Assembly (NCBI GenBank): GCA_003023565.1
Contig: PXSA01000007.1
Span: forward strand, 1 to 64,000
DNA: 64,000 nucleotides
Direction: 5' to 3'
Origin: Halobacteriales archaeon QS_9_68_17
GTDB taxonomy: Archaea; Halobacteriota; Halobacteria; Halobacteriales; Natronoarchaeaceae
This document shows, one piece after another, positions 1-64,000 of the stretch. Below the pieces are notes generated by a model, which did no database searches, was not told where the DNA came from, and worked only from the letters and a program-made list of their open reading frames with translations. A program made the position numbers and the translations under genes. Every line of letters starts with the position of its first letter. Position 1 is the first letter of the stretch.

Positions 1-140
1 ACGAAAGTCCCAAAGAAGCGCGCACAGACCGGAGTATCCTACGGCCAGCGTAGGAGAAAGTTGCCTCCGTGGGGGTTCGGCATGAGCCGAGACCCCCAGC
101 GCGGGGAATCCCCGTCCCTTCAGGGCGGGGAGGATGTCAA
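1..140 (+). mobile_element. 3' tail of a TnpB (IS1341/IS605-type) element: guide RNA end and right end
   Basis: The stretch carries the signature 3' terminus of haloarchaeal TnpB elements: a GC hairpin near 78-101, then GGGGAATCCCC, a second hairpin (CCCGTCCCTTCAGGGCGGGG) and the terminal GGAGGATGTCAA at about 129-140. The complete element at 14077-15528 ends in the same way on the opposite strand (GGGATTCC context, hairpin, GGAGGTCAA). The tnpB gene itself would lie upstream of the window. By family knowledge this part is transcribed as the 3' end of the guide (omega/re) RNA, and the bases just past the right end supply the guide, here the DNA from about 141 onward. Confidence 0.75.
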
Positions 141-188
141 CCGAGCGGTACCGGTAACGTTTACACCGGGCGACCCTCACGAACGAGC

Positions 189-761
189 ATGCGAGAAGCC
201 GACGACCCTGCCGACGACGCGCCGACCGAGGCCCCGTCCGGTCCAGGCGAAGAACTCGAAGCCAGCGCGGATATTCATAAGGACGCCTGGAGCCGGACCA
301 TCGATGACATGGAGGCGATGGGCGACGAGCTGGAGGACGACGGCTGGGGCGTCGTGACGGTGATCACCGCCGACACCGCGCCCGAAGCGCCGGACGTGGG
401 CGACGACGACCGCTGGGGGCTGGTCCACGTCGTCCCGGACAACTTCGCCGACGAGTTCCGGTCGGCGGTCGAGCGCGGCGAGTTCCCGCGGTTCGACCTG
501 TTCCGCGCCGAGGCGGAGGGTCGGGTCTTCCACGTCACGCAGTTGCTCGACCCCGGGACCGAGACCGCGATCCTGGTCGCGGGAAACTTCCTGCGTCACA
601 GGGCCGACGGACTCGTCCGGACGGCGCGGGACGAGGGCGAGATGTACACGCACGCCCGGACGCTGGCGGGGGAGCATCTCGGGTCCTTCCGGCACGACGA
701 CTACGAGAAGTTCTTCCCGGAGGCCGACCGCCTCGTGGAACTCGGCGACGACGAGCCCTGA
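189..761 (+). CDS. Conserved haloarchaeal protein, DUF7529-like
   Basis: A 190-residue soluble, very acidic protein. The first 30 residues are low-complexity (Asp/Glu/Pro/Ala), followed by a compact alpha/beta domain with KDAWSRTIDDMEAMGDELED, then DDRWGLVHVVPDN and a C-terminal MYTHARTLAGEHLGSF segment. I recognise this pattern as a haloarchaeal family of unknown function that I believe is DUF7529; the number is from memory. The ATG at 189 was chosen because a TATA-like TTTACA at 160-165 lies about 26 nt upstream, which fits a leaderless transcript. It sits immediately after a transposon end, so the element may have inserted into its promoter-distal region. No function can be inferred. Confidence 0.8.
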   Translation: MREADDPADDAPTEAPSGPGEELEASADIHKDAWSRTIDDMEAMGDELEDDGWGVVTVITADTAPEAPDVGDDDRWGLVHVVPDNFADEFRSAVERGEFPRFDLFRAEAEGRVFHVTQLLDPGTETAILVAGNFLRHRADGLVRTARDEGEMYTHARTLAGEHLGSFRHDDYEKFFPEADRLVELGDDEP

Positions 762-840
762 TCCGGGCGACGCGCGCGAAGGTGGTTTCTTAACGACCCG
801 TTCGTAGGGTACAAGGAGGGAGAGATCGTATCCGGCGGGT

Positions 841-1692
841 ATGAACGTCGCTGACGCGATGACCCTTCGCTCGGAGGTCGTCACCGTGGAGGTTCCGGGC
901 AACCGGGACGACGCGCTGGAATACCTGCAGGAACGGTCGTTCTCGTCCGTTCCCGTGATCAAGGAGACCGACGAGGGCGAACAGTTCCGCGGGCTCGTCT
1001 CCCGGGAGTCCCTCATCGAAGACCCGGACGAGGACCAGCTCGCCCTCCTGATGAACGAGGTCCCGACGACGACGCAGGACACCGCTCTGGAGGAGGTGAG
1101 CCGACGGATGGTCTCCGAACGCGAGCGCCGGGTCCCGGTGGTCGACGGCACGCTCGAAGGGATCGTCACCGTGACCGACGTCGTGCGCGCCATCGCCGAG
1201 GAGGACGTCGACGGCGACAGGGAGGTCGGCAGCCTCGCGTCGCGGGACGTCAACACCGTCTGGGCGGACGCCCCGCTCCCCGTCGCGGAGCGGGAGATCT
1301 TCTACGCGAACGTCCCGTACGCGGTCGCGCTCGACGACGACGGGTCGATGACCGGCGTGATCACCGAGGTCGACATCCTCGACGTCGCCCGCGTGGTCGA
1401 GGGCGAGGCCGGCACGGGCGACAGCATCGCCGACCAGGACGACGACTGGGCCTGGGAGGGGATCAAAGCGGTCGGGAACCGCTATCTGCCGACCCGGAAC
1501 GTGGAGATCCCCACCGGCCCGGTCTCTGAGTTCATGACCGCGGACGTGCTGACGGTCACCGAACACAAGAGCGCCCGCGAGGCCGCACAGCTGATGATCA
1601 CCAACGACGTCGAGCAGATCCCCCTCGTCAGTGGCGACGAACTCGTGGGCGTCGTCCGCGACGTCGACCTTCTTAAGGGCCTCTATGACTGA
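841..1692 (+). CDS. CBS domain protein, four CBS motifs
   Basis: 283 residues made almost entirely of CBS repeats, starting with MNVADAMTLRSEVVTVEVPG and ending with VGVVRDVDLLKGLYD. Four repeats can be picked out by their recurrent VPVI/VPVV and G(I/V)VT(V/E)xD signatures (about residues 1-60, 65-120, 125-180 and 220-283). CBS pairs typically bind adenine nucleotides as energy or ligand sensors. The last codons overlap the glyS start by 8 nt, so the two genes are almost certainly cotranscribed and translationally coupled. A TTAAC element near 790 could be the promoter. The partner regulated by this protein is not evident; glyS coupling is conserved in my memory of haloarchaeal genomes, but that is not shown here. 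Confidence 0.88.
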   Translation: MNVADAMTLRSEVVTVEVPGNRDDALEYLQERSFSSVPVIKETDEGEQFRGLVSRESLIEDPDEDQLALLMNEVPTTTQDTALEEVSRRMVSERERRVPVVDGTLEGIVTVTDVVRAIAEEDVDGDREVGSLASRDVNTVWADAPLPVAEREIFYANVPYAVALDDDGSMTGVITEVDILDVARVVEGEAGTGDSIADQDDDWAWEGIKAVGNRYLPTRNVEIPTGPVSEFMTADVLTVTEHKSAREAAQLMITNDVEQIPLVSGDELVGVVRDVDLLKGLYD

Positions 1693-3448
1693 GGACGTGA
1701 GCGAGCGCGTCGTGGAACTCGCCAAGCGCCGGGGCTTTTTCTTCCAGTCGAACGGCGCGTACGGCGGCGTCTCCGGGTTCTACACGTACGGCCCGCAGGG
1801 CGCGACGCTGAAGGACAACGTCGAGGACGCCTGGCGCGACCGCTTCGCGGTGGCCGAGGGCCACATGGAGGTCGACGCCCCGACCGTGATGCCCGAACCG
1901 GTCTTCGAGGCGTCGGGCCACCTCGACGGCTTCGACGACATGCTCGTCGAGTGCCCGGAGTGCGGCGAGAACCACCGCGCCGACCACCTGGTCGAGGACG
2001 ACACGGAGATAGAGGAGGCCGAGAGCGTCCCGACCGAGGAAGTGGAAGACCTCATCGCCGAACACGACCTCGTCTGTCCGGACTGCGGCACCGAACTCGC
2101 GGGCCAACCGGTCGAGGAGTTCAACCTCATGTTCGAGACGAACATCGGTCCCGGTAGCTCCCAGCCGGGCTACCTGCGCCCCGAGACGGCCCAGGGCATC
2201 TTCGTCGAGTTCCCCCGCCTCAAGGAGTACGCGCGCAACCAGCTTCCCTTCGGCGTCACGCAGATCGGCAAGGCCTACCGCAACGAGATCAGCCCGCGGA
2301 ACTCGATCATCCGCGTCCGGGAGCTCACGCAGGCGGAACTGGAGCACTTCGTCGACCCGGAGGAGGACGAGCCGCCGCTCCACCGGGTCGAGGACGTCCG
2401 GGTGACGCTGTATCCCGCAGACGAACAAGAGAAAGAAGAGGGCGGCTACGTCGAGACGACGGTCGGCGAGGCCGTCGAGGAGGGGATCCTCACGAACGAC
2501 TGGGTCGCCTACTACCTCGGCGTCGCCGAACCCTGGTACGACCGGGTCGGCGTCGACATGGACCGGTTCCGGTTCCGCCAGCACCTCTCGGGCGAGCGCG
2601 CCCACTACGCGGCCGACTGCTGGGACGCCGAGGCGGAGATCGACGGCGACTGGTTCGAGCTCGCCGGGTTCGCCTACCGCAGCGACTACGACCTCTCGAA
2701 GCACGCCGAGCACTCCGACGAGGAGTTCACGCTGTTCAAGCAGTACGACGAGCCGAAACGCGTCGAGCGCGCGACGGTCGACCCCGACATGAGCTACCTC
2801 GGCCCCGAGTTCGGCGGCGACGCCGGCGACGTGGCCGACGCGCTGGAGCGGAAAGCGGAGCGCGACCGCGCCGCCTTCGACGGCGAGGACGTCACCGTCG
2901 AGACCGACGGCGAGGAGTACGCCGTTCCCCTCGAGAAGACCGGCTTCGGCGTCGAGGAGGTCACGGAGTCCGGCGAGCACATCACCCCGCACGTCGTCGA
3001 GCCGTCGTTCGGCGTCGACCGGACCGTCTACACCGTCGTTGCCCACGCCTACCGCGAGGACGAGGTCGACGGCGAGGAGCGCAGCTACCTCGACCTCGAC
3101 CCCGAGGTCGCGCCAACGACCGTCGGCGTCTTCCCGCTGATGGACAAGGACGGCATGGACGAGCGGGCCCGCGACATCGCGGCCGAACTGCGCGAGGACG
3201 GCCACGACGTGACCTACGACGACTCCGGCGCGATCGGCCGGCGCTACCGCCGGCAGGACGAGGTCGGCACGCCGTTCTGTGTCACCGTCGACTACGAGAC
3301 GCTCGAGGCGGGTACCGTGACCGTCCGGGAGCGAGACACCACCGAGCAGACGCGCGTCCCCGTCGAGGACCTGTCCGAGACGCTGACCGCACTCCGCGAC
3401 GGCGACCGGACCTTCGACGAGGTGCTCGTCGCGGCCGACGCGGAATAA
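1685..3448 (+). CDS. glyS: Glycyl-tRNA synthetase, archaeal/eukaryotic alpha2 type
   Basis: 587 residues. It charges tRNA-Gly with glycine in the cytoplasm. Class II motifs are visible: motif 2 region with QIGKAYRNEISPRNSIIRVRELTQAELEHF split around residues 195-225, the LRPETAQG motif near 165, and a C-terminal anticodon-binding domain (VAPTTVGVFPLMDKDGM). Two Cys pairs, CPECGENH and CPDCGTEL (about residues 87-140), look like a zinc knuckle insertion. An in-frame upstream ATG at 1631 exists, but ATG 1685 gives the family N-terminus (MTEDVSERVVELAKRRGF) and an 8-nt overlap with the CBS gene. The stop overlaps the next start (TAATG). Confidence 0.95.
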   Translation: MTEDVSERVVELAKRRGFFFQSNGAYGGVSGFYTYGPQGATLKDNVEDAWRDRFAVAEGHMEVDAPTVMPEPVFEASGHLDGFDDMLVECPECGENHRADHLVEDDTEIEEAESVPTEEVEDLIAEHDLVCPDCGTELAGQPVEEFNLMFETNIGPGSSQPGYLRPETAQGIFVEFPRLKEYARNQLPFGVTQIGKAYRNEISPRNSIIRVRELTQAELEHFVDPEEDEPPLHRVEDVRVTLYPADEQEKEEGGYVETTVGEAVEEGILTNDWVAYYLGVAEPWYDRVGVDMDRFRFRQHLSGERAHYAADCWDAEAEIDGDWFELAGFAYRSDYDLSKHAEHSDEEFTLFKQYDEPKRVERATVDPDMSYLGPEFGGDAGDVADALERKAERDRAAFDGEDVTVETDGEEYAVPLEKTGFGVEEVTESGEHITPHVVEPSFGVDRTVYTVVAHAYREDEVDGEERSYLDLDPEVAPTTVGVFPLMDKDGMDERARDIAAELREDGHDVTYDDSGAIGRRYRRQDEVGTPFCVTVDYETLEAGTVTVRERDTTEQTRVPVEDLSETLTALRDGDRTFDEVLVAADAE

Positions 3449-4005
3449 TGGCGAACGAAGTCGCGCGGCGACTCGTCCACGCCAGCGGGGCGGTGATACC
3501 GCTCACCTACCTGCTGGTCGACGAAGTGATCTGGCAGCACGTCCGCTGGATACTGGTCGCCGGGACCGTCGTGACGGTCCTGCTGGAGGTCATGCGCCTG
3601 TTCGCCGGCCTGGAGTGGGTGGTGTACGACAAGCTCACCCGGGAGTACGAGCAGGACAACGTCGCCGGCTACGCGCTGTACGTGTTCGGCGGCACCGCCG
3701 TCGGTCTCGCGTTCGAACCGCGGATCGCCGTGCCCGCGGTCCTGATGCTGACGCTCGGCGACCCGGTCAGCGGCCTGCTCGGGTCGGGCGAACTGCGGAC
3801 GATAAAGCGGTGGCCGGTGCTGCTGGCGATGTTCGGCACCTGCTTCCTGCTCGCGTACCCGTTCCTGCCGGTCCACGCCGCGGCGATCGCCGCGCTGGCG
3901 GCGACGCTGGCCGACGGCGTCAAGCCGGTCGTCGCGACGTACGTCATCGACGACAACATCACGATCCCCATCGCGGCGGCGCTGGCGGCGTTTCTCGTCG
4001 TCTGA
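3448..4005 (+). CDS. Dolichol kinase / phosphatidate cytidylyltransferase-like membrane protein
   Basis: 185 residues with about five to six hydrophobic segments. The family motif is LTLGDPVSGLLGSGELR near residue 100, followed by KRWP, which resembles the nucleotide-binding loop of CTP-dependent polyprenol kinases and CDP-DAG synthases. Haloarchaea use such enzymes to make dolichyl phosphate for N-glycosylation, or to recycle polyprenol. The start codon overlaps the glyS stop by one base, so it belongs to the CBS-glyS transcription unit. A role in dolichol phosphorylation is inferred from family resemblance only. Confidence 0.75.
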   Translation: MANEVARRLVHASGAVIPLTYLLVDEVIWQHVRWILVAGTVVTVLLEVMRLFAGLEWVVYDKLTREYEQDNVAGYALYVFGGTAVGLAFEPRIAVPAVLMLTLGDPVSGLLGSGELRTIKRWPVLLAMFGTCFLLAYPFLPVHAAAIAALAATLADGVKPVVATYVIDDNITIPIAAALAAFLVV

Positions 4006-4235
4006 GCAGTGGTCGCCGTCGGTACCCCCACCGCGGCGGCGTACTGAGCGGAGTCCGAGGTCGGGTGCGGCGTGGCCGCCGGTCGCCACGGTACCGCGCC
4101 GGCCGACGGGCGAACGGCTCCGATAGTGAGAGGAGCGCCTCGGGCTTCGGTCGGCCGGACGGTCCGCCCGCTCCCCCGGACCACTTTCAGCCCGCTATAC
4201 GAACCCTTAACGCCGACGGGGTGTAATGGCCGCCA

Positions 4236-6722
4236 ATGGCCGCCACGGACGAGGAACCGGGGTACGTCGACCACCCGCTGCTGACGTCGAACTTCATCGA
4301 GCGCCGGCTCTACCAGATCAAACTCGCCGGCACCGCCGCCGAGGACCACACGCTCGTCTGCCTGCCGACGGGGCTGGGCAAGACGACGGTCAGCCTGCTC
4401 GTGACCGCGCGACGGCTCGACGAGGTCGGCGGGAAGTCGCTGTTTCTCGCGCCGACGAAGCCGCTCGTCCGGCAACACGCCGACTTCTACCGCGACGCGC
4501 TGGAGACGCCGAACGACGGCGAGCAGGGCTCGTCGAGCGGTCGGAACTCCGGGAGTTCTGATAGCGACGTCGTCGTGTTCACGGGCGAGGTCCGCCCCGA
4601 CGACCGCGCCGAGTTGTGGGAGGACGCGCGGGTCGTCATCGCGACGCCGCAGGTCGTCGAGAACGACCTCGTCGGCAACCGCGTCTCGCTCGCGGACGTG
4701 ACCCACTGTACGTTCGACGAGTGCCACCGCGCGACCGGCGACTACGCGTACAACTACATCGCGGAGCGCTACCATCAGGACGCGGAGGACCCCCTCGTCA
4801 CCGGGATGAGCGCCTCGCCCGGTGGCGACGAGGAGGAGATACTCGCCGTCTGCGAGAACCTCGGCGTCCGGGAGGTGGAGGTGATGACCGGGGACGACGC
4901 CGACGTCGACGAGTACACCCACGAGACCGACGTCGACTGGAAGACGATCGAACTCCCCGACACCATCGAGGGGATACGGGACGCCCTGAACGAGGTGGTC
5001 GAGGACCGCCTGGAGACGTTGAAGGAACTCGGCGTCACCCGCAAGTCAAGCGCCGACCTCTCGGAGACGGACCTGAAGAAGATGCGGGCGGAGCTCCAGC
5101 AACTCATCGACAACGACCAGTCCGAGGGGTATCAGGGGATGTCCGCACACGCCGAGATCCGGAAGCTCCGGACCGCGGTGACGTACGTCGAGACCCAGAG
5201 CGTCGAGGCGCTCCGGCGCTACTTCGAGCGCCAGCGCCAGGCCGCCCGCTCCTCCGGCGCGTCGAAGGCCAGCCAGCGCCTCGTCTCGGAGCCGAAAGTG
5301 CGCGAGGCGATGCGGAGGGCCGAGGAGTACGACGACCTCCACCCGAAGTTCTCGCAGGCGCGGGTGCTCATCGCGGAGACGCTGGGCATCGACGACGGCG
5401 AGCGCGTCATCGTGTTCACCGAGTCCCGCGACACCGCGGAGGTGCTGACGGAGTTCCTCGGCGACCACTTCGACGTCCGGCGGTTCGTCGGACAGGGGGA
5501 CAAGGACGGCAGCGACGGGATGACCCAGAAGGAACAGCAGAAGACCTTGGACGACTTCCGGGCGGGCCAGTTCGAGGTGCTGGTCTCTACCTCCGTCGCG
5601 GAGGAGGGACTGGACGTGCCGGAGGTCGACCTGGTGATGTTCTACGAGCCGGTGCCGACGGCCATCCGCTCCATCCAGCGCAAGGGCCGGACCGGCCGAC
5701 AGGCGGAGGGGAAAGTCGTCGTCCTGATGGCGGCGGACACCCGCGACGAGGCGTACTTCTGGATCGCCCGCCGGAGGGAGTCGGCGATGGAGGACGAACT
5801 CCGGAAGCTGAAAGGCGTCGCCGACGAGTTGGAGGAGGAACTCGACGACAGCCAGCAGCAACTCGCCGACTTCGCTGGTCCCGCGAGCGGCGGAACCGCG
5901 GCAAGCGACGGAGCGGCCGGCGACGGCGGCGGGACGGACGGGAACGCCGAAAGCGGCCCGCAGCCCGGATTACGGGACTTCGCGGGAGAGAGCGACGACT
6001 CCGGGGACGGGACCGCGGTCGACGACGACCCCGAGACCACCGTCGCCACGGCGAACGGCGACGAGGAGGCGCTGGAGGTCGTCGTCGACCAGCGCGAACT
6101 CGACTCGAACATCGCGCGGGACCTCTCGAAGCGCGACGGGGTCGAGACGCGACTGGAGACGCTGGCGGTCGGCGACTACGTCCTCTCGGACCGGGTCGCC
6201 GTCGAGCGCAAGACCGTGAGCGACCTGCTCGACACGCTCACCGGCGGCGACGAGCGCTCCGTCTTCGAGCAGGTGGGTGACCTGACCCGCCACTACTCGC
6301 GGGGCGTCCTCGTGTTGGAGGGCGACGACCTCTACGGCGAGCGCAACGTCCACCCGAACGCCATCCGGGGCGCGCTGTCCTCGCTCGCGGTCGATTTCGG
6401 GGTGAGCGTCCTGCGCACCGAGGACGAGGGCGACACCGCTGACCTGCTGGAAGTGATCGCCGGCCGCGAGCAGCAGGCCGACGACCGGGAGGTGAACGTC
6501 CACGGCGAGAAGCAGTCGAAGACGCTCCCGGAGCAACAGGAGTACGTGGTCAGTTCCATCGCCGACGTGGGTCCCGTCACGGCGCGGTCACTGCTGGAGG
6601 AGTTCGCTACCGTCGAGGCGGTGATGACCGCGCGGGAGGACGACCTCACCGAGGCCGACGGCGTCGGCGAGGTGACCGCCGAGCGCATCCGGGAGGTCGT
6701 CGGGAGCGAATACGGGTGTTAG
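4236..6722 (+). CDS. hef: Hef, fork-structure helicase/nuclease
   Basis: 828 residues. The N-terminal superfamily 2 helicase has [11 protein letters not shown] (Walker A, about residue 47), DECHRATGD (motif II) and SASPGG (motif III), with a C-terminal helicase domain ending in [10 protein letters not shown] low-complexity Gly/Asp/Ser linker (about 545-610) leads to an XPF-type nuclease with [16 protein letters not shown] and the catalytic [12 protein letters not shown], then a tandem helix-hairpin-helix C-terminus ([26 protein letters not shown]). It processes stalled or crosslinked forks. The linker contains two Q-x-x-L-x-x-F motifs that resemble PCNA-binding boxes. A second ATG at 4226 is out of frame. 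Leading 230 bp (4006-4235) is non-coding; a promoter is likely near 4190-4210. Confidence 0.95.
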
Positions 6723-6974
6723 GCGGCGATTACGGTCCGTTTGGGGCGTGCTATTGGTTCGCCTCAACCCTCGGTGTGGCGACGTATGGCACGCGAGTGG
6801 GGGGGGCGGGTTCGACGACCCTCGCCGGTACGGTCGCCCCAGCACGAGCGTCCCGAGGGGACGGGACGCGGAACCGTACGGACGGCCGCAACACCGCGCG
6901 GGGGAGGACGGGGGGACGACGCGACGAGTCGGGGTCCCCGATGTCGCCGCGGCGGCGACCGGGTGAACTGCGGC

Positions 6975-7643
6975 TCAGAACGGGAGCGCGTCGAGCGCCT
7001 CCGCCGCCTCGCGGGCGGCCGCGAGGTACTCCCGGGCGCGGCGCGGGTCGTCGGCCTCCGCCGCCTTCCGCGAGAACTTCGTCAGCGTCGTCCGGAGCGC
7101 CGCCGCGGCCTCGGTCACGCCGCCGGGCGTGGTGGCGCGCTCGCCGGCCGCCGCGGGCGAGCCCGGTCCTCCCGAGGGCGTGCGGTCCGATGCGGCGCGG
7201 TCGGGCGTCGCTTGTGGTTCGCCCCCTGCCGACTGCGGAGCGCCGGGGCGGGCGACGCCACGCTGGGAAGCCGCTCCCGAACCGGCGGTATCAGCGTGCG
7301 CGCCGCTCTGTCCGTGGGGAGACTCGTTTCCGGACCCCTCCGCGGGGTCCGCCGTCCCTCGCGGGGACCCCGCCTCCGCCGAAGTCTCCGGCTGCTGTCC
7401 CCCTTCGGCCCCGCTCTGGCCGCCGGTCCCCTGTCCCTCGCCCGGGGACTGACACGTCGGACAGAACGTCTGCCCGTCGTAGCGGAAGACGGGGTCGCCG
7501 CACTCCTCGCAGTGGGCGTTCGTCATCGTCGCGCCCTTCAGGAGGAGTTCGCTCATCTGCTGGGTGTGTTTCCGGTCCGCTTCCTCCTCCTCGAACCGCT
7601 CGCGGAGTTTCTCTCGCTCCGCTTCCTTGTCGAAGTCGCTCAT
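6975..7643 (-). CDS. Zinc-ribbon protein, Sjogren's/scleroderma autoantigen 1 family
   Basis: 222 residues. The N-terminal 40 residues are a charged helix ([20 protein letters not shown]) followed by [25 protein letters not shown] and FCPTCQ, the four-Cys ribbon of the family formerly called autoantigen p27. The middle is long low-complexity Gly/Ser/Ala/Gln, and the C-terminal 60 residues return to an Ala-rich helical domain. Function is unknown in archaea. It converges with hef (252 bp between the stops, no gene seen there) and diverges from mdh, with 140 bp between starts. Confidence 0.85.
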
Positions 7644-7749
7644 ACCCGATAGAACGGCGTCGGGGTCGAAAAGGACTGCGAACTCGAACCGTTCGACGGG
7701 CGACGAACTCCGGACCGACGCATATCACTAGATACCGAGGTTTCGAAGT

Positions 7750-7756
7750 CTTTAAC
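7750..7756 (+). promoter_or_regulatory. Probable TATA box of mdh
   Basis: TTTAACG lies about 30 nt upstream of the mdh ATG, preceded by a TTTCGAAG stretch that could act as BRE. The spacing fits a leaderless or near-leaderless transcript. Confidence 0.45.
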
Positions 7757-7783
7757 GTGAATCACGGGGGCGTTTTACGTGGT

Positions 7784-8698
7784 ATGACGAAAGTTAGCGT
7801 GGTCGGCGCGGCCGGAACGGTCGGCGCCGCCGCAGGGTACAACATCGCGCTCCGTGACGTCGCCGACGAACTCGTCTTCGTGGACATCCCGGACAAGGAA
7901 GACGACACCGTCGGGCAGGCCGCGGACGCGAACCACGGCGTCGCGTACGACTCGAACACGACCATCCGGCAGGGCGGCTACGGGGACACCGCCGGCTCCG
8001 ACGTGGTCGTCATCACGGCCGGCATCCCGCGCCAGCCCGGTCAGACCCGGACCGACCTCGCGGGCGACAACGCCCCGATCATGGAGGACATCGGCTCCTC
8101 GCTCGCGGAACACAACGACGATTTCGTGACGGTCACGACGTCGAACCCCGTCGACCTGCTGAACCGCCACCTGTACGAGACGGGCGACCAGGCCCGCGAG
8201 AAGGTGATCGGCTTCGGCGGTCGCCTCGACTCCGCGCGCTTCCGCTACGTCCTCGGCGAGCGCTTCGACGCGCCCGTGCAGAACGTCGAGGCGACGATCC
8301 TCGGCGAGCACGGCGACGCGCAGGTCCCCGTCTTCTCGAAGGTCCGCGTCGACGGCCGCGACCCCGAGTTCAGCGACGACGAGAAAGAGGAGATCCTCGA
8401 CGAACTACAGACCAGCGCGATAAACGTCATCGAGAAGAAGGGCGCGACGGAGTGGGGGCCGGCGACGGGTGTCGGTCACATGGTCGAGGCCGTCCTGCGG
8501 GACACCGGCGAGGTGCTCCCCGCCTCCGTCAAGCTAGACGGCGAGTACGGCCACGACGACGTCGCCTTCGGCGTCCCCGTCAAACTCGGCTCCGACGGCG
8601 TCGAGGAGGTCATCGACTGGGACCTCATGGCGTTCGAGCGCGAGCAACTCGGCGAGGCCGCCGACAAACTCTCAGAACAGTACGACGAGATCTCGTAG
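7784..8698 (+). CDS. mdh: Malate dehydrogenase (LDH-like, NAD-dependent)
   Basis: 304 residues, the known length of haloarchaeal malate dehydrogenase. It interconverts malate and oxaloacetate in the TCA cycle. Visible features are the Rossmann glycine motif [14 protein letters not shown] at the N-terminus, the NAD-selecting acidic [10 protein letters not shown] at strand 2, the substrate arginine loop [22 protein letters not shown], the DSARFRYVL arginine and the catalytic histidine in [13 protein letters not shown]. The open frame extends far upstream, but ATG 7784 gives the correct N-terminus and is positioned correctly after a TATA box. Confidence 0.97.
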
Positions 8699-8836
8699 TC
8701 GCGTCGCGGTCCCTGCCGCGGAACCACCCGTTTTCGTCCCGCGAACCGTCGGCCAGCGGCCGGTTCGCCGACACGTACCGGGGGTGACGAAAGTATTATG
8801 CGAAACCGGGTTTATTCCACTCGTAGGTGACCGACC

Positions 8837-8971
8837 ATGGGTGAGGACGCGAACACGCACGTCACGGAGTGGGCCGAACTGATCGGCGACTCTATCCCGA
8901 ACGCGGAGCAACCGTCCGAGAAGCACGACGACCCGCAGGACGCGGACGACTCCTGGAACGCCGTGCGGTGA
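8837..8971 (+). CDS. Small acidic protein, 44 residues
   Basis: Begins MGEDANTHVTEWAELIGDSI and ends DADDSWNAVR. It is very rich in Asp/Glu with no Cys and no membrane segment. Support comes from a good promoter (GTTTATTCC near 8808-8816, about 25 nt upstream of the ATG), haloarchaeal codon choice (mostly G/C in third positions) and the acidic composition. It lies in its own transcription unit between mdh and the ferredoxin. I do not recognise the family. Confidence 0.6.
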   Translation: MGEDANTHVTEWAELIGDSIPNAEQPSEKHDDPQDADDSWNAVR

Positions 8972-9019
8972 GCCGGTGTTTTTCTCCGGTTGATCGCCGT
9001 CTAGCGGCCGCGATCGGGT

Positions 9020-9256
9020 GTGAGCGGAGCGAACATCCCGATCGAACGGGGAAGGGCAGGCGCTCGGAGCGTGTCGCGGCGTCCGCCGCGACCCGCGGAC
9101 CGTTTTTCACACTGAGCGGCAGCTTCGTTGCCGCGAGGTCCGAAGCGCCGACGGCGCTTCGGGATGCCGAAAACGGCGCGCCGCACCGTTTTCGATCACA
9201 TGGAGAGGCGCGCCGCACCGTTGTTGAGCACATAGAGAGGCGCGCAGCGAGCGCCG
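9020..9256 (-). repeat. Dispersed 3'-end composite repeat, copy 1 (after ferredoxin)
   Basis: Read on the minus strand from the ferredoxin stop codon it contains CGGCGCTCGCTGCGCGCCTC, two copies of a GGTGCGGCGCGCC unit separated by an ATGTG(C/A)T sequence, then near 9047-9083 the module GACACGCTCCGAGCGCCTG / CCCTTCCCCGTTCG shared with copies 2 and 4, and a terminal GTTCGCTCCGCTCAC palindrome. No coding potential is credible. See copies at 26735, 29995 and 32775. Confidence 0.65.
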
Positions 9257-9547
9257 TCAGGGGACGAGCCGTTCCCCGTCCTCGTCGTACACCGCGATGG
9301 CGTCGACGGGGCAGGTCCGCGCGGCGAACTTCGCGTCGAGCTCCTCGTCCTCGGGCACCTCGCGGACGACGACGCCCTCCTCGCCGTCTTCTCGCGGACT
9401 CTGCCCGCTCGAACGGTTCGAGGCGCTTCGCGCCTCGCCGTCGACCAGGATCGCCTTGCCGGCGTCGGTGTCCTCCTCGAAGCCGTCCCACTCGGCGACG
9501 CACTGGAACATGCCGATGCAGGTGTCGCGGTCGAATTCGACCTTCAT
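9257..9547 (-). CDS. 3Fe-4S/4Fe-4S single-cluster ferredoxin
   Basis: 96 residues, beginning MKVEFDRDTCIGMFQCVAEW. The pattern Cys-x5-Cys at residues 10-16 and the later TCPVDAIAVYDEDGE supply three cluster cysteines, as in small single-cluster ferredoxins. A 3Fe-4S centre is the simplest reading because the usual fourth Cys is absent from the first motif. An acidic insertion of about 30 residues (residues 37-68, GKAILVDGEARSASNR onwards) separates the two halves and is longer than in most relatives. It is a cytoplasmic electron carrier; the partner is unknown. The stop is followed directly by the composite repeat. Confidence 0.88.
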   Translation of the reverse strand: MKVEFDRDTCIGMFQCVAEWDGFEEDTDAGKAILVDGEARSASNRSSGQSPREDGEEGVVVREVPEDEELDAKFAARTCPVDAIAVYDEDGERLVP

Positions 9548-9764
9548 GCAGTGACGTTCTCCCGGGGTGCGCTTATCTCTGACGCCGCAACAAGCGCCGC
9601 GAGCGGGGGAGGGGCGAACGGTCGGCGCGGCGGAAACGGGGAGCGATGGGGAGCGATGGGGAGCGCCGGGCGACTGCCTCGACCCGTCGTGGCGACGAGT
9701 CAGACCACGGTGAAGTGTGGCCGCGCTATCGCACGTAAACCCTCGGACGCGGCCCATGCGACAG

Positions 9765-9770
9765 TTTAAA
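9765..9770 (+). promoter_or_regulatory. TATA box of hel308
   Basis: TTTAAA, preceded by GACAG, sits 27 nt before the hel308 ATG, the spacing expected for leaderless transcription in haloarchaea. Confidence 0.6.
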
Positions 9771-9796
9771 CCGCGGGACGCTCCTACGAGAGCGCG

Positions 9797-12076
9797 ATGA
9801 AGACAGCGGACCTGTCGGGGCTCCCGCCCGGCGTCACGGACCACCTGCGGGACCAAGGGATCGAGGAGCTGTACCCCCCGCAGGCCGAGGCGGTCGAGGC
9901 GGGCGTCACCGACGGCGAGAGCGTGGTGGCGAGCGTCCCGACGGCCAGCGGCAAGACCCTGATCGCGGAACTGGCGATGCTGTCCGCCGTTAAACGGGGT
10001 GGCAAGGCGCTGTACATCGTGCCGCTCCGGGCGCTCGCCAGCGAGAAGAAGGCGGAGTTCGAGGAGTTCGAGCAGTACGGCGTCTCCGTCGGCGTTTCGA
10101 CGGGGAACTATGAGAGCGACGGCGAGTGGCTGTCGACGAAAGACGTCATCGTCGCGACCAGCGAGAAGGTCGACTCGCTCGTCCGCAACGGCGCGGGGTG
10201 GATCGGGGACCTCTCCTGCGTCGTCGCGGACGAGGTCCACCTGATCGACGACCCCCAGCGCGGCCCGACGCTGGAGGTGACGCTCGCGAAACTGCGCCAG
10301 TTGAACCCCGGTCTACAGACCGTCGCGCTGTCGGCGACAGTGGGCAACGCGAGCGACATCGCGGCGTGGCTGGACGCCGAACTCGTCGACTCGACGTGGC
10401 GACCCATCGACCTGAAGAAGGGGGTCCACTACGGGAACGCGCTCCACCTCGACCACGGCACGCAGCGGGAACTCGACGTACGAAGCGGGGAGAAACAGAC
10501 CGCGGCCGTCGTCCGCGACACGCTGGCGGACGGCGGGTCCTCGCTGGTGTTCGTCAATTCGCGGCGCAACGCCGAGGCCGCGTCACGGCGGCTCGCGGAC
10601 ACGGTCGCGCCCCACCTCACCGACGAGGAACGCGACGACCTCGCCGACGTCGCCGAGGAGATACGCGACGTGAGCGACACGGAGACGAGCGACGACCTCG
10701 CCGACGCCGTCGCCAAGGGGGCGGCCTTTCACCACGCCGGCCTCGCCAGCGACCACCGGGCGCTGGTCGAGGACGCGTTTCGGGAGCGCCTGCTGAAAGT
10801 CATCAGTGCAACGCCGACGCTCGCGGCTGGCGTGAACACGCCGAGCCGCCGGGTCGTCGTCCGGGACTGGCGGCGCTACGACGGCACCGCCGGGGGGATG
10901 CAGCCGCTCGACGTCCTCGAGGTCCACCAGATGATGGGCCGCGCGGGGCGGCCGGGGATGGACCCGTACGGCGAGGCGGTACTGGTCGCCAGCAGCCACG
11001 ACGAACTCGACGAGCTGTTCGGCCGGTACGTGTACGCCGACCCCGAGCCGGTCCGGTCGAAGCTCGCCGCCGAACCGGCGCTACGAACGCACGTGCTCGC
11101 GACCATCGCGACGGGGTTCGCGGGCTCTCGCGAGGAGCTACTGGCGTTTCTCGAACGGACCCTGTACCACTCGCAGTCGACCGAGGAGGGCCGGCTGGAG
11201 CGGGTGACCGACGACGTGCTGGAGTACCTGCAGCGCAACGAGTTCGTAGAGGACGACGGCGACACCCTCACGGCGACCGCCCTCGGCCACACCGTCTCGC
11301 GGCTCTATCTTGACCCGATGAGCGCGGCCGAGATCGTCGACGGCCTGCGCGCGGTCGACGGCCGGCCGTCGGCGCTCGGCCTCTACCACCTCGTCTCGCG
11401 CACCCCGGACATGTACGAACTGTACCTCCGGTCGGGCGACCACGAGGAGTACATGGAACTGTGCTACGAGCGGGAGTCGGAGCTACTGGGGAAGACGCCC
11501 AGCGAGTTCGAGGAGAGCCGCTTCGAGGACTGGCTGTCGGCGCTCAAGACCGCGAAGCTGCTGGAGGACTGGGCCGGCGAGACAGACGAGGACCGCATCA
11601 CCGGGCGCTACGGCGTCGGGCCGGGCGACATCCGCGGGAAGGTCGACACCGCGGAGTGGCTGCTCAACGCCGCCGAGCGGCTGGCGAACGAACTGGAGGT
11701 AGGCGAGGAGACGGCGATCCGCGAGGCGCGCAAGCGCGTCCAGTACGGCGTCGGCGAGGAACTGCTAGACCTTGCGAGCGTGCGAAGCGTCGGGCGCAAG
11801 CGCGCGCGGCGGCTGTACGAGGCCGGCATCGAGACACGGGCCGACCTCCGCGAGGCGGACAAGTCCGTCGTGCTGAGCGCGCTGCGGGGCCGCCGGAAGA
11901 CCGCAGAGACCGTGCTCGAAAACGCCGGCCGCGAGGACGCTTCGATGGAGGGGGTCGAGGAAGCTGACGACGGGACCGTGCAGGTGGCGGAGTCGGGCGG
12001 CGAAACCGACGCGGACCCCGGTTCCGCGACCGACGACGATGGAGACGCCGGGCAGGCCAGCCTGGGTGATTTCTGA
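9797..12076 (+). CDS. hel308: Hel308 DNA helicase (Ski2-like)
   Basis: 759 residues. A superfamily 2 3'-5' helicase acting at stalled replication forks. Motifs: [15 protein letters not shown] (Walker A, about residue 45), DEVHLIDD (motif II, about 145), SATVGN (III), [17 protein letters not shown] and [10 protein letters not shown] (VI). Then come the winged-helix and ratchet domains and a helix-hairpin-helix region ([17 protein letters not shown]). The last seven residues, QASLGDF, form a Q-x-x-L-x-x-F box at the extreme C-terminus, the usual position for a PCNA-interacting peptide. The stop overlaps the cgi121 start (TGATG). Confidence 0.95.
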
Positions 12077-12585
12077 TGCGGCTCGTCGAGGGGACGCTGA
12101 CGGTCGCGGACACCGGCGTCCTGGTCGAGCGCCTCGGGGAGGTCGGGAACGAGCACGACTGCGCGGTGCAGGCGTTCGACGCCCGCTACGTCGCCGGGCG
12201 CGACCACCTCGACCGCGCCGCGACGCTGGCCGACCGGGCCATCGAGCGCGGCGAGAACGTCGCCCGGGACCGCGCGGTCGAGATACTGCTGTACGCCGCC
12301 GGTCGTCGCCAGATCGATCGGGCGCTGGAGATGGGCATCGACGAGGGCGAGCAGTCGGCAGTCGTACTGGTCGACGCGGGAGACGGGGGCGGCGACGAGA
12401 CGGACGCGGCGGCGGCGGTCGAGGCGATGGTAGACGAACCGACCCCCGCGGTCGGCGTCGAACACGCCGACGAGGCGCGCCTGCAGGCGTTTTTCGGCGT
12501 GACGGACGCCGAGCGCGCGGCGACCGACGCGGCCCTCGCCGACCTGGTGTGCGAGCGCGTCGCGCTGCTCGACGTGGAGAAGTAG
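12076..12585 (+). CDS. cgi121: KEOPS complex subunit Cgi121
   Basis: 169 residues. The recognised core is FDARYVAGRDHLDRAATLA followed by RAIERGENVARDRAVEIL and LYAAGRRQIDRALEMGI, which is characteristic of Cgi121. This subunit binds the tRNA CCA end for KEOPS, which makes the t6A modification at position 37 of ANN-decoding tRNAs. A low-complexity Asp/Gly loop interrupts residues about 98-115. Translational coupling to hel308 is evident from the one-base overlap; the functional reason is not, and it may simply be operon economy. Confidence 0.88.
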   Translation: MRLVEGTLTVADTGVLVERLGEVGNEHDCAVQAFDARYVAGRDHLDRAATLADRAIERGENVARDRAVEILLYAAGRRQIDRALEMGIDEGEQSAVVLVDAGDGGGDETDAAAAVEAMVDEPTPAVGVEHADEARLQAFFGVTDAERAATDAALADLVCERVALLDVEK

Positions 12586-12628
12586 AAGCGACTGAACGCT
12601 TTTGTCCGGTGCGGCCGAACTCGGAGGC

Positions 12629-13942
12629 ATGTCCCCGCGGCTCGACGACTCGTTCGATATCGGCGGTCTCACCGTTCCGAACCGGCTCTACCGCGCGCCG
12701 CTGCTGGAGTGTGCCGGCAACGGGCCGGACGCCGTCGAGACGCTGATCGCCGACCTCGAACCGGCCGCGGAATCGGGCGTGGGACTGGTCTGTCAGGGAG
12801 CGACCATCGTCCGCAGGGAGGGCGGGTGCGCCGCGCCCGGAATGACTCGCGTCCACGACCCCGAGTTCGTCTCGCGACTGTCGGCGCTCACCGACGCGAT
12901 TCACGACCACGGCGGACGGATCTTCGTCCAGTTGGAGCACGGCGGCCTGCGGAGCATGGAGACGTGGCACGCGGAGTACCGGGCCGAACACCCCGATCTG
13001 CGGCAACTCGCGGTCTCGCCGCTCCCCCGGCCGCTCCGGGCGCTCGACCGACTGGGGTTTCTGGAGTACGACCCACACGTCCTCTCGACCGCGGAGGTGT
13101 ACGACCTCGCGGCGGACTTCGCGGCCGCCGCGGAGCGGGCGGTCGACGCGGGCTACGACGGGATCCACCTCGCGGGAGCGAACATGGGCATCGTCCAGCA
13201 GTTCCTCTCGCCGTTCTACAACCGCCGAGACGACGAGTTCGGGGGATCGCTCCGCGACAGGGCGCGCTTCCTGGCGGTCGTCCACGACCGGATCCGCGAG
13301 CGCGTCGGCGACGTACCGCTGATGACGAAAGTGCCGACGGAGACGGCCGCGCCCGCCGTCGTCCGTCGGAAACTCTCGCTTTCGGACGGGGTACGGACCG
13401 CGGAGACGCTGGAAGCGATCGGTTACGACGCCGTCGTCCCGGTGCAGGGGTCGGTCGTCTGGGACATGAGCATCGTCCGCGGCGAGTTCCCGGAGCGGGC
13501 GTGGGCGGACGAGCGGTTTCAGGCCGGATACGACGCCGCGTTCGGGGGAGCGTTACGAAAACGCGTCGTCGCCGCGCTCAACCGGCTACAGTCGCTCCGG
13601 TACGACTTCGAACCGGCGTGGAACGCCGACTTCTGCCGGGAGGTCCGCGAACGGGTGGACGTGCCGGTGCTCGCGGAGGGCGGCATCCGGGGGCGGGAGC
13701 GGATGGACGGACTCATCGGCGACGCCTGCGACGCCGTCGGTCTCGGCCGCCCGTTCTACGCGGAACCCCGGCTCGGGGCTCGCCTGCTGGACGACGACGG
13801 AGCGCGCGCGGTCTGCGAGAACTGCAACAACTGTACCGTGCCGCAGGTGACCGGTGCTCCCGGCGTCTGCCGAACGCCGTCCGTGCTGGAAGCCCGCGGT
13901 CGACTCGACCGCGCCGGCGAGTACGGTCGCGAGGATAACTGA
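12629..13942 (+). CDS. Old Yellow Enzyme-family NADH:flavin oxidoreductase with a 4-Cys motif
   Basis: 437 residues. FMN-binding TIM barrel: TVPNRLYRAPLLE at the start, FVQLEHGG (residue about 100), the AGYDGIHLAGANMGIVQQFL and SPFYNRRDDEFGGSLRDRARF block, VLAEGGI and VGLGRPFYAEP near the C-terminus. After the barrel comes CENCNNC and, 11 residues later, a fourth Cys (PGVC), like the 4Fe-4S site of 2,4-dienoyl-CoA reductases, but the FAD/NAD domains that normally follow are absent. ATG 12629 is preceded by GGAGG and is preferred to the TTG at 12602. The substrate is unknown. Confidence 0.85.
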   Translation: MSPRLDDSFDIGGLTVPNRLYRAPLLECAGNGPDAVETLIADLEPAAESGVGLVCQGATIVRREGGCAAPGMTRVHDPEFVSRLSALTDAIHDHGGRIFVQLEHGGLRSMETWHAEYRAEHPDLRQLAVSPLPRPLRALDRLGFLEYDPHVLSTAEVYDLAADFAAAAERAVDAGYDGIHLAGANMGIVQQFLSPFYNRRDDEFGGSLRDRARFLAVVHDRIRERVGDVPLMTKVPTETAAPAVVRRKLSLSDGVRTAETLEAIGYDAVVPVQGSVVWDMSIVRGEFPERAWADERFQAGYDAAFGGALRKRVVAALNRLQSLRYDFEPAWNADFCREVRERVDVPVLAEGGIRGRERMDGLIGDACDAVGLGRPFYAEPRLGARLLDDDGARAVCENCNNCTVPQVTGAPGVCRTPSVLEARGRLDRAGEYGREDN

Positions 13943-14076
13943 TTAGACCGTTGTCACTCTTACCCCGGAAGCTAGAAACATAACTGTTGACAAGTACCGC
14001 TACGGCAATGTTTTTACGTACTCCCGAGGCGGCGAAACGACGCTCACCGGCCGCTTGACCACGAACACGACTCAGT

Positions 14077-14329
14077 TTGACCTCCTCCCACGGCTGAAGC
14101 CGTGGGATTCCCCGATGGGGATATTAGGGTTGCGCGTTTCCTCGGCGGCGCAAGTACGCTTTCGCGTGGCCAGCCTCACAGGTCGCCGCCCGGTTGTCAC
14201 CAAGGGCGTGCTTTCCAGCGCGTGTAGCAGGGTCAAAGCTGCCTTCCCACCTGTACGTGACAGGCGACTGCAATGCAGTCGGCAGGTTGTTCAACCTGCT
14301 GGGCCGCACGGTTCGCGTCACCCGAAGTG
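14077..14329 (-). ncRNA. Putative TnpB guide (omega/re) RNA
   Basis: The 250 nt between the tnpB stop and the right end has no reading frame but contains several hairpins, including CAGGTTGAACAACCTG near 14285-14300, GCGACTGCAATGCAGTCG-like pairing near 14265-14285, and the terminal right-end hairpin. Position, size and structure match the guide RNA of TnpB systems. Guide sequence would be the flanking DNA just below 14077. Confidence 0.6.
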
Positions 14330-15382
14330 TTACGCCGTGCATAGGTCACCCTCCCGTTGACTAATATTCTCAGATGCGTTCAAGTCCGCATGCCGTACGT
14401 ACCCGCAATGCGGGCACTCGAACTTACTCCTGTCACGACCAACGAGTCCATCACACTGACTGCACTCTTGACTCGTGTTCTCAGGGTCAACCTTCTCGAC
14501 GCGGATGCCTTCTTTCTCGGCTTTGTACGTGATGAACTCTTGGAGTTCGTAGAACGGCCACGAGTGGACATCGTTCCACTCGCTGCCGGCACGAATATTT
14601 TCGAGGTCTTCGAGTTTGATGACGGGATTGCTGAACTGACTGGCGTATTCGACTAAGCGTTTCGAGAGGGTGTGATTTGCATCTTCGATGCGGCGGTACT
14701 CCTTGTTACCAATGTGGTTCCGTGCGCGAAGCGCACCCGCTTCCTGTAGCGAATCACGAAGGGAACGGTAGTATCGCCGAACGAACTTATACTCTTTCCC
14801 ACTCACAAGGAACGACTCAGTACTCGGGTCGTCTGGCGTGGCGGCGAGAATGTAGTTGTGTCCAACGTCAACGCCGATAGGCGTTTCCTCGCCTACCTGT
14901 TCCTCGTCGTACTCAACGGTGAACGAGCAGTACCAATCATCGCCTTCTCGCCAGACACTGAGTTTGGTTTTCTCAGCATCGCCGTCGAGCAAGGTTTGGA
15001 CGGATTCTTGGATGCTGTCGTGGACGTGGATTGGTGTGTACCACCAATCACTGATACAGGGGAACCCGATGACGACAGACTCGTTCTCTGTCGTATGAAT
15101 CTCCCAGTTTTGGTTGTTAACCTCGATGGGTTGTTCGCCCGTGTACTCGATGGGTTCATCTTCGTAGTCGCTTTTGGCGGAGCGAATCGCCTGGTTCTGG
15201 AGTGCTGAGTAGAGCGGGTTGTCGATGTCACCAGTCGTCACGGACGAGGTGAGCGTGCCGTCTTCCCAGCCGTCTACGAGCCATTGTTTGCACTCACGGA
15301 GGATGTGGGTGGCTTGTTGCCACTCTCGGCGACGAGAGCAGGTGGGATTGCGGAACGTGGTCTCCACGCTCATCTCGGCCAT
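14330..15382 (-). CDS. tnpB: TnpB RNA-guided nuclease (IS605 OrfB family)
   Basis: 350 residues, somewhat shorter than typical 370-430 residue TnpBs. The RuvC residues are all present: Asp172 in GVDVGHNYI, Glu258 in KLEDLENI and Asp333 in RHADLNASENI. The zinc ribbon Cys307/310/323/326 (CSQC, CPHC) is intact, so the enzyme looks catalytically competent. By family knowledge it cuts DNA next to a TAM under guidance of the RNA made from its own 3' end. A leaderless promoter (TATA at 15409-15416) and an inverted repeat precede the ATG. Confidence 0.93.
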   Translation of the reverse strand: MAEMSVETTFRNPTCSRRREWQQATHILRECKQWLVDGWEDGTLTSSVTTGDIDNPLYSALQNQAIRSAKSDYEDEPIEYTGEQPIEVNNQNWEIHTTENESVVIGFPCISDWWYTPIHVHDSIQESVQTLLDGDAEKTKLSVWREGDDWYCSFTVEYDEEQVGEETPIGVDVGHNYILAATPDDPSTESFLVSGKEYKFVRRYYRSLRDSLQEAGALRARNHIGNKEYRRIEDANHTLSKRLVEYASQFSNPVIKLEDLENIRAGSEWNDVHSWPFYELQEFITYKAEKEGIRVEKVDPENTSQECSQCDGLVGRDRSKFECPHCGYVRHADLNASENISQREGDLCTA

Positions 15383-15388
15383 TACACG

Positions 15389-15405
15389 TGTAACATAATG
15401 TTACA
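15389..15405. promoter_or_regulatory. Inverted repeat overlapping the tnpB start region (candidate operator)
   Basis: TGTAACAT-A-ATGTTACA, an 8-bp perfect inverted repeat with a one-base centre. It lies between the TATA box (15409-15416) and the tnpB ATG (15382), where a bound repressor would block RNA polymerase in archaea. Confidence 0.45.
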
Positions 15406-15408
15406 GGC

Positions 15409-15416
15409 TTATAAAA
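15409..15416 (-). promoter_or_regulatory. TATA box of tnpB
   Basis: On the minus strand TTTTATAA, centred about 30 nt upstream of the tnpB ATG, implying a leaderless mRNA. Confidence 0.6.
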
Positions 15417-15528
15417 GTTGGTGATTTGGAACGGTGGAATATCCAGTTGAGCGGTCGAACGTAGATTGCTTCCCAGTTGTCGGCTTCATCCCACCCCTAA
15501 AGGGGTGGGCTTTCGCCTCGCTACCGCT

Positions 15529-15946
15529 GTAACGACTGCACCGAGGCGACCGACGGGAACGACGACACTCGCGGAGTCGCGGTGAAACGGATGGAATACA
15601 AGGGAAAGACCAGCGCATCGAACGTCACTACTGCACTGTAAACTGCCTGGTAGAACGTGCGCGGCAGTAGCTGACAGAAACCCGGTACGAACCACGGAGA
15701 AACGGAGTCCTACGGTCGTTTAGAGGGGACTAAATGCTGAGAAGAGACGGGACCGCTCGGCGGCGTCGTCTCGGACGGTAGTAACCTTCCGTTGCCGTCA
15801 ACGGCGGGATCATAGCGGGTTCATAACAAAGGCTGGGGATCGGTAAGCCAAAAGCGAACGAGGGGGACGGGAACCACCGGACGCGGACGGCGTTTCTCGA
15901 GGTCTCGAAATCGCCAGTCACCGCCGTCACCCCCCGGATGCACACA
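15529..15946. other. Intergenic region upstream of tfb, no gene seen
   Basis: About 420 bp between the TnpB left end and tfb. Base composition is less GC-rich than coding DNA and reading frames are short and lack haloarchaeal character. The tfb promoter must lie in its right part, but no clear TATA box stands out. Confidence 0.5.
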
Positions 15947-16909
15947 ATGTCACGACTGAACACTACTCGAACCGGCCGTCGGGCGGAGATCGAACCGGAG
16001 AGTAAAGAGGAGGGTTCCGAGTGCCCGGAGTGCGGCACAGAACAGTTCATTCAGAGTCCCGACCGCGGCGAGTTGGTATGCTCGGACTGCGGGCTCGTCG
16101 TCAACGACGACGCGATAGACTACGGGCCGGAGTGGCGCGCGTTCAGTCACCAGGAGCGCCAGGAGAAGTCCCGGGTCGGCGCGCCGACCACGGAGACGAT
16201 GCACGACAGGGGACTCACGACCGACATCGACTGGCGGAACACGGACGGCAAGGGGCGCTCGATCGACTCGGAGAAGCGGGGACAGCTCCACCGCCTGCGG
16301 AAGTGGCAGCGACGCATCCGCACGCGCGACGCGGGCGAGCGAAACTTGAAGCAGGCGCTCTCGGAGATAGACCGGATGGCGTCGGCCCTCGGCGTCCCCC
16401 GGTTCGTCCGCGAGATAGCGAGCGTGATGTACCGTCGCGCACTGGACGAGGACCTCATCCGCGGCCGCTCCATCGAGGGCGTCGCCACCGCGACGCTGTA
16501 CGCCTCCTGTCGCAAGGAGGGGATCGCGCGGAGCTTAGAGGAGATCACCGAAGTGTCGCGTGTCAACCGTCGCGAGATCGGGCGGACGTACCGGTACATC
16601 TCCCAGGAACTCGGCCTGGAGATGAAGCCGGTCGACCCCAAGCAGTTCGTGCCGCGGTTCTGCTCGGAGCTCGACGTGAGCGAGGAGGTCCGCGCCCGCG
16701 CCCGGGAGATCGTCGAGGCGACGGCGAAAGAGGGGCTCCACTCCGGGAAGTCGCCGACGGGGTTCGCCGCCGCGGCCATCTACACGGCCTCGCTCGACTG
16801 CGACGAGAAGCAGACCCAGCGGGAGGTCGCGGAGGTCGCACAGGTGACGGAAGTGACCATCCGGAACCGCTATCAGGAACAGACCGCCGTCCTCGACGGC
16901 GAGAACTAA
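15947..16909 (+). CDS. tfb: Transcription initiation factor TFB
   Basis: 320 residues. N-terminal zinc ribbon CPECGTEQF and CSDCGLVV (about residues 26-48), the B-reader/linker with [19 protein letters not shown], then two cyclin-like repeats (about 110-205 and 210-310) and a final [12 protein letters not shown] recognition helix that contacts BRE. It recruits RNA polymerase together with TBP. Haloarchaea have several TFBs, so this may be one of a set with partly distinct targets. An ATG three codons earlier (15938) is also possible. Confidence 0.95.
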
Positions 16910-16941
16910 CCTTTTCCTCGGAGCGTCCGTAGGCCGTCGGC

Positions 16942-17370
16942 ATGGCAGGGACCGATCTCGCTCGCCACGTCGAGGGCATCGTCCACGAAGACACGCAGGT
17001 TCACGGGGGCGGCCTCGACCTGACCGTCGCCGAGGTGTACGCGGTCGACGGTCCCGGTCGCGTCGACTTCGGCGGCGGCGAACTCGAAGCGGCCGGTCTC
17101 GAACCGCACGAACGCACGTGGCGGAGCGAAGGCGACGACTACCAGTGGTGGCACCTGGACGCCGGCCGGTACCTGATCGAGTACAACGAGTCGTTCACCG
17201 GCGACGCCCGACTCACCCTGCAGACGCGAAGTGAACTCCTCGCGCGGGGGGCGTTCCACCCGACGCTCTCGGTGCGGGAACTCGACCGCGTGCCGCTCTC
17301 GGTCGGCGGCGCGGGCGTTCGCCTGAAGGAGAACGCCCGAGCGTCGACGGTCGTGGACGCGGAGGAGTGA
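16942..17370 (+). CDS. dCTP deaminase/dUTPase-like protein
   Basis: 142 residues. Beta-rich, with GGGLDLTVAEVYAVDGPGRV, AGRYLIEYNE, LTLQTRSELLARGAFHPTLS (the Arg-Ser stretch equivalent to the phosphate-binding motif of dCTP deaminases) and VGGAGVRLKENARAS. These match the trimeric dUTPase/dCTP deaminase fold, but the protein is shorter than true dCTP deaminase (about 190-200) and I cannot see the full catalytic set. Haloarchaea commonly carry this short paralogue; its substrate is not established. It is convergent with the M20 amidase, whose stop is directly adjacent. Confidence 0.7.
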   Translation: MAGTDLARHVEGIVHEDTQVHGGGLDLTVAEVYAVDGPGRVDFGGGELEAAGLEPHERTWRSEGDDYQWWHLDAGRYLIEYNESFTGDARLTLQTRSELLARGAFHPTLSVRELDRVPLSVGGAGVRLKENARASTVVDAEE

Positions 17371-18624
17371 TCAGTCGCCCGCGAGGCGCGCCAGCGCACC
17401 GGCGAGCACCGTCGTCGCGGCCGCACAGTCGGCCCAGTCGGTCCACTCCAGCGGGTTGTGCGAGATCCCGTCCCGCGACGGCGCGAACAGCATTCCGGCG
17501 TCGGTGACCTCGGCCACGTGCATCGTGTCGTGGGCCGCCCCGGAGTGCATATCGAGCGTCTCGATCCCGGCGTCGTCGCCGGCCCCGTGTAGCGCCTCCC
17601 GACACCGGTCATCCATCGGCGTCGGCGCGAGGTCGAACGGCCGGGAGAGAGCGGTCTCGACGCCGCGCTCGCGTTCGAGGCGAGCGAGGCTCTCCTCCGC
17701 CCGGTCGACGACCGCGTCCATCGAGGCGGCGTCCACGTCGCGCACGTCCAGTCCCATCTCGACCCGTCCGGGGACGACGTTCGTCGCGTTCGGCGAGACG
17801 TCGAGCGACCCGACGGTCCCGACGGCTGCGGGGCTGTCGGCGGCGACCCGCCCCGTCGCGGCGCGCTCCGCGTCGAGGACGAACTCGCTGGCCGCCGCGA
17901 GCGCGTCGGTGCGGTCGCCCATCGGCGTCGAGCCGGCGTGGTTCGCCTCGCCCGCTACCGTCACCTCGCAGTGGGTGATGCCCGTGATGGTCGTGACGAC
18001 GCCGACGGGGACGCCGGCGTCTTCGAGGCGCTCGCTCTGCTCGACGTGGAGTTCGAGCCAGGCGTCCCACGCCGCGGCGTCGAGGCGGCCGTCGCCGCGG
18101 TAGCCGATCCCGTCCAGTGCGTCGCCCAGCGCGACGCCCTCCCCGTCGTGCAGTTCGAGGGCGTCCTCGACGCCGCGCCGGCCGGCGGCGACGGAGGAGC
18201 CGAGCAGACCCGAGGCGAACCGGCCGCCCTCCTCCTCGGTGAACGACACCACGTCGACCGGGCGCTCGGGCGAGACGTCCGCCTCCCGCATCGCCCGGAC
18301 GGCTTCGAGCGCGGCGTACACGCCCAGCGGGCCGTCGAAGATGCCGCCCTCGGGCACGGAGTCGAGGTGGCTCCCGGCCGCGACCGGTGCGGCGTCGCCG
18401 ATGCCGAGCGGCGACCAGCGCCCGCCGACGTTCCCGGCGGCGTCGATGCGGACGTCGAGGCCGGCGTCCTCCAGCCGTTCGACGAGGTAGTCGCGGGCGC
18501 GGCGGTCGGCGTCGCTACCGGTCCGCACGGTCCGGCCGCGTCCCTCCGGGACGTCGACGGCACCGAACTCTGCGTTGCGCTCGATGTCCTCGCGGAGTCG
18601 CTCCTGGCTCACGGGGAGGTCCAT
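17371..18624 (-). CDS. M20-family amidase (hydantoinase/N-carbamoylase type)
   Basis: 417 residues. Zinc-dependent amidohydrolase removing N-carbamoyl or similar groups from amino acids. Metal ligands are visible in AAGSHLDSVPEGGIFDGPLG (His and Asp), SFTEEEGGRF (Glu-Glu) and LELHVEQ (His, Glu); the dimerisation lid contains GEANHAGSTPMGDRTDAL; the C-terminal part has SGAAHDTMHVA and MLFAPSRDGISHNPLEWTDW. The reading frame continues upstream, but ATG 18624 (MDLPVSQERLREDIE) matches family starts. Ureidoglycolate or hydantoin catabolism cannot be told apart from the sequence. Confidence 0.9.
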   Translation of the reverse strand: MDLPVSQERLREDIERNAEFGAVDVPEGRGRTVRTGSDADRRARDYLVERLEDAGLDVRIDAAGNVGGRWSPLGIGDAAPVAAGSHLDSVPEGGIFDGPLGVYAALEAVRAMREADVSPERPVDVVSFTEEEGGRFASGLLGSSVAAGRRGVEDALELHDGEGVALGDALDGIGYRGDGRLDAAAWDAWLELHVEQSERLEDAGVPVGVVTTITGITHCEVTVAGEANHAGSTPMGDRTDALAAASEFVLDAERAATGRVAADSPAAVGTVGSLDVSPNATNVVPGRVEMGLDVRDVDAASMDAVVDRAEESLARLERERGVETALSRPFDLAPTPMDDRCREALHGAGDDAGIETLDMHSGAAHDTMHVAEVTDAGMLFAPSRDGISHNPLEWTDWADCAAATTVLAGALARLAGD

Positions 18625-18800
18625 ACGTCCGTCTTCGGACGGACCGCCTTGCCTGTTCGGACGGGGGACGGTGCTGCTGGGACGCCCGTCGCCAGGTGAG
18701 AACGATGACGCAGAGAGGGAACGCGGTAGAAAAAACAACGAAACGGCGGACGACGGCGGATGCGGGGAAACGAGCGTCGGGCCGACGGTCGGTGGCGGGT

Positions 18801-19715
18801 CTACTGCATCGCTTTGACCCAGCCGGGCACGGCGGCCATACCCTCCTTCTCCGCCCAGCCGTTCTCGCGGAGGTAGCCCTCCAGCGTCCGGAACTCGAAG
18901 CCGAAGCGCTCCTCGAGCGCGTCGATATCGGCGTCGTAGCCGACCTCGTTGAACCACTCGCACATGACGGTGAACTCCTCGCCGAAGCTCTCGTAGGCGT
19001 CCTTGATGGGGACGTGGTGCGGTTCGACGTCGACGCCCGTGACCTCAGAGAGCACCTCGGCCGTCTCGGCGAGCGTGAACTCGTCGCCGGCGAGTTCGAA
19101 GCGCTCGCCGACGAACTCGCCGGGGTCCGCGAGCGCGACCGCAGCGGCGCGGCCGACGTCGTCGACGTCGACCATCTGGAGCGAGACGCCCGCTTCGAGG
19201 GGGAGAGCGATGGTGCCGTCGTCGACGATGTCCTCCGCGAAGGCCTCGAGGTTCTGGAAGAAGAACACCGGCTGAAGGACGGTCAGCGGCAGGTCGAGGT
19301 CCTGCGCGTGCTGCTCGATCTCCCAAGCGGAGTCGAAATGCGGGACACCGGTGTCTCGTTCGTGGCTCCCGACGCCGCTGAACACGAACTGCTCGACCCC
19401 CTCGTCGGCGGCGACGTTCGCGAGGTTCTCGCCCTGCTGGACCTGCCGGTCGTAGCCCTCGGTCCAGAAGTTCGTCACGGCGAAGACGGCGTCGGCATCC
19501 GCGACGTGCGGGCGGAGGGAGTCCTCGTCGTTCAGGTCGCCCTCGACCATCGTCACGCCCCGGTCCGACAGTTCCCGCGCCCGGTCGCCGGACGCGTCGC
19601 GGGTGAGGCCGCGGACGTCGAACTCGGCGTCCGAGGCGAGGAGGTGGTCAACGACGGCACCGCCCTGGTTCCCGGTCGCACCCGTGACGAGGACGCGCCG
19701 TCCGTCCGCGGACAT
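18801..19715 (-). CDS. NmrA-like NAD(P)-binding protein
   Basis: 304 residues. N-terminal Rossmann motif VLVTGATGNQGGAVV, then NFWTEGYDRQVQQGENLANVA and FSGVGSHERDTGVPHFDSAWEIE, typical of the NmrA/HSCARG family of atypical SDRs, which sense NADP(H) redox state or act as azoreductase/quinone reductase-like enzymes. The catalytic Tyr-x3-Lys of classical SDRs is not present, as usual in this family. The ATG overlaps the stop of a possible 25-residue upstream frame (TGATG). Confidence 0.88.
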   Translation of the reverse strand: MSADGRRVLVTGATGNQGGAVVDHLLASDAEFDVRGLTRDASGDRARELSDRGVTMVEGDLNDEDSLRPHVADADAVFAVTNFWTEGYDRQVQQGENLANVAADEGVEQFVFSGVGSHERDTGVPHFDSAWEIEQHAQDLDLPLTVLQPVFFFQNLEAFAEDIVDDGTIALPLEAGVSLQMVDVDDVGRAAAVALADPGEFVGERFELAGDEFTLAETAEVLSEVTGVDVEPHHVPIKDAYESFGEEFTVMCEWFNEVGYDADIDALEERFGFEFRTLEGYLRENGWAEKEGMAAVPGWVKAMQ

Positions 19716-19792
19716 CAGGCGGACACCTCCGCCGCTTCGGCGTCGTTCGCGTGCGGGTCGCTGACGTGATCGGCGGTCGACGGTAGTTTCAT
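19715..19792 (-). CDS. Possible 25-residue leader peptide before the NmrA gene
   Basis: ATG at 19792 opens MKLPSTADHVSDPHANDAEA and ends in TGA that overlaps the NmrA start by one base. Composition is acidic like a haloarchaeal protein and translational coupling would be natural, but the frame is very short and no promoter is obvious. Listed as a candidate only. Confidence 0.25.
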   Translation of the reverse strand: MKLPSTADHVSDPHANDAEAAEVSA

Positions 19793-19989
19793 CACGTTAC
19801 TCGATTCGGTCGGGACCCCATATGTACTTGGCAACACGATTGCAACCACGTTACACGGACGTTACCGACCGCTCGGATCGCGGAACGGTTCCCCGGTTCG
19901 GTACACTCGTCCCCATCACCACACATGTAGTTGATACATTCACGGTGATCCAACGTCGTTTCGAGGGTAACCCTGCCGAGGCTGACAAC

Positions 19990-20795
19990 GGCGCGTCCCT
20001 CGAAGTCGACGGTCGTCTTCCGGTACTGCCTCTGTCGCGCGACCGCCCGTCCGGGGTTTCACTACCCGGTGTGCACCCTCTTTCTCCTCTGGAACGGCCC
20101 GAACGTGGCTCGGACCGGACTCATCGCGACCACGAGTCGGTCGTCGTAGTGACCACGGAGGTCCCGACCGGATACGTCGGCGACCGGATCGGCCGCCGGA
20201 ACAGCCTCGCGACCGACGCCGCACTGATGGCCGTCTCGAACCTCAGCTACCTCGTCGCTACCGATTTCGCCGGGTTCACGTTCACTCTCGTGATGCTCAC
20301 GTCCGGCGGCACCTTCGTCCCCGGGAGCGGGGACGCCTGGCTCTACGACACCCTCAAGCAACACGACATCGAAAGCGAGTTCACCCGGGTCAAAGGGCGC
20401 ACCAAGCGATCGGACGCGGATGAGCGCCGTCAGCCTGGTCGCCGGCAGGTTTCGCTACGCCGCGAACCGGTACCTGTTTTACGCCGGCGTCGCGGTCGCG
20501 CTCCTCACCTCGTGCTCGTCCTTCGACTACCGAAGAACCGGGCACACGACGCCGACGGGAGCGCGGAGTCCGACCGAATGACGGTCATCGACGCGCTTCC
20601 GGTCATCCGCGACCAGCTCACCGCGCCCGACCTCCGGTCGTTTGGCGTTTGTCTGGGACTGTTCAGTGGGGCCATGACGATGCACACCTGGATCCAACCG
20701 GTCGCCCAGGGCAGCCTCCAGGCGGGATTCAGCCCGACCCTCGAAGCGTGGGGCCTCGCCGAACCGACGATCATCAGTATCCTCTACAGGCGGGG
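19990..20795 (+). pseudogene. MFS transporter pseudogene
   Basis: Family segments appear in order but in different frames: PGFHYPVCTLFLLWNGP (from about 20013), then after a shift EVPTGYVGDRIGRRNSL with GSGDAWLYDTLKQHDIESEF, then in another frame MSAVSLVAGRFRYAANRYLF, then again LVLRLPKNRAHDADGSAESD and LTAPDLRSFGVCLGLFSGAM. Similarity fades at about 20790, so the C-terminal half is missing. At least three frame changes and a truncation rule out function. The GDRIGRR loop identifies the major facilitator superfamily. Confidence 0.8.
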
Positions 20796-20922
20796 CAGGC
20801 CGAGTGCCTCGGGGTCGTCCGGGAATCGGAGATTTCCGTGATGACGAGATGCTCCGCGTCTCGAACCGTTCGACCCCGAGGCGTTTCGGAGACCAGGAGA
20901 GCGGTCGCGGAAGGAAAGTGAG

Positions 20923-20995
20923 TAGTCCATCCTGGATTCGAACCAGGGTCGAAGCCCCCAGAAGGCTTCAGGATTGGCCACTACCCCAATGGACT
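20923..20995 (-). tRNA. tRNA-Gln (anticodon CUG)
   Basis: 73 nt without an encoded CCA. The acceptor stem is perfect (AGTCCAT with ATGGACT, discriminator A). The D arm is GGGGTAGTGGCCAATCC, the anticodon stem AAGCC/GGCTT holds the 7-nt loop TTCTGGG so the anticodon is CTG, and the T arm is CCTGG-TTCGAAT-CCAGG. It sits in a patch of decayed genes, and a tRNA 3' end is a common integration target, though I see no duplicated 3' fragment nearby. Confidence 0.93.
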
Positions 20996-21111
20996 GACAT
21001 GTATTCCGCCGGCATCGCGCGGCGACGTTCTACTCATTCGTAACCCGCTTCTGTATTTGAGTGTTACGAACTCGGCTCGCACTGGAAAAAGAGTACCGAG
21101 TTTTCGTCCCG

Positions 21112-21697
21112 CTACTCGCCCACTTCCGAGCGCGTCGACGACCCGGCGGTCGGACGGTCGTAGTGTTCCTTTCTGTGGCAGTTCGCACAGAGGACGGTAC
21201 ACTTCTCGATCTCCTCTCGGAGTCGGTCCTTCCCGTATCCGTACGTGATCGTTTTGGCGACGTTCATCTCCTTCTCCGCGTCGTCTCGGTGATAGAAGTC
21301 GAGGCAGGCCGGGTCCGATTCGTCACATCGATCACAGCCGCCGCGTTTTCTCTGGATATCGTTCGCCCACGCTCTGTGGGCCTCGCGCCGTCGCAGCGAC
21401 CGCTCCGTGTTCCACTCCCTGTTCTTGTAGTGCCAGCGCTGATCCTGCGATAGCTCCTCTCAGTCTGTCCTCCGGCAGGTCGACGTCGTCAGGTTTCTCC
21501 TGCACTCGCGGTCCACGGGAGTAGGTCGTCTCCAGACCGGCTTTCTCCTTCGCCGCGTTCCAGCCGCCGACGACTCGAAGAATGGTCGACGCGGACGGCG
21601 TCAGTCCCAGGTCCTCGTACTGCGCTTTCGTTGGTGATTCGTCGAGTTTCCGTGCGGCCTCGCGAAGTGCGTCGAGGCAATCTTGTTCGGTGGTCAT
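21112..21697 (-). pseudogene. HNH endonuclease gene with a single frameshift
   Basis: N-terminal frame from ATG 21697 gives a helix-turn-helix-like MTTEQDCLDALREAARKLDE, a PTKAQYEDLGL segment and VVGGWNAAKEKAGLE, typical of haloarchaeal homing-endonuclease-associated domains. At about 21450 the frame is lost and the C-terminal HNH part continues in the next frame: SQDQRWHYKNREWN, then CDRCDESDPACLDFYHRDD, and CTVLCANCHRKEHY, ending at 21112. One extra A between DRL and EEL restores everything. Either a recent inactivating mutation or a sequencing error in an otherwise intact gene of about 195 residues. Confidence 0.75.
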
Positions 21698-21977
21698 GGT
21701 AGCGTTGGTAGCGCTTCAGTATTTGAACCTCAGCGCCCGCCCTTCGGGCGCTATACAAACCGACCCAGAACGAGGATGAGGCGAACACTGGCGCGTCGAG
21801 AGAGTTCACGATCGGATTTTGCCGCAAAGCGGTCGGAGAGAGCGGTATGAATCGTCTCATCCGTTCTCTCGGCGTTCATGATCAGGTCGATCCCCGCTAG
21901 AAAACAGAACAGCATCGTTCTGAATCGATCTAGGAAAACCTGAGAGCCAAAGAGCCACAAAGGAGTAAAACGGTCTG
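21698..21977. other. Non-coding remnant DNA
   Basis: 280 bp between the HNH gene and the deleted element. It contains the likely HNH promoter (TTCAAATAC near 21715-21725 on the minus strand) and a small GCGCCCGAAGGGCGGGCGC-like hairpin at about 21740-21758. Short leftward frames give no recognisable protein. Confidence 0.4.
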
Positions 21978-22320
21978 TGACATCCTCCCCGGCCTAAAGG
22001 GCGGGGCTTCCCGAACCGCTCAAGCGGCGGTTCCCGTCGATTCGGAAGGTTGGGAATCTACGGTTTGCGACCGACTCTGGGGACGCGGTCGGCTCACTTG
22101 TTTGATTTCGGCTCTCGCCGTGGCAAACACCGAGTCAACTGCCAGTTGTCCGCGCACAGTCCACGATACACCACGTTGGACTGTAAAACTGCCGATACGC
22201 ACGAAAACAAGACGATGACGGCGTGGACGAATCGCGGAGCGATTCGTTCGCACACCAGAAATCTCTGATTTCTGGGGACGCTGTATCCCCGCCGTAGACG
22301 GCGGGGTTTTAGCGCCTGCA
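21978..22320 (-). mobile_element. Internally deleted IS200/IS605-type element (MITE-like)
   Basis: About 340 bp bounded on the right by a left-end hairpin (CCCCGCCGTCTACGGCGGGG on the minus strand, 22287-22306, then ATACAGCGTCCCC) and on the left by a right-end hairpin (GCCCCGCCCTTTAGGCCGGG followed by GGAGGATGTCA). These are the ends of a TnpB/TnpA family element read leftward, but no transposase or tnpB remains. It resembles the non-autonomous palindrome-associated elements known from haloarchaea. Both ends differ in sequence from the element at 14.1-15.5 kb, so it belongs to another subgroup, closer to the tail at 1-140. Confidence 0.65.
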
Positions 22321-22803
22321 ATTCAATAACGGGTTTTAGCGACGGAACAGGGGTTTGCTGGGAAGACGAACGAGAGGGTGATCCCTCCGGGTCACGAGTA
22401 GAAATTTTCACAATCGGTTCCCCTCTTGCGATCAGACGTCGCCGTCGCCGTCGAAGAAGTACCCCGTAGAGGCGAGTGTTCGAGAGGTGAAGCCCTGAAA
22501 TCGCCAGAAGGCGGAACGGCGTGTCTGCCCCGTTTTGCGACGCCGCTCGTCGGCCGTGCGAGGTCCGCTTCGCATTCCTAGTTCCGGGATCTTCGTTCGA
22601 AGAGCGGTTACTAGCGGGGGTTTTCGGGATCATGATCGAGTGGTTACGTTCTCGGATAGGCTCATGCAGCGCGAAACCTCCAGAGAAGCCGTAACCCCGA
22701 TCGTGAGGAGTCAGATCGCTTCTCTTGGCGGCTCACTACCGGTTTTTAGCTAGTGCATGCGCAGATCGACACCTCTTTTGGCCCGTTCCGTACGTTGTCG
22801 TGT
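22321..22803. other. Intergenic region before purO, no gene seen
   Basis: About 480 bp of mixed composition. Frames in it are short or have un-haloarchaeal composition (Arg/Ser-rich). The purO promoter should lie at its right end; a GGTTTTTAGC stretch at about 22740-22750 is the only AT-rich candidate. Confidence 0.4.
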
Positions 22804-23373
22804 ATGTACGTCGGACGCTTCGTCGTCGTCGGCCCGGAGGTGGGCGCGTACCGCGTCTCCTCTCGGTCGTTCCCGAACCGCCGGATCGCCGAGCGCGAGG
22901 GCGCGCTGACGGTCGGCCCGACCGCGGACGCGCCGGAGACGGACAACCCGTACATCTCGTACAACTGCGTGCGGACCGCCGGGGATCGGGCCGTACTGGG
23001 CAACGGGTCGCACGTCGACCCGATCACCGAGAAGACCGAACTCGGCTACCCCGCGCGGGACGCGCTGGCGGAGAGTCTGCTGGCGCTGGACTACGAGAAA
23101 GACGACTACGACACCCCCCGAGTCGCGGGCGTCGTGGGCGAGGAGTCGTACGTCGGCACCGTCCGGAAGGACGCGCTGCTGGTCGAGCGCGTGGAGGAGC
23201 CGACGCTCGTCGCGACCTACGGGAAGAACGCGCCCGAGTCGGTCGGCTTCGGGGCGACGGACGCCGAGGCGGCCGCCCGCGAGGCGTTCGACCTCGATTT
23301 CGAGCACGCCGTCTGCGCGGCGGGCGTGGCGCGCACCGACGAGGGCTTCGAGACGGCCGTCGTGAACGAGTGA
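22804..23373 (+). CDS. purO: IMP cyclohydrolase, archaeal PurO type
   Basis: 189 residues. Catalyses closure of FAICAR to IMP, the last step of purine synthesis in archaea that lack the PurH cyclohydrolase. Starts [20 protein letters not shown], with the family blocks [42 protein letters not shown] and the [10 protein letters not shown] loop. An in-frame ATG at 22753 exists but would add 17 residues without family support. Downstream phosphoesterase is only 52 bp away. Confidence 0.93.
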
Positions 23374-23425
23374 GAACGCCCGCTCCCGGACAACGCTGAA
23401 GGCCCCCGAACGCGTCGGTCCCCGT

Positions 23426-24085
23426 ATGCGACTGGGCGTACTTTCGGATATCCACGGCAACCGGGTCGCGCTCGACGCGGTGCTCGACGACATGCCCCCC
23501 GTCGACGGCCTCCTCTGTGCCGGCGACGTCGTCGGCTACAACCCCTGGCACGCCGACTGCGTGGCGACGATGCGCGAGCGCGACGTGCCCTGCGCGATGG
23601 GCAATCACGACCGGGCCGTGGCGAGCGGGACGGCGTTCCGGTTCAACAGCATGGCCGGCGCGGGCGTCGAACACGCCCGCGAGACGCTGTCCGACGACCA
23701 GGTCGAGTGGCTCGCCGACCTTCCCGACGAACGCGTGGAGTGCGACGGCCGCGTGAAGGTCGTCCACGGCCACCCCGACGACCCGGACCGGTACACCTAC
23801 CCCGACCAGTTCTCGCCGCGTCTGCTCGGCGAGGAGGACGCCCTCGTCCTGGGCCACACCCACGTCCAGGGCCACGAGCAGTACGGAGAGGGGATCGTGA
23901 TGAACCCCGGGAGCGTCGGGCAACCGCGGGACGGCGACCCGCGAGCAGCGTACGCCGTCCTCGACCTCGACGCGCTGACCGTCGCGGAACACCGCGTCGA
24001 GTACGACGTGGCTGCTGTCCGGCAGGCCGTCGCGGAGGCGGGCCTCCCCGCGAAGATCGGGTCGCGACTGGAGAAGGGGCGGTGA
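23426..24085 (+). CDS. Calcineurin-like metallophosphoesterase (YfcE/MJ0936 type)
   Basis: 219 residues. The five metal-binding motifs are complete: SDIHGN at the N-terminus, CAGDVVGYNP, MGNHDRAV, VVHGHPDD and LGHTHVQG. Such proteins are small cytoplasmic phosphodiesterases with broad in vitro activity; the physiological substrate is not known. It probably shares a transcript with purO. Confidence 0.9.
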   Translation: MRLGVLSDIHGNRVALDAVLDDMPPVDGLLCAGDVVGYNPWHADCVATMRERDVPCAMGNHDRAVASGTAFRFNSMAGAGVEHARETLSDDQVEWLADLPDERVECDGRVKVVHGHPDDPDRYTYPDQFSPRLLGEEDALVLGHTHVQGHEQYGEGIVMNPGSVGQPRDGDPRAAYAVLDLDALTVAEHRVEYDVAAVRQAVAEAGLPAKIGSRLEKGR

Positions 24086-24155
24086 CCGGTCGTCCGGCCA
24101 ACCGACGCCCCGCACCACCACAGGTCGGCCGAACAGTTAACCCGCCGGACGGGGT

Positions 24156-24527
24156 ATGACGGACGCCATGTCCGTCACAGACATGTTCGGGGGAGGGGGA
24201 ACGGATTCTCGACTGTACTTCGCGATCGGCGGGCTCTCGCTGCTGAAGGCGCTCGTGGTCCGGGGGGACAAGCGCCGCTTCCGGTCCGAACTGAAAGACG
24301 CCGCGCTGTTTCTCGCCGTGGGACTGTTCCTGCGACGGGCCGAACGGCGGCGCACGGACAAGGTCGCCGACATCGACCTGGTCCAGCGCGAGGTCGGCCG
24401 GCGGCTGGGCGGCGACAGCAGCGGCGACGGCAGCGGAGGCGGCATCCGCGGTCGCATCGGCGGTCGGAGCGGCGGCGGGAGCCAGGGGACCCGTTCGCGG
24501 TCGCTTTCCGAGCGGCTACTCGGGTAG
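24156..24527 (+). CDS. Small haloarchaeal protein with two hydrophobic segments
   Basis: 123 residues. RLYFAIGGLSLLKALVV (about 19-35) and AALFLAVGLFLRR (about 48-60) are separated by a charged loop and followed by a helix (DIDLVQREVGRRLGG) and a Gly/Ser/Arg-rich tail. It could be membrane associated. A second ATG five codons in (24168-24173 region, MSVTDMF) is an alternative start. I do not recognise a named family. A 180-bp non-coding gap follows before the tryptophanase stop. Confidence 0.6.
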   Translation: MTDAMSVTDMFGGGGTDSRLYFAIGGLSLLKALVVRGDKRRFRSELKDAALFLAVGLFLRRAERRRTDKVADIDLVQREVGRRLGGDSSGDGSGGGIRGRIGGRSGGGSQGTRSRSLSERLLG

Positions 24528-24710
24528 GTGCCGGACGTCGACTGCGCGCGCCCCGGGACGAGCGTCGACAGGCAGGACCGGCACGCGACCGTGGAAACGG
24601 ACGTAGAGAGCGACGGCGAAGCGGTGGAGCCGTCCGCGCGGTCTCTCCGCCCGGACTGCTACGAGGACCTTCTGGAGCGTCCGGGGACCGGCGGAGGGAA
24701 GCGGGACGCG

Positions 24711-26051
24711 TCAGACCGGCTGAAGCCGGGCGGAGAAGTGCCGCAGTTCCGCCATCTCCGGTTCGTCGACGACTTCTAATCCGGAGACCGCATCCGCCCG
24801 TTCCGCGACCGCGGCGAGCGTGTCGACCACGTGCTCGACGTGCTCGCGGTGGTACGTGCGCCGCGGGAGCGCGAGGCGGACGAGGTCGGGGCGCTCAGCG
24901 CCGGGGAACGCGAACTCCCCGAGTTCGACCGCGCGGACCCCGCCCTCGCGGTAGAGTTCGCAAGCGAGCGCCTGCCCGGGGAACTTCTCGGTCGGGACGT
25001 GCGAGAACATCGCGCCGGCGTCGACGTACACGGCGTGACCGCCGGGCGGCCAGTACAGCGGGACGCCGGCCTCGCGGAGCCGTTCGCCGAGACCGCGGAC
25101 CTGCTCGACGCGGTCCCGGACGGAGGGGAGTTCGACCGCCTCGCGGAGGCCCGTCGCCATCGCCGCGAGGTCGCGGCCAGCCATGCCGCCGTACGTCGGG
25201 AAGCCCTCGTAGAGGATCGCCCGCTGTTTGACTCGCTCGAACAGGTCGTCGTCTCGGACTGCGACGAATCCGCCGACGTTGACCAGCGCGTCCTTCTTGC
25301 CGCTCATGACGAGCGCGTCGGCGTAGCCGAGTTGCTCGCGAGCGATGGCGGCGATGGACTCGTCGCCGTAGCCCGGTTCGCGCTCGTGGACGAAGTAGGC
25401 GTTCTCGGCGAACCGGCAGGCGTCGATCACGAACGTCGCGTCTATCTCGTCGGCGAACTCCCGGACGGCCCGCGTGTTCTCGACGCTGACCGGTTGTCCG
25501 GCGGCCGAGTTGTTGGTGACCGTGAGAACGACGCAAGGGACGTTCTCAGCACCGACGCGGTCGACGCGCTCTCGCGCGCGCTCGACCGAGAAGTTCCCCT
25601 TGAACGGTGCGACCTCGTCGGGGTCGTGCGCGCCGTCGACCGGGCAGTCCACGGGGTCCGCGCCCTGATTGGCGACGTGTGCGCGGGTCGTGTCGAAGTG
25701 GGTGTTGTTGGGAACGACGTCGCCCTCGTCGATCAGCGCGCCGTAGAGGACGTTTTCGGCTCCCCGGCCCTGGTGCGTCGGGACGACCCTCTCGAACCCC
25801 ATGACGTCCGCGACCGCGGCTTCGAGTCGGTCGAAGCTCTCGCTGCCGGCGTAGGCCTCGTCCCCGCGGAGGAGGGCGGCCCACTGCTCGTCGCTCATCG
25901 CGCCGGTGCCGCTGTCGGTGAGAAGGTCGACGTACACGTCCTCCGCGTCGAGATTGAAGACGTTGTACCCCGCCGCTTCGAGGTTCGTCTCGCGCTCCTC
26001 GCGGTCGGGCAGCTCGATCCGCTCGACCATCTTCGTCTTGTACGCTTCCAT
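24711..26051 (-). CDS. tnaA: Tryptophanase (beta-eliminating PLP lyase)
   Basis: 446 residues. PLP-dependent fold-type I enzyme splitting tryptophan to indole, pyruvate and ammonia. Visible: PTHQGRGAENVL near residue 92, TVTNNSAAGQPVS, DACRFAENAYF, the PLP lysine in MSGKKDALVNVGGF and GGHAVYVDAGAMF. The close relative tyrosine phenol-lyase has an Arg in the SMERG motif; here the equivalent is AVELG, so tryptophanase is favoured, although the lysine motif SGKKD.LVN is closer to tyrosine phenol-lyase. Convergent with the upstream small gene; no operon partner. Confidence 0.88.
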   Translation of the reverse strand: MEAYKTKMVERIELPDREERETNLEAAGYNVFNLDAEDVYVDLLTDSGTGAMSDEQWAALLRGDEAYAGSESFDRLEAAVADVMGFERVVPTHQGRGAENVLYGALIDEGDVVPNNTHFDTTRAHVANQGADPVDCPVDGAHDPDEVAPFKGNFSVERARERVDRVGAENVPCVVLTVTNNSAAGQPVSVENTRAVREFADEIDATFVIDACRFAENAYFVHEREPGYGDESIAAIAREQLGYADALVMSGKKDALVNVGGFVAVRDDDLFERVKQRAILYEGFPTYGGMAGRDLAAMATGLREAVELPSVRDRVEQVRGLGERLREAGVPLYWPPGGHAVYVDAGAMFSHVPTEKFPGQALACELYREGGVRAVELGEFAFPGAERPDLVRLALPRRTYHREHVEHVVDTLAAVAERADAVSGLEVVDEPEMAELRHFSARLQPV

Positions 26052-26215
26052 GCGATGGCGTAAGGCCGCCGCCGTGAAGGAGTTAATCGGCGGGATCTGC
26101 CGGACTGCGGGCAGATACGGCGGGTGGGGTGGGCGTCATGCCGACGGCGCACAGCCCTATTCATCGACCGTCAGTTCCGGGCGTCAGGGGTCGAACTCGT
26201 CGCGTCCGCCGACGA

Positions 26216-26635
26216 TCAGAAGCCGACGTGCGAGGTCGACTCGGGGCCGTCGTCGCCGTCGTCGATACCGCCCTCGTGCTCGAAGTCGGCGTCGTCGTTG
26301 ACGAGGTAGACGTCGCCGCGGTTGACCGTGACCTCGACCGGCGGGAGCGTCGTTCCCGCGGCCTCGCCGTTGTCGCAGTCGCCGGAACAGGCGTCGAACA
26401 GTGACCCGTGCTTGGGGCAGACGAGTTGCCCGTCGCGGACGGCGGCTCCGAACCCCCGGTCGAACCGCTGGGCCTCGTGCGTACAGCGGTTGATCCACGC
26501 TCTCACCTCCTCCTCGCCGTCCTCGTCGCAGGGGAGCAACAGCACCTCGTCCAGTTCGTCGTACTCGTCGCGGACCGTGAACAGCCACGACCCCTCCTCG
26601 CGGACCGTGTCGACGGTCGTCAGCCGCTGGGGCAT
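26216..26635 (-). CDS. Rieske-type [2Fe-2S] protein
   Basis: 139 residues. The Rieske ligands are CTHEAQRF (Cys-x-His) and CPKHGSLFD (Cys-x2-His), about 17 residues apart, in a small beta domain beginning MPQRLTTVDTVREEGSWLF. A second Cys pair in ACSGDCDNGEA lies just after the second ligand site. There is no membrane anchor, so it is a soluble ferredoxin-like carrier as found with oxygenases and nitrite reductases. The acidic tail (DFEHEGGIDDGDDG) is haloarchaeal. Confidence 0.85.
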   Translation of the reverse strand: MPQRLTTVDTVREEGSWLFTVRDEYDELDEVLLLPCDEDGEEEVRAWINRCTHEAQRFDRGFGAAVRDGQLVCPKHGSLFDACSGDCDNGEAAGTTLPPVEVTVNRGDVYLVNDDADFEHEGGIDDGDDGPESTSHVGF

Positions 26636-26734
26636 GTTCGACGGGAAACGGGGGCGAGCGGATAACTGTTGGTGGTCGGGAGGCACCGCGCACTCGACAC
26701 GTTCGGACGGTCGCGCTCGAAGAGACAGTGCGAA

Positions 26735-26989
26735 GCGGCCGCGCTGACCGACGCGAACGGAGTGAGCGCGGTCAGCGAACGGGGAAGGGCAGGCGCTCAG
26801 AGCGTGCGCCGTCGACCGACGGCGCTCGCGCGGACTGGCAGCCTGGACCGACGCCCGAGGCGAAGCTGAGGGCGTCGTGGAGGACATTGAAAGGGCGCAG
26901 CGAGTAGCGAGGGAGCGAAGCTCTCTCGGACCGTTCGAGCGGGCCTTCGGCCCGTGAGAAGAGCCTGTCAAGGCCGACAAGGGCTTTCT
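26735..26989 (-). repeat. Dispersed 3'-end composite repeat, copy 2 (after aspartate kinase)
   Basis: Starting at the lysC stop on the minus strand: GAAAGCCCTTGTCGGCCTTG, then a stem-loop GCGGGCC/GGCCCG region, CTCGCTGCGCCCTTTCAATG (about 26890-26909), CCAGTCCGCGCGAGC, the CGCTCTGAGCGCCTGCCC/TTCCCCGTTCG module (about 26772-26805) and an inverted repeat GACCG-GCTCACTCCGTTCGCG-GGTC at the far end. All modules recur in the same order at the other copies. Confidence 0.7.
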
Positions 26990-28168
26990 TTAGAAGCGGT
27001 CCTGCATGATCTCCAGCGCCTCCTCGCGGTCGCCCCAGTTGACGAAGACGGCGACCGAGGTGGCGCTGGTGATGAGGTCGTGGAGGTTGATGCCGGCCTC
27101 CGCGATGGGGTCGACTATCTCTCGCACGATCCCCGGGCGGTTGGGGAGTTCACCGCCGGTGACGCGGATGACGGCGATGTCGTCCTCGACGGTGACGCTG
27201 GAGAGCGGTTCCTGGTCGACGACCTCGCGGTGAAGCACCGTCTCGGCCTTCTCGGCGGCGCTCTCGTCGACGTAGTAGGTGACGGAGTCCATGCCGCTGG
27301 CGACGGCGTCGACGTTGACCTCGGCCTCGCCGAGGGCGGTCGAGAGCCGCTGGAGGATGCCGGGGCTGTTGCGGATGGCGCGGCCGGCGACCGTGAGGCA
27401 GGCGAGCGGCTCCTCGCGCATGTCGACGAGGCTGTTGAACTCGCCCTCGATGCGGGTGCCGCCGGTGAGCAGGTCGCCGTGCTGGTAGTGGACGACGCGG
27501 ACGCCCATGTTGCCCGCCTTGTACGAAAGGGCGCTGGGGGCGACGACCTCCGCGCCGCGGAACGAGAGGTTGCGGAGTTCGTCGACGGTGATCTCGCCGA
27601 CGTTTCGCGCGCCCTCGACGACGCGGGGGTCGCCGGTCATGACGCCCTCGACGTCGGTGACGATGACGACCTCGTCGGCGTCCATGTACTTGCCGAGCAT
27701 GACGGCGGTGGTGTCGCTGCCGCCGCGGCCGAGCGTCGTGACGTTGCCCTCGTGGTCCTCGGCGAGGAAGCCGGTGATGACGGGAACGACGCCGTCCAGG
27801 TCCGCCGCGAGGTCCTTCGCGCGGCGCGTGGTCTCCTCGACATTGACCTCGCCGTCGGCGTCGGTGATGACCGGCCAGCGCCCGCTCCCGGGTTCGAGGA
27901 AGACCGCGTCGATGTCGCGCGCGGCCAGCGCCGCCTTGAGCATGCGGACGCTGGTGCGCTCGCCCATGCTGACGATCTGGGCGCGGTCGGCCTCGACGGT
28001 CTCGAACGTGATCTCGTCGAGCAGTTCGTCGGTCGTCGACCCCATGGCGCTGGCGACGACGGCGATCTCGTGGCCCTCCTCGACGGCCGTGGCGATCGAG
28101 TCGGCGGCGCGGTTGACCCGGTCGCCGCTACCGAGACTGGTGCCGCCGAACTTCGCGACTACCCGCAT
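26990..28168 (-). CDS. lysC: Aspartate kinase
   Basis: 392 residues. First step of Lys/Thr/Met synthesis. Kinase domain signatures: VVAKFGGTSLGSGDRV at the N-terminus, SMGERTSVRML, TTLGRGGSDTTAVML and TDVEGVMTGDPRVV. Two C-terminal ACT domains (about 250-320 with VAGRAIRNSPGILQRLSTAL, and 325-392 with GGELPNRPGIVREIVDPIAE) imply allosteric inhibition by an end-product amino acid. A TATA-like region (GTTAAC/AATATAC) at 28180-28195 precedes the start. The stop abuts a composite repeat. Confidence 0.95.
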   Translation of the reverse strand: MRVVAKFGGTSLGSGDRVNRAADSIATAVEEGHEIAVVASAMGSTTDELLDEITFETVEADRAQIVSMGERTSVRMLKAALAARDIDAVFLEPGSGRWPVITDADGEVNVEETTRRAKDLAADLDGVVPVITGFLAEDHEGNVTTLGRGGSDTTAVMLGKYMDADEVVIVTDVEGVMTGDPRVVEGARNVGEITVDELRNLSFRGAEVVAPSALSYKAGNMGVRVVHYQHGDLLTGGTRIEGEFNSLVDMREEPLACLTVAGRAIRNSPGILQRLSTALGEAEVNVDAVASGMDSVTYYVDESAAEKAETVLHREVVDQEPLSSVTVEDDIAVIRVTGGELPNRPGIVREIVDPIAEAGINLHDLITSATSVAVFVNWGDREEALEIMQDRF

Positions 28169-28270
28169 CGTACCACTCGTATATTCGTGTTAACGACGCT
28201 CATGGCGTACCGTATATCTCACCGCGCAGATAACCCTGTCTATCTCCGAGAACCCTGACGGAAGACCGTC

Positions 28271-29428
28271 TTACTCCTCGCCCCCGTCGGCGTCGGCACC
28301 GGGAGCGTCGGCATCGGGCGCGTCCGGAGTCGTGGGGTCCGCTTCCGCGGGAGGGTCATCGGACGTCTCGGGTCGGTCGGCGGGGGTCGCTGACGGCGGT
28401 CGATGCCCGGTCCGGTCCGGCGACACCCGGCCGGTGTCGTCCCGGTCCTTGGCGGGATCGAACACGACGAGGCCGCTGTCGCCGGCGAACTCGTAGGCGT
28501 ACCACTCCGAGACGGTCAGCGCGCCGTTCGTCTTCCGGATGCGGATGCGACGGACGAGCGCGTCGTTCACGAGTTCGGCGTTGAGTTCCAGGTCGACGAC
28601 GCCGTCGACGATGTAGTCGAGGTCGTGGGGAACGTGCCGGACTCGCCGGTGTAGGTCGCACCGGCGAGGATGGGGACGAACCGGCCCTTGCAGACGTCGG
28701 CGCGGACGTCCTTGACGAAGTCGTAGGTCTGAACCGGCTGAACGAGCGTCCCGAACTCGGTCAGCGAATCGACCACGACGCCCTCGTCGACCATCGACTC
28801 CGCTTCGAGGCAGTTGTCGAGTTCGTTCTCCGGTTCGCTCGGGTCGCTGGGGTCGCGGACCGTCTCGGTGGCCGGCCGCGTGACCTCGTGGATGTGGCGG
28901 TTCCACCGTCCGGTGGAACATGCGGTCGCGGTCCTCCATCCGGTGGTGAAACAGTCGAGGATCCGGAGGCGACCGCTCTCCAGGAGGGAGGACGTTCCGG
29001 TCCATGGTGAGAAACGTCTCGACGACGGAGATCGGCAGCTCCCGAAACGTGACGAAGACGGCGGGTTCGCCGCGCCGGAGCGTCCGTCACACCAGTTCGG
29101 CGTCCAGCGCCTCGTGGCGAGCGCCGGCCCGCCCGGAGAGCATGACGAAGGAGTTCCTCGGCGGTCCCTCGGGGAGCGCGGCGTCGAGCGTGGAGACGCC
29201 GGGGGAGAACCGCCGGTGGCCGTGGTACTCGGTGAACACGCTGTTGGACTCCCGCATCGCGTCCCGGCAGGCGCGGGAACAGAGCGTGTAGGTCGTCCCC
29301 TCGTGGTCGCGTCCCACCGACTCCGTCGCGGCCGGGAGCCGACAGAAGTCACAGCGGTCAGCCCCGTCGGGTCGACTGGTCACGTCGGACCCTATCGCCG
29401 CCCGCGTCGAAAACGTGGTGTTCGTCAC
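28271..29428 (-). pseudogene. RecA-superfamily (HTR-like) ATPase gene, multiply disrupted
   Basis: N-terminal CDFCRLPAATES and LCSRACRDAMRESN form a Cys-rich knuckle, followed by RFSPGVSTLDAALPEGPPRN. Then an in-frame TGA at 29087-29089 replaces what is probably TGG (ELV-stop-RTLRRGEPAVFVTF). Next come alternating frames: MDRNVLP / LLESGRLRILDCFTT / RMEDRDRMFHRTVE / WNRHIHEVTRPATETV to AGATYTGES / FPHDLDYIVDGVVDLELNAE to the end. One nonsense and four or more frameshifts make it a clear pseudogene of the KaiC/HTR-like haloarchaeal family, which has a short intact relative at 41723-42301. Confidence 0.8.
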
Positions 29429-29479
29429 CGCCCATCGTACGCCGCGGATTTAAATGTGTGGAACGATAGCATGGAGGTA

Positions 29480-29905
29480 ATGCGAGTACGCGACGCCGTG
29501 GAGGCGGACGCGGAGGAGATGGCCGCGATCGCCGACTCGCCCAGCGACGTCATGCGGAACCTCGTACACGACCGCACGGTTCGGGTCGCGGAGTCCGAGG
29601 AACGAGGGACCGATCCGAACGCGGACGCGGACGACGAGGACGCCGGGTTGCTCGGGTTCGTCAGCTTCGACGCCAGACAGGACTGCGTACACGTGACGCA
29701 GGTGGACGGCACCGAGAAGGCCTGCGAGCAACTGCTCGCCGAACCCGTCCGCTTCGCCCGGCGAGAGGGGATGTCGGTCGAACTGATCGCTCCGGAGTCC
29801 GTCCCGCACGTCGCCACCGCGGCCCGGAGCGTTGGCTTCGACGAGCGGGGCCCGGGGCCGCAGTTCGACGGCACCCCGACGAAGAAGTACCGACTGGAGC
29901 CCTGA
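29480..29905 (+). CDS. GNAT-like N-acetyltransferase
   Basis: 141 residues beginning MRVRDAVEADAEEMAAIADS, a usual GNAT start, with LLGFVSFDARQDCVHVTQVD as central strands and CEQLLAEPVRFARREGMSVE then AARSVGFDERGPGP as the acetyl-CoA half. The classical Q/R-x-x-G-x-G/A loop is degenerate. ATG 29480 is preferred to ATG 29471 because the TATA box TTTAAA (29449-29454) then sits about 29 nt upstream, as for a leaderless message. Substrate unknown. Confidence 0.75.
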   Translation: MRVRDAVEADAEEMAAIADSPSDVMRNLVHDRTVRVAESEERGTDPNADADDEDAGLLGFVSFDARQDCVHVTQVDGTEKACEQLLAEPVRFARREGMSVELIAPESVPHVATAARSVGFDERGPGPQFDGTPTKKYRLEP

Positions 29906-29994
29906 GGGTCGCGAAGTGGCGTCTCGCTTCGGTGGCCGGGTCAAGAGCCATAGGTCCGTGGTAGGGGACGGCGTCAGTACGCGATGGGCGAGAT

Positions 29995-30123
29995 CGTCAA
30001 CCGGCCGCGCGCCTCACGGTGGCTCGCGCAGACTGGCGGTCCTTAGCGAGAACCGCTTCGCGGTTCTCGCGGTGGACATTGAAAGGGCGCAGCGAGGCCT
30101 GCCAAGGCCGAGCAAGGGCTTTC
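29995..30123 (-). repeat. Dispersed 3'-end composite repeat, copy 3 (after PolD small subunit)
   Basis: The shortest copy. From the stop on the minus strand: GAAAGCCCTTGCTCGGCCTTG, CCTCGCTGCGCCCTTTCAAT (30071-30090 region), a perfect hairpin GCGAGAACCG-CGAAG-CGGTTCTCGC (30045-30069) and CCAGTCTGCGCGAGCCACCG. It lacks the distal CCCTTCCCC module present in the other three. Confidence 0.65.
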
Positions 30124-31743
30124 TCAGGTGAACTTTCGGAGCGTCGGTTCCAGCGTGTCGAGGTCGACGACCGGCGCGTAGCCGGCGTCGGGGTCGATGT
30201 TGACGGACTTCTGGAACTCGGTCTGGGCCTGCCAGCAACCGCTGTTGACCGAGAGGACGTTGTGGTACTTGCCGACGCCGAGCTTGTGGACGTGGCCCGT
30301 ATGGAAGACGTCGGGGACGCTGTCGATGGTGAGGTAGTCCTTCTCCTCGGGCGCGAGGCGGAGGTGGCCGCCGTACTGCGGCGCGACGTGGCGCTTCTTG
30401 AGAAGCTGGTACATCGCCTTGTGCGGCTCGTCGTAGCTGGCCCGGTCCTCGGGGAGTTCCGCGATGACCTCGTCCAGCGAGACGCCGTGGTACATGAGGA
30501 CGGAGACGCCCTCGATGGTGACCGTCGAGGGGTTGCCCGTGAAGCGGGCGTCGTGGGCGCTCATCATGTCGCGGAGCTCCTCGTCGAACGCGGGTTGCGG
30601 TTCGGCGAGGCGGACGGCGTCGTGGTTCCCCGGGATCATGACTATCTCCATGTCGCCGGGCACCTCCTTCAGGTACTCCGAGAAGCGCTCGTACTGCTCG
30701 TAGATGTCGACGATGTCAAGTTCCTCGTCCTGGTCGGGGTAGACGCCGACGCCCTCGACCATGTCGCCCGCGACGAGGAGGTACTCGACGTTCTCGGCCT
30801 CGGGCGTGTGCAGCCAGTCGGCGAAGCGGTGCCAGGCGTCGGCCATGAACTCCTGACTGCCGACGTGGACGTCGCTGATGAGCGCCGCCTGCACGTGGCG
30901 GTCCGCGGTGTTCGGCGAGTACGTCCGGGGGACGTCGGGGAAATGCATCGAGTCGACGAAGAGGATGCCGGCGTCGTCCGCGAGGGTCCCCTCGACGGCG
31001 ATCACCTCGTCGCAGAGCAGTTCCTCGACCATGGCGGCGATGTCGCGGTCCTTCATCACCAGACAGGGGAAGGTGCCGGTCCGGTCCTCCAGTTCGACCA
31101 GCCAGTGGCCGCTGGCGGTCGAGCGGATGTCGCTGACCATCCCGACCATCGACGCCTCGCTGCCGCCCGGCATCGACTGGATGGCCTCCGCGGGGCGGTG
31201 GTTCACCCGGGCGCGGAGCGTCTCGCCGAGGCGGTCGTACCGGTCGCGAAACACCGTCACGAAGTCCTCGTACTCGCCGGTGCCGGTGCTCTGCCCGGTG
31301 ATGTCGTTGTCGATCTCCGGTTCGGTTGGCGACCGCTCGACCGAACCGCCCGTCGACACCGTCGTTTCAGATGGAGCGCTTTCAGGCGGAGATTCACTGC
31401 CGCTATCGGGTACCGCAGTCGAAACGGAGGGGTCTCGTGGGGCGGGGTCAGTCCGGTCGTCTCCGCTCTCGCCGGGCGGGGCGTCGACGGCCCCGGCGCG
31501 GGTGGACGCGGACTCGCTCATCGTCGCCGGGTCGCCCGCGGCGTCGGGGTCGAGCACCTCGCGCACGTGGTCGACCGAGAGCCTGAGCGCGCCGTCGGGT
31601 GCCGCGTCGACGACGCGTTCGAGCGCGCGGGCCGGGTCCTCCGCGGAGGCGATGAGCGTCACCGCCTCGCGGTCGGCGTTGTACCCCCGGCTGGTGAGTT
31701 CGCTGACGATCCGGGCGGGGGCCTCCAGCGGCACACCCCTCAT
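30124..31743 (-). CDS. polD1: DNA polymerase D small subunit (DP1, exonuclease)
   Basis: 539 residues. Small subunit of the archaeal replicative polymerase D, with a 3'-5' proofreading phosphodiesterase. N-terminal 90 residues form a helical region (GVPLEAPARIVSELTSRGYN); a long acidic, Ser/Pro-rich linker follows (about 95-170); then the OB fold and the calcineurin-like domain with ALISDVHVGSQEF, LVAGDMVEGVGVYP, MIPGNHDAVR, LMYHGVSLD and FHTGHVHKLG. All metal ligands are present. The ATG at 31743 (MRGVPLEAP) is preferred to a TTG six codons upstream. It lies 3.0 kb from orc1. Confidence 0.95.
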   Translation of the reverse strand: MRGVPLEAPARIVSELTSRGYNADREAVTLIASAEDPARALERVVDAAPDGALRLSVDHVREVLDPDAAGDPATMSESASTRAGAVDAPPGESGDDRTDPAPRDPSVSTAVPDSGSESPPESAPSETTVSTGGSVERSPTEPEIDNDITGQSTGTGEYEDFVTVFRDRYDRLGETLRARVNHRPAEAIQSMPGGSEASMVGMVSDIRSTASGHWLVELEDRTGTFPCLVMKDRDIAAMVEELLCDEVIAVEGTLADDAGILFVDSMHFPDVPRTYSPNTADRHVQAALISDVHVGSQEFMADAWHRFADWLHTPEAENVEYLLVAGDMVEGVGVYPDQDEELDIVDIYEQYERFSEYLKEVPGDMEIVMIPGNHDAVRLAEPQPAFDEELRDMMSAHDARFTGNPSTVTIEGVSVLMYHGVSLDEVIAELPEDRASYDEPHKAMYQLLKKRHVAPQYGGHLRLAPEEKDYLTIDSVPDVFHTGHVHKLGVGKYHNVLSVNSGCWQAQTEFQKSVNIDPDAGYAPVVDLDTLEPTLRKFT

Positions 31744-31838
31744 GATCAGTGGCGAGTGCAAAAACGTAGCGGAACTGTTCCCATCGCGGGGTGGTGCAAG
31801 CAGAAGGTTGATTTCGCGCAGGGGAGTATGGCGTGACG

Positions 31839-32675
31839 ATGACTGACTCCGGTCCCGGCGACGCCCCCGAGCGCGGACCGCCGGGAGACGACGACCGGGC
31901 GAACGCGGAGAGCGACCGCGGATCGTCAGCCCGCGATGCCGACAGTACCGACGAAAGCGGTGGGTCCGCGCGTGACGACACCCCGCCGGCCGACGGTTCC
32001 GCTGTGGACGCCGGTGTCCGAGCGTCGTCCGAACGGTCCCCCACGGGCGACGACGCGGACCGCGTCACCGGCGAGAACCCCGTCCAGTGGTTCCTGAAAA
32101 GCGACAACGAGGGCGTCGCCGCGCTCCGGGACCTGCTGAGCACGGTCGCCCTGGTGGCGGCCGTCGGACTGGTCCTGTTCGCCGTCAGCGGCATCTGGCC
32201 GCCGCTGGTCGCCGTCGAGAGCGGGAGCATGGAACCCCATATGGAGAGGAACGACCTCGTGTTCATCGTGAACGAGAACCGGTTCGCCGACGACGGCGCG
32301 GTCGCCGGGGTCGTCACGTACCAACAGGGGGAGGAGAACGGTCACCGGTCGTTCGGCAGTTACGGCGACGTGATCGTCTATCAGCCGGACGGACAAGACG
32401 GCGTCCCGATAATACACCGGGCGCACATCTACGTCGAGGAAGGCGAAAACTGGGTCGAGGTCGCCGACAGAGACCACCTCCGCGGAAACACCTGTCGGGA
32501 AGTTCCGAACTGCCCGGCCCCCCACGACGGCTTCATTACGAAAGGAGACAACACCCCGTACTACGACCAGGTTCGGGGGCGTTCCACCGTCGTCAAAAGC
32601 GAGTGGGTGCAGGGCCGCGCCGAGGTCCGCCTCCCGTGGCTCGGATGGATTCGCCTCCAGTTCGCGAGACTGTAA
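31839..32675 (+). CDS. sec11: Signal peptidase I (archaeal Sec11 type)
   Basis: 278 residues. Removes signal peptides from Sec-exported proteins at the outer face of the membrane. A disordered acidic 80-residue N-terminus is followed by a transmembrane helix (LLSTVALVAAVGLVLFAVSG, about 107-126), the nucleophile motif VESGSMEPHM, the catalytic histidine in PIIHRAHIYV and ITKGDNTPYYD. The Ser/His pair rather than Ser/Lys places it in the ER/Sec11 branch. GTG 31833 is an alternative start two codons upstream. Diverges from polD1, converges with orc1. Confidence 0.92.
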   Translation: MTDSGPGDAPERGPPGDDDRANAESDRGSSARDADSTDESGGSARDDTPPADGSAVDAGVRASSERSPTGDDADRVTGENPVQWFLKSDNEGVAALRDLLSTVALVAAVGLVLFAVSGIWPPLVAVESGSMEPHMERNDLVFIVNENRFADDGAVAGVVTYQQGEENGHRSFGSYGDVIVYQPDGQDGVPIIHRAHIYVEEGENWVEVADRDHLRGNTCREVPNCPAPHDGFITKGDNTPYYDQVRGRSTVVKSEWVQGRAEVRLPWLGWIRLQFARL

Positions 32676-32774
32676 ACCGGGCCGACGGCGCTTCTCCTCG
32701 CGGATCCGTGCCGATCTCCATACGAAATAGAGGGGTCCGGATGCGTGCGCTCGGAGAACCATCCAACCGGCCGT

Positions 32775-33051
32775 GCTCGGAGGCGCGAGCGTAGCGAGCG
32801 CGCCGAGCAGACGGGGAAGGGTAACTCGGAGCGTGTCGCGGCGACCGCCGGCGTCTTCACGAGCGGAGCGAGTAAAGGCTCGTGAGGCCGAAGGTCTCGG
32901 TGGCTCGCGCGAACTCGCGGACCTGGAACGAGCGCCGAGGGCGCTCGGTGGCGTCTTCGCGAACGCAGTGAGCGAAGGCTCGGAGTGGCGACGCCGCTCC
33001 GGCGGACATCGAAAGGGCGCAACGAGCGCCGCCAGGCCCGAACGAGGGCCT
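32775..33051 (-). repeat. Dispersed 3'-end composite repeat, copy 4 (after orc1)
   Basis: The longest copy. From the orc1 stop on the minus strand: AAGGCCCTCGTTCGGGCCTG, GCTCGTTGCGCCCTTTCGAT (33007-33029 region), repeated CTTCGCTCACTGCGTTCGCGAAG-type palindromes, TCGCGCGAGCCACCGAGACC, then CGACACGCTCCGAG and CCCTTCCCCGTC (32809-32840) and a terminal GCTCGCTACGCTCGC palindrome. The 100 bp between the signal peptidase stop and this repeat hold nothing recognisable. Confidence 0.7.
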
Positions 33052-34524
33052 TCAGCTGTCGAACCGAGCCTGCACGAACGGCTGAACGTCCTCGATGTCG
33101 CCGAGGCGGGAGTCCGAGAGGAGGACGGCCTCGGTCTCGTCGATGGGGACCGAGAGGCTGATCTCCTTGGTGCGGCCGTAACGCCCCTTGCTGACGACGG
33201 CCGCGTTCACGATGCCCAGCATGTCGAGTTCGCTGATGAGGTCGGTGACGCGGCGCTGGGTGAGCACGTCGGCGTCGATCTCCTCGCAGAGGCGTTTGTA
33301 GATGTTGTACACTTCGCCCGTGTTGACGTTGTGGACGCCGTTTTTCTCCAGAAGGATGATCGAGAAGAGGACGATCTTCGACTGCGTCGGGAGGGTGCGG
33401 ACGACCTCGACCACGCGGTCGAGTTCGATCTTGTCCTGTGCCTTGCGGACGTGGTCTTCGTCGATGACCTCGGCCCGGTCGCGCTCCGCGAGTTCGCCGG
33501 CGGTGCGAAGCAGGTCGAGCGCGCGGCGGGCGTCGCCGTGTTCCTGCGCGGCGAACGCGGCACAGAGCGGGATCACGTCGTCGGTCAGTGCGTCCGGCTT
33601 GAACGCGACGTCCGAACGGTGCTGGAGGATGTCGCGCAGTTGGTTCGCGTCGTAGGGTGGGAAGACGATCTCCTCCTCCCCGAGGCTGGACTTGACGCGG
33701 GGGTCGAGGAAATCGGTGAACTTCAGGTCGTTCGAGATGCCCATGATCGAGACCCGCGAGTTCGCGAGTTCCGAGTTCATCCGCGAGAGGTTGTAGAGGG
33801 TGTCATCGCCCGACTTCTCGACGAGCTTGTCGATCTCGTCGAGCATGATCACGACCACCCGCTCGTGGTAGTCGACCGCGTCGAAGAAGACGCTGTACAC
33901 GCGGTCGGTCGGCCACCCCGTCATCGGGACGGTCTCGAAGTCGTCTCTGTCCGCTTCGAGTTCGGCGACGCGGTCGTCGACGGCCTCGACGGAGTCGTAC
34001 TCCGCGTCGTCGAGCGCCGACTCGCGCAGTTCGCGCAGGTCCGCGAGCCACTCGTCGATGAGTCGCTCGTTCTCCTCGATGAACTTGTTCGCCAGTTGTG
34101 CGAGGACGCGGTACTGGGTGTCGGTCACCTCGCAGTTGATGTACTCGACCTCACAGGGGACTCTGTACTTCTGGGACGTGCTCTCCAGTTCCTGGCTGAC
34201 GAACTTCGCGCTCGCGGTCTTGCCGGTCCCGGTCTTCCCGTAGATAAGGATGTTCGACGGCGTCTCCCCGCGGAGCGCGGCGACGAGTATCGTCGCCATC
34301 TTGTTGATCTGTTCCTTGCGATGCGGGAGCTCGTGCGGCGTGTACGACGGCCGCAACACCTCCTTGTTCTCGAAGATAGGCTCGCCGCTCAGCAGGTCGT
34401 CGAACAGACCCTGACTCTCCTCCGTGTCGTCCTCCAGCACCACGTCGTCGAGGTCGACGTCGAAGTCCTGAGACGAGTCTACACGCCCCGACGGTTCGCC
34501 GGTTCCCGAATCCTCGTTGGACAT
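33052..34524 (-). CDS. orc1: Origin recognition protein Orc1/Cdc6
   Basis: 490 residues. Initiator that binds ORB repeats and loads MCM. AAA+ motifs: Walker A GKTGTGKT at residues 96-103, Walker B VVIMLDEIDKLV near 220, sensor 1 MGISNDLKFT and sensor 2 HGDARRALDLLRTAGELAE. A winged-helix DNA-binding domain occupies the last 100 residues (ILLEKNGVHNVNTGEVY, QRRVTDLISELDMLG). The acidic N-terminal 50 residues are haloarchaeal. It faces away from the ORB-rich intergenic region, the standard arrangement at haloarchaeal origins, and an ORB overlaps its own promoter. Confidence 0.96.
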   Translation of the reverse strand: MSNEDSGTGEPSGRVDSSQDFDVDLDDVVLEDDTEESQGLFDDLLSGEPIFENKEVLRPSYTPHELPHRKEQINKMATILVAALRGETPSNILIYGKTGTGKTASAKFVSQELESTSQKYRVPCEVEYINCEVTDTQYRVLAQLANKFIEENERLIDEWLADLRELRESALDDAEYDSVEAVDDRVAELEADRDDFETVPMTGWPTDRVYSVFFDAVDYHERVVVIMLDEIDKLVEKSGDDTLYNLSRMNSELANSRVSIMGISNDLKFTDFLDPRVKSSLGEEEIVFPPYDANQLRDILQHRSDVAFKPDALTDDVIPLCAAFAAQEHGDARRALDLLRTAGELAERDRAEVIDEDHVRKAQDKIELDRVVEVVRTLPTQSKIVLFSIILLEKNGVHNVNTGEVYNIYKRLCEEIDADVLTQRRVTDLISELDMLGIVNAAVVSKGRYGRTKEISLSVPIDETEAVLLSDSRLGDIEDVQPFVQARFDS

Positions 34525-34539
34525 CCGTTTCGTTGATTC

Positions 34540-34564
34540 ACCCCATCGTTTCGACTGGAGTTCG
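34540..34564 (-). promoter_or_regulatory. ORB-like element over the orc1 promoter
   Basis: On the minus strand CTCCAGTCGAAACGATGGGG, close to the local ORB core TTCCACYCGAAACGAAGGGG. It covers positions -16 to -40 relative to the orc1 ATG, where the TATA box of a leaderless gene would be. Confidence 0.65.
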
Positions 34565-35106
34565 CGCCACGGAAAGAGAACGTCTCCGACGTGATAGGCT
34601 CAGATGCCGGATCCGATGGTGAACCGATCCCGTGGTTCGTCCAGTTGATGCAAACGAAGCAGAGGTGCACCAGGGTCTTAAAATCTTCCCTCCCGGTCAC
34701 GATCCGTCCATCCAACACGGGAAACAAGGTGCTTCAGGCATCCTGTTCCCACTTTTCGGGGACATAGGAAGGGAGAGCCGTCTTCCGTCAGGGCACCCTG
34801 TCCGGCAGCCGCATCCCTCGCAGTCGCCGTTCATACCGTCTCGCGGACGAGCATACGGTAGATCCAGGACTCCGCCTGGCGGACATGACCGGCGAACGTA
34901 CACGAACCGCCGTCGACCGGAAACGACGGTCGGTCGTGTTCGAACGGATATGGAGGCGACGCTTACGCGCTATGGACGGACCCTGCAGGGTCGAACTAGA
35001 GACACTTTCGCCGGGTCGTTTCCGGTCGAGGATACCGAACGTTCGACGATATCCACGGCGGACGGGACAGCACCGTGCTCACAGCTGTCAGCGAGTCTTC
35101 GTGACG

Positions 35107-35128
35107 GAACCGTTTCGACTCGAACCGG
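35107..35128 (-). promoter_or_regulatory. Degenerate ORB
   Basis: On the minus strand CCGGTTCGAGTCGAAACG; matches the ORB1 core at 16 of 18 positions but lacks the G-string. Confidence 0.35.
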
Positions 35129-35191
35129 CGACCGCGTCCCGGTTGCTCACGCGTGATGCTGTCGCCGCCGCGGTCCCGATACCGTCGGCCC

Positions 35192-35223
35192 CCCTCCCCC
35201 ACCCCTTCGTTTCGAGTGGAACC
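35192..35223 (-). promoter_or_regulatory. ORB1 of oriC
   Basis: On the minus strand GGTTCCACTCGAAACGAAGG followed by GGTGGGGGAGGGG. Core plus long G-string, inverted with respect to ORB2; the G-string points away from the AT-rich segment. Confidence 0.85.
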
Positions 35224-35299
35224 GGGCGAACCGGGGGTGGACGGGTGGGGAAACCGCCGAGCGAGAGTCGAAGCCGGATCGATCGGCGGATCTCTAGCG

Positions 35300-35400
35300 G
35301 TTCCTAATTGATATTTTCACAGCTGATGTTTTCTAGAAAAGGGGTCGTCCCTAGTACAGTTACTGTTATATGCTCTATTACATAAAGGCTTCTGTTCTAG
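35300..35400. other. AT-rich candidate DNA unwinding element
   Basis: The only markedly AT-rich 100 bp of the intergenic region (for example TTCCTAATTGATATTTTCAC and TACTGTTATATGCTCTATTA), placed between the two inverted strong ORBs. Confidence 0.65.
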
Positions 35401-35432
35401 GAGGGCGATACCCCCCTCCCCCGGGGTTCTCG

Positions 35433-35462
35433 CGTTCCACCCGAAACGAAGGGGTGGGGGGG
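35433..35462 (+). promoter_or_regulatory. ORB2 of oriC
   Basis: CGTTCCACCCGAAACGAAGG followed by GGTGGGGGGG. Differs from ORB1 at one core position and points the opposite way. Confidence 0.85.
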
Positions 35463-35610
35463 TCCAGCTACACACGACCGGAACGACCTCGGCGGGGCGC
35501 AGTCGCCCCATCGGTTGGAACGACCGCACAGTTCCATCGGCTCGGGTTCGACCGACGTAGGCTGACGCGATCGACGATCGCGAGGCCTCGGTGGTCGTTC
35601 CGAAGGCCCG

Positions 35611-35634
35611 TCCCCTGCGTTTCCGCTGGAATCG
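35611..35634 (-). promoter_or_regulatory. Weak ORB
   Basis: On the minus strand GATTCCAGCGGAAACGCAGG then GGA; 16 of 20 core positions match ORB1, with a short G-string. Confidence 0.45.
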
Positions 35635-35939
35635 ATGCCGGTCTAGCTTCCCGCGGCCACGCGCCCGCAAGTATTATAAACCGGGCATCGTGGCTCTCCC
35701 GTTCCGAACGCGAGTACCGACCGTCCGACCGAGTGCGAACACAGTTACCTTCGGGGAGATCGGGAACGCGATCGGTAATTTAGGTGTCAGTTATCGCCGA
35801 TCCGACGGAGCAACCACGGCACTCAGAGGCGGCGACCCGCGGGTCCCGATTTATCTCGGAGATAATACATGTCTGACGTAGCCTTAAGTGCATCCGGTGT
35901 CGTTACCTCCACAAGCACCTACGGGTGCGTGAAGACAGG

Positions 35940-37985
35940 ATGGGACTGATAAACGGACTCAGAGAAAGTATCTCTCGAGTTACGGACAGGCTTTTTGCGG
36001 AAGACGAACAGAAACGGATCGGTATTTACGGCCCGCCGAACGCGGGGAAGTGCCTCGCGTCCGGTGAGGAAGTTCTCCTCGCCGATGGGACGTATAAACC
36101 GATCCAAGACGTGTTCAAACACGTCGCGGAATCATGTCCGGGCGCGACGGACGTCAGCGACGAACCGGACGAGACGTGGCTCGAATGTCGAGATTCGGGT
36201 ATCGAAGTCCCGGCGCTATCGAACGAGCTTTCGACGGGGAGTAGACGAGTATCACACGTGTTCCGCCAGCGATACAGCGGAACGATGTACCGCGTACGAA
36301 CTCGACTGGGCCGGGAAGTGACCGTTAGCCCCGACCACCCGTTCGTTTCGGTAACGGAGAACGGCATCGAACACGTGCCGGCGTCGGAGGTATCGGAGGG
36401 ACAGTCCGTTGCAACGCTTTCATCGTTCACGCCCGAAACGACGGACTGGACGGTAGGCGAGTCGAAGACGTTGAGCGCGGACGGTGGACAGGTCGTCCAC
36501 GAGTCGACTCACCACGGTCCGAAGCCGATCACACCGCTGTCGCTCGACCGGGACGTCGCCCGATTTCTGGCGTTGACGATAGCGGAGGCACAGCACGAGA
36601 ACGAGTTCATCGCGTTCGCGAACGAAGACGAAACGCTCCGAGAGGAGTTCGCCGCCACCGCGGCTCGGTTCGGGGTAGACACTACGCACGCGTGCGAGAA
36701 CGAAACCCCGACCGTCCGCGTCGACAGTCGTCCCCTGGTCGAACACCTGAAGCGTCTCGACTGTCCGCCGGCGGAGTCCACTGAAAAGGCGATCCCCGAC
36801 TCTATTCTCACCGACGACGACGAGACGGTTCGTGCGTTCCTCCGGGCTATATTCGGTCGTGAGGGGAGTGTTCAGGGTGCAGACGACGAACGCGGTCGCT
36901 ACGTGACGCTGTCGAGCGCGAGTCGAGAACTCGTCGACGGGATCCAGATACTCCTCTATCGGTTCGGGATCGTAGGAAAGGTCCGACAGGAGAGTCACGA
37001 CGGACGCACGTACTACGAACTCCGCATTGACCGGAGTGACCAGCACCGTCGGTTCCGAGAGCACATCGGCTTCGACGCTGCACGCAAGGCAGAGAAACTC
37101 GACACGCTCTGTGAAGCCGGGTCGAAGGCGAACGTTCACACGCTTCCGATCATGCCGGCGCTCGAATCGAGTCGCGACCGGCTGGGAATGACCCGGAAGG
37201 AGTTCTACGGGGACGACGAACACGTCGCTCGGATGCGACGGCGAAACAGCATCACGATGGACCGCATCGAGTCGATGGCCGGCGGTCTTCCCGAGCGAGA
37301 GGAGACCGAACTGGTACACCGACTCGCGGACGGGGATGTCGTCTGGGACGAAGTCGTTGAGGTCGAGGTGGTCGACTACGACGGGTACATCTACGACCTC
37401 ACTGTCGAGGAGGACCACACGTTCGCGACGCGAGACGGTCTCGTTGTCCACAATACGACGCTCGCGAACCGCATCGCGCGGGACTGGACCGGCGACGCCG
37501 TCGGACCGGAGAGCCACATTCCACACGAAACGCGGCGCGCACGCCGGAAAGAAGACGTCGAGATCAAGCGCAACGGCAAGGCGGTGACGATAGACATCGT
37601 CGACACGCCGGGCGTGACGACGAAGGTCGACTACGAGGAGTTCACCGAGTTCGACATGGAGAAAGACGACGCCGTCAGGCGTTCCCGCGAGGCGACAGAG
37701 GGCGTCGCCGAGGCCATGCACTGGCTCCGCGAGGACGTTGACGGCGTCATCTACGTGCTCGACTCCACCGAGGACCCGTTCACGCAGGTGAACACGATGC
37801 TCATCGGCATCATCGAGAGCCGGGACCTCCCGGTGCTCATCTTCGCCAACAAGACCGACCTCGACGACTCCAGCGAACAGCAGATCAAGAACGCCTTCCC
37901 CCAGCACGAGACGATCCCGCTCTCGGCGCTGGAAGGTGACAACATGGACGAAGTGTACGACAAGATCGCGGAGTACTTCGGGTGA
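35940..37985 (+). CDS. oapA: Origin-associated GTPase OapA (Era-like), interrupted by an intein
   Basis: 681-residue precursor. The N-extein (residues 1-37) ends in the P-loop start GIYGPPNAGK; the C-extein resumes TTLANRIARDWTGDA and carries the G3 motif DTPGV, G4 NKTD and a terminal SALEGDN loop, giving a spliced GTPase of 213 residues, the normal size. Start ATG 35940 gives the family N-terminus MGLINGLRESISRVTDRLF. With orc1 and the downstream oapB and oapC this is the conserved haloarchaeal origin neighbourhood. The molecular role of OapA is unknown to me. Five bases separate it from oapB, so oapABC is an operon. Confidence 0.93.
   Translation: MGLINGLRESISRVTDRLFAEDEQKRIGIYGPPNAGKCLASGEEVLLADGTYKPIQDVFKHVAESCPGATDVSDEPDETWLECRDSGIEVPALSNELSTGSRRVSHVFRQRYSGTMYRVRTRLGREVTVSPDHPFVSVTENGIEHVPASEVSEGQSVATLSSFTPETTDWTVGESKTLSADGGQVVHESTHHGPKPITPLSLDRDVARFLALTIAEAQHENEFIAFANEDETLREEFAATAARFGVDTTHACENETPTVRVDSRPLVEHLKRLDCPPAESTEKAIPDSILTDDDETVRAFLRAIFGREGSVQGADDERGRYVTLSSASRELVDGIQILLYRFGIVGKVRQESHDGRTYYELRIDRSDQHRRFREHIGFDAARKAEKLDTLCEAGSKANVHTLPIMPALESSRDRLGMTRKEFYGDDEHVARMRRRNSITMDRIESMAGGLPEREETELVHRLADGDVVWDEVVEVEVVDYDGYIYDLTVEEDHTFATRDGLVVHNTTLANRIARDWTGDAVGPESHIPHETRRARRKEDVEIKRNGKAVTIDIVDTPGVTTKVDYEEFTEFDMEKDDAVRRSREATEGVAEAMHWLREDVDGVIYVLDSTEDPFTQVNTMLIGIIESRDLPVLIFANKTDLDDSSEQQIKNAFPQHETIPLSALEGDNMDEVYDKIAEYFG
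36051..37454 (+). other. Intein in the OapA P-loop (468 residues)
   Basis: Inserted between Lys37 and the following Thr of GPPNAGK/TTL. Block A begins CLASGEEVLLADGTYK, block B is REVTVSPDHPFVSV, and the C-terminal splice motifs are GYIYDLTVEEDHTFAT and GLVVHN, followed by Thr as the +1 nucleophile. The middle (about intein residues 160-330) is a LAGLIDADG-type endonuclease: FLALTIAEAQ and, about 105 residues later, FLRAIFGREGSV, each with Glu at the position usually occupied by the catalytic Asp, so activity is uncertain. Self-splicing residues are complete. Its third-position GC looks lower than in the exteins. Confidence 0.93.
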
Positions 37986-37989
37986 TACG

Positions 37990-38373
37990 ATGCCGGAAAC
38001 CAAAGATCCGGACGACGGCGTTCAGATAGACCTCATCAGCGGCGAGCGGATGGCCGGGATGGCGAGCATGGAGAAGATCCGGATGATCCTGGACGGCGTC
38101 CACGACGGGAACATCGTGATCCTCGAGGAGGGGCTCTCCCCCGACGAGGAGAGCCGCCTCATCGAGGTGACCATGACCGAGATCAGTCCGGACGGGTTCA
38201 ACGGCATCGAGATCGAGACCTACCCGCGCGCCCAGACCGACGATTCCAGCTTTCTCGACCGGCTGATGGGTCGCGAGTCGACCAACAAGCTCACCGTCAT
38301 CGGTCCGGCGAACCAGATCGAGACGCTCCACAAGGACGAGACGCTCATCAGCGCGCTCGTCTCCCGCCGATAA
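37990..38373 (+). CDS. oapB: Origin-associated protein OapB (DUF2073)
   Basis: 127 residues, beginning MPETKDPDDGVQIDLISGER, with the family core MASMEKIRMILDGVHDGNIV and LEEGLSPDEESRLIEVTM, and KLTVIGPANQIETLHKDE near the end. DUF2073 proteins accompany the OapA GTPase throughout haloarchaea and some methanogens; the function is unknown. Overlaps oapC by one base (TAATG). Confidence 0.9.
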   Translation: MPETKDPDDGVQIDLISGERMAGMASMEKIRMILDGVHDGNIVILEEGLSPDEESRLIEVTMTEISPDGFNGIEIETYPRAQTDDSSFLDRLMGRESTNKLTVIGPANQIETLHKDETLISALVSRR

Positions 38374-39161
38374 TGCCCCACCAATGCACGAACTGCGGTC
38401 GGACGTTCGTCGACGGCTCCAAGGAGATGCTGTCGGGCTGTCCGGACTGCGGCGGCAACAAGTTCCAGTTCGAACCCTCCGGTCGGTCCGGGAGTTCCGA
38501 GAGCGACGGCGCACCCGAAACGGAGGCGTCGTCCCCGAGCACACCTGAAGCCGGCTCCACCGGGGGCAGTTCGAGCGGCGCGACGACGAGCGCCGCGGCG
38601 CGCGACCGTGCGCAGTCTTCGGCTGACGCGGACGGGGTCGCGGGCAGGGTCAACCGGGCGCGCGAGACCGTTCGGGACTGGGTCGGGACCGACCGGTCGA
38701 CCGACGACCGGTCCACCCAGTCGACCGAGGACCGGCCGACCGCGGACGCCGCGGCGTCGGGAACCGCGGGCAGTTCGTCGGAGGGGTCCGCCGAGCCTCC
38801 GGACCCGACGACGGCCGCGACCCCCGATCAGGAGAACTCCGCGCAGGCGAACGCACGGAGCGACGTCGTCTCCCGGGACGAACTCCCGGACGACCCGCCG
38901 GAACCCCCTCGCGAACCCGCGGCCGGCGAGGGAGCTCGCGTCGTCGACGAACCGGACGACACCGACGAGGACCGTCCGGACCTCTCGGAGCTCCGGGAGG
39001 AACTCAACAACCAGTTCGAGAGCATCAAGATCGTTCAGCCCGGGCAGTACGAACTCAACCTGATGGAACTGTACGACCGGGACGAGTACATCATCTCGCT
39101 CAAGGAGGACGGACGCTACGTGATCGAGGTCCCCGAGTCCTGGCGTTCCCCCGACGAGTGA
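38373..39161 (+). CDS. oapC: Origin-associated zinc-ribbon protein OapC
   Basis: 262 residues. An N-terminal zinc ribbon (MPHQCTNCGRTFVDGSKEM, then CPDCGGNKF) is joined by a 150-residue low-complexity acidic linker to a conserved C-terminal domain LREELNNQFESIKIVQPGQY followed by LNLMELYDRDEYIISLKEDG. Last gene of the origin operon. Probably an adaptor binding nucleic acid or a partner; unproven. Confidence 0.88.
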   Translation: MPHQCTNCGRTFVDGSKEMLSGCPDCGGNKFQFEPSGRSGSSESDGAPETEASSPSTPEAGSTGGSSSGATTSAAARDRAQSSADADGVAGRVNRARETVRDWVGTDRSTDDRSTQSTEDRPTADAAASGTAGSSSEGSAEPPDPTTAATPDQENSAQANARSDVVSRDELPDDPPEPPREPAAGEGARVVDEPDDTDEDRPDLSELREELNNQFESIKIVQPGQYELNLMELYDRDEYIISLKEDGRYVIEVPESWRSPDE

Positions 39162-39166
39162 ACGAC

Positions 39167-39250
39167 ACCCCTTTGCTTCGACTCCGAGTCCCGTCCTTAC
39201 GGACGCATACTTGTTATCCCCAGAGTAAACACTTCCAGTTGAAACAGAGG
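39167..39250. repeat. Possible inverted pair of ORB-like sequences after oapC
   Basis: Left unit 39167-39188 (ACCCCTTTGCTTCGACTCCG) resembles ORB1 read on the plus strand; right unit 39231-39250 (ACTTCCAGTTGAAACAGAGG) resembles the general haloarchaeal ORB TTCCAGTGGAAACAAAGG at 16 of 18 positions in the opposite orientation. The 42-bp spacer is relatively AT-rich (ATACTTGTTAT). Could mark an additional initiator-binding site. Confidence 0.35.
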
Positions 39251-39313
39251 TAGTAAGCCTTCTTTGACCGATCCAGCAAGACGTAAACCGTTGAAATCCC
39301 TATTTCGGTTCGA

Positions 39314-40789
39314 ATGTTGGAGGCAGCGAAACGTCGCGTCCGCGAGGTCCTTTTCGCGTTTCCGGCGATGCTCTCCCGACTGGGCCTGGTCGACCGAAAG
39401 AAAGGGACGGAGGCGTTCGATCTCGCGGTCCCGGTGATGGTCACCGGCGCGATGCGGACGCTGCTGCGCACGGCCGACTTCCTGATGGTGAGTCTGGCTA
39501 TCGGTGACACCGCCGTCGCCGCGCTGGAACTCGGCTTCCAGTACTACTTCATCCCGTTCGGTCTCTCGCTGGCGCTGACGAGCGGGACGATCAGCGTCGT
39601 CTCCCGTTTCAAGGGGTCCGACGACCACGGGCGCGCGGACCTGGCGATCAAGCAGTCGCTGTGGCTTTCTCTCGCCATCTCGCTTCCTATCACCGCCGCG
39701 GCGTGGCTGTACGCGGAACCGCTGATCGGCCTCCTGAACGACGACCCGCGGACGGTCGAACTCGGCGCGGTGTATCTCCGGATCGTCATGCTGTCGCTCG
39801 CCTTTCGCTTCTGGAGTCTCGTCGCGGCGCGCGCGCTGGCCGGTGCCAGCGACACGCGGACGCCGATGTACGTCAGGCTGGTCACGCTGCCGACGAACAT
39901 CGCCCTGAACGCCGTCCTCGTCTTCGGCGTCGGCCCGTTCCCGGAGTGGGGCGTCGCCGGGGCGGCGTGGGGGACCGCCGTCGCCAACGCGGCCGCGGCG
40001 CTCATCTTCTTCGCGCTGCTTGTCTCGGGTCGGTTCTCGGTCCGCCTCCGCCTCGGCGGGCGGCAGTGGGACGCCGACATCGTCCGCGAGATCGTTCGGG
40101 TGAGCGCCCCGCTGGCCGGGACGCGCCTCTCGCGGACGTTCGGCCGGTTCCCGTTCCTGTTCGTGCTGGGCGCGCTGGGTACCCCGGTGCTCGCGGCGTA
40201 CGCCATCGGCCGGCGGGTGATGTTGCTCGCGCTCATGCCCGCGTGGGGCTACTCGACGGCCTCCAGCACGCTGGTCGGGCAGAGCATCGGTGCCGGGAAC
40301 GCCGACGAGGCCGACGAGTACGGCTGGCAGACGCTCCGGATCGCGCTGGCGACGCAACTGCTCATCGCGGGCGTCATCTTCGCCTTCGCCCGCCCGATCG
40401 CACGGGCGTTCGGCACTGAACACGTCACCCTCACCGTCGAGTTCATCCGGATGTTCGGCGTCGGCGTCGCGGCCTTCAGCGTCTCGCGGACGATGCGGGG
40501 CGGCCTGCGCGGCGCGGGCGACACGCGGTGGCCGCTGTACGGCACCGTCGCCGGCACGTACCTGTTCAAGCTCCCCATCGCGGCGGTCGCGCTGCCCGCG
40601 GGAGCGGTGACGCTCTCCGTCGCCGGCGTCACGGTCGACCCCGGACTCGGATTCGGCCTCGTCGCGGTGTACGCCGCGATCCTCGCGGACATGTACGTCC
40701 GCGCGGCGGTCAACACCCTCCGTTTCTGGTCCGGCGCGTGGCGACGGGTCGCGCGCGAGGCCGGCGTGGGCGCGACGGGCGCGGACTGA
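39314..40789 (+). CDS. MATE-family efflux transporter
   Basis: 491 residues, about 12 hydrophobic segments in two similar halves. Family features: DLAVPVMVTGAMRTLLRTADFL at the start, ARALAGASDTRTPMYV at the end of the first half, TASSTLVGQSIGAGNADEAD in the second and RGGLRGAGDTRWPLYG. Likely a sodium- or proton-driven exporter of cationic or lipophilic compounds. A second MATE gene lies at 55039-56484; the two share these same landmarks and are paralogues. Confidence 0.93.
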   Translation: MLEAAKRRVREVLFAFPAMLSRLGLVDRKKGTEAFDLAVPVMVTGAMRTLLRTADFLMVSLAIGDTAVAALELGFQYYFIPFGLSLALTSGTISVVSRFKGSDDHGRADLAIKQSLWLSLAISLPITAAAWLYAEPLIGLLNDDPRTVELGAVYLRIVMLSLAFRFWSLVAARALAGASDTRTPMYVRLVTLPTNIALNAVLVFGVGPFPEWGVAGAAWGTAVANAAAALIFFALLVSGRFSVRLRLGGRQWDADIVREIVRVSAPLAGTRLSRTFGRFPFLFVLGALGTPVLAAYAIGRRVMLLALMPAWGYSTASSTLVGQSIGAGNADEADEYGWQTLRIALATQLLIAGVIFAFARPIARAFGTEHVTLTVEFIRMFGVGVAAFSVSRTMRGGLRGAGDTRWPLYGTVAGTYLFKLPIAAVALPAGAVTLSVAGVTVDPGLGFGLVAVYAAILADMYVRAAVNTLRFWSGAWRRVAREAGVGATGAD

Positions 40790-40857
40790 TCCCCGTCCCC
40801 GGCGGCGACCGCCGCGATTGAGGTGGTTTTATGCGCTCGCGGTCACTCCCGCCGAGC

Positions 40858-40950
40858 ATGAGCCAAGCCACGAAAGTCGTCGTCGGAACCGTCGCTGTCT
40901 CGGCGCTGCTGGCGGTCGTCCTCGTCGCACAGAGCCTCCTCGTGGCCTGA
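40858..40950 (+). CDS. 30-residue single-pass membrane microprotein
   Basis: MSQATKVVVGTVAVSALLAV followed by VLVAQSLLVA: a six-residue polar start and one hydrophobic helix. A TTTTATG box at about 40827-40833 gives TATA-to-ATG spacing of 28 nt, and the TGA overlaps the ATG of the next gene (TGATG), so it is the first gene of an operon and translationally coupled. Too small for most gene finders. Function unknown. Confidence 0.7.
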   Translation: MSQATKVVVGTVAVSALLAVVLVAQSLLVA

Positions 40951-41726
40951 TGTTCGACGAGCGCGACCTCCCGGACGACCTCGGGGCCGTCCGCGACGAG
41001 CACGCGCCGGGCGCGCTCGTGTTCGACGTCGCTACCGATTTCGAGACGCTCCGCCCCGAGGTCGCGGAGGACCTCGGCTTGGTCGTCGACGAACTCGACC
41101 CGGCGACGTATCCGGCCGACTGGCTGCCGGACGACGCGCCGCGCCTGCTCTCGCGCTACGCCGGCAGCGACTTCACTATCGGCATGCCGGGGGACGGCAG
41201 CGTCGCCTGGACCCGCCAGACGGTCCCGTCGGTCGTCCTCGTGAAGCCGCGGGTCGAGGGGTCGCCGGACGCGTTCGTCGACTTCCTCGTCGCCGAGGCG
41301 CTGGTCGAGGTCGGCCTCGGCGAACCGGAGCAGTTCCTCGGCTTCTTCCGGGAGTCCTACCGCGAACTGGACGACGCCGTACCGCTGGACCCGAACGCCA
41401 CCTACCAGGTCGCCGCCGCGTTGTACGACGGGTGGATCGGCCTGCACACGCGCGAGACGTTCACAGAGTGGCCGGACGAACGCCCACCCCTCGGCGAGGC
41501 GTGGCACGACGCGGGCACCCGGATCGAGGGCCGTCTCGACGACCTCCCGGGCGAGGTCGCGCGCAACGAGACGGACTTCGCGGACGCGACGGAACTCGCC
41601 TGCGCCGCCGTCAAACACGGGCTGGAACCGCCGACCCCGTTCGCCGCGCTCGACACGAGCGCCTATCGGTCACACGGGGTCGAGTACGCCATTACCTGGG
41701 CGGAGAAGACCTTCGAGAAGCTCTAG
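40950..41726 (+). CDS. Conserved haloarchaeal protein, DUF7089-like
   Basis: 258 residues beginning MFDERDLPDDLGAVRDEHAP, with LLSRYAGSDFTIGMPGDGSV, WTRQTVPSVVLVKPRVEGSP and HGVEYAITWAEKTFEKL at the end. Soluble, acidic. I associate it with DUF7089, which sits next to DUF7090 in many haloarchaea, as it does here; the numbers are from memory. It and the next gene end on the same CTAG, one stop on each strand. Confidence 0.75.
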   Translation: MFDERDLPDDLGAVRDEHAPGALVFDVATDFETLRPEVAEDLGLVVDELDPATYPADWLPDDAPRLLSRYAGSDFTIGMPGDGSVAWTRQTVPSVVLVKPRVEGSPDAFVDFLVAEALVEVGLGEPEQFLGFFRESYRELDDAVPLDPNATYQVAAALYDGWIGLHTRETFTEWPDERPPLGEAWHDAGTRIEGRLDDLPGEVARNETDFADATELACAAVKHGLEPPTPFAALDTSAYRSHGVEYAITWAEKTFEKL

Positions 41727-42301
41727 AACTCGGTCGTGACCGACCCGTCCTCGTTCAGGTCGATGACGCCGTCGAACAGTTCGCGGTAGTCGTCGACGAC
41801 CTCGTCGCTGTGGACCTCGGTCGCGAGGTGAAACAGGCCGACGGCGTCGTGTTCGTCGAGCAGCCCGAGGACCGCGCGGATGGCGTCCTGCGTCCGCTCC
41901 TCCCCGGCGTAGTAGGCGAGTTCGGTGATCGAGTCGAGGCTCACCCGTAGCTTGCCGTCGTGGTTCGCGAGGAACTGTTCGGCCTGCTCGACGATGCCGT
42001 CGAGGTCGTCCGGGCTGCCGACGTAGTGGACGTCGTCGCTGCTCCGCCGGGAGTAGCCGCGGTCGACCGAGAGCGTGTCGAGGATGACCGCCCGGTCCTC
42101 GTCGACGTCGTAGTAGTCGAGCTTCTGATTGACCTCCCGGGCGGTAGTTCGTGTGGAGATCACGAGAAATCGGTCCGTGTCCCGTTTCAGGAAGTCTGTG
42201 TCGATGCGGTCGGTTTCGCCGGTGCTCGGGTGAAGAAGCAGTACGCCAGTCCCGCCTGGGATCGCCTCGGGACTGCCGTCCATCGCGAGCGCGTAATCCA
42301 T
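41723..42301 (-). CDS. RecA-like/HTR-like regulatory protein, DUF7090-like
   Basis: 192 residues. GGTGVLLLHPSTGETDRIDT takes the place of the Walker A strand of RecA-superfamily proteins but has no GK(S/T), so ATP binding is doubtful. KLDYYDVDEDRAVILDTLSV and LRVSLDSITELAYYAGEERT recall the Walker B strand region of KaiC-like proteins. Intact relative of the pseudogene at 28271-29428. Function unknown, probably regulatory. Confidence 0.75.
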   Translation of the reverse strand: MDYALAMDGSPEAIPGGTGVLLLHPSTGETDRIDTDFLKRDTDRFLVISTRTTAREVNQKLDYYDVDEDRAVILDTLSVDRGYSRRSSDDVHYVGSPDDLDGIVEQAEQFLANHDGKLRVSLDSITELAYYAGEERTQDAIRAVLGLLDEHDAVGLFHLATEVHSDEVVDDYRELFDGVIDLNEDGSVTTEF

Positions 42302-42482
42302 ACACCGTGAAGCGGCGGGAATCGACTTAAGCGTGCTGGGTCCGGAAAGTCCACAGCGCCGTCAGAAGACGCCGCCTGCGGTCGCCACGCCGACGGACAG
42401 CAGGGCGGAGGCCGCGCTTCGAGTCGCGTCTCCGAGGGCCGACTCCGAACCGGTTTAGTCCCGTCGGCTCTACGCGTCGTCC

Positions 42483-43163
42483 ATGAGCGTCAGAGCCGAG
42501 TTCGACGAATGGGCCGCCGCCGGCCGCGACCGCGGCATGGAGGAGCGACACTGGCACACCGCGAAGCACGCCCTCGCACGGATGCCGGTCGAACCGGGCG
42601 ACGTGGTCCTCGACATGGGCTGTGGCAGCGGCTACGCCGGCCGCGCGCTCCGGGACAACAAGGACGCCGGACGGGTGTACGGCCTCGACGGGTCGCCAGA
42701 GATGGCCCGCAACGCGAGCGGGTACACGGACGACGAGCGGGTCGGCTACGTCGTCGGCGACTTCGGCGCGCTCCCGTTCGCGGACGACTCGGTCGACCAC
42801 GTCTGGACGATGGAGGCGTTCTACTACGCCACCGACCCGCGCGAAACGCTGTCGGAGGTCCGCCGGACCCTCAAGCCCGGCGGCACGTTCTACTGTGCCG
42901 TGAACTTCTACGAGGGGAACGTCCACTCCCACGACTGGCAGGACCGGATCGGCGTCGACATGACCCGCTGGTCCCGCGAGCGGTACCGCGAGGCGTTCCG
43001 CGACGCGGACCTGCACGTCGCCGAACAGGAGATCATCCCGGACCGAGAGACGGAGATACCGCCCGAGTCGGAGTTCCCGACCGACGAGTGGGAGACCCGC
43101 GAGGACATGGTCGAGCGCTACCGGGAGTACGGCACCCTCCTCACCGTCGGGGTCGCGCCCTGA
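42483..43163 (+). CDS. Class I SAM-dependent methyltransferase
   Basis: 226 residues. SAM motif I VVLDMGCGSGYAGRAL (about residue 42), motif II acidic residue in VYGLDGSPEMAR, motif III VVGDFGALPFADDSVDHVWT and motif post-III LKPGGTFYCAVNFYEGN. This is the UbiE/COQ5-like group and the substrate is probably small. Stands alone; 180 bp of non-coding DNA precede it. Confidence 0.9.
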   Translation: MSVRAEFDEWAAAGRDRGMEERHWHTAKHALARMPVEPGDVVLDMGCGSGYAGRALRDNKDAGRVYGLDGSPEMARNASGYTDDERVGYVVGDFGALPFADDSVDHVWTMEAFYYATDPRETLSEVRRTLKPGGTFYCAVNFYEGNVHSHDWQDRIGVDMTRWSRERYREAFRDADLHVAEQEIIPDRETEIPPESEFPTDEWETREDMVERYREYGTLLTVGVAP

Positions 43164-43185
43164 GCGCGCCGACCCGTATCGCCGA

Positions 43186-43206
43186 ACCCCTTCGCTTCGA
43201 GTGGAG
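43186..43206 (-). promoter_or_regulatory. Isolated ORB-like sequence
   Basis: On the minus strand TCCACTCGAAGCGAAGGGG, which matches the core of ORB1 at 18 of 19 positions. It lies in the 81-bp gap between the methyltransferase and the DUF1684 gene, 8 kb from oriC, and lacks the extended G-string. Confidence 0.5.
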
Positions 43207-43244
43207 ATACTGCAACGTCTCTCGGTCGAGCGGACTCTCCGCCG

Positions 43245-43790
43245 CTACGGGGCCTTCTCGCCGGCCGCGACCGCGACGTCCAGCCAGTTCTCCTCCGGCG
43301 GGAGCGGACAGGCGAACGTCTCGTTGTAGGCGCAAAAGGGGGAGTACGCGAGGTTGAGGTCGAGCGCGATCTCGTCGCCGTCCGAGAGGTCGCGCTCGGT
43401 CTCGAACTCCATGTAGCGGCCGCCCTCGTACGTCCGCTGGCCCGTCGTCTCGTCACGGAACGGAACGAAGTACTGGTCGTCGCCCTCCTGTCGGTACGCC
43501 GCGAGTTCCCGATCCTCCCCGCTCACCTCGAACGACAGCGTCAGTTCGCGCAGGTAGCGCACCTCGGTACCGGCCGTGGTGTCCATCGTGACCGGTTCGG
43601 GGTCACCGCCGTGGACGGTGGCCGCGACGCGGTAGTCCGAGTCGGGGTCGAAGTAGTCCAGTCCGTCGAAGTCGTCGCGCTCCTCCGGCGGCACCGGAGA
43701 CTGCCGGTGTTCGGCGAAGAACCGGTCTTTCCGGTCGCGCTGGGTCTTCAGTTCGCGCCGCCAGGCGTCCGCGTCGAAGTCGTCGGTCAT
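43245..43790 (-). CDS. DUF1684 family protein
   Basis: 181 residues. N-terminal helix WRRELKTQRDRKDRFFAEH, then FDGLDYFDPDSDYRVAATV and the signature block GGRYMEFETERDLSDGDEIA, LDLNLAYSPFCAYNETFACP LPPEENWL (broken by a gap here for brevity). This cluster of Tyr, Cys and Pro residues is diagnostic of DUF1684. Function unknown. Convergent with the methyltransferase. Confidence 0.88.
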   Translation of the reverse strand: MTDDFDADAWRRELKTQRDRKDRFFAEHRQSPVPPEERDDFDGLDYFDPDSDYRVAATVHGGDPEPVTMDTTAGTEVRYLRELTLSFEVSGEDRELAAYRQEGDDQYFVPFRDETTGQRTYEGGRYMEFETERDLSDGDEIALDLNLAYSPFCAYNETFACPLPPEENWLDVAVAAGEKAP

Positions 43791-43919
43791 GGACCCTCGT
43801 TCGCGCGGGCGTCGGGTAACGGTTGCGTCCTGCGGCCGACACGGGGGAACTGACCTTCCCGGCCCCGACAACGAACGACGCCCGGTCCGTTTATCGTGGT
43901 CGGCGACCGTGACGGGTAC

Positions 43920-44377
43920 ATGGACGGCATGGACGCGCTGACGCTGTTCGACGAACTCCCGTTCGCGAACCGACTGGGCATCGAGATGGATCGGCCGCCG
44001 ACGGCGAGGCGGTCGGCACTCTCGAACTGGAGGAACACCGTTCCTCGGTCCCATGGAAGACGGTGGCTCACGGCGGCGTCACGTACTCGCTTGCGGACAC
44101 GGTCGGCGGGGCGGCGGTGTTCTCGCTCACCCGGAAGCCGACGCCGACGGTCGACATGCGCATCGACTACCTCTCGCCGGGGACCGACCTGTCGCGGGCC
44201 GAGGCCGAGGTGGTGCGGGACGGCGGGAGCGTCGCCGTCGTCTCCGTCGACGTCACCGACGGGGACGGCGAGATAGTGGCCGACGCTCGCGGGGTCTACA
44301 AGACGGGCGGCGGCGACGGGGAGACGACGTGGGGCGACGGCGACCGCGTCGTCGGCGAGTCCGAGGAGACCGGGTAA
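43920..44377 (+). pseudogene. PaaI-family thioesterase with one frameshift
   Basis: The ATG frame gives MDGMDALTLFDELPFANRLG then IEMDRP; at about 43995-44000 the frame changes and ADGEAVGTLELEEHRSSVPW, TVAHGGVTYSLADTVGGAAV and LTRKPTPTVDMRIDYLSPGT continue in the next frame to 44377. HGGVTYSLADTVGG is the hotdog-fold active-site helix of PaaI-like acyl-CoA thioesterases. A good TATA (CGTTTATCG near 43888) remains. One lost base would explain it, so a sequencing error is possible. Confidence 0.75.
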
Positions 44378-44520
44378 CCGGTCCCATCGCCCCGGCGGCG
44401 GGCGAGAACGAGTCGCCGTCCGAATCGAGCTGGACTCTCGCGGCTGCGCGCCGGTCTTCCAAACCAGTGACCCCGAACGTTTTCACCGGTCTACGTGGAC
44501 ACCCTCAATAGGGGATACCG

Positions 44521-45087
44521 ATGAGTACCACGCTATCAGCGGATCGGAAGGAGACGCTAGCGATAGTCGCCGGGGGAATCGTTCGCGAGGCACTGAAGGA
44601 AGTGTTCAGGGAGGCGATAGACGAGGCGAACACGGGCCAGACGACTCCCGGGCCGGACGGCGTCTTCCGCGCGACGCTGAAGCAAGCGATGCGGGAGGCG
44701 ATGGAGGAGTCAGAGACGGCGGAACCGACCGTCAGGCGACAGGACGACGGCGGGAGCAGCGCGCTCCCGGTGCTGGTCCTCGCCGGCGCGGGACTGGCGC
44801 TCGCGTACGCGCTGCGACAGCGCGACGAGTCGATGAGCGAGGTCGTGAGCAAGGCGAGCGACCGGGCGCAGTCGATGTCCGAGGAGACCGCCGGCCGCTC
44901 CACCGAGGCCGCCCGGAAGACGGAGTCCGTGGCCGACAGGGCCGCCGAAACGATCCAGGAGTCGGGCGAGTCGGCCGCCGAGCGGATCGACGAGAGCGGC
45001 GACAAAGCGGCCGACACGATCGACGAGTCCGCCCAGCAGGCCGAGGAGAAGGCGGACGAGGTCGGGTCGGACGAGGAGTCCGACTGA
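44521..45087 (+). CDS. Membrane protein with a long amphipathic C-terminal repeat
   Basis: 188 residues. An N-terminal helical region (IVREALKEVFREAIDEANTG) is followed by one transmembrane helix (ALPVLVLAGAGLALAYALRQ, about 81-100) and a C-terminal 85 residues of repeated SxxAxxxxES/DR heptad-like units (SKASDRAQSMSEETAG, DRAAETIQESGESAAE). This looks like a coiled coil or LEA-like amphipathic helix. Haloarchaeal family of unknown function. Confidence 0.7.
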   Translation: MSTTLSADRKETLAIVAGGIVREALKEVFREAIDEANTGQTTPGPDGVFRATLKQAMREAMEESETAEPTVRRQDDGGSSALPVLVLAGAGLALAYALRQRDESMSEVVSKASDRAQSMSEETAGRSTEAARKTESVADRAAETIQESGESAAERIDESGDKAADTIDESAQQAEEKADEVGSDEESD

Positions 45088-45248
45088 CGGGAGCGACCGG
45101 CGATGCGGCGGCCGCCCCGCGCGGTCAGCGCGGTCGGACCCGTTTCGACGCCGTGTGGCCGTCGGCTTCGAGGCGCGGCGGGCCGTACCGTCCCGGGGCC
45201 GGCGAACCTTTATAAGTCGAACCGCGGCAACCTCGGTTCGACAGCCCT

Positions 45249-47684
45249 ATGGCTCCCGGACCGGTGGTACCTGACGAGACGATGGCAGGCTCCTGGCGCG
45301 ACGTGTTCGGTCACGAACAGCCGTACGACGACCAGGTCGACGGCATCGAGACCGCGGTCGAGACGGCCGAGAACGGCGGGTTCACGGCGCTCGAAGGAGC
45401 CTGCGGGACCGGGAAGACGATGCTCGCGCTGACGGCGGGCGTCTCGCTCGTCCGCGACCCCGAGAGCGACTACGAGCGCGTCGTCGTCCTGACGAGCGTC
45501 AAGCAGCAGTTGCGCCAGTTCGAGACGGACCTGCGGACGATAAACGAGAACCTGCCGGACGACTACCGCTCGGTCTCGGGCCTGACGCTCGTCGGCAAGG
45601 CGGACGTCTGCCCGTACAACCGCGAGGGCGCGGGCCGGATCGACGACGAGAACGTCTACGAGCGCTGCGAGGACCTCCGCGACCGCACCCGCGACCTGAC
45701 GGGCGACGGGCCGACGACGGCGGACGCGCTGACCGCCGACGCCCGGAGTCAGCAGGTCGGTCTCGCTGACTCGGGCGGCGCGGGCGCGACGTATCTGGAG
45801 ACGGCGGAGACGCCGACGCCGTACCCCGAGACGATGCCCGAGTACGAGGACGTGGAGTACTGCCCGTTCTACGCGCAGTACCTCTCGGACCTGCCGGAGG
45901 ACGGCGATAGCGAGGCGCGGAGCGCCTCGGACAGCGCGAGCGGTCGAGGACCGCGAGCGGGCCGGGCGGAGGCCGTCCCGTTCGACTTCACCGCCGCGGG
46001 CCACCTGACGCCGGACGACCTCGTGGCGCGCTCCGTCGAGCACGGCACCTGCCCGCACTCGATGATGGGCGCGATGCTCGGCCACGCCGAGGTCGTCGTC
46101 GGGAACTACTACCACGCGTTCGATCCGACGACGACCGGCTCCTTCACCGGCGCGCTGCTGGACGACTCGACGTTCGTCGTCTGCGACGAGGCGCACATGC
46201 TCGAACCGCGCGTCCGGGACCTGGTCAGCGACGCCGTGGGCGACGGGACCCTCCGCGACGCAGAAACCGAGCTATCGCGGGTCATCCAGCCGCTCCGGTT
46301 CGACGAGGGGGAGGGGCGCGACGCCGCCAACGACGACGTCGACCTCATCCGCTCCGAACTGGAGGACACGGACGTCTCGCTCCGGGAACTGGAGGCGACC
46401 CGCGAGTTCGTCCGCGACCTCCGAGAGGAACTCGACCGGCGCGTGACGGCCTATCTGGAGCGGGAACACCGCGGGTGGAAGGCGGACCTCGCGGACCTGC
46501 CGGACGAGGAGATACCGCTTCGCGACCCCGAGACGCCGGAGAAAGACGACATCACGGAGTGGGCCGAGCGCGAGGGGTACGACGGGGGCGTCTGGGCGCG
46601 CGCCGAGACGGTCGGCGCGGTCGTCAAGCGGGTCCTGGACGAGGCGGAAGACGAGCAGCAACAGCGGGCCGCTCCCGCCGTCGGGCGCGTCCTCGGCGAG
46701 TGGTACCGCAACGACCACACGGACTACTTCCGGGAGATCGAACTGGAGCGGACGTGGGACTCGACGGAACCGGACGGCTCCTGGCGGCGGGCGTACAACG
46801 CCAGCCTCTCGATGCACAACTGCGTCCCGAGCGACGCCATCGGCGAGCGCCTCGCCGAGTTCGGCGGCGGCGTCCTGATGAGCGCGACGCTCGAACCGCT
46901 CGACGTGTTCGCTGAGGTGACCGGCCTGCGCCACCTCGAACGCGAGGAGGACCGGCCGGTCGTCGAGCGGACCTACCGGCTCGACTTCCCGGCGGAGAAC
47001 CGCGAGAGCTTCGCGGTCGACGCGCCGAAGTTCACCTACCAGAACCGCGGCGGGCCGGGCGAGAGGAACCGGACGCGTCGGATCTACTCGGACGCGATCA
47101 CCGAGGTGGCGCGCTCGCCCGGCAACGTCCTCGTCGGGATGCCCAACTACGCCGAGGCCGAGTGGGCCGCGGAGGCGCTCCGCGAGCGCGTCGACAAGCC
47201 GGTCCTCATCGACGAGTCCAGCGGCGACGACGCGACCGAGGACCTCAAGGACGACTTCTTCGCCGGCGAGTCGAAGGTGCTCGTCACCAGCCTGCGGGGA
47301 ACGCTCACTGAGGGCGTCGACTACCAGGGCGACAAACTCCGCGCTGCGGTGGTCTGTGGCGTCCCGATCATCAACACCGCGAGCCCCCGGACGCGGGCGG
47401 TGCGGACCGCGTACGACCGGGAGTTCGGCGGGGACGGGTCCGGCTCGCGGAGCGGGTTCGAGTACGCCCTGACCATCCCGGCGGTCCGCAAGGCCCGGCA
47501 GGCCATCGGCCGCGTGATCCGGGGACCGGAGGAGGTCGGCGTACGCGTCCTCGTCGACGAGCGCTACGCCCGCGACTCGTGGGACAGCGTCCGCGAATAC
47601 CTCCCCGAGAACGACGAGTTCCAGCCCGTCAGCCCGGATATGCTGTCGCTGGGGCTGGACCGGTTCCGGTCGGGCGTCGACTAG
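45249..47684 (+). CDS. XPD/Rad3-like DNA helicase with an FeS cluster
   Basis: 811 residues. Superfamily 2 helicase: LEGACGTGKTMLALTAGVSL (Walker A, about residue 50), VCDEAHMLEPRV (motif II, about 315), LMSATLEPLDVF, VLVTSLRGTLTEGVDYQGDK and KARQAIGRVIRGPEE (motif VI). Four cysteines between motifs I and II (ADVCPYN, YERCEDL, EYCPFYA, GTCPHSMMG) match the 4Fe-4S domain of the XPD/Rad3/DinG family. Often named rad3b or dinG-like in haloarchaea. TTTATAA at about 45209-45215 supports ATG 45249; MAGSWRDVF at 45282 is an alternative. Ends on a CTAG shared with the gene opposite. Confidence 0.92.
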   Translation: MAPGPVVPDETMAGSWRDVFGHEQPYDDQVDGIETAVETAENGGFTALEGACGTGKTMLALTAGVSLVRDPESDYERVVVLTSVKQQLRQFETDLRTINENLPDDYRSVSGLTLVGKADVCPYNREGAGRIDDENVYERCEDLRDRTRDLTGDGPTTADALTADARSQQVGLADSGGAGATYLETAETPTPYPETMPEYEDVEYCPFYAQYLSDLPEDGDSEARSASDSASGRGPRAGRAEAVPFDFTAAGHLTPDDLVARSVEHGTCPHSMMGAMLGHAEVVVGNYYHAFDPTTTGSFTGALLDDSTFVVCDEAHMLEPRVRDLVSDAVGDGTLRDAETELSRVIQPLRFDEGEGRDAANDDVDLIRSELEDTDVSLRELEATREFVRDLREELDRRVTAYLEREHRGWKADLADLPDEEIPLRDPETPEKDDITEWAEREGYDGGVWARAETVGAVVKRVLDEAEDEQQQRAAPAVGRVLGEWYRNDHTDYFREIELERTWDSTEPDGSWRRAYNASLSMHNCVPSDAIGERLAEFGGGVLMSATLEPLDVFAEVTGLRHLEREEDRPVVERTYRLDFPAENRESFAVDAPKFTYQNRGGPGERNRTRRIYSDAITEVARSPGNVLVGMPNYAEAEWAAEALRERVDKPVLIDESSGDDATEDLKDDFFAGESKVLVTSLRGTLTEGVDYQGDKLRAAVVCGVPIINTASPRTRAVRTAYDREFGGDGSGSRSGFEYALTIPAVRKARQAIGRVIRGPEEVGVRVLVDERYARDSWDSVREYLPENDEFQPVSPDMLSLGLDRFRSGVD

Positions 47685-48348
47685 GGCACTCGCACCGTCA
47701 CCGTCTCGGGCGGGTCGTCCGCGAAGCCGACGAACCGCGCCGCGACCTCCTCGGCGGCGACCCGGTTCTCCGTGACGTACCCGCCGGGCGGCGCGACGTT
47801 CGCTCCGATGGCCACGTACGTGGCGTCGGCGGCGGTACCGTCGTCCAGCGACGCCGCGAGGCCGCGCGTCGCGAAGGCGGCGCTGCTCCAGTCCGGCATC
47901 GCGCCCGTCGCCTCGACGCCGTACGCGGTGCCCGAGAAGAGCACGGTCGGCTCACCGCCCGCGGCGAGCGCCTCGCGGGCACAGAGGTAGCCGCCGTAGG
48001 CCCGGACCCGCCACGGCCGCTCGAAGGCCGCGGGGTCGCAGTCATCGACGGATCCCCCGGCGGGCGCGCTGGGGTTGTGGACCAGCACGTCGACGCTCCC
48101 GAACGCCGCCCGGACCGCGTCGAACGCCTCGGCGACGGACCCGGGGTCGGTCACGTCCGCGGTGACGGCGACCGCGTCCGCGCCGTCGCCCCGGAGGTCC
48201 GCGGCGAGCGTCTCGACGTGGTCCGTCGACCGAGCCAGCAGGGCGACGGCGTCGCCCGCCTCGGCGAAGGCACGGGCGAGCGCGGTCCGAGCGTCTCCCC
48301 GACGCCAGCGACGGCGACCGTCCGGCGGTCGCGTCCGTCCTCGGCCAT
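47681..48348 (-). pseudogene. Short-chain dehydrogenase-like gene with one frameshift
   Basis: From ATG 48348: MAEDGRDRRTVAVAGVGETL, then the frame breaks at about 48295. ARAFAEAGDAVALLARSTDH, VDVLVHNPSAPAGGSVDDCD and VLFSGTAYGVEATGAMPDWS continue in another frame to 47681. Rossmann glycines (AGVGETLG) are kept, but the catalytic Tyr-x3-Lys is Trp-x3-Ala (WSSAA). Overlaps the next SDR gene by one base (TGATG), so both were an operon. Confidence 0.72.
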
Positions 48349-49049
48349 CAGAGACGCACCTCGTCGCCGCGGGCGCGGACGTCGAGCTCGTGCGTCCAGC
48401 CGTCCGCGGACTGGTCGACCAGCTGCCAGCACGTGTCGGCGACGGCGTCGGGATCGGTCCACCGCTCGTGGTCCGGGTAGCGCTCGCGCAGTGTCGGCCG
48501 GTCGACCCAGCCGTCTATCACGAGATGCGCGACGTGGATGCCCGCCGCCGAGAGGCCGTCCGCGAGCGACGCGGTCAGCCCTCGCAGCGCGAAACGGGCG
48601 CTAGCACGGGCGGGACTCCCGCCCGCCCGTTTCGACTGCATCGAGTTGGTCACGACGACGGTGCCGCCGTCCGTCAGGTCGTCCTCGGCGGCCCGGACGA
48701 ACCGGAGCGCGGTCGGCACCTGCTGGGACCACGCGCGCCGGAGGTCCTCGACCGCGACGTCGGACGCGTCGCCGCCGGCGTCGGCGGGGCCGGGCAGGTT
48801 CAGGACGAGCGCGTCGACCGGGCCGTGGTTCTCGCGTACGCGGCCGAGCGCCCGCTCCGGGGCGTCGGACGCCGTGGCGTCCAACGGGATCGGCGTCGCG
48901 TCGTCGAGGTCGGCGGCGAGGTCGTCCAGGAAGTCCGCGGACCGGGCGACGATCCCCGCTCCGACCCCCTCGTCGTCGAACCGCCGTGCGACGGACTCGC
49001 CGACGCCGGGACCGACGCCGACCACGAGCGCGCTTCGCGTCGTTGGCAT
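48348..49049 (-). CDS. Atypical short-chain dehydrogenase-like protein
   Basis: 233 residues. VVGVGPGVGESVARRFDDEG is the nucleotide-binding start and LVLNLPGPADAGGDASD the NNAG-equivalent strand; VVVTNSMQSKRAGGSPARAS is where Ser-Tyr-Lys should be, but the Tyr-x3-Lys is replaced by Arg-x3-Arg before FALRGLTASLADGL. Dehydrogenase activity is therefore doubtful. It may be a regulatory or structural member paired with the broken SDR downstream. Confidence 0.78.
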   Translation of the reverse strand: MPTTRSALVVGVGPGVGESVARRFDDEGVGAGIVARSADFLDDLAADLDDATPIPLDATASDAPERALGRVRENHGPVDALVLNLPGPADAGGDASDVAVEDLRRAWSQQVPTALRFVRAAEDDLTDGGTVVVTNSMQSKRAGGSPARASARFALRGLTASLADGLSAAGIHVAHLVIDGWVDRPTLRERYPDHERWTDPDAVADTCWQLVDQSADGWTHELDVRARGDEVRL

Positions 49050-49224
49050 GAACGGATCGTAGCCGCCGACCGACTAAACGGTTCGCTGCAACGAGTTCCT
49101 GAAAGAAAACTGTCAGCTACCGGACTCCGACACGTTCGGCCGGCCCGTGCCGTCCCGACCGCCCGCATGACGGGTCTTCGCGTCGGTCGCACGGGGACCC
49201 CCGTCCGACCCGCGGCGGCAACGT

Positions 49225-50268
49225 TCACCCGTCGGTCCCGACCACGTGTACCGCGTCCGGGTCGAACCCGACGGTCACGCGCTCCCCGTCGGGCGCGTCC
49301 GGGAGGCGGACGACCAGTTCCCGGCCGTTCCAGTCGGCGTGGACCCGCACCGCCTCACCGAGGAACTCCGCGGTCGTCACGCTCGCGGCGAGTCGGTTCG
49401 ACACCTCGTCGGGGTCCAGCGCCGCCGGGCGGACGCAGAACGTCACCCGGTCGTCCCGGGAGGCGTCGACCGGCGGGATCCGGAGCGAGCACCCGTGCAC
49501 GTCGACGGTGGTGCCCGCCGCGTCGCGGCCGGTGACGCGGCCCGCGAACACGTTGTTCTCGCCGACGAACTCCGCGACGAAGCGCCGCTCCGGCCGGCGG
49601 TACACGTCCTCCGGCGGACCGACCTGCTCGACCCGGCCGTCGTGCATGACTGCGACGCGGTCGGACACCGCGAGCGCCTCCGCCTGGTCGTGGGTGACGT
49701 AGACGGTGGTGATCCCGAGCTCGGACTGGATCGCCTTCACCTGCCGGCGGAGCCGCTCGCGGAGGCGGGCGTCCAGCGCGCTCATCGGTTCGTCCAGCAG
49801 CAGCACCTCCGGACCGGGCGCGAGCGCGCGGGCCAGCGCGACGCGTTGCTGTTGCCCCCCCGAAAGCTCCTCGGGGTCGCGGTCGCCCGTCCCCGGCAGG
49901 TCGACGAGCTCCAGCAGTTCGGCGACGCGCTCGTCGGCCGTCGCGTCGCCCGGCGGGTCGCGGAACCGCAGGCCGTAGGCGACGTTTTCCGCGACGGTCA
50001 TGTGCGGGAACAGCGCGTACGACTGGAACACGACCCCGGCGTCGCGGTCCTCCGGGGGCACGCCCGTCATCTCGCGGTCGCCGAAGCGGACGGTCCCCTC
50101 GGTGGGGTCCTCGAAGCCGGCGACCGTCCGCAGCGTCGTCGTCTTCCCGCAGCCGGAGGGGCCGACGAGCGTGAAGAACTCGCCGTCGGCGACGTCCAGG
50201 TCGACCCCGGCGAGCGCCGCCGTCCCGTCGTAGCGCTTCGAGACGCCGTCCAGGTGGAGGTCAACCAT
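49225..50268 (-). CDS. ABC transporter ATP-binding protein, probably thiamine type
   Basis: 347 residues. Walker A GPSGCGKTTTLRTVAG (about 36), Q-loop VVFQSYALFPHMTVAENVAY, signature EELSGGQQQRVALARALAPG, Walker B VLLLDEPMSALDARLRERL and H-loop VYVTHDQAEAL, then a C-terminal TOBE domain (about 240-347). CUT1/Pot-like importer ATPase. Overlaps the permease stop by 8 nt. Specificity is inferred only from the thiamine-binding-protein-like partner gene. Confidence 0.88.
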   Translation of the reverse strand: MVDLHLDGVSKRYDGTAALAGVDLDVADGEFFTLVGPSGCGKTTTLRTVAGFEDPTEGTVRFGDREMTGVPPEDRDAGVVFQSYALFPHMTVAENVAYGLRFRDPPGDATADERVAELLELVDLPGTGDRDPEELSGGQQQRVALARALAPGPEVLLLDEPMSALDARLRERLRRQVKAIQSELGITTVYVTHDQAEALAVSDRVAVMHDGRVEQVGPPEDVYRRPERRFVAEFVGENNVFAGRVTGRDAAGTTVDVHGCSLRIPPVDASRDDRVTFCVRPAALDPDEVSNRLAASVTTAEFLGEAVRVHADWNGRELVVRLPDAPDGERVTVGFDPDAVHVVGTDG

Positions 50269-51932
50269 CCTCGAACCGCCCCCCGATGCGGTCGATGACG
50301 ACGAAGCTGACGCTCGTGACGACGAGCAGGACCGTGCCCATCGCGGTCGCCGGGCCGAGGCGGCGGCCGCGGTAGCGCTCCACGGCGACGGGCATCGTGT
50401 AGCTCCGGGAGCCCTCCGCAAGTATGACCGTCGAATCGAACTCGCCGACGCTGATGGCGACGGCGAACGCCGCGCCCGCGACGACGCCCGCGGCGACGAG
50501 CGGTAGTTCCACGTCGACCAGCGCGCGGACGCGGCTCGCGCCGAGCGCTCGCGCGGACTCGACCATCGCGGGGTCGAGGCGGCCGAGTTGCGGCGCGACG
50601 GAGCGCGTCACGAACGGGTACGCCGCGACGGCGTGGGCCGCGACGACGGCCGTCGTGCCCGTCACCTGCAGGCGGTAGCCGCCGCCCAGCGGGACGCCGA
50701 AGACGGGGCCGAGCAGGAGGCCGACGCCGGTGACGATGCCGCTGACGGCGATGGGACCCATCGCGACCGCGCCGACGACGGCGCGCCCCCGGAACTCGCG
50801 GGTCGTCAGCACGGCGACGGCGACGCCCATCGGCAGGGCGACCGCGAGGGTCCCGACGGCGAAAAGCAGGGAGTTGCGGACGGCGGGCCACGGCTTCACC
50901 TGCACGGCGGTCCCTTCGACCTGCCGCCGGACGAGGAACTCGTAGTACGCGAGGGTGAGGCCGTCCGGCCCGGCCACGCTCGTCCACACCATGCTCAGGA
51001 CGGGGCCGACGAACACGACGACGGCGACGGCGGCGTAGGCGAAAACCCCGAGGCGAACCGGCGTCAGGAGCGCCCGGAGCGACGGGACGAGGGGTTCGCG
51101 CGGCGGCGGGTTCGCGCCGCGACTGCCCGCCGCCTGCGCGGCCTCGTAGCGGAGATAGGCGTACGTCAGCCCGAGCGACAGCAGGGTCTCCAGCGCCGCC
51201 AGCGCCGCCGCCTCCTCGTAGTTCAGGTTCCGCAGGAGCGCGTACACCCACACCTCGACGGTCGCCAGTTCCAGACCGCCCAGCGCGAGGACGATGGGGA
51301 ACGTCATGAACGTGAACACGAACGCCAGCAGCGCGCCGGTCAGCACGGCGGGGAGCAACTGGGGGACCACCACGTCGACGAACGCCCGCCGCCTGCTCGC
51401 GCCGAGACTGCGGGCGGTCTCGACGGCGCGGGCGTCGACGCTCTCCCACGCGGCCACCGTCACCCGCGTCACCAGCGGCGCGTTGTAGAAGGCGTGGGCG
51501 ACGACGACGACGCCGAGCGTCCCCATCACGTCGAGCGGGTCGAGGCCGAGCGCTCCGAGCAGGTCGTTCGCGACGCCGCGCCGGCCGAACATGGCGACGA
51601 AGCCGATGGCGACCATGATCGAAGGGAGGATGAACGGGAGGATGGTCAGCGACCGCAGCGTCTTGCGGCCGGGGAACTCGAACCGGGCGAGGACGTACGC
51701 GCCCGGCAGGCCGAGCGCGACGCTGGCGACGGTCGAGAGCAGCGCCTGATAGGCGGTGAAGCCGAACAGTCCGAACGCGGGGAACGGGTCCTCGCCCGTG
51801 ACGAACCCGACGGCCCAGCCAGCGACGTTGCCCGCGTGCCGGCCGAGCGCCAGCGGGTCGTCGGCGACGCCCCGCGGCCGCGCCGAGCGCGCGGCGTTCG
51901 AGCCACGCGCGGGGTCGCTCAGTGGGAAGCAC
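50261..51932 (-). pseudogene. ABC transporter permease (two fused modules), 5' end disrupted
   Basis: From 51775 leftward the frame is a good double permease: GLFGFTAYQALLSTVASVAL, AYVLARFEFPGRKTLRSLTI, an EAA loop (ETARSLGASRRRAFVDVVVP), then a second module with another EAA loop (ESARALGASRVRALVDVELP). Upstream of ATG 51616 this frame has no ATG or GTG before the end of the previous gene. A natural-looking start (GTG 51932, LPTERPRAWLERRALGAAA) is in a different frame, and the first transmembrane helix expected there is missing. Either a frameshift with a small deletion, or translation starts at 51616 and loses two helices. Confidence 0.6.
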
Positions 51933-51950
51933 GGGCGGTGATTCGGTCGG

Positions 51951-53060
51951 TTAGTTCCCGGCGATCTCTCGCGCCCACTCGTCGACCCAGCCGTCGACGT
52001 TCCCTCGGAGTTCGTCGTAGCTGAAGACGACGGCGTCCTCGGGTTCGAGGGCGTACTGGTCGAACTCCTCGGGCAGGTCGGCGTGGTCGGTCGCCGGCAA
52101 CTGGACGTTGCGGACGGCGACCTCCCCCTGTGCCTCCGCCGAGAGCAGGAAGTCGACGAACTCGAAGCCGAGCGCGGGCGCGTCGCTGTCGGAGAACACG
52201 GCGACGCCCTCGGGGTTAGCGTAGGCCTGTCCGTCCGGGAACGCGACCTGATGGCGGCTCATGTCCTGCCCGTACTCGTTCGCGTACACCTGGTCCGTCG
52301 AGTAGGAAACGACCATCGGCCGCTCCTGGTCGCTGTAGGCGTCGTAGGCGTCGTTCCACGAGTTGAGGACGCGGACGTCGTTGTCCTGCAGGTCCCGCCA
52401 GTAGTCGAGGTAGCCGTCCTCGCCGTACTCGTCGATGGTCCACAGCAGGAACGCGCGACCGGGGTCGCTGGACTGGGCGTTCTGGGCCAGCAGCGTCCCC
52501 GCGTAGGGGTCGGTCGTCAGGTCGTCGAGCGTTTCCGGTTCGTCGACCTCGTTCTCGTCGTAGACGAGCGAAACGTAGCCGGCGTCGTACGGGACGGCCC
52601 GCGCCTGCGGGTCGAACCGGAGGTCGTCGCGGACGTGGCGCAGGTTCTCCAGGTCGGCGACGTCGCTCGTCACGAACAGGGAGTCGTTTAGCTGGTCGTC
52701 GGCCCGCACGAGGTCATCGACGTTCAGGCCGAGGTAGACGTCGGCGTCGATCGACGCGTCCTGCTGGCTCCGCTGGACGAACTCGTTGACGCCGTTCTCC
52801 GCGACCTGCCACTCCAGCGTGACGCCGTCGTACTCCGACTCGAACGCCTCCTTCACCCACTCGCCAGGGCTGGTGCTCGGCGCGTCGACGAACGACTCGT
52901 AGGTGGCGACCGTGAGCGTCCCCTCGAAGGTCTCTGGCGTGGTGAGGGTGGTACGTTCGTCGCCGCCGTTGCTTCCGCCGCTCTCGCCCTGCGTGATGCA
53001 ACCGGCCAGCAGCGTACCGGCCACACCGGCGCTAGCCGTCAAGAAGGGTCGCCGTCTCAT
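51951..53060 (-). CDS. ABC transporter substrate-binding lipoprotein, thiamine-type
   Basis: 369 residues. MRRRPFLTASAGVAGTLLAG followed by Cys: a Tat-like RR motif with a lipobox, so probably exported folded and lipid-anchored. LTVATYESFVDAPSTSPGEW and VKEAFESEYDGVTLEWQVAE resemble ThiB/TbpA thiamine-binding proteins; AVPYDAGYVSLVYDENEVDE and PMVVSYSTDQVYANEYGQD fit the same family. First gene of a three-gene transporter operon. AT-rich GTTAAAAACAC at about 53080-53090 on the minus strand is the likely promoter. Confidence 0.85.
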   Translation of the reverse strand: MRRRPFLTASAGVAGTLLAGCITQGESGGSNGGDERTTLTTPETFEGTLTVATYESFVDAPSTSPGEWVKEAFESEYDGVTLEWQVAENGVNEFVQRSQQDASIDADVYLGLNVDDLVRADDQLNDSLFVTSDVADLENLRHVRDDLRFDPQARAVPYDAGYVSLVYDENEVDEPETLDDLTTDPYAGTLLAQNAQSSDPGRAFLLWTIDEYGEDGYLDYWRDLQDNDVRVLNSWNDAYDAYSDQERPMVVSYSTDQVYANEYGQDMSRHQVAFPDGQAYANPEGVAVFSDSDAPALGFEFVDFLLSAEAQGEVAVRNVQLPATDHADLPEEFDQYALEPEDAVVFSYDELRGNVDGWVDEWAREIAGN

Positions 53061-53173
53061 TACCCGGTGGTTGCACTGGGTGTTTTTAACCCCGCCGATC
53101 CGGCGCGCTCGGGGTGGAATCCGGGCTCGGTTCGGGGAAAAATTCAAATAGACGATCGTCGGGGTTTGGCGAT

Positions 53174-54674
53174 ATGGCCCTCGACTACGAGCGCGAGTGC
53201 GACGCTTTCGAGTGGGACGTTCCGGAGGACTACGCGATCCCGGCGGTGCTGGACGACCACGCCGAGGCGTTCGGCGACCGCCTCGCGGTCAGGTACCGCG
53301 ACGAGGACGGCGGCGAGGCGGAGCGGACATACGGGGAGGTCCGCGACGGGGCGCACCGCTTCGCGTCGGCGCTCGCGGACCTCGGCGGTGCGCTCGCCCG
53401 CGGCGCGCTGCTGGTGCCGTGTTCGTCGATGCTCAAGCCGAAGGACATCGCCTTCCGGGCGAACGACTGCGAGGCCGACACCGTCGTCGTCCACGCGACG
53501 CTGACCGAGATGGTCGAACCGGCCCTCGACGAGACGCCGCTGGAGACGGTGATCGTACTGGACACAGAGAACGGCGGCGGCGCGACCGACCGCGAGGGCT
53601 GGCACGCTTGCGCCGACCTCGTCGACGGCAGGGCGGCCGCCCACGACGGGCCGGCCCTCGGCGCGTCGGACCCGATGTCTATCAACTACACCAGCGGGAC
53701 GACCGGCCGGCCCAAACCCGTCCTCCACCGCCACCGCTGGCTCTACTGCTTCGAGCGGATCAACGGGCCGTACTGGTGGGGCGTCGACCGCGACGCGGAC
53801 TTCTCCGACGAACTCCTGTGGGCGACGACCGGCACGGGGTGGGCCAAGTGGTTCTGGAGCCCGGTCGGCGTCGCGCTGACGACCGGCGCGCCGCAGTTCC
53901 TCTACGAGGGCGAGTTCGACCCCGAGACGTTTCTGGACCTGATGGCCGAGGAGGGGGTCACCCGGCTCTGCGCCGTGCCGACCCAGTACCGGATGTTCAC
54001 GCAGGCGGACCTCGCCGACTACGACCTCGCCCTGACGGAGGCCGTGTCGGCGGGCGAACCGCTGCAGGCCCGCCCCCGGCGTCGGGACGACGGTCCTCGA
54101 TGTCGACGAGGAGACGGAAGTCGAGGCGGGCGAAACGGGCGAGATAGCCGTTCCCGTCGACAGCCCCGCCGTCTTCGACGGCTACTACGAGCAACCGGAG
54201 CGCGACCGGGAGACCGTCCGTGTCCGCGCGAGCGAGACGAGTGCGGGCTCGGAAGAGGGAACCTCTTCGGGTGGGGACTACTACCGGACCGGGGACCTCG
54301 CCCGGCGCGACGAGGAGGGCTACTTCTTCTTCGAGGGACGGGCCGACGACATCATCATCTCGGCGGGCTACCGCATCGGCCCGTTCGAGGTCGAGGACGC
54401 GCTCGTCGACCACGACGCGGTCGCGGCGGCCGCGGCGGTCGCCAGCCCCCACGAGGAGCGTGGCGACGTCGTGAAGGCCTACGTCGTCCTCGCGGACGGC
54501 CGCGAGGGGAGCGACGAACTGGTCGACGACCTCCAGCGCTACATGAAAGCGGAGACGGCTCCCTACAAGTACCCGCGGCGGATCGAGTTCGTCGAGGAAC
54601 TGCCGAAGACCTCCAGCGGGAAGATCCGTCGGATCGAACTCCGCGAGAGCGAGCGCGAGCGGTTCGGGCAGTGA
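53174..54674 (+). pseudogene. AMP-forming acyl-CoA synthetase with internal deletion and frameshift
   Basis: The N-terminal part is normal: MALDYERECDAFEWDVPEDY, the P-loop-like YTSGTTGRPKPVLHRH and TGTGWAKWFWSPVGVALTTG, up to [12 protein letters not shown] at about 54070. The next family region (the DGYGQTET motif and its surroundings, roughly 50 residues) is absent, and the remainder ([71 protein letters not shown]) continues in another frame. Loss of the adenylate-binding motif means it cannot be active. The closest families are medium-chain and benzoate-type ligases. Confidence 0.8.
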
Positions 54675-54677
54675 TCG

Positions 54678-55025
54678 ATGACGCTCACGACCGCCGGTCG
54701 ACTGGTCGAGACCGCTCGACGGCTAACGGTCCGACTGCCCGGTCCCTCGCCGGTGCGAGACGTTTCGTCCTCTCGGCGTCTCGATAGGTTCGTATCATAC
54801 AGTAGTCGCTACGCCCTCTCCGGAATCGTCGTCCTCGCCGTCGCAGCGGCGGCCATCCTCCGCGACGTGCTGGCGACGGTGTTTCTCGCGGTCACGGTCG
54901 CCGCCGTCTGCGCGCCGCTGTACCGACGGCTGGTCGCCCGCGGCGTCCCCGCGTGGCGGGCGAGCGCCGTCACGACGACGGTCGCGTTCAGCGCCGTCGT
55001 TGCCGCGTTCTCGCCGCGCGTCGCC
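54678..55025 (+). pseudogene. Truncated AI-2E-family permease
   Basis: MTLTTAGRLVETARRLTVRL, then SRYALSGIVVLAVAAAAILR and DVLATVFLAVTVAAVCAPLY, the first helices of the AI-2E/PerM family, then AFSP at about 55013. Beyond this the frame runs antisense into the MATE gene and is meaningless. A full-length relative has about 330-350 residues, so two thirds are missing. The junction with the MATE gene probably marks a deletion breakpoint. Confidence 0.65.
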
Positions 55026-55038
55026 GGACGCGGAGCGA

Positions 55039-56484
55039 TCAGTCGTCGGCGACCGGCGACTCGGGGCGGAAGTCCCGGCTTATCGACTTCCACTTCCCGG
55101 TCGCGAACCGTCGGTAGTTGATCGCCGCCGGCGCGGCCGTCTCCGCGACGAAGGAGAGATAGAGGCCGACGATGCCGAGCGACGTGGTCGCCCCGAGGTA
55201 CGCGAGGGGGATCGCGCAGCCGAACATGCCGATCGCCTGGCTGTAGAAGGGCCAGCGCGTGTCGCCGCTGGCGTCCAACGCGCCCGCGGTCGCTCCCTTG
55301 ACCGCCTGCGGGAGCGACGCGACGCAGGCCGCGTACACGAACGCGACCGCGTACGGGACCGACGGGTCGCCCGCGTCGCCGACGAACGAGACGACGATGG
55401 GATGGGCCAACAGCGCGACTATCGCCGCGGCGACGGCGTAGGTCGCCGTCGAGAACCGGACGATGTCGCGCCCGTACGCCTCGGCGGTTCGCTCGTCGCC
55501 GGCCCCGAGTTCCTGCCCGACGAGGCTGCTGGCGGCCAGGCCGAAGCCCCATCCGGGCGTGTTCATGATCCCCCAGACCCGCCGGGCGATGACGTACCCG
55601 GCGACCACCGTCGGCCCGAACAGCGCGACGACGGCGAGCATCGGGAACTTCGCGACGGTCCACACCGAGTTCCGGCCGACGACGGGCAGCCCGATCCGGA
55701 CGATATCGCGGAGGGTCGGCCGGTCGAGGTACCTCCCCCGGAGGTCGACCTGTATCGGGAGGTCGCCGGCAAGCGGGAGGCGTCCGGCGACGAGGCCGCC
55801 GGCGAACGCCGCCGTGACGAGGACGTTCGCCAGTACGGTCCCCATCGCCGCCCCGACGACGCCCATCCCGAGGCCGAAGACGAGCGCGGCGTTGATGGCG
55901 ATGTTCGACAGCGCGCCGCCCGCGCGGACCAGCATCGGCGTCCACGCGTCGTCGACGCCGATGTAAACCCGACTGCCGACGAGGTTCAGTCCCGCGAACG
56001 GGACGCCGAACGCCAGTATCCGGAGGTAATCCGCGCCGTACGCGACGGTCGCGGGGTCGTCGGACATGACACGGATGAGCGGCTCCGGAACGGCGTAAAA
56101 CACCGCGGCGACGGGTACCGTCACCGCGAGCACCACCGCGACGCTCGCGCGGATCGCGAGCCCCAGGTCGTCGTAGGCCTCCGCGCCGTACCGCTGGGAG
56201 ACCAGGGCGATCGTCCCCGCGGCGAACCCGCCGCCCAGCGAGAACGCCAGCCCCCAGTACGGCGTCGCGAAACCCACGCCCGCGATGGCGACCGGACCGA
56301 GCGCTAACCCCACCATCGCCACGTCGACCGCGTTCTTCGACATGCGGGCGATGCCGGTGACGATCCGGGGCCACGCCAGGTCCGTCGTCCTGCGCACTCG
56401 CTCGCCGGAGACGAGGCCGACGCGAGCGAGCGCGAGACCGATGTAGAGGACGAGCGCGCGGAACGGGTTCGGGAGGCGTTGCAC
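55039..56484 (-). CDS. MATE-family efflux transporter (second copy)
   Basis: 481 residues, about 12 transmembrane segments. Landmarks: DLAWPRIVTGIARMSKNAVD, ATPYWGLAFSLGGGFAAGTI, GFGLAASSLVGQELGAGDER and GALDASGDTRWPFYSQAIG. Paralogue of the gene at 39314-40789 but clearly diverged. No operon partner. Its 3' end abuts the truncated permease. Confidence 0.92.
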   Translation of the reverse strand: MQRLPNPFRALVLYIGLALARVGLVSGERVRRTTDLAWPRIVTGIARMSKNAVDVAMVGLALGPVAIAGVGFATPYWGLAFSLGGGFAAGTIALVSQRYGAEAYDDLGLAIRASVAVVLAVTVPVAAVFYAVPEPLIRVMSDDPATVAYGADYLRILAFGVPFAGLNLVGSRVYIGVDDAWTPMLVRAGGALSNIAINAALVFGLGMGVVGAAMGTVLANVLVTAAFAGGLVAGRLPLAGDLPIQVDLRGRYLDRPTLRDIVRIGLPVVGRNSVWTVAKFPMLAVVALFGPTVVAGYVIARRVWGIMNTPGWGFGLAASSLVGQELGAGDERTAEAYGRDIVRFSTATYAVAAAIVALLAHPIVVSFVGDAGDPSVPYAVAFVYAACVASLPQAVKGATAGALDASGDTRWPFYSQAIGMFGCAIPLAYLGATTSLGIVGLYLSFVAETAAPAAINYRRFATGKWKSISRDFRPESPVADD

Positions 56485-56605
56485 GGATCAAGGTTTCGAA
56501 CCGAAACACAAGTACCTTTCAGAAGCGAACGGCCATGAGACGGCGTGTCGCAGGGGGAAAACAGCGAAACGAAGGCTGGATGCGGACTCCCTCGAACGTC
56601 GCCGC

Positions 56606-57385
56606 TCAGCCGTTCCTCTCCAGCGGTCCGTCCGCTTCGTTCCACTCCGTGAGACTGCCCTCGTAGAACGCGACGTCCTCGTAGCCGAGGTGCCGGAGGA
56701 CGACGTACGTGTGGCTGATCCGCCGCGCGGTGTTACAGTAGAGGATCACGCGGCGGTCGGGCGTGATGCCGTACTCCTCGAGGACCTCCTCCAGTTCGTC
56801 GCGGGGCTTGAGTCCGCGCGTCTCGTCGTCGACGAGTTCCTTCCAGTCTATGTTCACCGCGCCGGGGATGTGGCCCTCCTCGAACTCCCAGTCGTCGCGC
56901 GTGTCGACGAGGACGGCGTCCGTGTCGATCGCCGCCTCGACCGCGGCCCGGTCGATGAGGACCGTGTCCCCGGGCGGGTCGACGGCGTACTCCGTCGGGT
57001 CGACCTCGGGGGCGTCCGTCGTTGTCTCGTGCTCTAGGTTCCACGCGCTGTAGTCGCCGTCGAGCAGGCGGACGTCGCGGTGCCCGTATATCTCCGCGGT
57101 GACGAGAAAGCGCGCGGCGAACACGCCGTGGGTGTCGTCGTAGGCGACGACGGTGTCGTCGGGGCGGACGCCTGCCTCGCTCACGATCTCCGCGAAGGTA
57201 TCCGTGCCGGGGAGCGTTCCCCGCGTCGCCTCGCTCTCGCTTCGGAACGCGCCGAACGGGACGTTCACCGCACCGGGAACGTGTCCGATCCCGTCGTACT
57301 CCCAGGCGTCGCGCACGTCCACGACGGCCACCTCGTCGCGGTGTTCGGCCAGCCACCCGCGCGAGACGACGATGTCGTCGGTCAT
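56606..57385 (-). CDS. Tandem rhodanese sulfurtransferase
   Basis: 259 residues, two rhodanese domains. The first (about 1-125, VVDVRDAWEYDGIGHVPGAV) is inactive-type, and the second carries the catalytic cysteine loop LYCNTARRISHTYVVLRHLG. Thiosulfate or mercaptopyruvate sulfurtransferase, giving persulfide for sulfur transfer or detoxification. It is divergent from another double rhodanese at 57664, with 278 bp between the starts. Confidence 0.92.
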   Translation of the reverse strand: MTDDIVVSRGWLAEHRDEVAVVDVRDAWEYDGIGHVPGAVNVPFGAFRSESEATRGTLPGTDTFAEIVSEAGVRPDDTVVAYDDTHGVFAARFLVTAEIYGHRDVRLLDGDYSAWNLEHETTTDAPEVDPTEYAVDPPGDTVLIDRAAVEAAIDTDAVLVDTRDDWEFEEGHIPGAVNIDWKELVDDETRGLKPRDELEEVLEEYGITPDRRVILYCNTARRISHTYVVLRHLGYEDVAFYEGSLTEWNEADGPLERNG

Positions 57386-57663
57386 ACCCGTCGGTAGCGC
57401 CCCTCCGACTTTAGCCCTCCCGATAGCGTCGGTCCCTAGGCACGCTCAGAGCTACCTGCAAAACTGGCCGCATCCTCCCGAGTGTCGCTCGGTCGATAGT
57501 TGCGACGACGAGAGTCCCTCTCTATCGGTTCGCGGCCGCCCTCTCCGGATCCCTGCTCCCGACGGCGCGAGACTCTCGGCAAGTGTTTCCGCAACGGCGG
57601 GGGCGAGGCGGTACCTGCCGAATGTGTAGTTTCTTTAAGAAGGGCAGACGTACCGGTGCGTGT

Positions 57664-58530
57664 ATGAGCGAAAGCGACTACGCGCACGACGTGCTCGTAT
57701 CGGCCGACTGGGTCGAAGAGCACCTCGACGAGTTCGAGAGCGATGACCCCGAGTATCGGCTGGTCGAGGTCGACGTCGATACGGAGGCGTACGAGGAGGG
57801 CCATGCCCCCGGCGCGGTCGGGTTCAACTGGGAGACCCAGCTTCAGGACCAGACCCAGCGCGACATCCTCGACACGGACGACTTCGAGGACCTCCTCGGG
57901 GGCCACGGCATCAGCGAGGACTCCACCGTCGTCCTGTACGGCGACAACTCCAACTGGTTCGCCGCCTACGCCTACTGGCAGTTCCAGTACTACGGCCACG
58001 GCGACGCCCGCCTGCTCGACGGCGGCCGCGACTACTGGGTCGAGAACGACTACCCGCTCACCGACGAGGTCCCGGAGTTCTCCGCGGTCGACTACGAGGC
58101 GTCCGGCCCGCGCGAGTCCATCCGCGCCTACCGCGACGATGTCGAGAAGGCGATCGACCGCGGCGTCCCGCTCGTCGACGTCCGCTCGCCCGAGGAGTTC
58201 AGCGGGGAGGTCCTCGCCCCGCCGGGACTCCAGGAGACCGCCCAGCGCGGCGGCCACATCCCCGGCGCGAAGAACATCTCGTGGGCGGCCGTGACGAACG
58301 GCGACGGCACGTTCAAGACCCGCGAGGAACTCGAAGAGCTCTACGGCGAGGAAGGCATCGACGGCGAGGGCACTACGGTTGCTTACTGCCGCATCGGCGA
58401 GCGCTCGTCGGTCGCGTGGTTCGCACTGCACGAACTGCTCGGGTACGAGGACACAGTGAACTACGACGGCTCGTGGACCGAGTGGGGCAATCTGGTGGAT
58501 GCGCCGATCGAGACGGGTGAAGGGGAGTAA
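57664..58530 (+). CDS. Tandem rhodanese, thiosulfate sulfurtransferase
   Basis: 288 residues. Starts MSESDYAHDVLVSADWVEEH. The first domain has VEVDVDTEAYEEGHAPGAVG, the second VDVRSPEEFSGEVLAPPGLQ and the active-site loop AYCRIGERSSVAWFALHELL. This loop (CRIGER-S) is typical of thiosulfate sulfurtransferases of the haloarchaeal TssA type. TTTAAG near 57631-57636 is about 30 nt before the ATG. It is only distantly similar to its divergent neighbour, so it is not a recent duplicate. Confidence 0.92.
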   Translation: MSESDYAHDVLVSADWVEEHLDEFESDDPEYRLVEVDVDTEAYEEGHAPGAVGFNWETQLQDQTQRDILDTDDFEDLLGGHGISEDSTVVLYGDNSNWFAAYAYWQFQYYGHGDARLLDGGRDYWVENDYPLTDEVPEFSAVDYEASGPRESIRAYRDDVEKAIDRGVPLVDVRSPEEFSGEVLAPPGLQETAQRGGHIPGAKNISWAAVTNGDGTFKTREELEELYGEEGIDGEGTTVAYCRIGERSSVAWFALHELLGYEDTVNYDGSWTEWGNLVDAPIETGEGE

Positions 58531-58734
58531 AACATTCATCTGTTTGGGGTTTCGCTACAGCGAGTTTCTCGGTTTCTACTGATCGGTTGGCGGTCCCCGT
58601 TCGTGGTTTACGGACTGGGTCGTCCGTTCAAGTGACCACAAAGAAGCACCTCGTCCAGCGTGGGGACCGACGGACGCTCTCGTCTCTTATATGAGAGGAC
58701 TAAAGACCCTCTGACGCGGAACGGGTGGACAAGA

Positions 58735-59874
58735 ATGCACGTCTGTTTCGTCTTTCACCACCACTATCCAGCCGATTTCTCCACAGCCCTCCTCGAATAC
58801 AGCCGCGAACTGGCGGAGTTAGGTCACGAGGTGACCGTTATCGCCGGCCGCGAGGAGACGAATACTCTGAAACGAGAAACGATCGATGGAGTGTCCGTCC
58901 ATCGGATACTGACCGATCTATCTACGAGCGTCTCGATAGAGCCGACGCTATTCGGTTATAAGGCCATGCGGAAAGCGGAGCAGATTCACTCGGAATCACC
59001 AATCGATATTTTCCATCTTCGGTCTTTTCCAAATCTCGGTCTTATCCTCGATAGGTTTCCGTGGATGGATCTTCCCGAGGCTACTGTCTCGGATGTCCGA
59101 GGCACTGCGGTCAGTAACTCCGTCTTCGAGTGGGTGTCCCGTATCGGAATCCGGATACAGGACCTTTTCGTCGACGAGACGCTGGTCATTGATAAACACG
59201 TCGCCCGGCGTATCTTCGTGGATGCGTCCTCTGTAACGATCCTACCGCTGGGTGTGGACTTCGATAAGTTCGTTCCGGGGCAGAACGTCGAACTGCGCAA
59301 ACGGTGGGGTTTGGACGACCGGTGTGTCGTGGGATACACAGGACATCTCCACCCCTCGCGTGAACTCGAACGATTCATCCGGGCATTCGATCAGGCCAAC
59401 GAGGAGCGGCCGGAATTAGCCCTGGCGGTAGTCGGCGGTGGCGAGGCCCGTCCTGCATTAGAACGACACGTCGCCGATGTCGGGGTAGAGGACGATGTCG
59501 TGTTTACCGGATCGGTCCCGTTCGAGGAAATGCCGTCTTATCTGCAGGCGTTCGACGTGGGGTGCGCGTACATCCCGGACAAACCGCAGTACCGAAATCA
59601 ACCGCCGCTCAAAACGGTCGAGTACCTTGCGGCGACTCTTCCAGTATTAGCCACTGATACACCGGGTAACAGGCGGTTCGCGACGACGGAGAATTCACTG
59701 CTAGTTAGCGACCGGATACCGGAGTATCGAGACGGACTGCTCCGTCTATCGAACGACGAGACGCTTCGTCGTACGCTCTCGAAGCGGGCCAGGGAGTCTG
59801 TTTCCGACTTCAATTACGCTACGATAACTGAGAACAAACTCCTGCAAGCATATCAGAATATCGTCAGCAACTAA
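58735..59874 (+). CDS. GT4 glycosyltransferase
   Basis: 379 residues. MHVCFVFHHHYPADFSTALL, GHEVTVIAGREETNTL, then the nucleotide-sugar half: ILPLGVDFDKFVP, VVGYTGHLHPSRELERFIRA, VFTGSVPFEEMPSYLQAFDV and PPLKTVEYLAATLPVLATDT (E-x7-E-like motif). First gene of the lower-GC glycan region. Probably adds a sugar to a lipid-linked or S-layer glycan at the cytoplasmic face. TTATATG at 58687-58693 may be the promoter. Confidence 0.88.
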   Translation: MHVCFVFHHHYPADFSTALLEYSRELAELGHEVTVIAGREETNTLKRETIDGVSVHRILTDLSTSVSIEPTLFGYKAMRKAEQIHSESPIDIFHLRSFPNLGLILDRFPWMDLPEATVSDVRGTAVSNSVFEWVSRIGIRIQDLFVDETLVIDKHVARRIFVDASSVTILPLGVDFDKFVPGQNVELRKRWGLDDRCVVGYTGHLHPSRELERFIRAFDQANEERPELALAVVGGGEARPALERHVADVGVEDDVVFTGSVPFEEMPSYLQAFDVGCAYIPDKPQYRNQPPLKTVEYLAATLPVLATDTPGNRRFATTENSLLVSDRIPEYRDGLLRLSNDETLRRTLSKRARESVSDFNYATITENKLLQAYQNIVSN

Positions 59875-59917
59875 CAACAAGAAAGAACTTATACACCGAA
59901 CTCGGATAGTCGCGCCA

Positions 59918-61045
59918 ATGGCAGATTCGAAGGTCCTCGTTGATTCTATTCCGGAAAAGACCTGTATCGTCGTCGGTACTCGCCCCGGAATTATCAAGAT
60001 GAGTCCACTTATTGATGAGTTGAATCGTCGCGACGTGGAGTCGTTCACGATCCATGCCGGACAGCACTACTCCTACGAACTCGACGGAAAGATGTTCGAG
60101 GACCTCGGTCTCGATAAGCCGAAATACAAACTTGACGAAGTGCGGGAGAAAGAGTTCCACGGCGAACAGACCGCTGCGATGCTCGAGGGAATCGAACGCG
60201 CACTCCTCAAGGAAAACCCCGAGAACGTGCTAGTATGTGGTGACGCAAACTTCAATCTGGCCGGTGCCTTGGCCGCACGAAAACTACGTCTTACGCTCGG
60301 TCACGTCGAGGCGGGCCTCCGAAGTGACGACTGGCGGATGCCGGAAGAACACAACAGGGTGATGATAGATCACATCTCGGATCACCTGTTCTGCCCGACT
60401 CCACAAACGAAACAGAACGCCGTCGAGGACAACGTGAAAGGCGAGATTCACGTTACGGGGAATACCATCGTCGATGCAGTGAAGCGGAACGTCCCCATCG
60501 CTCACGATCGAAGTAACATTCTGAATGAGTTAGATGTCCCTCCCGAGGAGTATATCGTTTTTACCGCTCACCGCGAGGAGAACGTAGACGATCCCGAAGT
60601 ACTGAGCGATTTAATCGCGGTGATCGACAACGCGATCCGCGAATTCGAGACTCCGGTAGTGTATCCGATTCACCCGCGGACGGAGAAACGGCTTGAACAG
60701 TTCGATCTCGACGAAGAGATCAACGCCATCGAAGGACTTCGACTTATTGACCCCATCGGATACCTCGACTTCCTTCAGTTGCTCTCTAACGCGCGGTTAG
60801 TTCTCACGGATAGCGGCGGCATACAGGAGGAATCGTGTATCACCGGAGTACCGTGCGTAACGCTTCGTGAAAACACCGAACGACCCGAAACGGTGAATGT
60901 GGGTGCGAATACTGTCGCCGGCACAGATCCCGATGAAGTAGTTGAAAGAGCACTCGAGATGGATTCCAGAGAGCCGGAGTGGGAGAACCCCTTCGGCAAT
61001 GGAACGGCAGCGGACAAGACAATCGATGCCATCCTCGGGCACTGA
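59918..61045 (+). CDS. wecB: UDP-N-acetylglucosamine 2-epimerase
   Basis: 375 residues. Converts UDP-GlcNAc to UDP-ManNAc for glycan synthesis. VVGTRPGIIKMSPLIDELNR, IHAGQHYSYELDGKMFEDLG, GHVEAGLRSDDWRMPEEHNR, YPIHPRTEKRLEQF, TDSGGIQEESCITGVPCVTL and ENTERPETVNVGANTVAG all match the family. Length is normal. 43 bp after the glycosyltransferase and 45 bp before the next one, so one operon. Confidence 0.95.
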   Translation: MADSKVLVDSIPEKTCIVVGTRPGIIKMSPLIDELNRRDVESFTIHAGQHYSYELDGKMFEDLGLDKPKYKLDEVREKEFHGEQTAAMLEGIERALLKENPENVLVCGDANFNLAGALAARKLRLTLGHVEAGLRSDDWRMPEEHNRVMIDHISDHLFCPTPQTKQNAVEDNVKGEIHVTGNTIVDAVKRNVPIAHDRSNILNELDVPPEEYIVFTAHREENVDDPEVLSDLIAVIDNAIREFETPVVYPIHPRTEKRLEQFDLDEEINAIEGLRLIDPIGYLDFLQLLSNARLVLTDSGGIQEESCITGVPCVTLRENTERPETVNVGANTVAGTDPDEVVERALEMDSREPEWENPFGNGTAADKTIDAILGH

Positions 61046-61090
61046 ACCAAGCCGAAAGATAGTCACATAAAGGGTGAAAACACACGATAA

Positions 61091-62257
61091 ATGACCGTTG
61101 CGAGTATTCTCTTACCCTATCTGGGTCGGTGGAACCAGTTCCGGAAATCGCGGTTCCATCAGATATCGGAACGACTGGCGCAGGAGGGTTTCACCGTTCA
61201 CGTCGTCCAGGCACCGTCCTTGGAGTCGGAAGAAGTCACGTTCAAAACGAGAGATATCGAGACTCCGGAGGGGATCGTCCTTCACGACGCGGAGCTGTCT
61301 GACGCCGTCTGGCGGAGTCGATACGCGAATAAGGTGATAAAGAAGGGCTACTACGGGATCGGTGTCCGGTCCCAAGCAAAGCGGCTAATTCATGAACACG
61401 ACATCGATGTTCTCTGGTTGTACAACCTCCCTCATTTCCCCTTGACTACTATCCATTCTATACCGATCATTTTCGACTACGTCGACGATTACGTCGCCAT
61501 GTTGAACAGCGAACTCCCCGTGTTAGACAGTGATCCCATCCGACGGGCAGAATACTTCGCCTTCGCGCGACTTCTCCGACGGGTGGATGTCGTCACCGTC
61601 ATCTCCCACGAGTTGAAGCGAAAGGTCAAACAGATGGTCGGATCGTCGGTTCCGTGCACGGTGATCCCCAATGGGGTCGATACGGACGTCTTTCCGGTGG
61701 ATGAAGCCACTGAGCCGACACTCGAGGGCGGGCCGACCGTCGGATTCGTCGGTTCGTTCGAATACTTCATCGACTTCGACCTGATTCTGGACACCGCGGA
61801 GCGGATGCCCGAAGTTTCGTTTCTTCTGGTCGGAGACGGACGGGAGTTCGAACACGTTGCCGCGGAAAAACACCGCCGTGGGCTGGATAACGTCGATCTA
61901 ACAGGTCTCGTCGAGAGCGATGAGGTACCGGAGTACATACAGAGAATGGACGTCTGTCTCAATACGTTCAAACGGGTGCCAGTCGCACACTCCGCCGTAC
62001 CGTTGAAACTGTTTGAATACTTGTCACTCAAACGCCCGGTCACCAGTACGAGAATTCGAGAAGTCCAGACGATCGACGACGGTTACCTGTGGTACGCTGA
62101 CACTCCCGATGAACTCCAATCCGAGATCGAAAGGGTACTCCAGAACTACGACGCGGCGATCGAGGAGGCTGAACGGGCGCAAACGCTGATCCGCGAGACG
62201 TACAATTGGGACACTATTGGCGAGATGTATTCGGACACGCTTCAGCGACTGCTGTAA
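61091..62257 (+). CDS. GT4 glycosyltransferase
   Basis: 388 residues. N-terminal half with RWNQFRKSRFHQISERLAQE and DVLWLYNLPHFPLTTIHSIP; C-terminal half with VIPNGVDTDVFPVDEATEPT, TVGFVGSFEYFIDFDLILDT, LLVGDGREFEHVAAEKHRRG and PLKLFEYLSLKRPVTSTRIR. Third gene of the glycan operon; acceptor and donor unknown. Confidence 0.88.
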   Translation: MTVASILLPYLGRWNQFRKSRFHQISERLAQEGFTVHVVQAPSLESEEVTFKTRDIETPEGIVLHDAELSDAVWRSRYANKVIKKGYYGIGVRSQAKRLIHEHDIDVLWLYNLPHFPLTTIHSIPIIFDYVDDYVAMLNSELPVLDSDPIRRAEYFAFARLLRRVDVVTVISHELKRKVKQMVGSSVPCTVIPNGVDTDVFPVDEATEPTLEGGPTVGFVGSFEYFIDFDLILDTAERMPEVSFLLVGDGREFEHVAAEKHRRGLDNVDLTGLVESDEVPEYIQRMDVCLNTFKRVPVAHSAVPLKLFEYLSLKRPVTSTRIREVQTIDDGYLWYADTPDELQSEIERVLQNYDAAIEEAERAQTLIRETYNWDTIGEMYSDTLQRLL

Positions 62258-62292
62258 CTGATACGGAGTTCGGTGAAAACCGCTTGACGTTG

Positions 62293-63450
62293 CTATTCGG
62301 TGACTGACCTGATCCGCCGGAGCAGTTCGTCGTTAATCTCTCCCCAGGTGTACGCACCCGCTTCTTTCCGTGCGTTCGATGTGATCCGTCTACGAACCTC
62401 TTCGTTGCGTGCCAGAGTGTCGATAGCCTTCATCACGGCTTCTGTAGATCCGGATTCGACCAGTATTCCGGACTCACCATCCGTCAGTATCTGTTCCGTG
62501 CCGTTCGTCCGCGTACAAATCGTCGGGATGCCTGCGGCCAGATACTCGAACACCTTTATGGGGTATGCATAATTGTAGTTTCGAACTTCGATAGACAGTA
62601 GACAGAGTCCGATATCGGCGTTCGATAGTCGCTCCATCGCCCGTTCGTGCTCGACGTACCCGGTCGTTATCACTTTGTGTCGCCGATTCTCGGCTTCTCG
62701 ATCCCATCGGTCGATCACGGAGGACGTTTTCGAATCCACGTTGCCGATGAGTTCGACGGACAGTAAAGGACAGTCCGACGGTAAAGACTGCAAGGCTTCT
62801 AACAGCGTTTCGATCCCGCGTTCTAGCGTCACTGGTCCAATGTACACTAAGCGTAACGGCTCCGTGTCTGCTTGCGATGACGATCGCGGCACGATTTTGG
62901 GATCCACGCCGTTAGTCGTCGTCCAGACGTTGGCGGCGTCAGGGGCGACGCCGTATTCGGAGAGCAATTCAGGGGCGAGCGCAAAGACAATCAAATCGGC
63001 CTCTCCGAGCCTTCGCTTCGCAAATGAAAACACCACTCGATTATACGTCTTGGCGATGCGTCGCATGATCGATTCGCTTCGATCGAGGCTAACCCCGAGT
63101 TGGGGGTCGTCCCAGATATCTGCTATCCAGACGAATCCGAGCAACTGGAGAAAGGCCCCCGCTGCGAGCGTCTGGGGCGAGTGAGTGGTGTGAACGTACC
63201 TTACTTTGTTGGACCGACGTAATGCGAATACGTACGCGATGATGAAAACCGGATACAGTAGCCGTTGGACAGGTCCATTTCCTACCGATATCGTCTTCTC
63301 GCTCTCGGCGGCGACTTCCTCGCAAACCTTTCTTCGGGACAGAATATACGTGTCGAAGCTGTCACAGATGGCACTGCTGCGCTGGAACTGTGCCGTGTTG
63401 CGGGCACACTTTATATGTTGACAGGCAAATATGACGACTTCGTCGGTCAC
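62293..63450 (-). CDS. GT4 glycosyltransferase, opposite strand
   Basis: 385 residues. IFACQHIKCARNTAQFQRSS near the start, VRYVHTTHSPQTLAAGAFLQ, then LRLVYIGPVTLERGIETLLE, ELIGNVDSKTSSVIDRWDRE, TTGYVEHERAMERLSNADIG and PIKVFEYLAAGIPTICTRTN. Convergent with the previous gene and divergent from the next one. Low third-position GC compared with the rest of the window. Confidence 0.87.
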   Translation of the reverse strand: MTDEVVIFACQHIKCARNTAQFQRSSAICDSFDTYILSRRKVCEEVAAESEKTISVGNGPVQRLLYPVFIIAYVFALRRSNKVRYVHTTHSPQTLAAGAFLQLLGFVWIADIWDDPQLGVSLDRSESIMRRIAKTYNRVVFSFAKRRLGEADLIVFALAPELLSEYGVAPDAANVWTTTNGVDPKIVPRSSSQADTEPLRLVYIGPVTLERGIETLLEALQSLPSDCPLLSVELIGNVDSKTSSVIDRWDREAENRRHKVITTGYVEHERAMERLSNADIGLCLLSIEVRNYNYAYPIKVFEYLAAGIPTICTRTNGTEQILTDGESGILVESGSTEAVMKAIDTLARNEEVRRRITSNARKEAGAYTWGEINDELLRRIRSVTE

Positions 63451-63541
63451 GAGTTCAGCGTGACCAACGTATCCTGAAATAGGTTCCTGTTAGCCGGAGA
63501 TCGCAGAGTTATTATCGCTGATCAACCTTACGCGGGACAAG

Positions 63542-64000
63542 ATGTATTCTCTCTCGGACGTTCGGAAAGGGGTCCGCAATCCTTCCCTGTTGTATTCGGA
63601 GGTCCTCAGGCCTCCACTTCGTCTGTATACACAGGTTCAACGGAATATCCTCGGTAACACGGGTATCTCCGTGATGGACGAAAATTGGGACAATCTGATC
63701 ATTCTCGATGGCTGTCGATACGACACGTTCGTACGGCATAACACTCTTAAAGGCGAGTTGAAACGCGTGACATCTAGAGGATCCAGTACCCCGGAATTCA
63801 TCTACAACAACCTCGCTGACCGAACCTTCCCCGAGACGGTCTACGTCTCAGCAAATCCACAAATCGTCCGCCAAGGAGTCGCTGACAATTTCCATCACGA
63901 CGTACAACTCTGGCGTGACGAATGGGATAACGAACTGAAAACTGTCCGTCCCGAGACGGTCGTTGAACGTGCACTTGATATTTACCACGAATACCCGGAC
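63542..64000 (+). CDS. Alkaline-phosphatase-fold (sulfatase-like) protein, 3' end outside the window
   Basis: 153 residues visible. MYSLSDVRKGVRNPSLLYSE, then DENWDNLIILDGCRYDTFVR, where the Asp and the following Gly-Cys-Arg correspond to the N-terminal metal-binding aspartate of the family, and SRGSSTPEFIYNNLADRTF, VYVSANPQIVRQGVADNF. This pattern is common in haloarchaeal surface-glycan clusters, where such enzymes may transfer or remove phosphate- or sulfate-linked groups. No full catalytic set can be checked here. Confidence 0.8.
   Translation, partial: MYSLSDVRKGVRNPSLLYSEVLRPPLRLYTQVQRNILGNTGISVMDENWDNLIILDGCRYDTFVRHNTLKGELKRVTSRGSSTPEFIYNNLADRTFPETVYVSANPQIVRQGVADNFHHDVQLWRDEWDNELKTVRPETVVERALDIYHEYPD

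Follow-up and report, generated by a model that had tools for sequence, protein, structure and literature searches.

A LAGLIDADG intein in the P-loop of the haloarchaeal vesiculating GTPase OapA/ArvA

Can a GTPase work when 468 residues stand between the lysine of its P-loop and the threonine that should follow it? The question is raised by the oapA (arvA) gene of Halobacteriales archaeon QS_9_68_17 (genome G000 in our surveys), which lies in the window, that is, the whole 64,000-nucleotide stretch of contig PXSA01000007.1 analysed here. A preliminary description took the central part of this gene for an intein that must leave the protein before GTP can be bound and, the gene being the first beside the chromosomal origin, suggested that splicing could gate an origin-linked GTPase. 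The relevant features are:

33052..34524, minus strand: orc1/cdc6, on the far side of the origin region (Pfam Cdc6_C 1.9e-33, Cdc6_lid 8.7e-31)
35196..35460, no strand: ORB-like inverted repeat, arms 35196-35246 and 35410-35460, 51 nt each, 76% complementary
35940..37985, plus strand: oapA/arvA frame with intein, 681-aa precursor, stop at 37985
35940..36050, plus strand: N-extein, 37 aa, its C-terminal GPPNAGK forming the first part of the P-loop
36051..37454, plus strand: intein, 1404 bp, 468 aa, in frame; Cys1-Leu ... His467-Asn468, +1 Thr
36051..36431, plus strand: N-terminal half of the splicing (HINT) domain, residues ~1-127 (TIGR01445 match at 1-99; conserved alignment block)
36543..37085, plus strand: homing-endonuclease region, residues ~165-345 (PF14528 at 258-340)
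37338..37454, plus strand: C-terminal half of the splicing domain, residues ~430-468 (TIGR01443 at 446-468; alignment)
37455..37985, plus strand: C-extein, 176 aa, starting TTL
37990..38373, plus strand: oapB/arvB (PF09846 OapB, 7.6e-43)
38373..39161, plus strand: oapC/arvC (PF09845 OapC, 1.9e-26)

We set the start of oapA at ATG 35940 rather than at GTG 35925, as given in the open reading frame list, because homologues start with MGL or MGF. The insert matches the Pfam model Intein_splicing (2.1e-26, residues 8-468), the NCBIfam models intein_Nterm (1.6e-13) and intein_Cterm (6.1e-06) and, between the two splicing halves, the homing-endonuclease model LAGLIDADG_3 (PF14528; 3.1e-20, residues 258-340). 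The limits first proposed for this 468-residue intein, 36051-37454, are right to the base. Its removal in silico yields a protein of 213 aa, the length foreseen for the spliced product, in which GPPNAGKTTL is intact, and this bears out an insertion exactly between Lys and Thr of GPPNAGK/TTL. The splicing landmarks named earlier (Cys1, SPDH, the terminal HN and the +1 Thr) are all found. The block at the histidine reads V-S-P-D-H, with Ser at a position where Thr is commoner in inteins, and S93-P94-x-H96-P97-F98 is identical across all 14 aligned OapA intein copies. Two LAGLIDADG-like motifs, assigned by eye, read FLALTIAEA and FLRAIFGREG. Both contain a Glu, at what we take to be the catalytic position; the second reads F-G-R-E-G versus D-C-E-G in 9/9 other full-length copies. 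The gene is uninterrupted in four genomes of the same genus (92-98% identity), and GPPNAGKTTL is present in 36/36 extracted intein-free orthologues, for which the search pattern required GKTT[LM] and all 36 loci tried matched. Since 14 homologous inserts occupy an identical bond, chance is excluded. The insert is an intein, as surely as a sequence can tell, and its splicing is predicted.

The fold agrees with this assignment. In an AlphaFold model of the intein, built from 14 copies, the splicing halves reach a pLDDT of 85-95 (residues 1-120 for the N-terminal blocks), the pTM is 0.42 and confidence is low at residues 125-183 and 391-414. Rows 1-27 of the Foldseek search are all inteins (TliVMA, PI-PfuI, PI-PkoII, PI-SceI, CDC21, RadA and others), the best being TliVMA (7qss, 4.2e-25) and PI-PfuI (1dq3, 5.4e-21); the rows that follow are chiefly I-DmoI-type homing endonucleases, plus more inteins. 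The CDC21 mini-inteins 6rpp/6rpq superpose on the model at 2.4-2.5 Å. Whole-length Foldseek superposition is poor (TM ~0.3, rmsd ~17 Å or more) and single domains superpose well. A phmmer comparison of the window intein with 7qss gives 2.2e-22. In a model of the precursor the intein is again confident, and the GTPase parts mostly fall below a pLDDT of 50-60, which makes that model uninformative on GTP binding.

How often does this insertion recur? A survey of 391 haloarchaeal genomes with the spliced OapA as query found oapA in 390; G314 gave no oapA match. We opened 22 genomes, namely every one whose best E was weaker than 1e-112, plus G000, G304 and G314; for the other class genomes absence was read from how strong the full-length match was, among the matches listed, together with the intein profile. 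The check proposed earlier, of haloarchaeal OapA orthologues for inteins at this site, gives a positive answer: an intein lies at exactly K/T in 14/391 class genomes, over nine genus codes and five family codes, and an intein profile search of the same 391 genomes, in which four candidates per genome were scored, picks the same 14. Named records gave 15 loci, nine identical to inteins of the class survey and six additional, for 20 copies in total; these loci include Natronosalvus hydrolyticus, Halomarina halobia, Natronomonas aquatica, Halocatena marina, Halocatena pleomorpha and Actinarchaeum halophilum. Every one of the 20 copies reads GPPNAGK/C...HN/TTLA, with no internal stop. The intein is absent from 376 of the 390 oapA-bearing class genomes, so the central sequence is not a normal OapA domain of the orthologues, as it might have been; in the window's own genus it occurs in one genome of five. 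No insert elsewhere in OapA was seen among the 22 opened genomes.

In a set of 294 genomes drawn from the phylum, which also contained members of the class, full-precursor matches were obtained only for G000 and G046 among the matches listed; the list is sorted by score, and an unlisted genome could hold a strongly diverged intein. Long frames of G002 and G443 from the phylum search were considered as carriers and rejected, both being intein-free. Viral contigs gave 11 pattern matches, with no relative among them. In G332 (L082), oapA is split over two frames matching residues 1-70 and 45-213, a frameshift or assembly error. Endonuclease-free OapA inteins are found in the Actinarchaeum/Halocatena group (L074-L077, L097, L099), in 4/4 class genomes of genus g65 and in strains YIM A00010 and YIM A00013; according to the available text of PMC10067837, this group includes haloarchaea with hyphae and spores.

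The 20 copies group together, apart from the MCM Walker-A inteins. In an intein tree (quick method, no bootstrap), 20/20 OapA inteins fall into one clade (SH-aLRT 100) and 17/17 MCM-a inteins into another (SH-aLRT 99); the sister of the OapA clade is left unsettled by the long branches of SpoVR, MCM-b, MCM-c, RFC-a and VMA. Profile bit scores are 814-879 for full-length OapA inteins, 171-222 for short ones and 148-174 for the non-OapA matches opened; they do not separate the groups by themselves, the short OapA copies overlapping the best MCM-a (174). The 17 opened non-OapA matches comprise 16 MCM Walker-A inteins and a single RFC Walker-A intein, and all non-OapA matches at E up to 1e-33 lie in frames of >1000 aa. 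MCM-a (CDC21-a; GDPGTGK/SQ) also interrupts the bond after the P-loop Lys, and 12 of its 16 opened copies measure 466-473 aa, but its host is the replicative helicase, its +1 residue is Ser, and the OapA inteins group apart from this allele. RFC-a (GPAGVGK/TTA; the G359 match, 152 bits) shares the Walker A position but has 652 aa and a long branch outside the OapA clade. The archaeal IF-2 intein (NCBIfam PRK14845.1) likewise has a GTPase host and follows the P-loop Lys (GHVDHGK/T), and PRK14845.1 matches residues 1-395 of the window OapA intein (5.8e-32); this host, however, is a translation factor and not a small vesicle GTPase. The intein-free IF-2 of the window's genome matches PRK14845.1 to position 23 and then from 475. 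Insertion into the P-loop of a GTPase is therefore already known from the IF-2 inteins. The P-loop inteins of archaeal VMA (A/V-ATP synthase subunit A) include TliVMA 7qss, the solved structure that comes closest in both sequence and fold, though in another host and at 23% identity; the available text of PMC10643990 places VMA-b at the same Walker A position as MCM-a. The earlier remark on P-loop insertions of inteins in ATPases agrees with K/S or K/T being a known intein address (MCM-a, VMA-b and, in a GTPase, IF-2).

The endonuclease is present in 10/20 copies (466-482 aa) and absent from the other ten (183-275 aa; G277 keeps a remnant). It has been lost repeatedly: parsimony on the splicing-domain tree gives three changes of state (bootstrap 3-5; well-supported branches force two). 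Compared with the intein of QS_4_66_20, that of SW_7_65_23 lacks 801 bp of endonuclease sequence, cleanly deleted in frame (breakpoint located by direct scan), and five substitutions separate the two. These near-identical inteins (L094:2637-3233 and L079:1818-3215) offer a snapshot of endonuclease loss. Intein dN/dS is 0.00-0.22 in 8/8 related pairs tested, and in four full-length pairs, three of them drawn from one trio, it is 0.105-0.177 for the splicing part and 0.094-0.182 for the endonuclease part. The intein is thus under purifying selection in related pairs, which do not include the window copy because the window intein has no close intein-bearing relative. Over 180 columns the window endonuclease has 8 private changes and each of the nine others 0-6. 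Two of the 8 fall in its second LAGLIDADG motif, so the window endonuclease may be weakened; we rejected the view that it is clearly dead, the excess being too mild.

Four-fold degenerate sites were used as a guide to mobility, with p values uncorrected and sites not strictly independent. In G046/G283, where the endonuclease is present, the intein is identical at 180/228 of these sites, the exteins at 57/96 (Fisher p 0.0005) and oapB at 23/51. An intein more alike than its flanks is a signal of mobility; G254/G283 duplicates this comparison and is not independent. The signal is not general among pairs: the full-length pairs G046/G254 and G220/G381 show no intein-extein difference, and in two endonuclease-free pairs the intein is less alike than the exteins (80/108 vs 90/100; 51/98 vs 79/105), as for vertical descent. 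In G381/L094 the intein (117/119) exceeds the exteins (90/102), but oapB is also more alike (51/54) and orc1 is not (124/179), so the pair is ambiguous and does not point to transfer of the intein by itself. Co-conversion of the N-extein, as imported DNA, was considered from its third-position GC of 0.57 versus 0.90 in the C-extein, and was rejected, as the empty sister gene of G325 has 0.62.

The host was correctly named as OapA. It matches the GTPase models MMR_HSR1 (Pfam) and, just below its cut-off, small_GTP (NCBIfam); the C-extein contains the GTPase motifs DTPG, NKTD and SAL. Its orthologues and the gene order arvA-B-C agree: oapB and oapC follow oapA at its 3' side in the window and in 19/19 other carriers (three with partial oapC), and C-extein identity to the window is 86-90% in 17 of these 19, with 85% and 79% in the remaining two. 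A place beside the origin is also supported, in so far as the gene adjoins orc1/cdc6 and the ORB-like inverted repeat at 35196-35460, whose arms we take to be origin recognition boxes. The origin region also has a perfect 15-nt inverted repeat, TCGACCGGAAACGAC, at 34913-35029 of the window. The available text of PMC10927574 renames OapA as ArvA, the archaeal vesiculating GTPase: knock-out of oapA in Haloferax volcanii lowers extracellular vesicles ~2.9-fold, over-expression leads to hypervesiculation, and the protein could not be given a distinct function in replication.

Based on the above data, we propose that the insert is very probably a full-length LAGLIDADG intein of a haloarchaeal allele (OapA-a/ArvA-a) on the oapA/arvA P-loop, one that splices to yield the 213-aa GTPase and homes or once homed. 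The gene would be translated as a 681-aa precursor with the P-loop Lys and Thr 468 residues apart, which for that reason should not bind Mg-GTP; the early claim that GTP binding is impossible before splicing would follow from this split motif. Self-excision of the splicing domain, through the chemistry of Cys1, Asn468 and the +1 Thr, would then join GPPNAGK to TTL and release the vesiculating GTPase. The endonuclease is expected to cut, or to have once cut, intein-free oapA at the conserved P-loop sequence, and repair of the break by copying would install the intein. Endonucleases would be lost over time, with splicing-only mini-inteins persisting.

Other readings of the locus must be weighed against this life cycle. 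An ordinary domain of OapA, specific to certain lineages and never removed, would fit the single open frame that the central region forms with the host, but is hardly credible beside the matches to intein splicing models, the solved intein folds, the split P-loop, the same terminal catalytic residues in 20/20 copies and the empty gene in 376 of 390 genomes. The initial idea of a gate on an origin-linked, replication-related GTPase draws on the position of oapA next to orc1 and the ORB-like repeat, and orc1 indeed adjoins oapA in 15/20 carriers (the window and 14 of the 19 others). Here we depart from the preliminary description and judge such a gate very improbable: the known function of the host is vesicle formation and a replication role is not assigned (PMC10927574, available text), orc1 also adjoins oapA in 4/4 intein-free loci of the same genus, and it was not found within ~4 kb upstream of oapA in four carriers (G046, G254, G283 and G359), so the intein is not tied to the origin; in carrier G388 the contig end is too near for orc1 to be placed. 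Because OapA is ArvA and a replication role is not established, splicing would gate vesicle formation rather than the origin.

A conditional splicing switch, in which dependence of splicing on salt, temperature or redox state would set the level of active vesiculating GTPase and account for the retention of the intein, fits the persistence of ten endonuclease-free copies, including those of 4/4 class genomes of g65 (Halocatena/Actinarchaeum group). A Cys at intein position 46 in 18/20 copies is a possible redox partner, and the available text of PMC10663303 reviews a salt-dependent haloarchaeal intein and RadA inteins dependent on temperature or ssDNA. We nevertheless consider this switch unlikely. 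Mini-inteins should be retained under purifying selection even if they regulate nothing, since losing an intein takes an exact deletion or replacement of the allele (PMC4071816, available text); intein dN/dS exceeds that of the extein in 7/8 pairs (0.10-0.22 vs 0.015-0.092), the eighth being a near-identical pair with an intein dN of 0; and the 376 intein-free class genomes manage without it. A domesticated form, in which precursor would accumulate in one condition and active ArvA be released in another, regulating vesicle (and RNA) export, is a long shot, and would be most likely where an endonuclease-free copy is fixed, as in the Actinarchaeum/Halocatena group, some members of which form hyphae. 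Such a gate could be proposed for any P-loop intein.

Taken as an intein that very probably splices and homes or once homed, the insert represents a familiar type of element at a new host site. No report of an intein in OapA/ArvA was found in the open-licence literature searched, in keeping with the preliminary description: the word 'intein' is absent from the available main text of the ArvA paper (PMC10927574), and the available text of PMC9425974 names inteins in DnaB only. In Soucy et al. 2014, 13 haloarchaeal genes hold 24 intein alleles, which have the same life cycle, with large, mini and empty alleles coexisting in one class, but oapA is not in Table 1 (PMC4071816, available part). OapA/ArvA thus carries a genuine intein allele that is apparently unreported. 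The haloarchaeal intein list gains a host gene with a vesicle role, outside DNA and nucleotide metabolism, and the 20 copies form a one-site series of the intein life cycle: full-length, partly eroded, freshly deleted and long-held mini. Surveys relying on normal protein length would miss or mis-size intein-bearing OapA/ArvA; in the available text of PMC10927574, ArvA reference sequences are limited to <250 aa. As an H. volcanii OapA knock-out strain exists (same source), the system is easy to test.

Other inteins are present in the same genome. The A/V-type ATP synthase subunit A (L139, G000:C20:91500-98500; ATP-synt_ab 8.2e-62) has a 523-aa P-loop intein, GPFGSGK/C...HN/TVT, and this host is likewise not in Table 1 of PMC4071816, as available. 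A SpoVR-family protein (L140, G000:C32:86000-93000) carries a 395-aa intein, NEGWA/C...HN/SYW; the sequence that follows the insert matches Pfam SpoVR (9.1e-9) and SpoVR_C (7.4e-9). Intein-like matches also occur in frames of 1994 aa (G000:C34) and 605 aa (G000:C36). MCM (L141, G000:C41:39000-48000) has three inteins. Its Walker A site holds a mini-intein of 174 aa; the MCM of G325, from the same genus, has a full 470-aa intein there.
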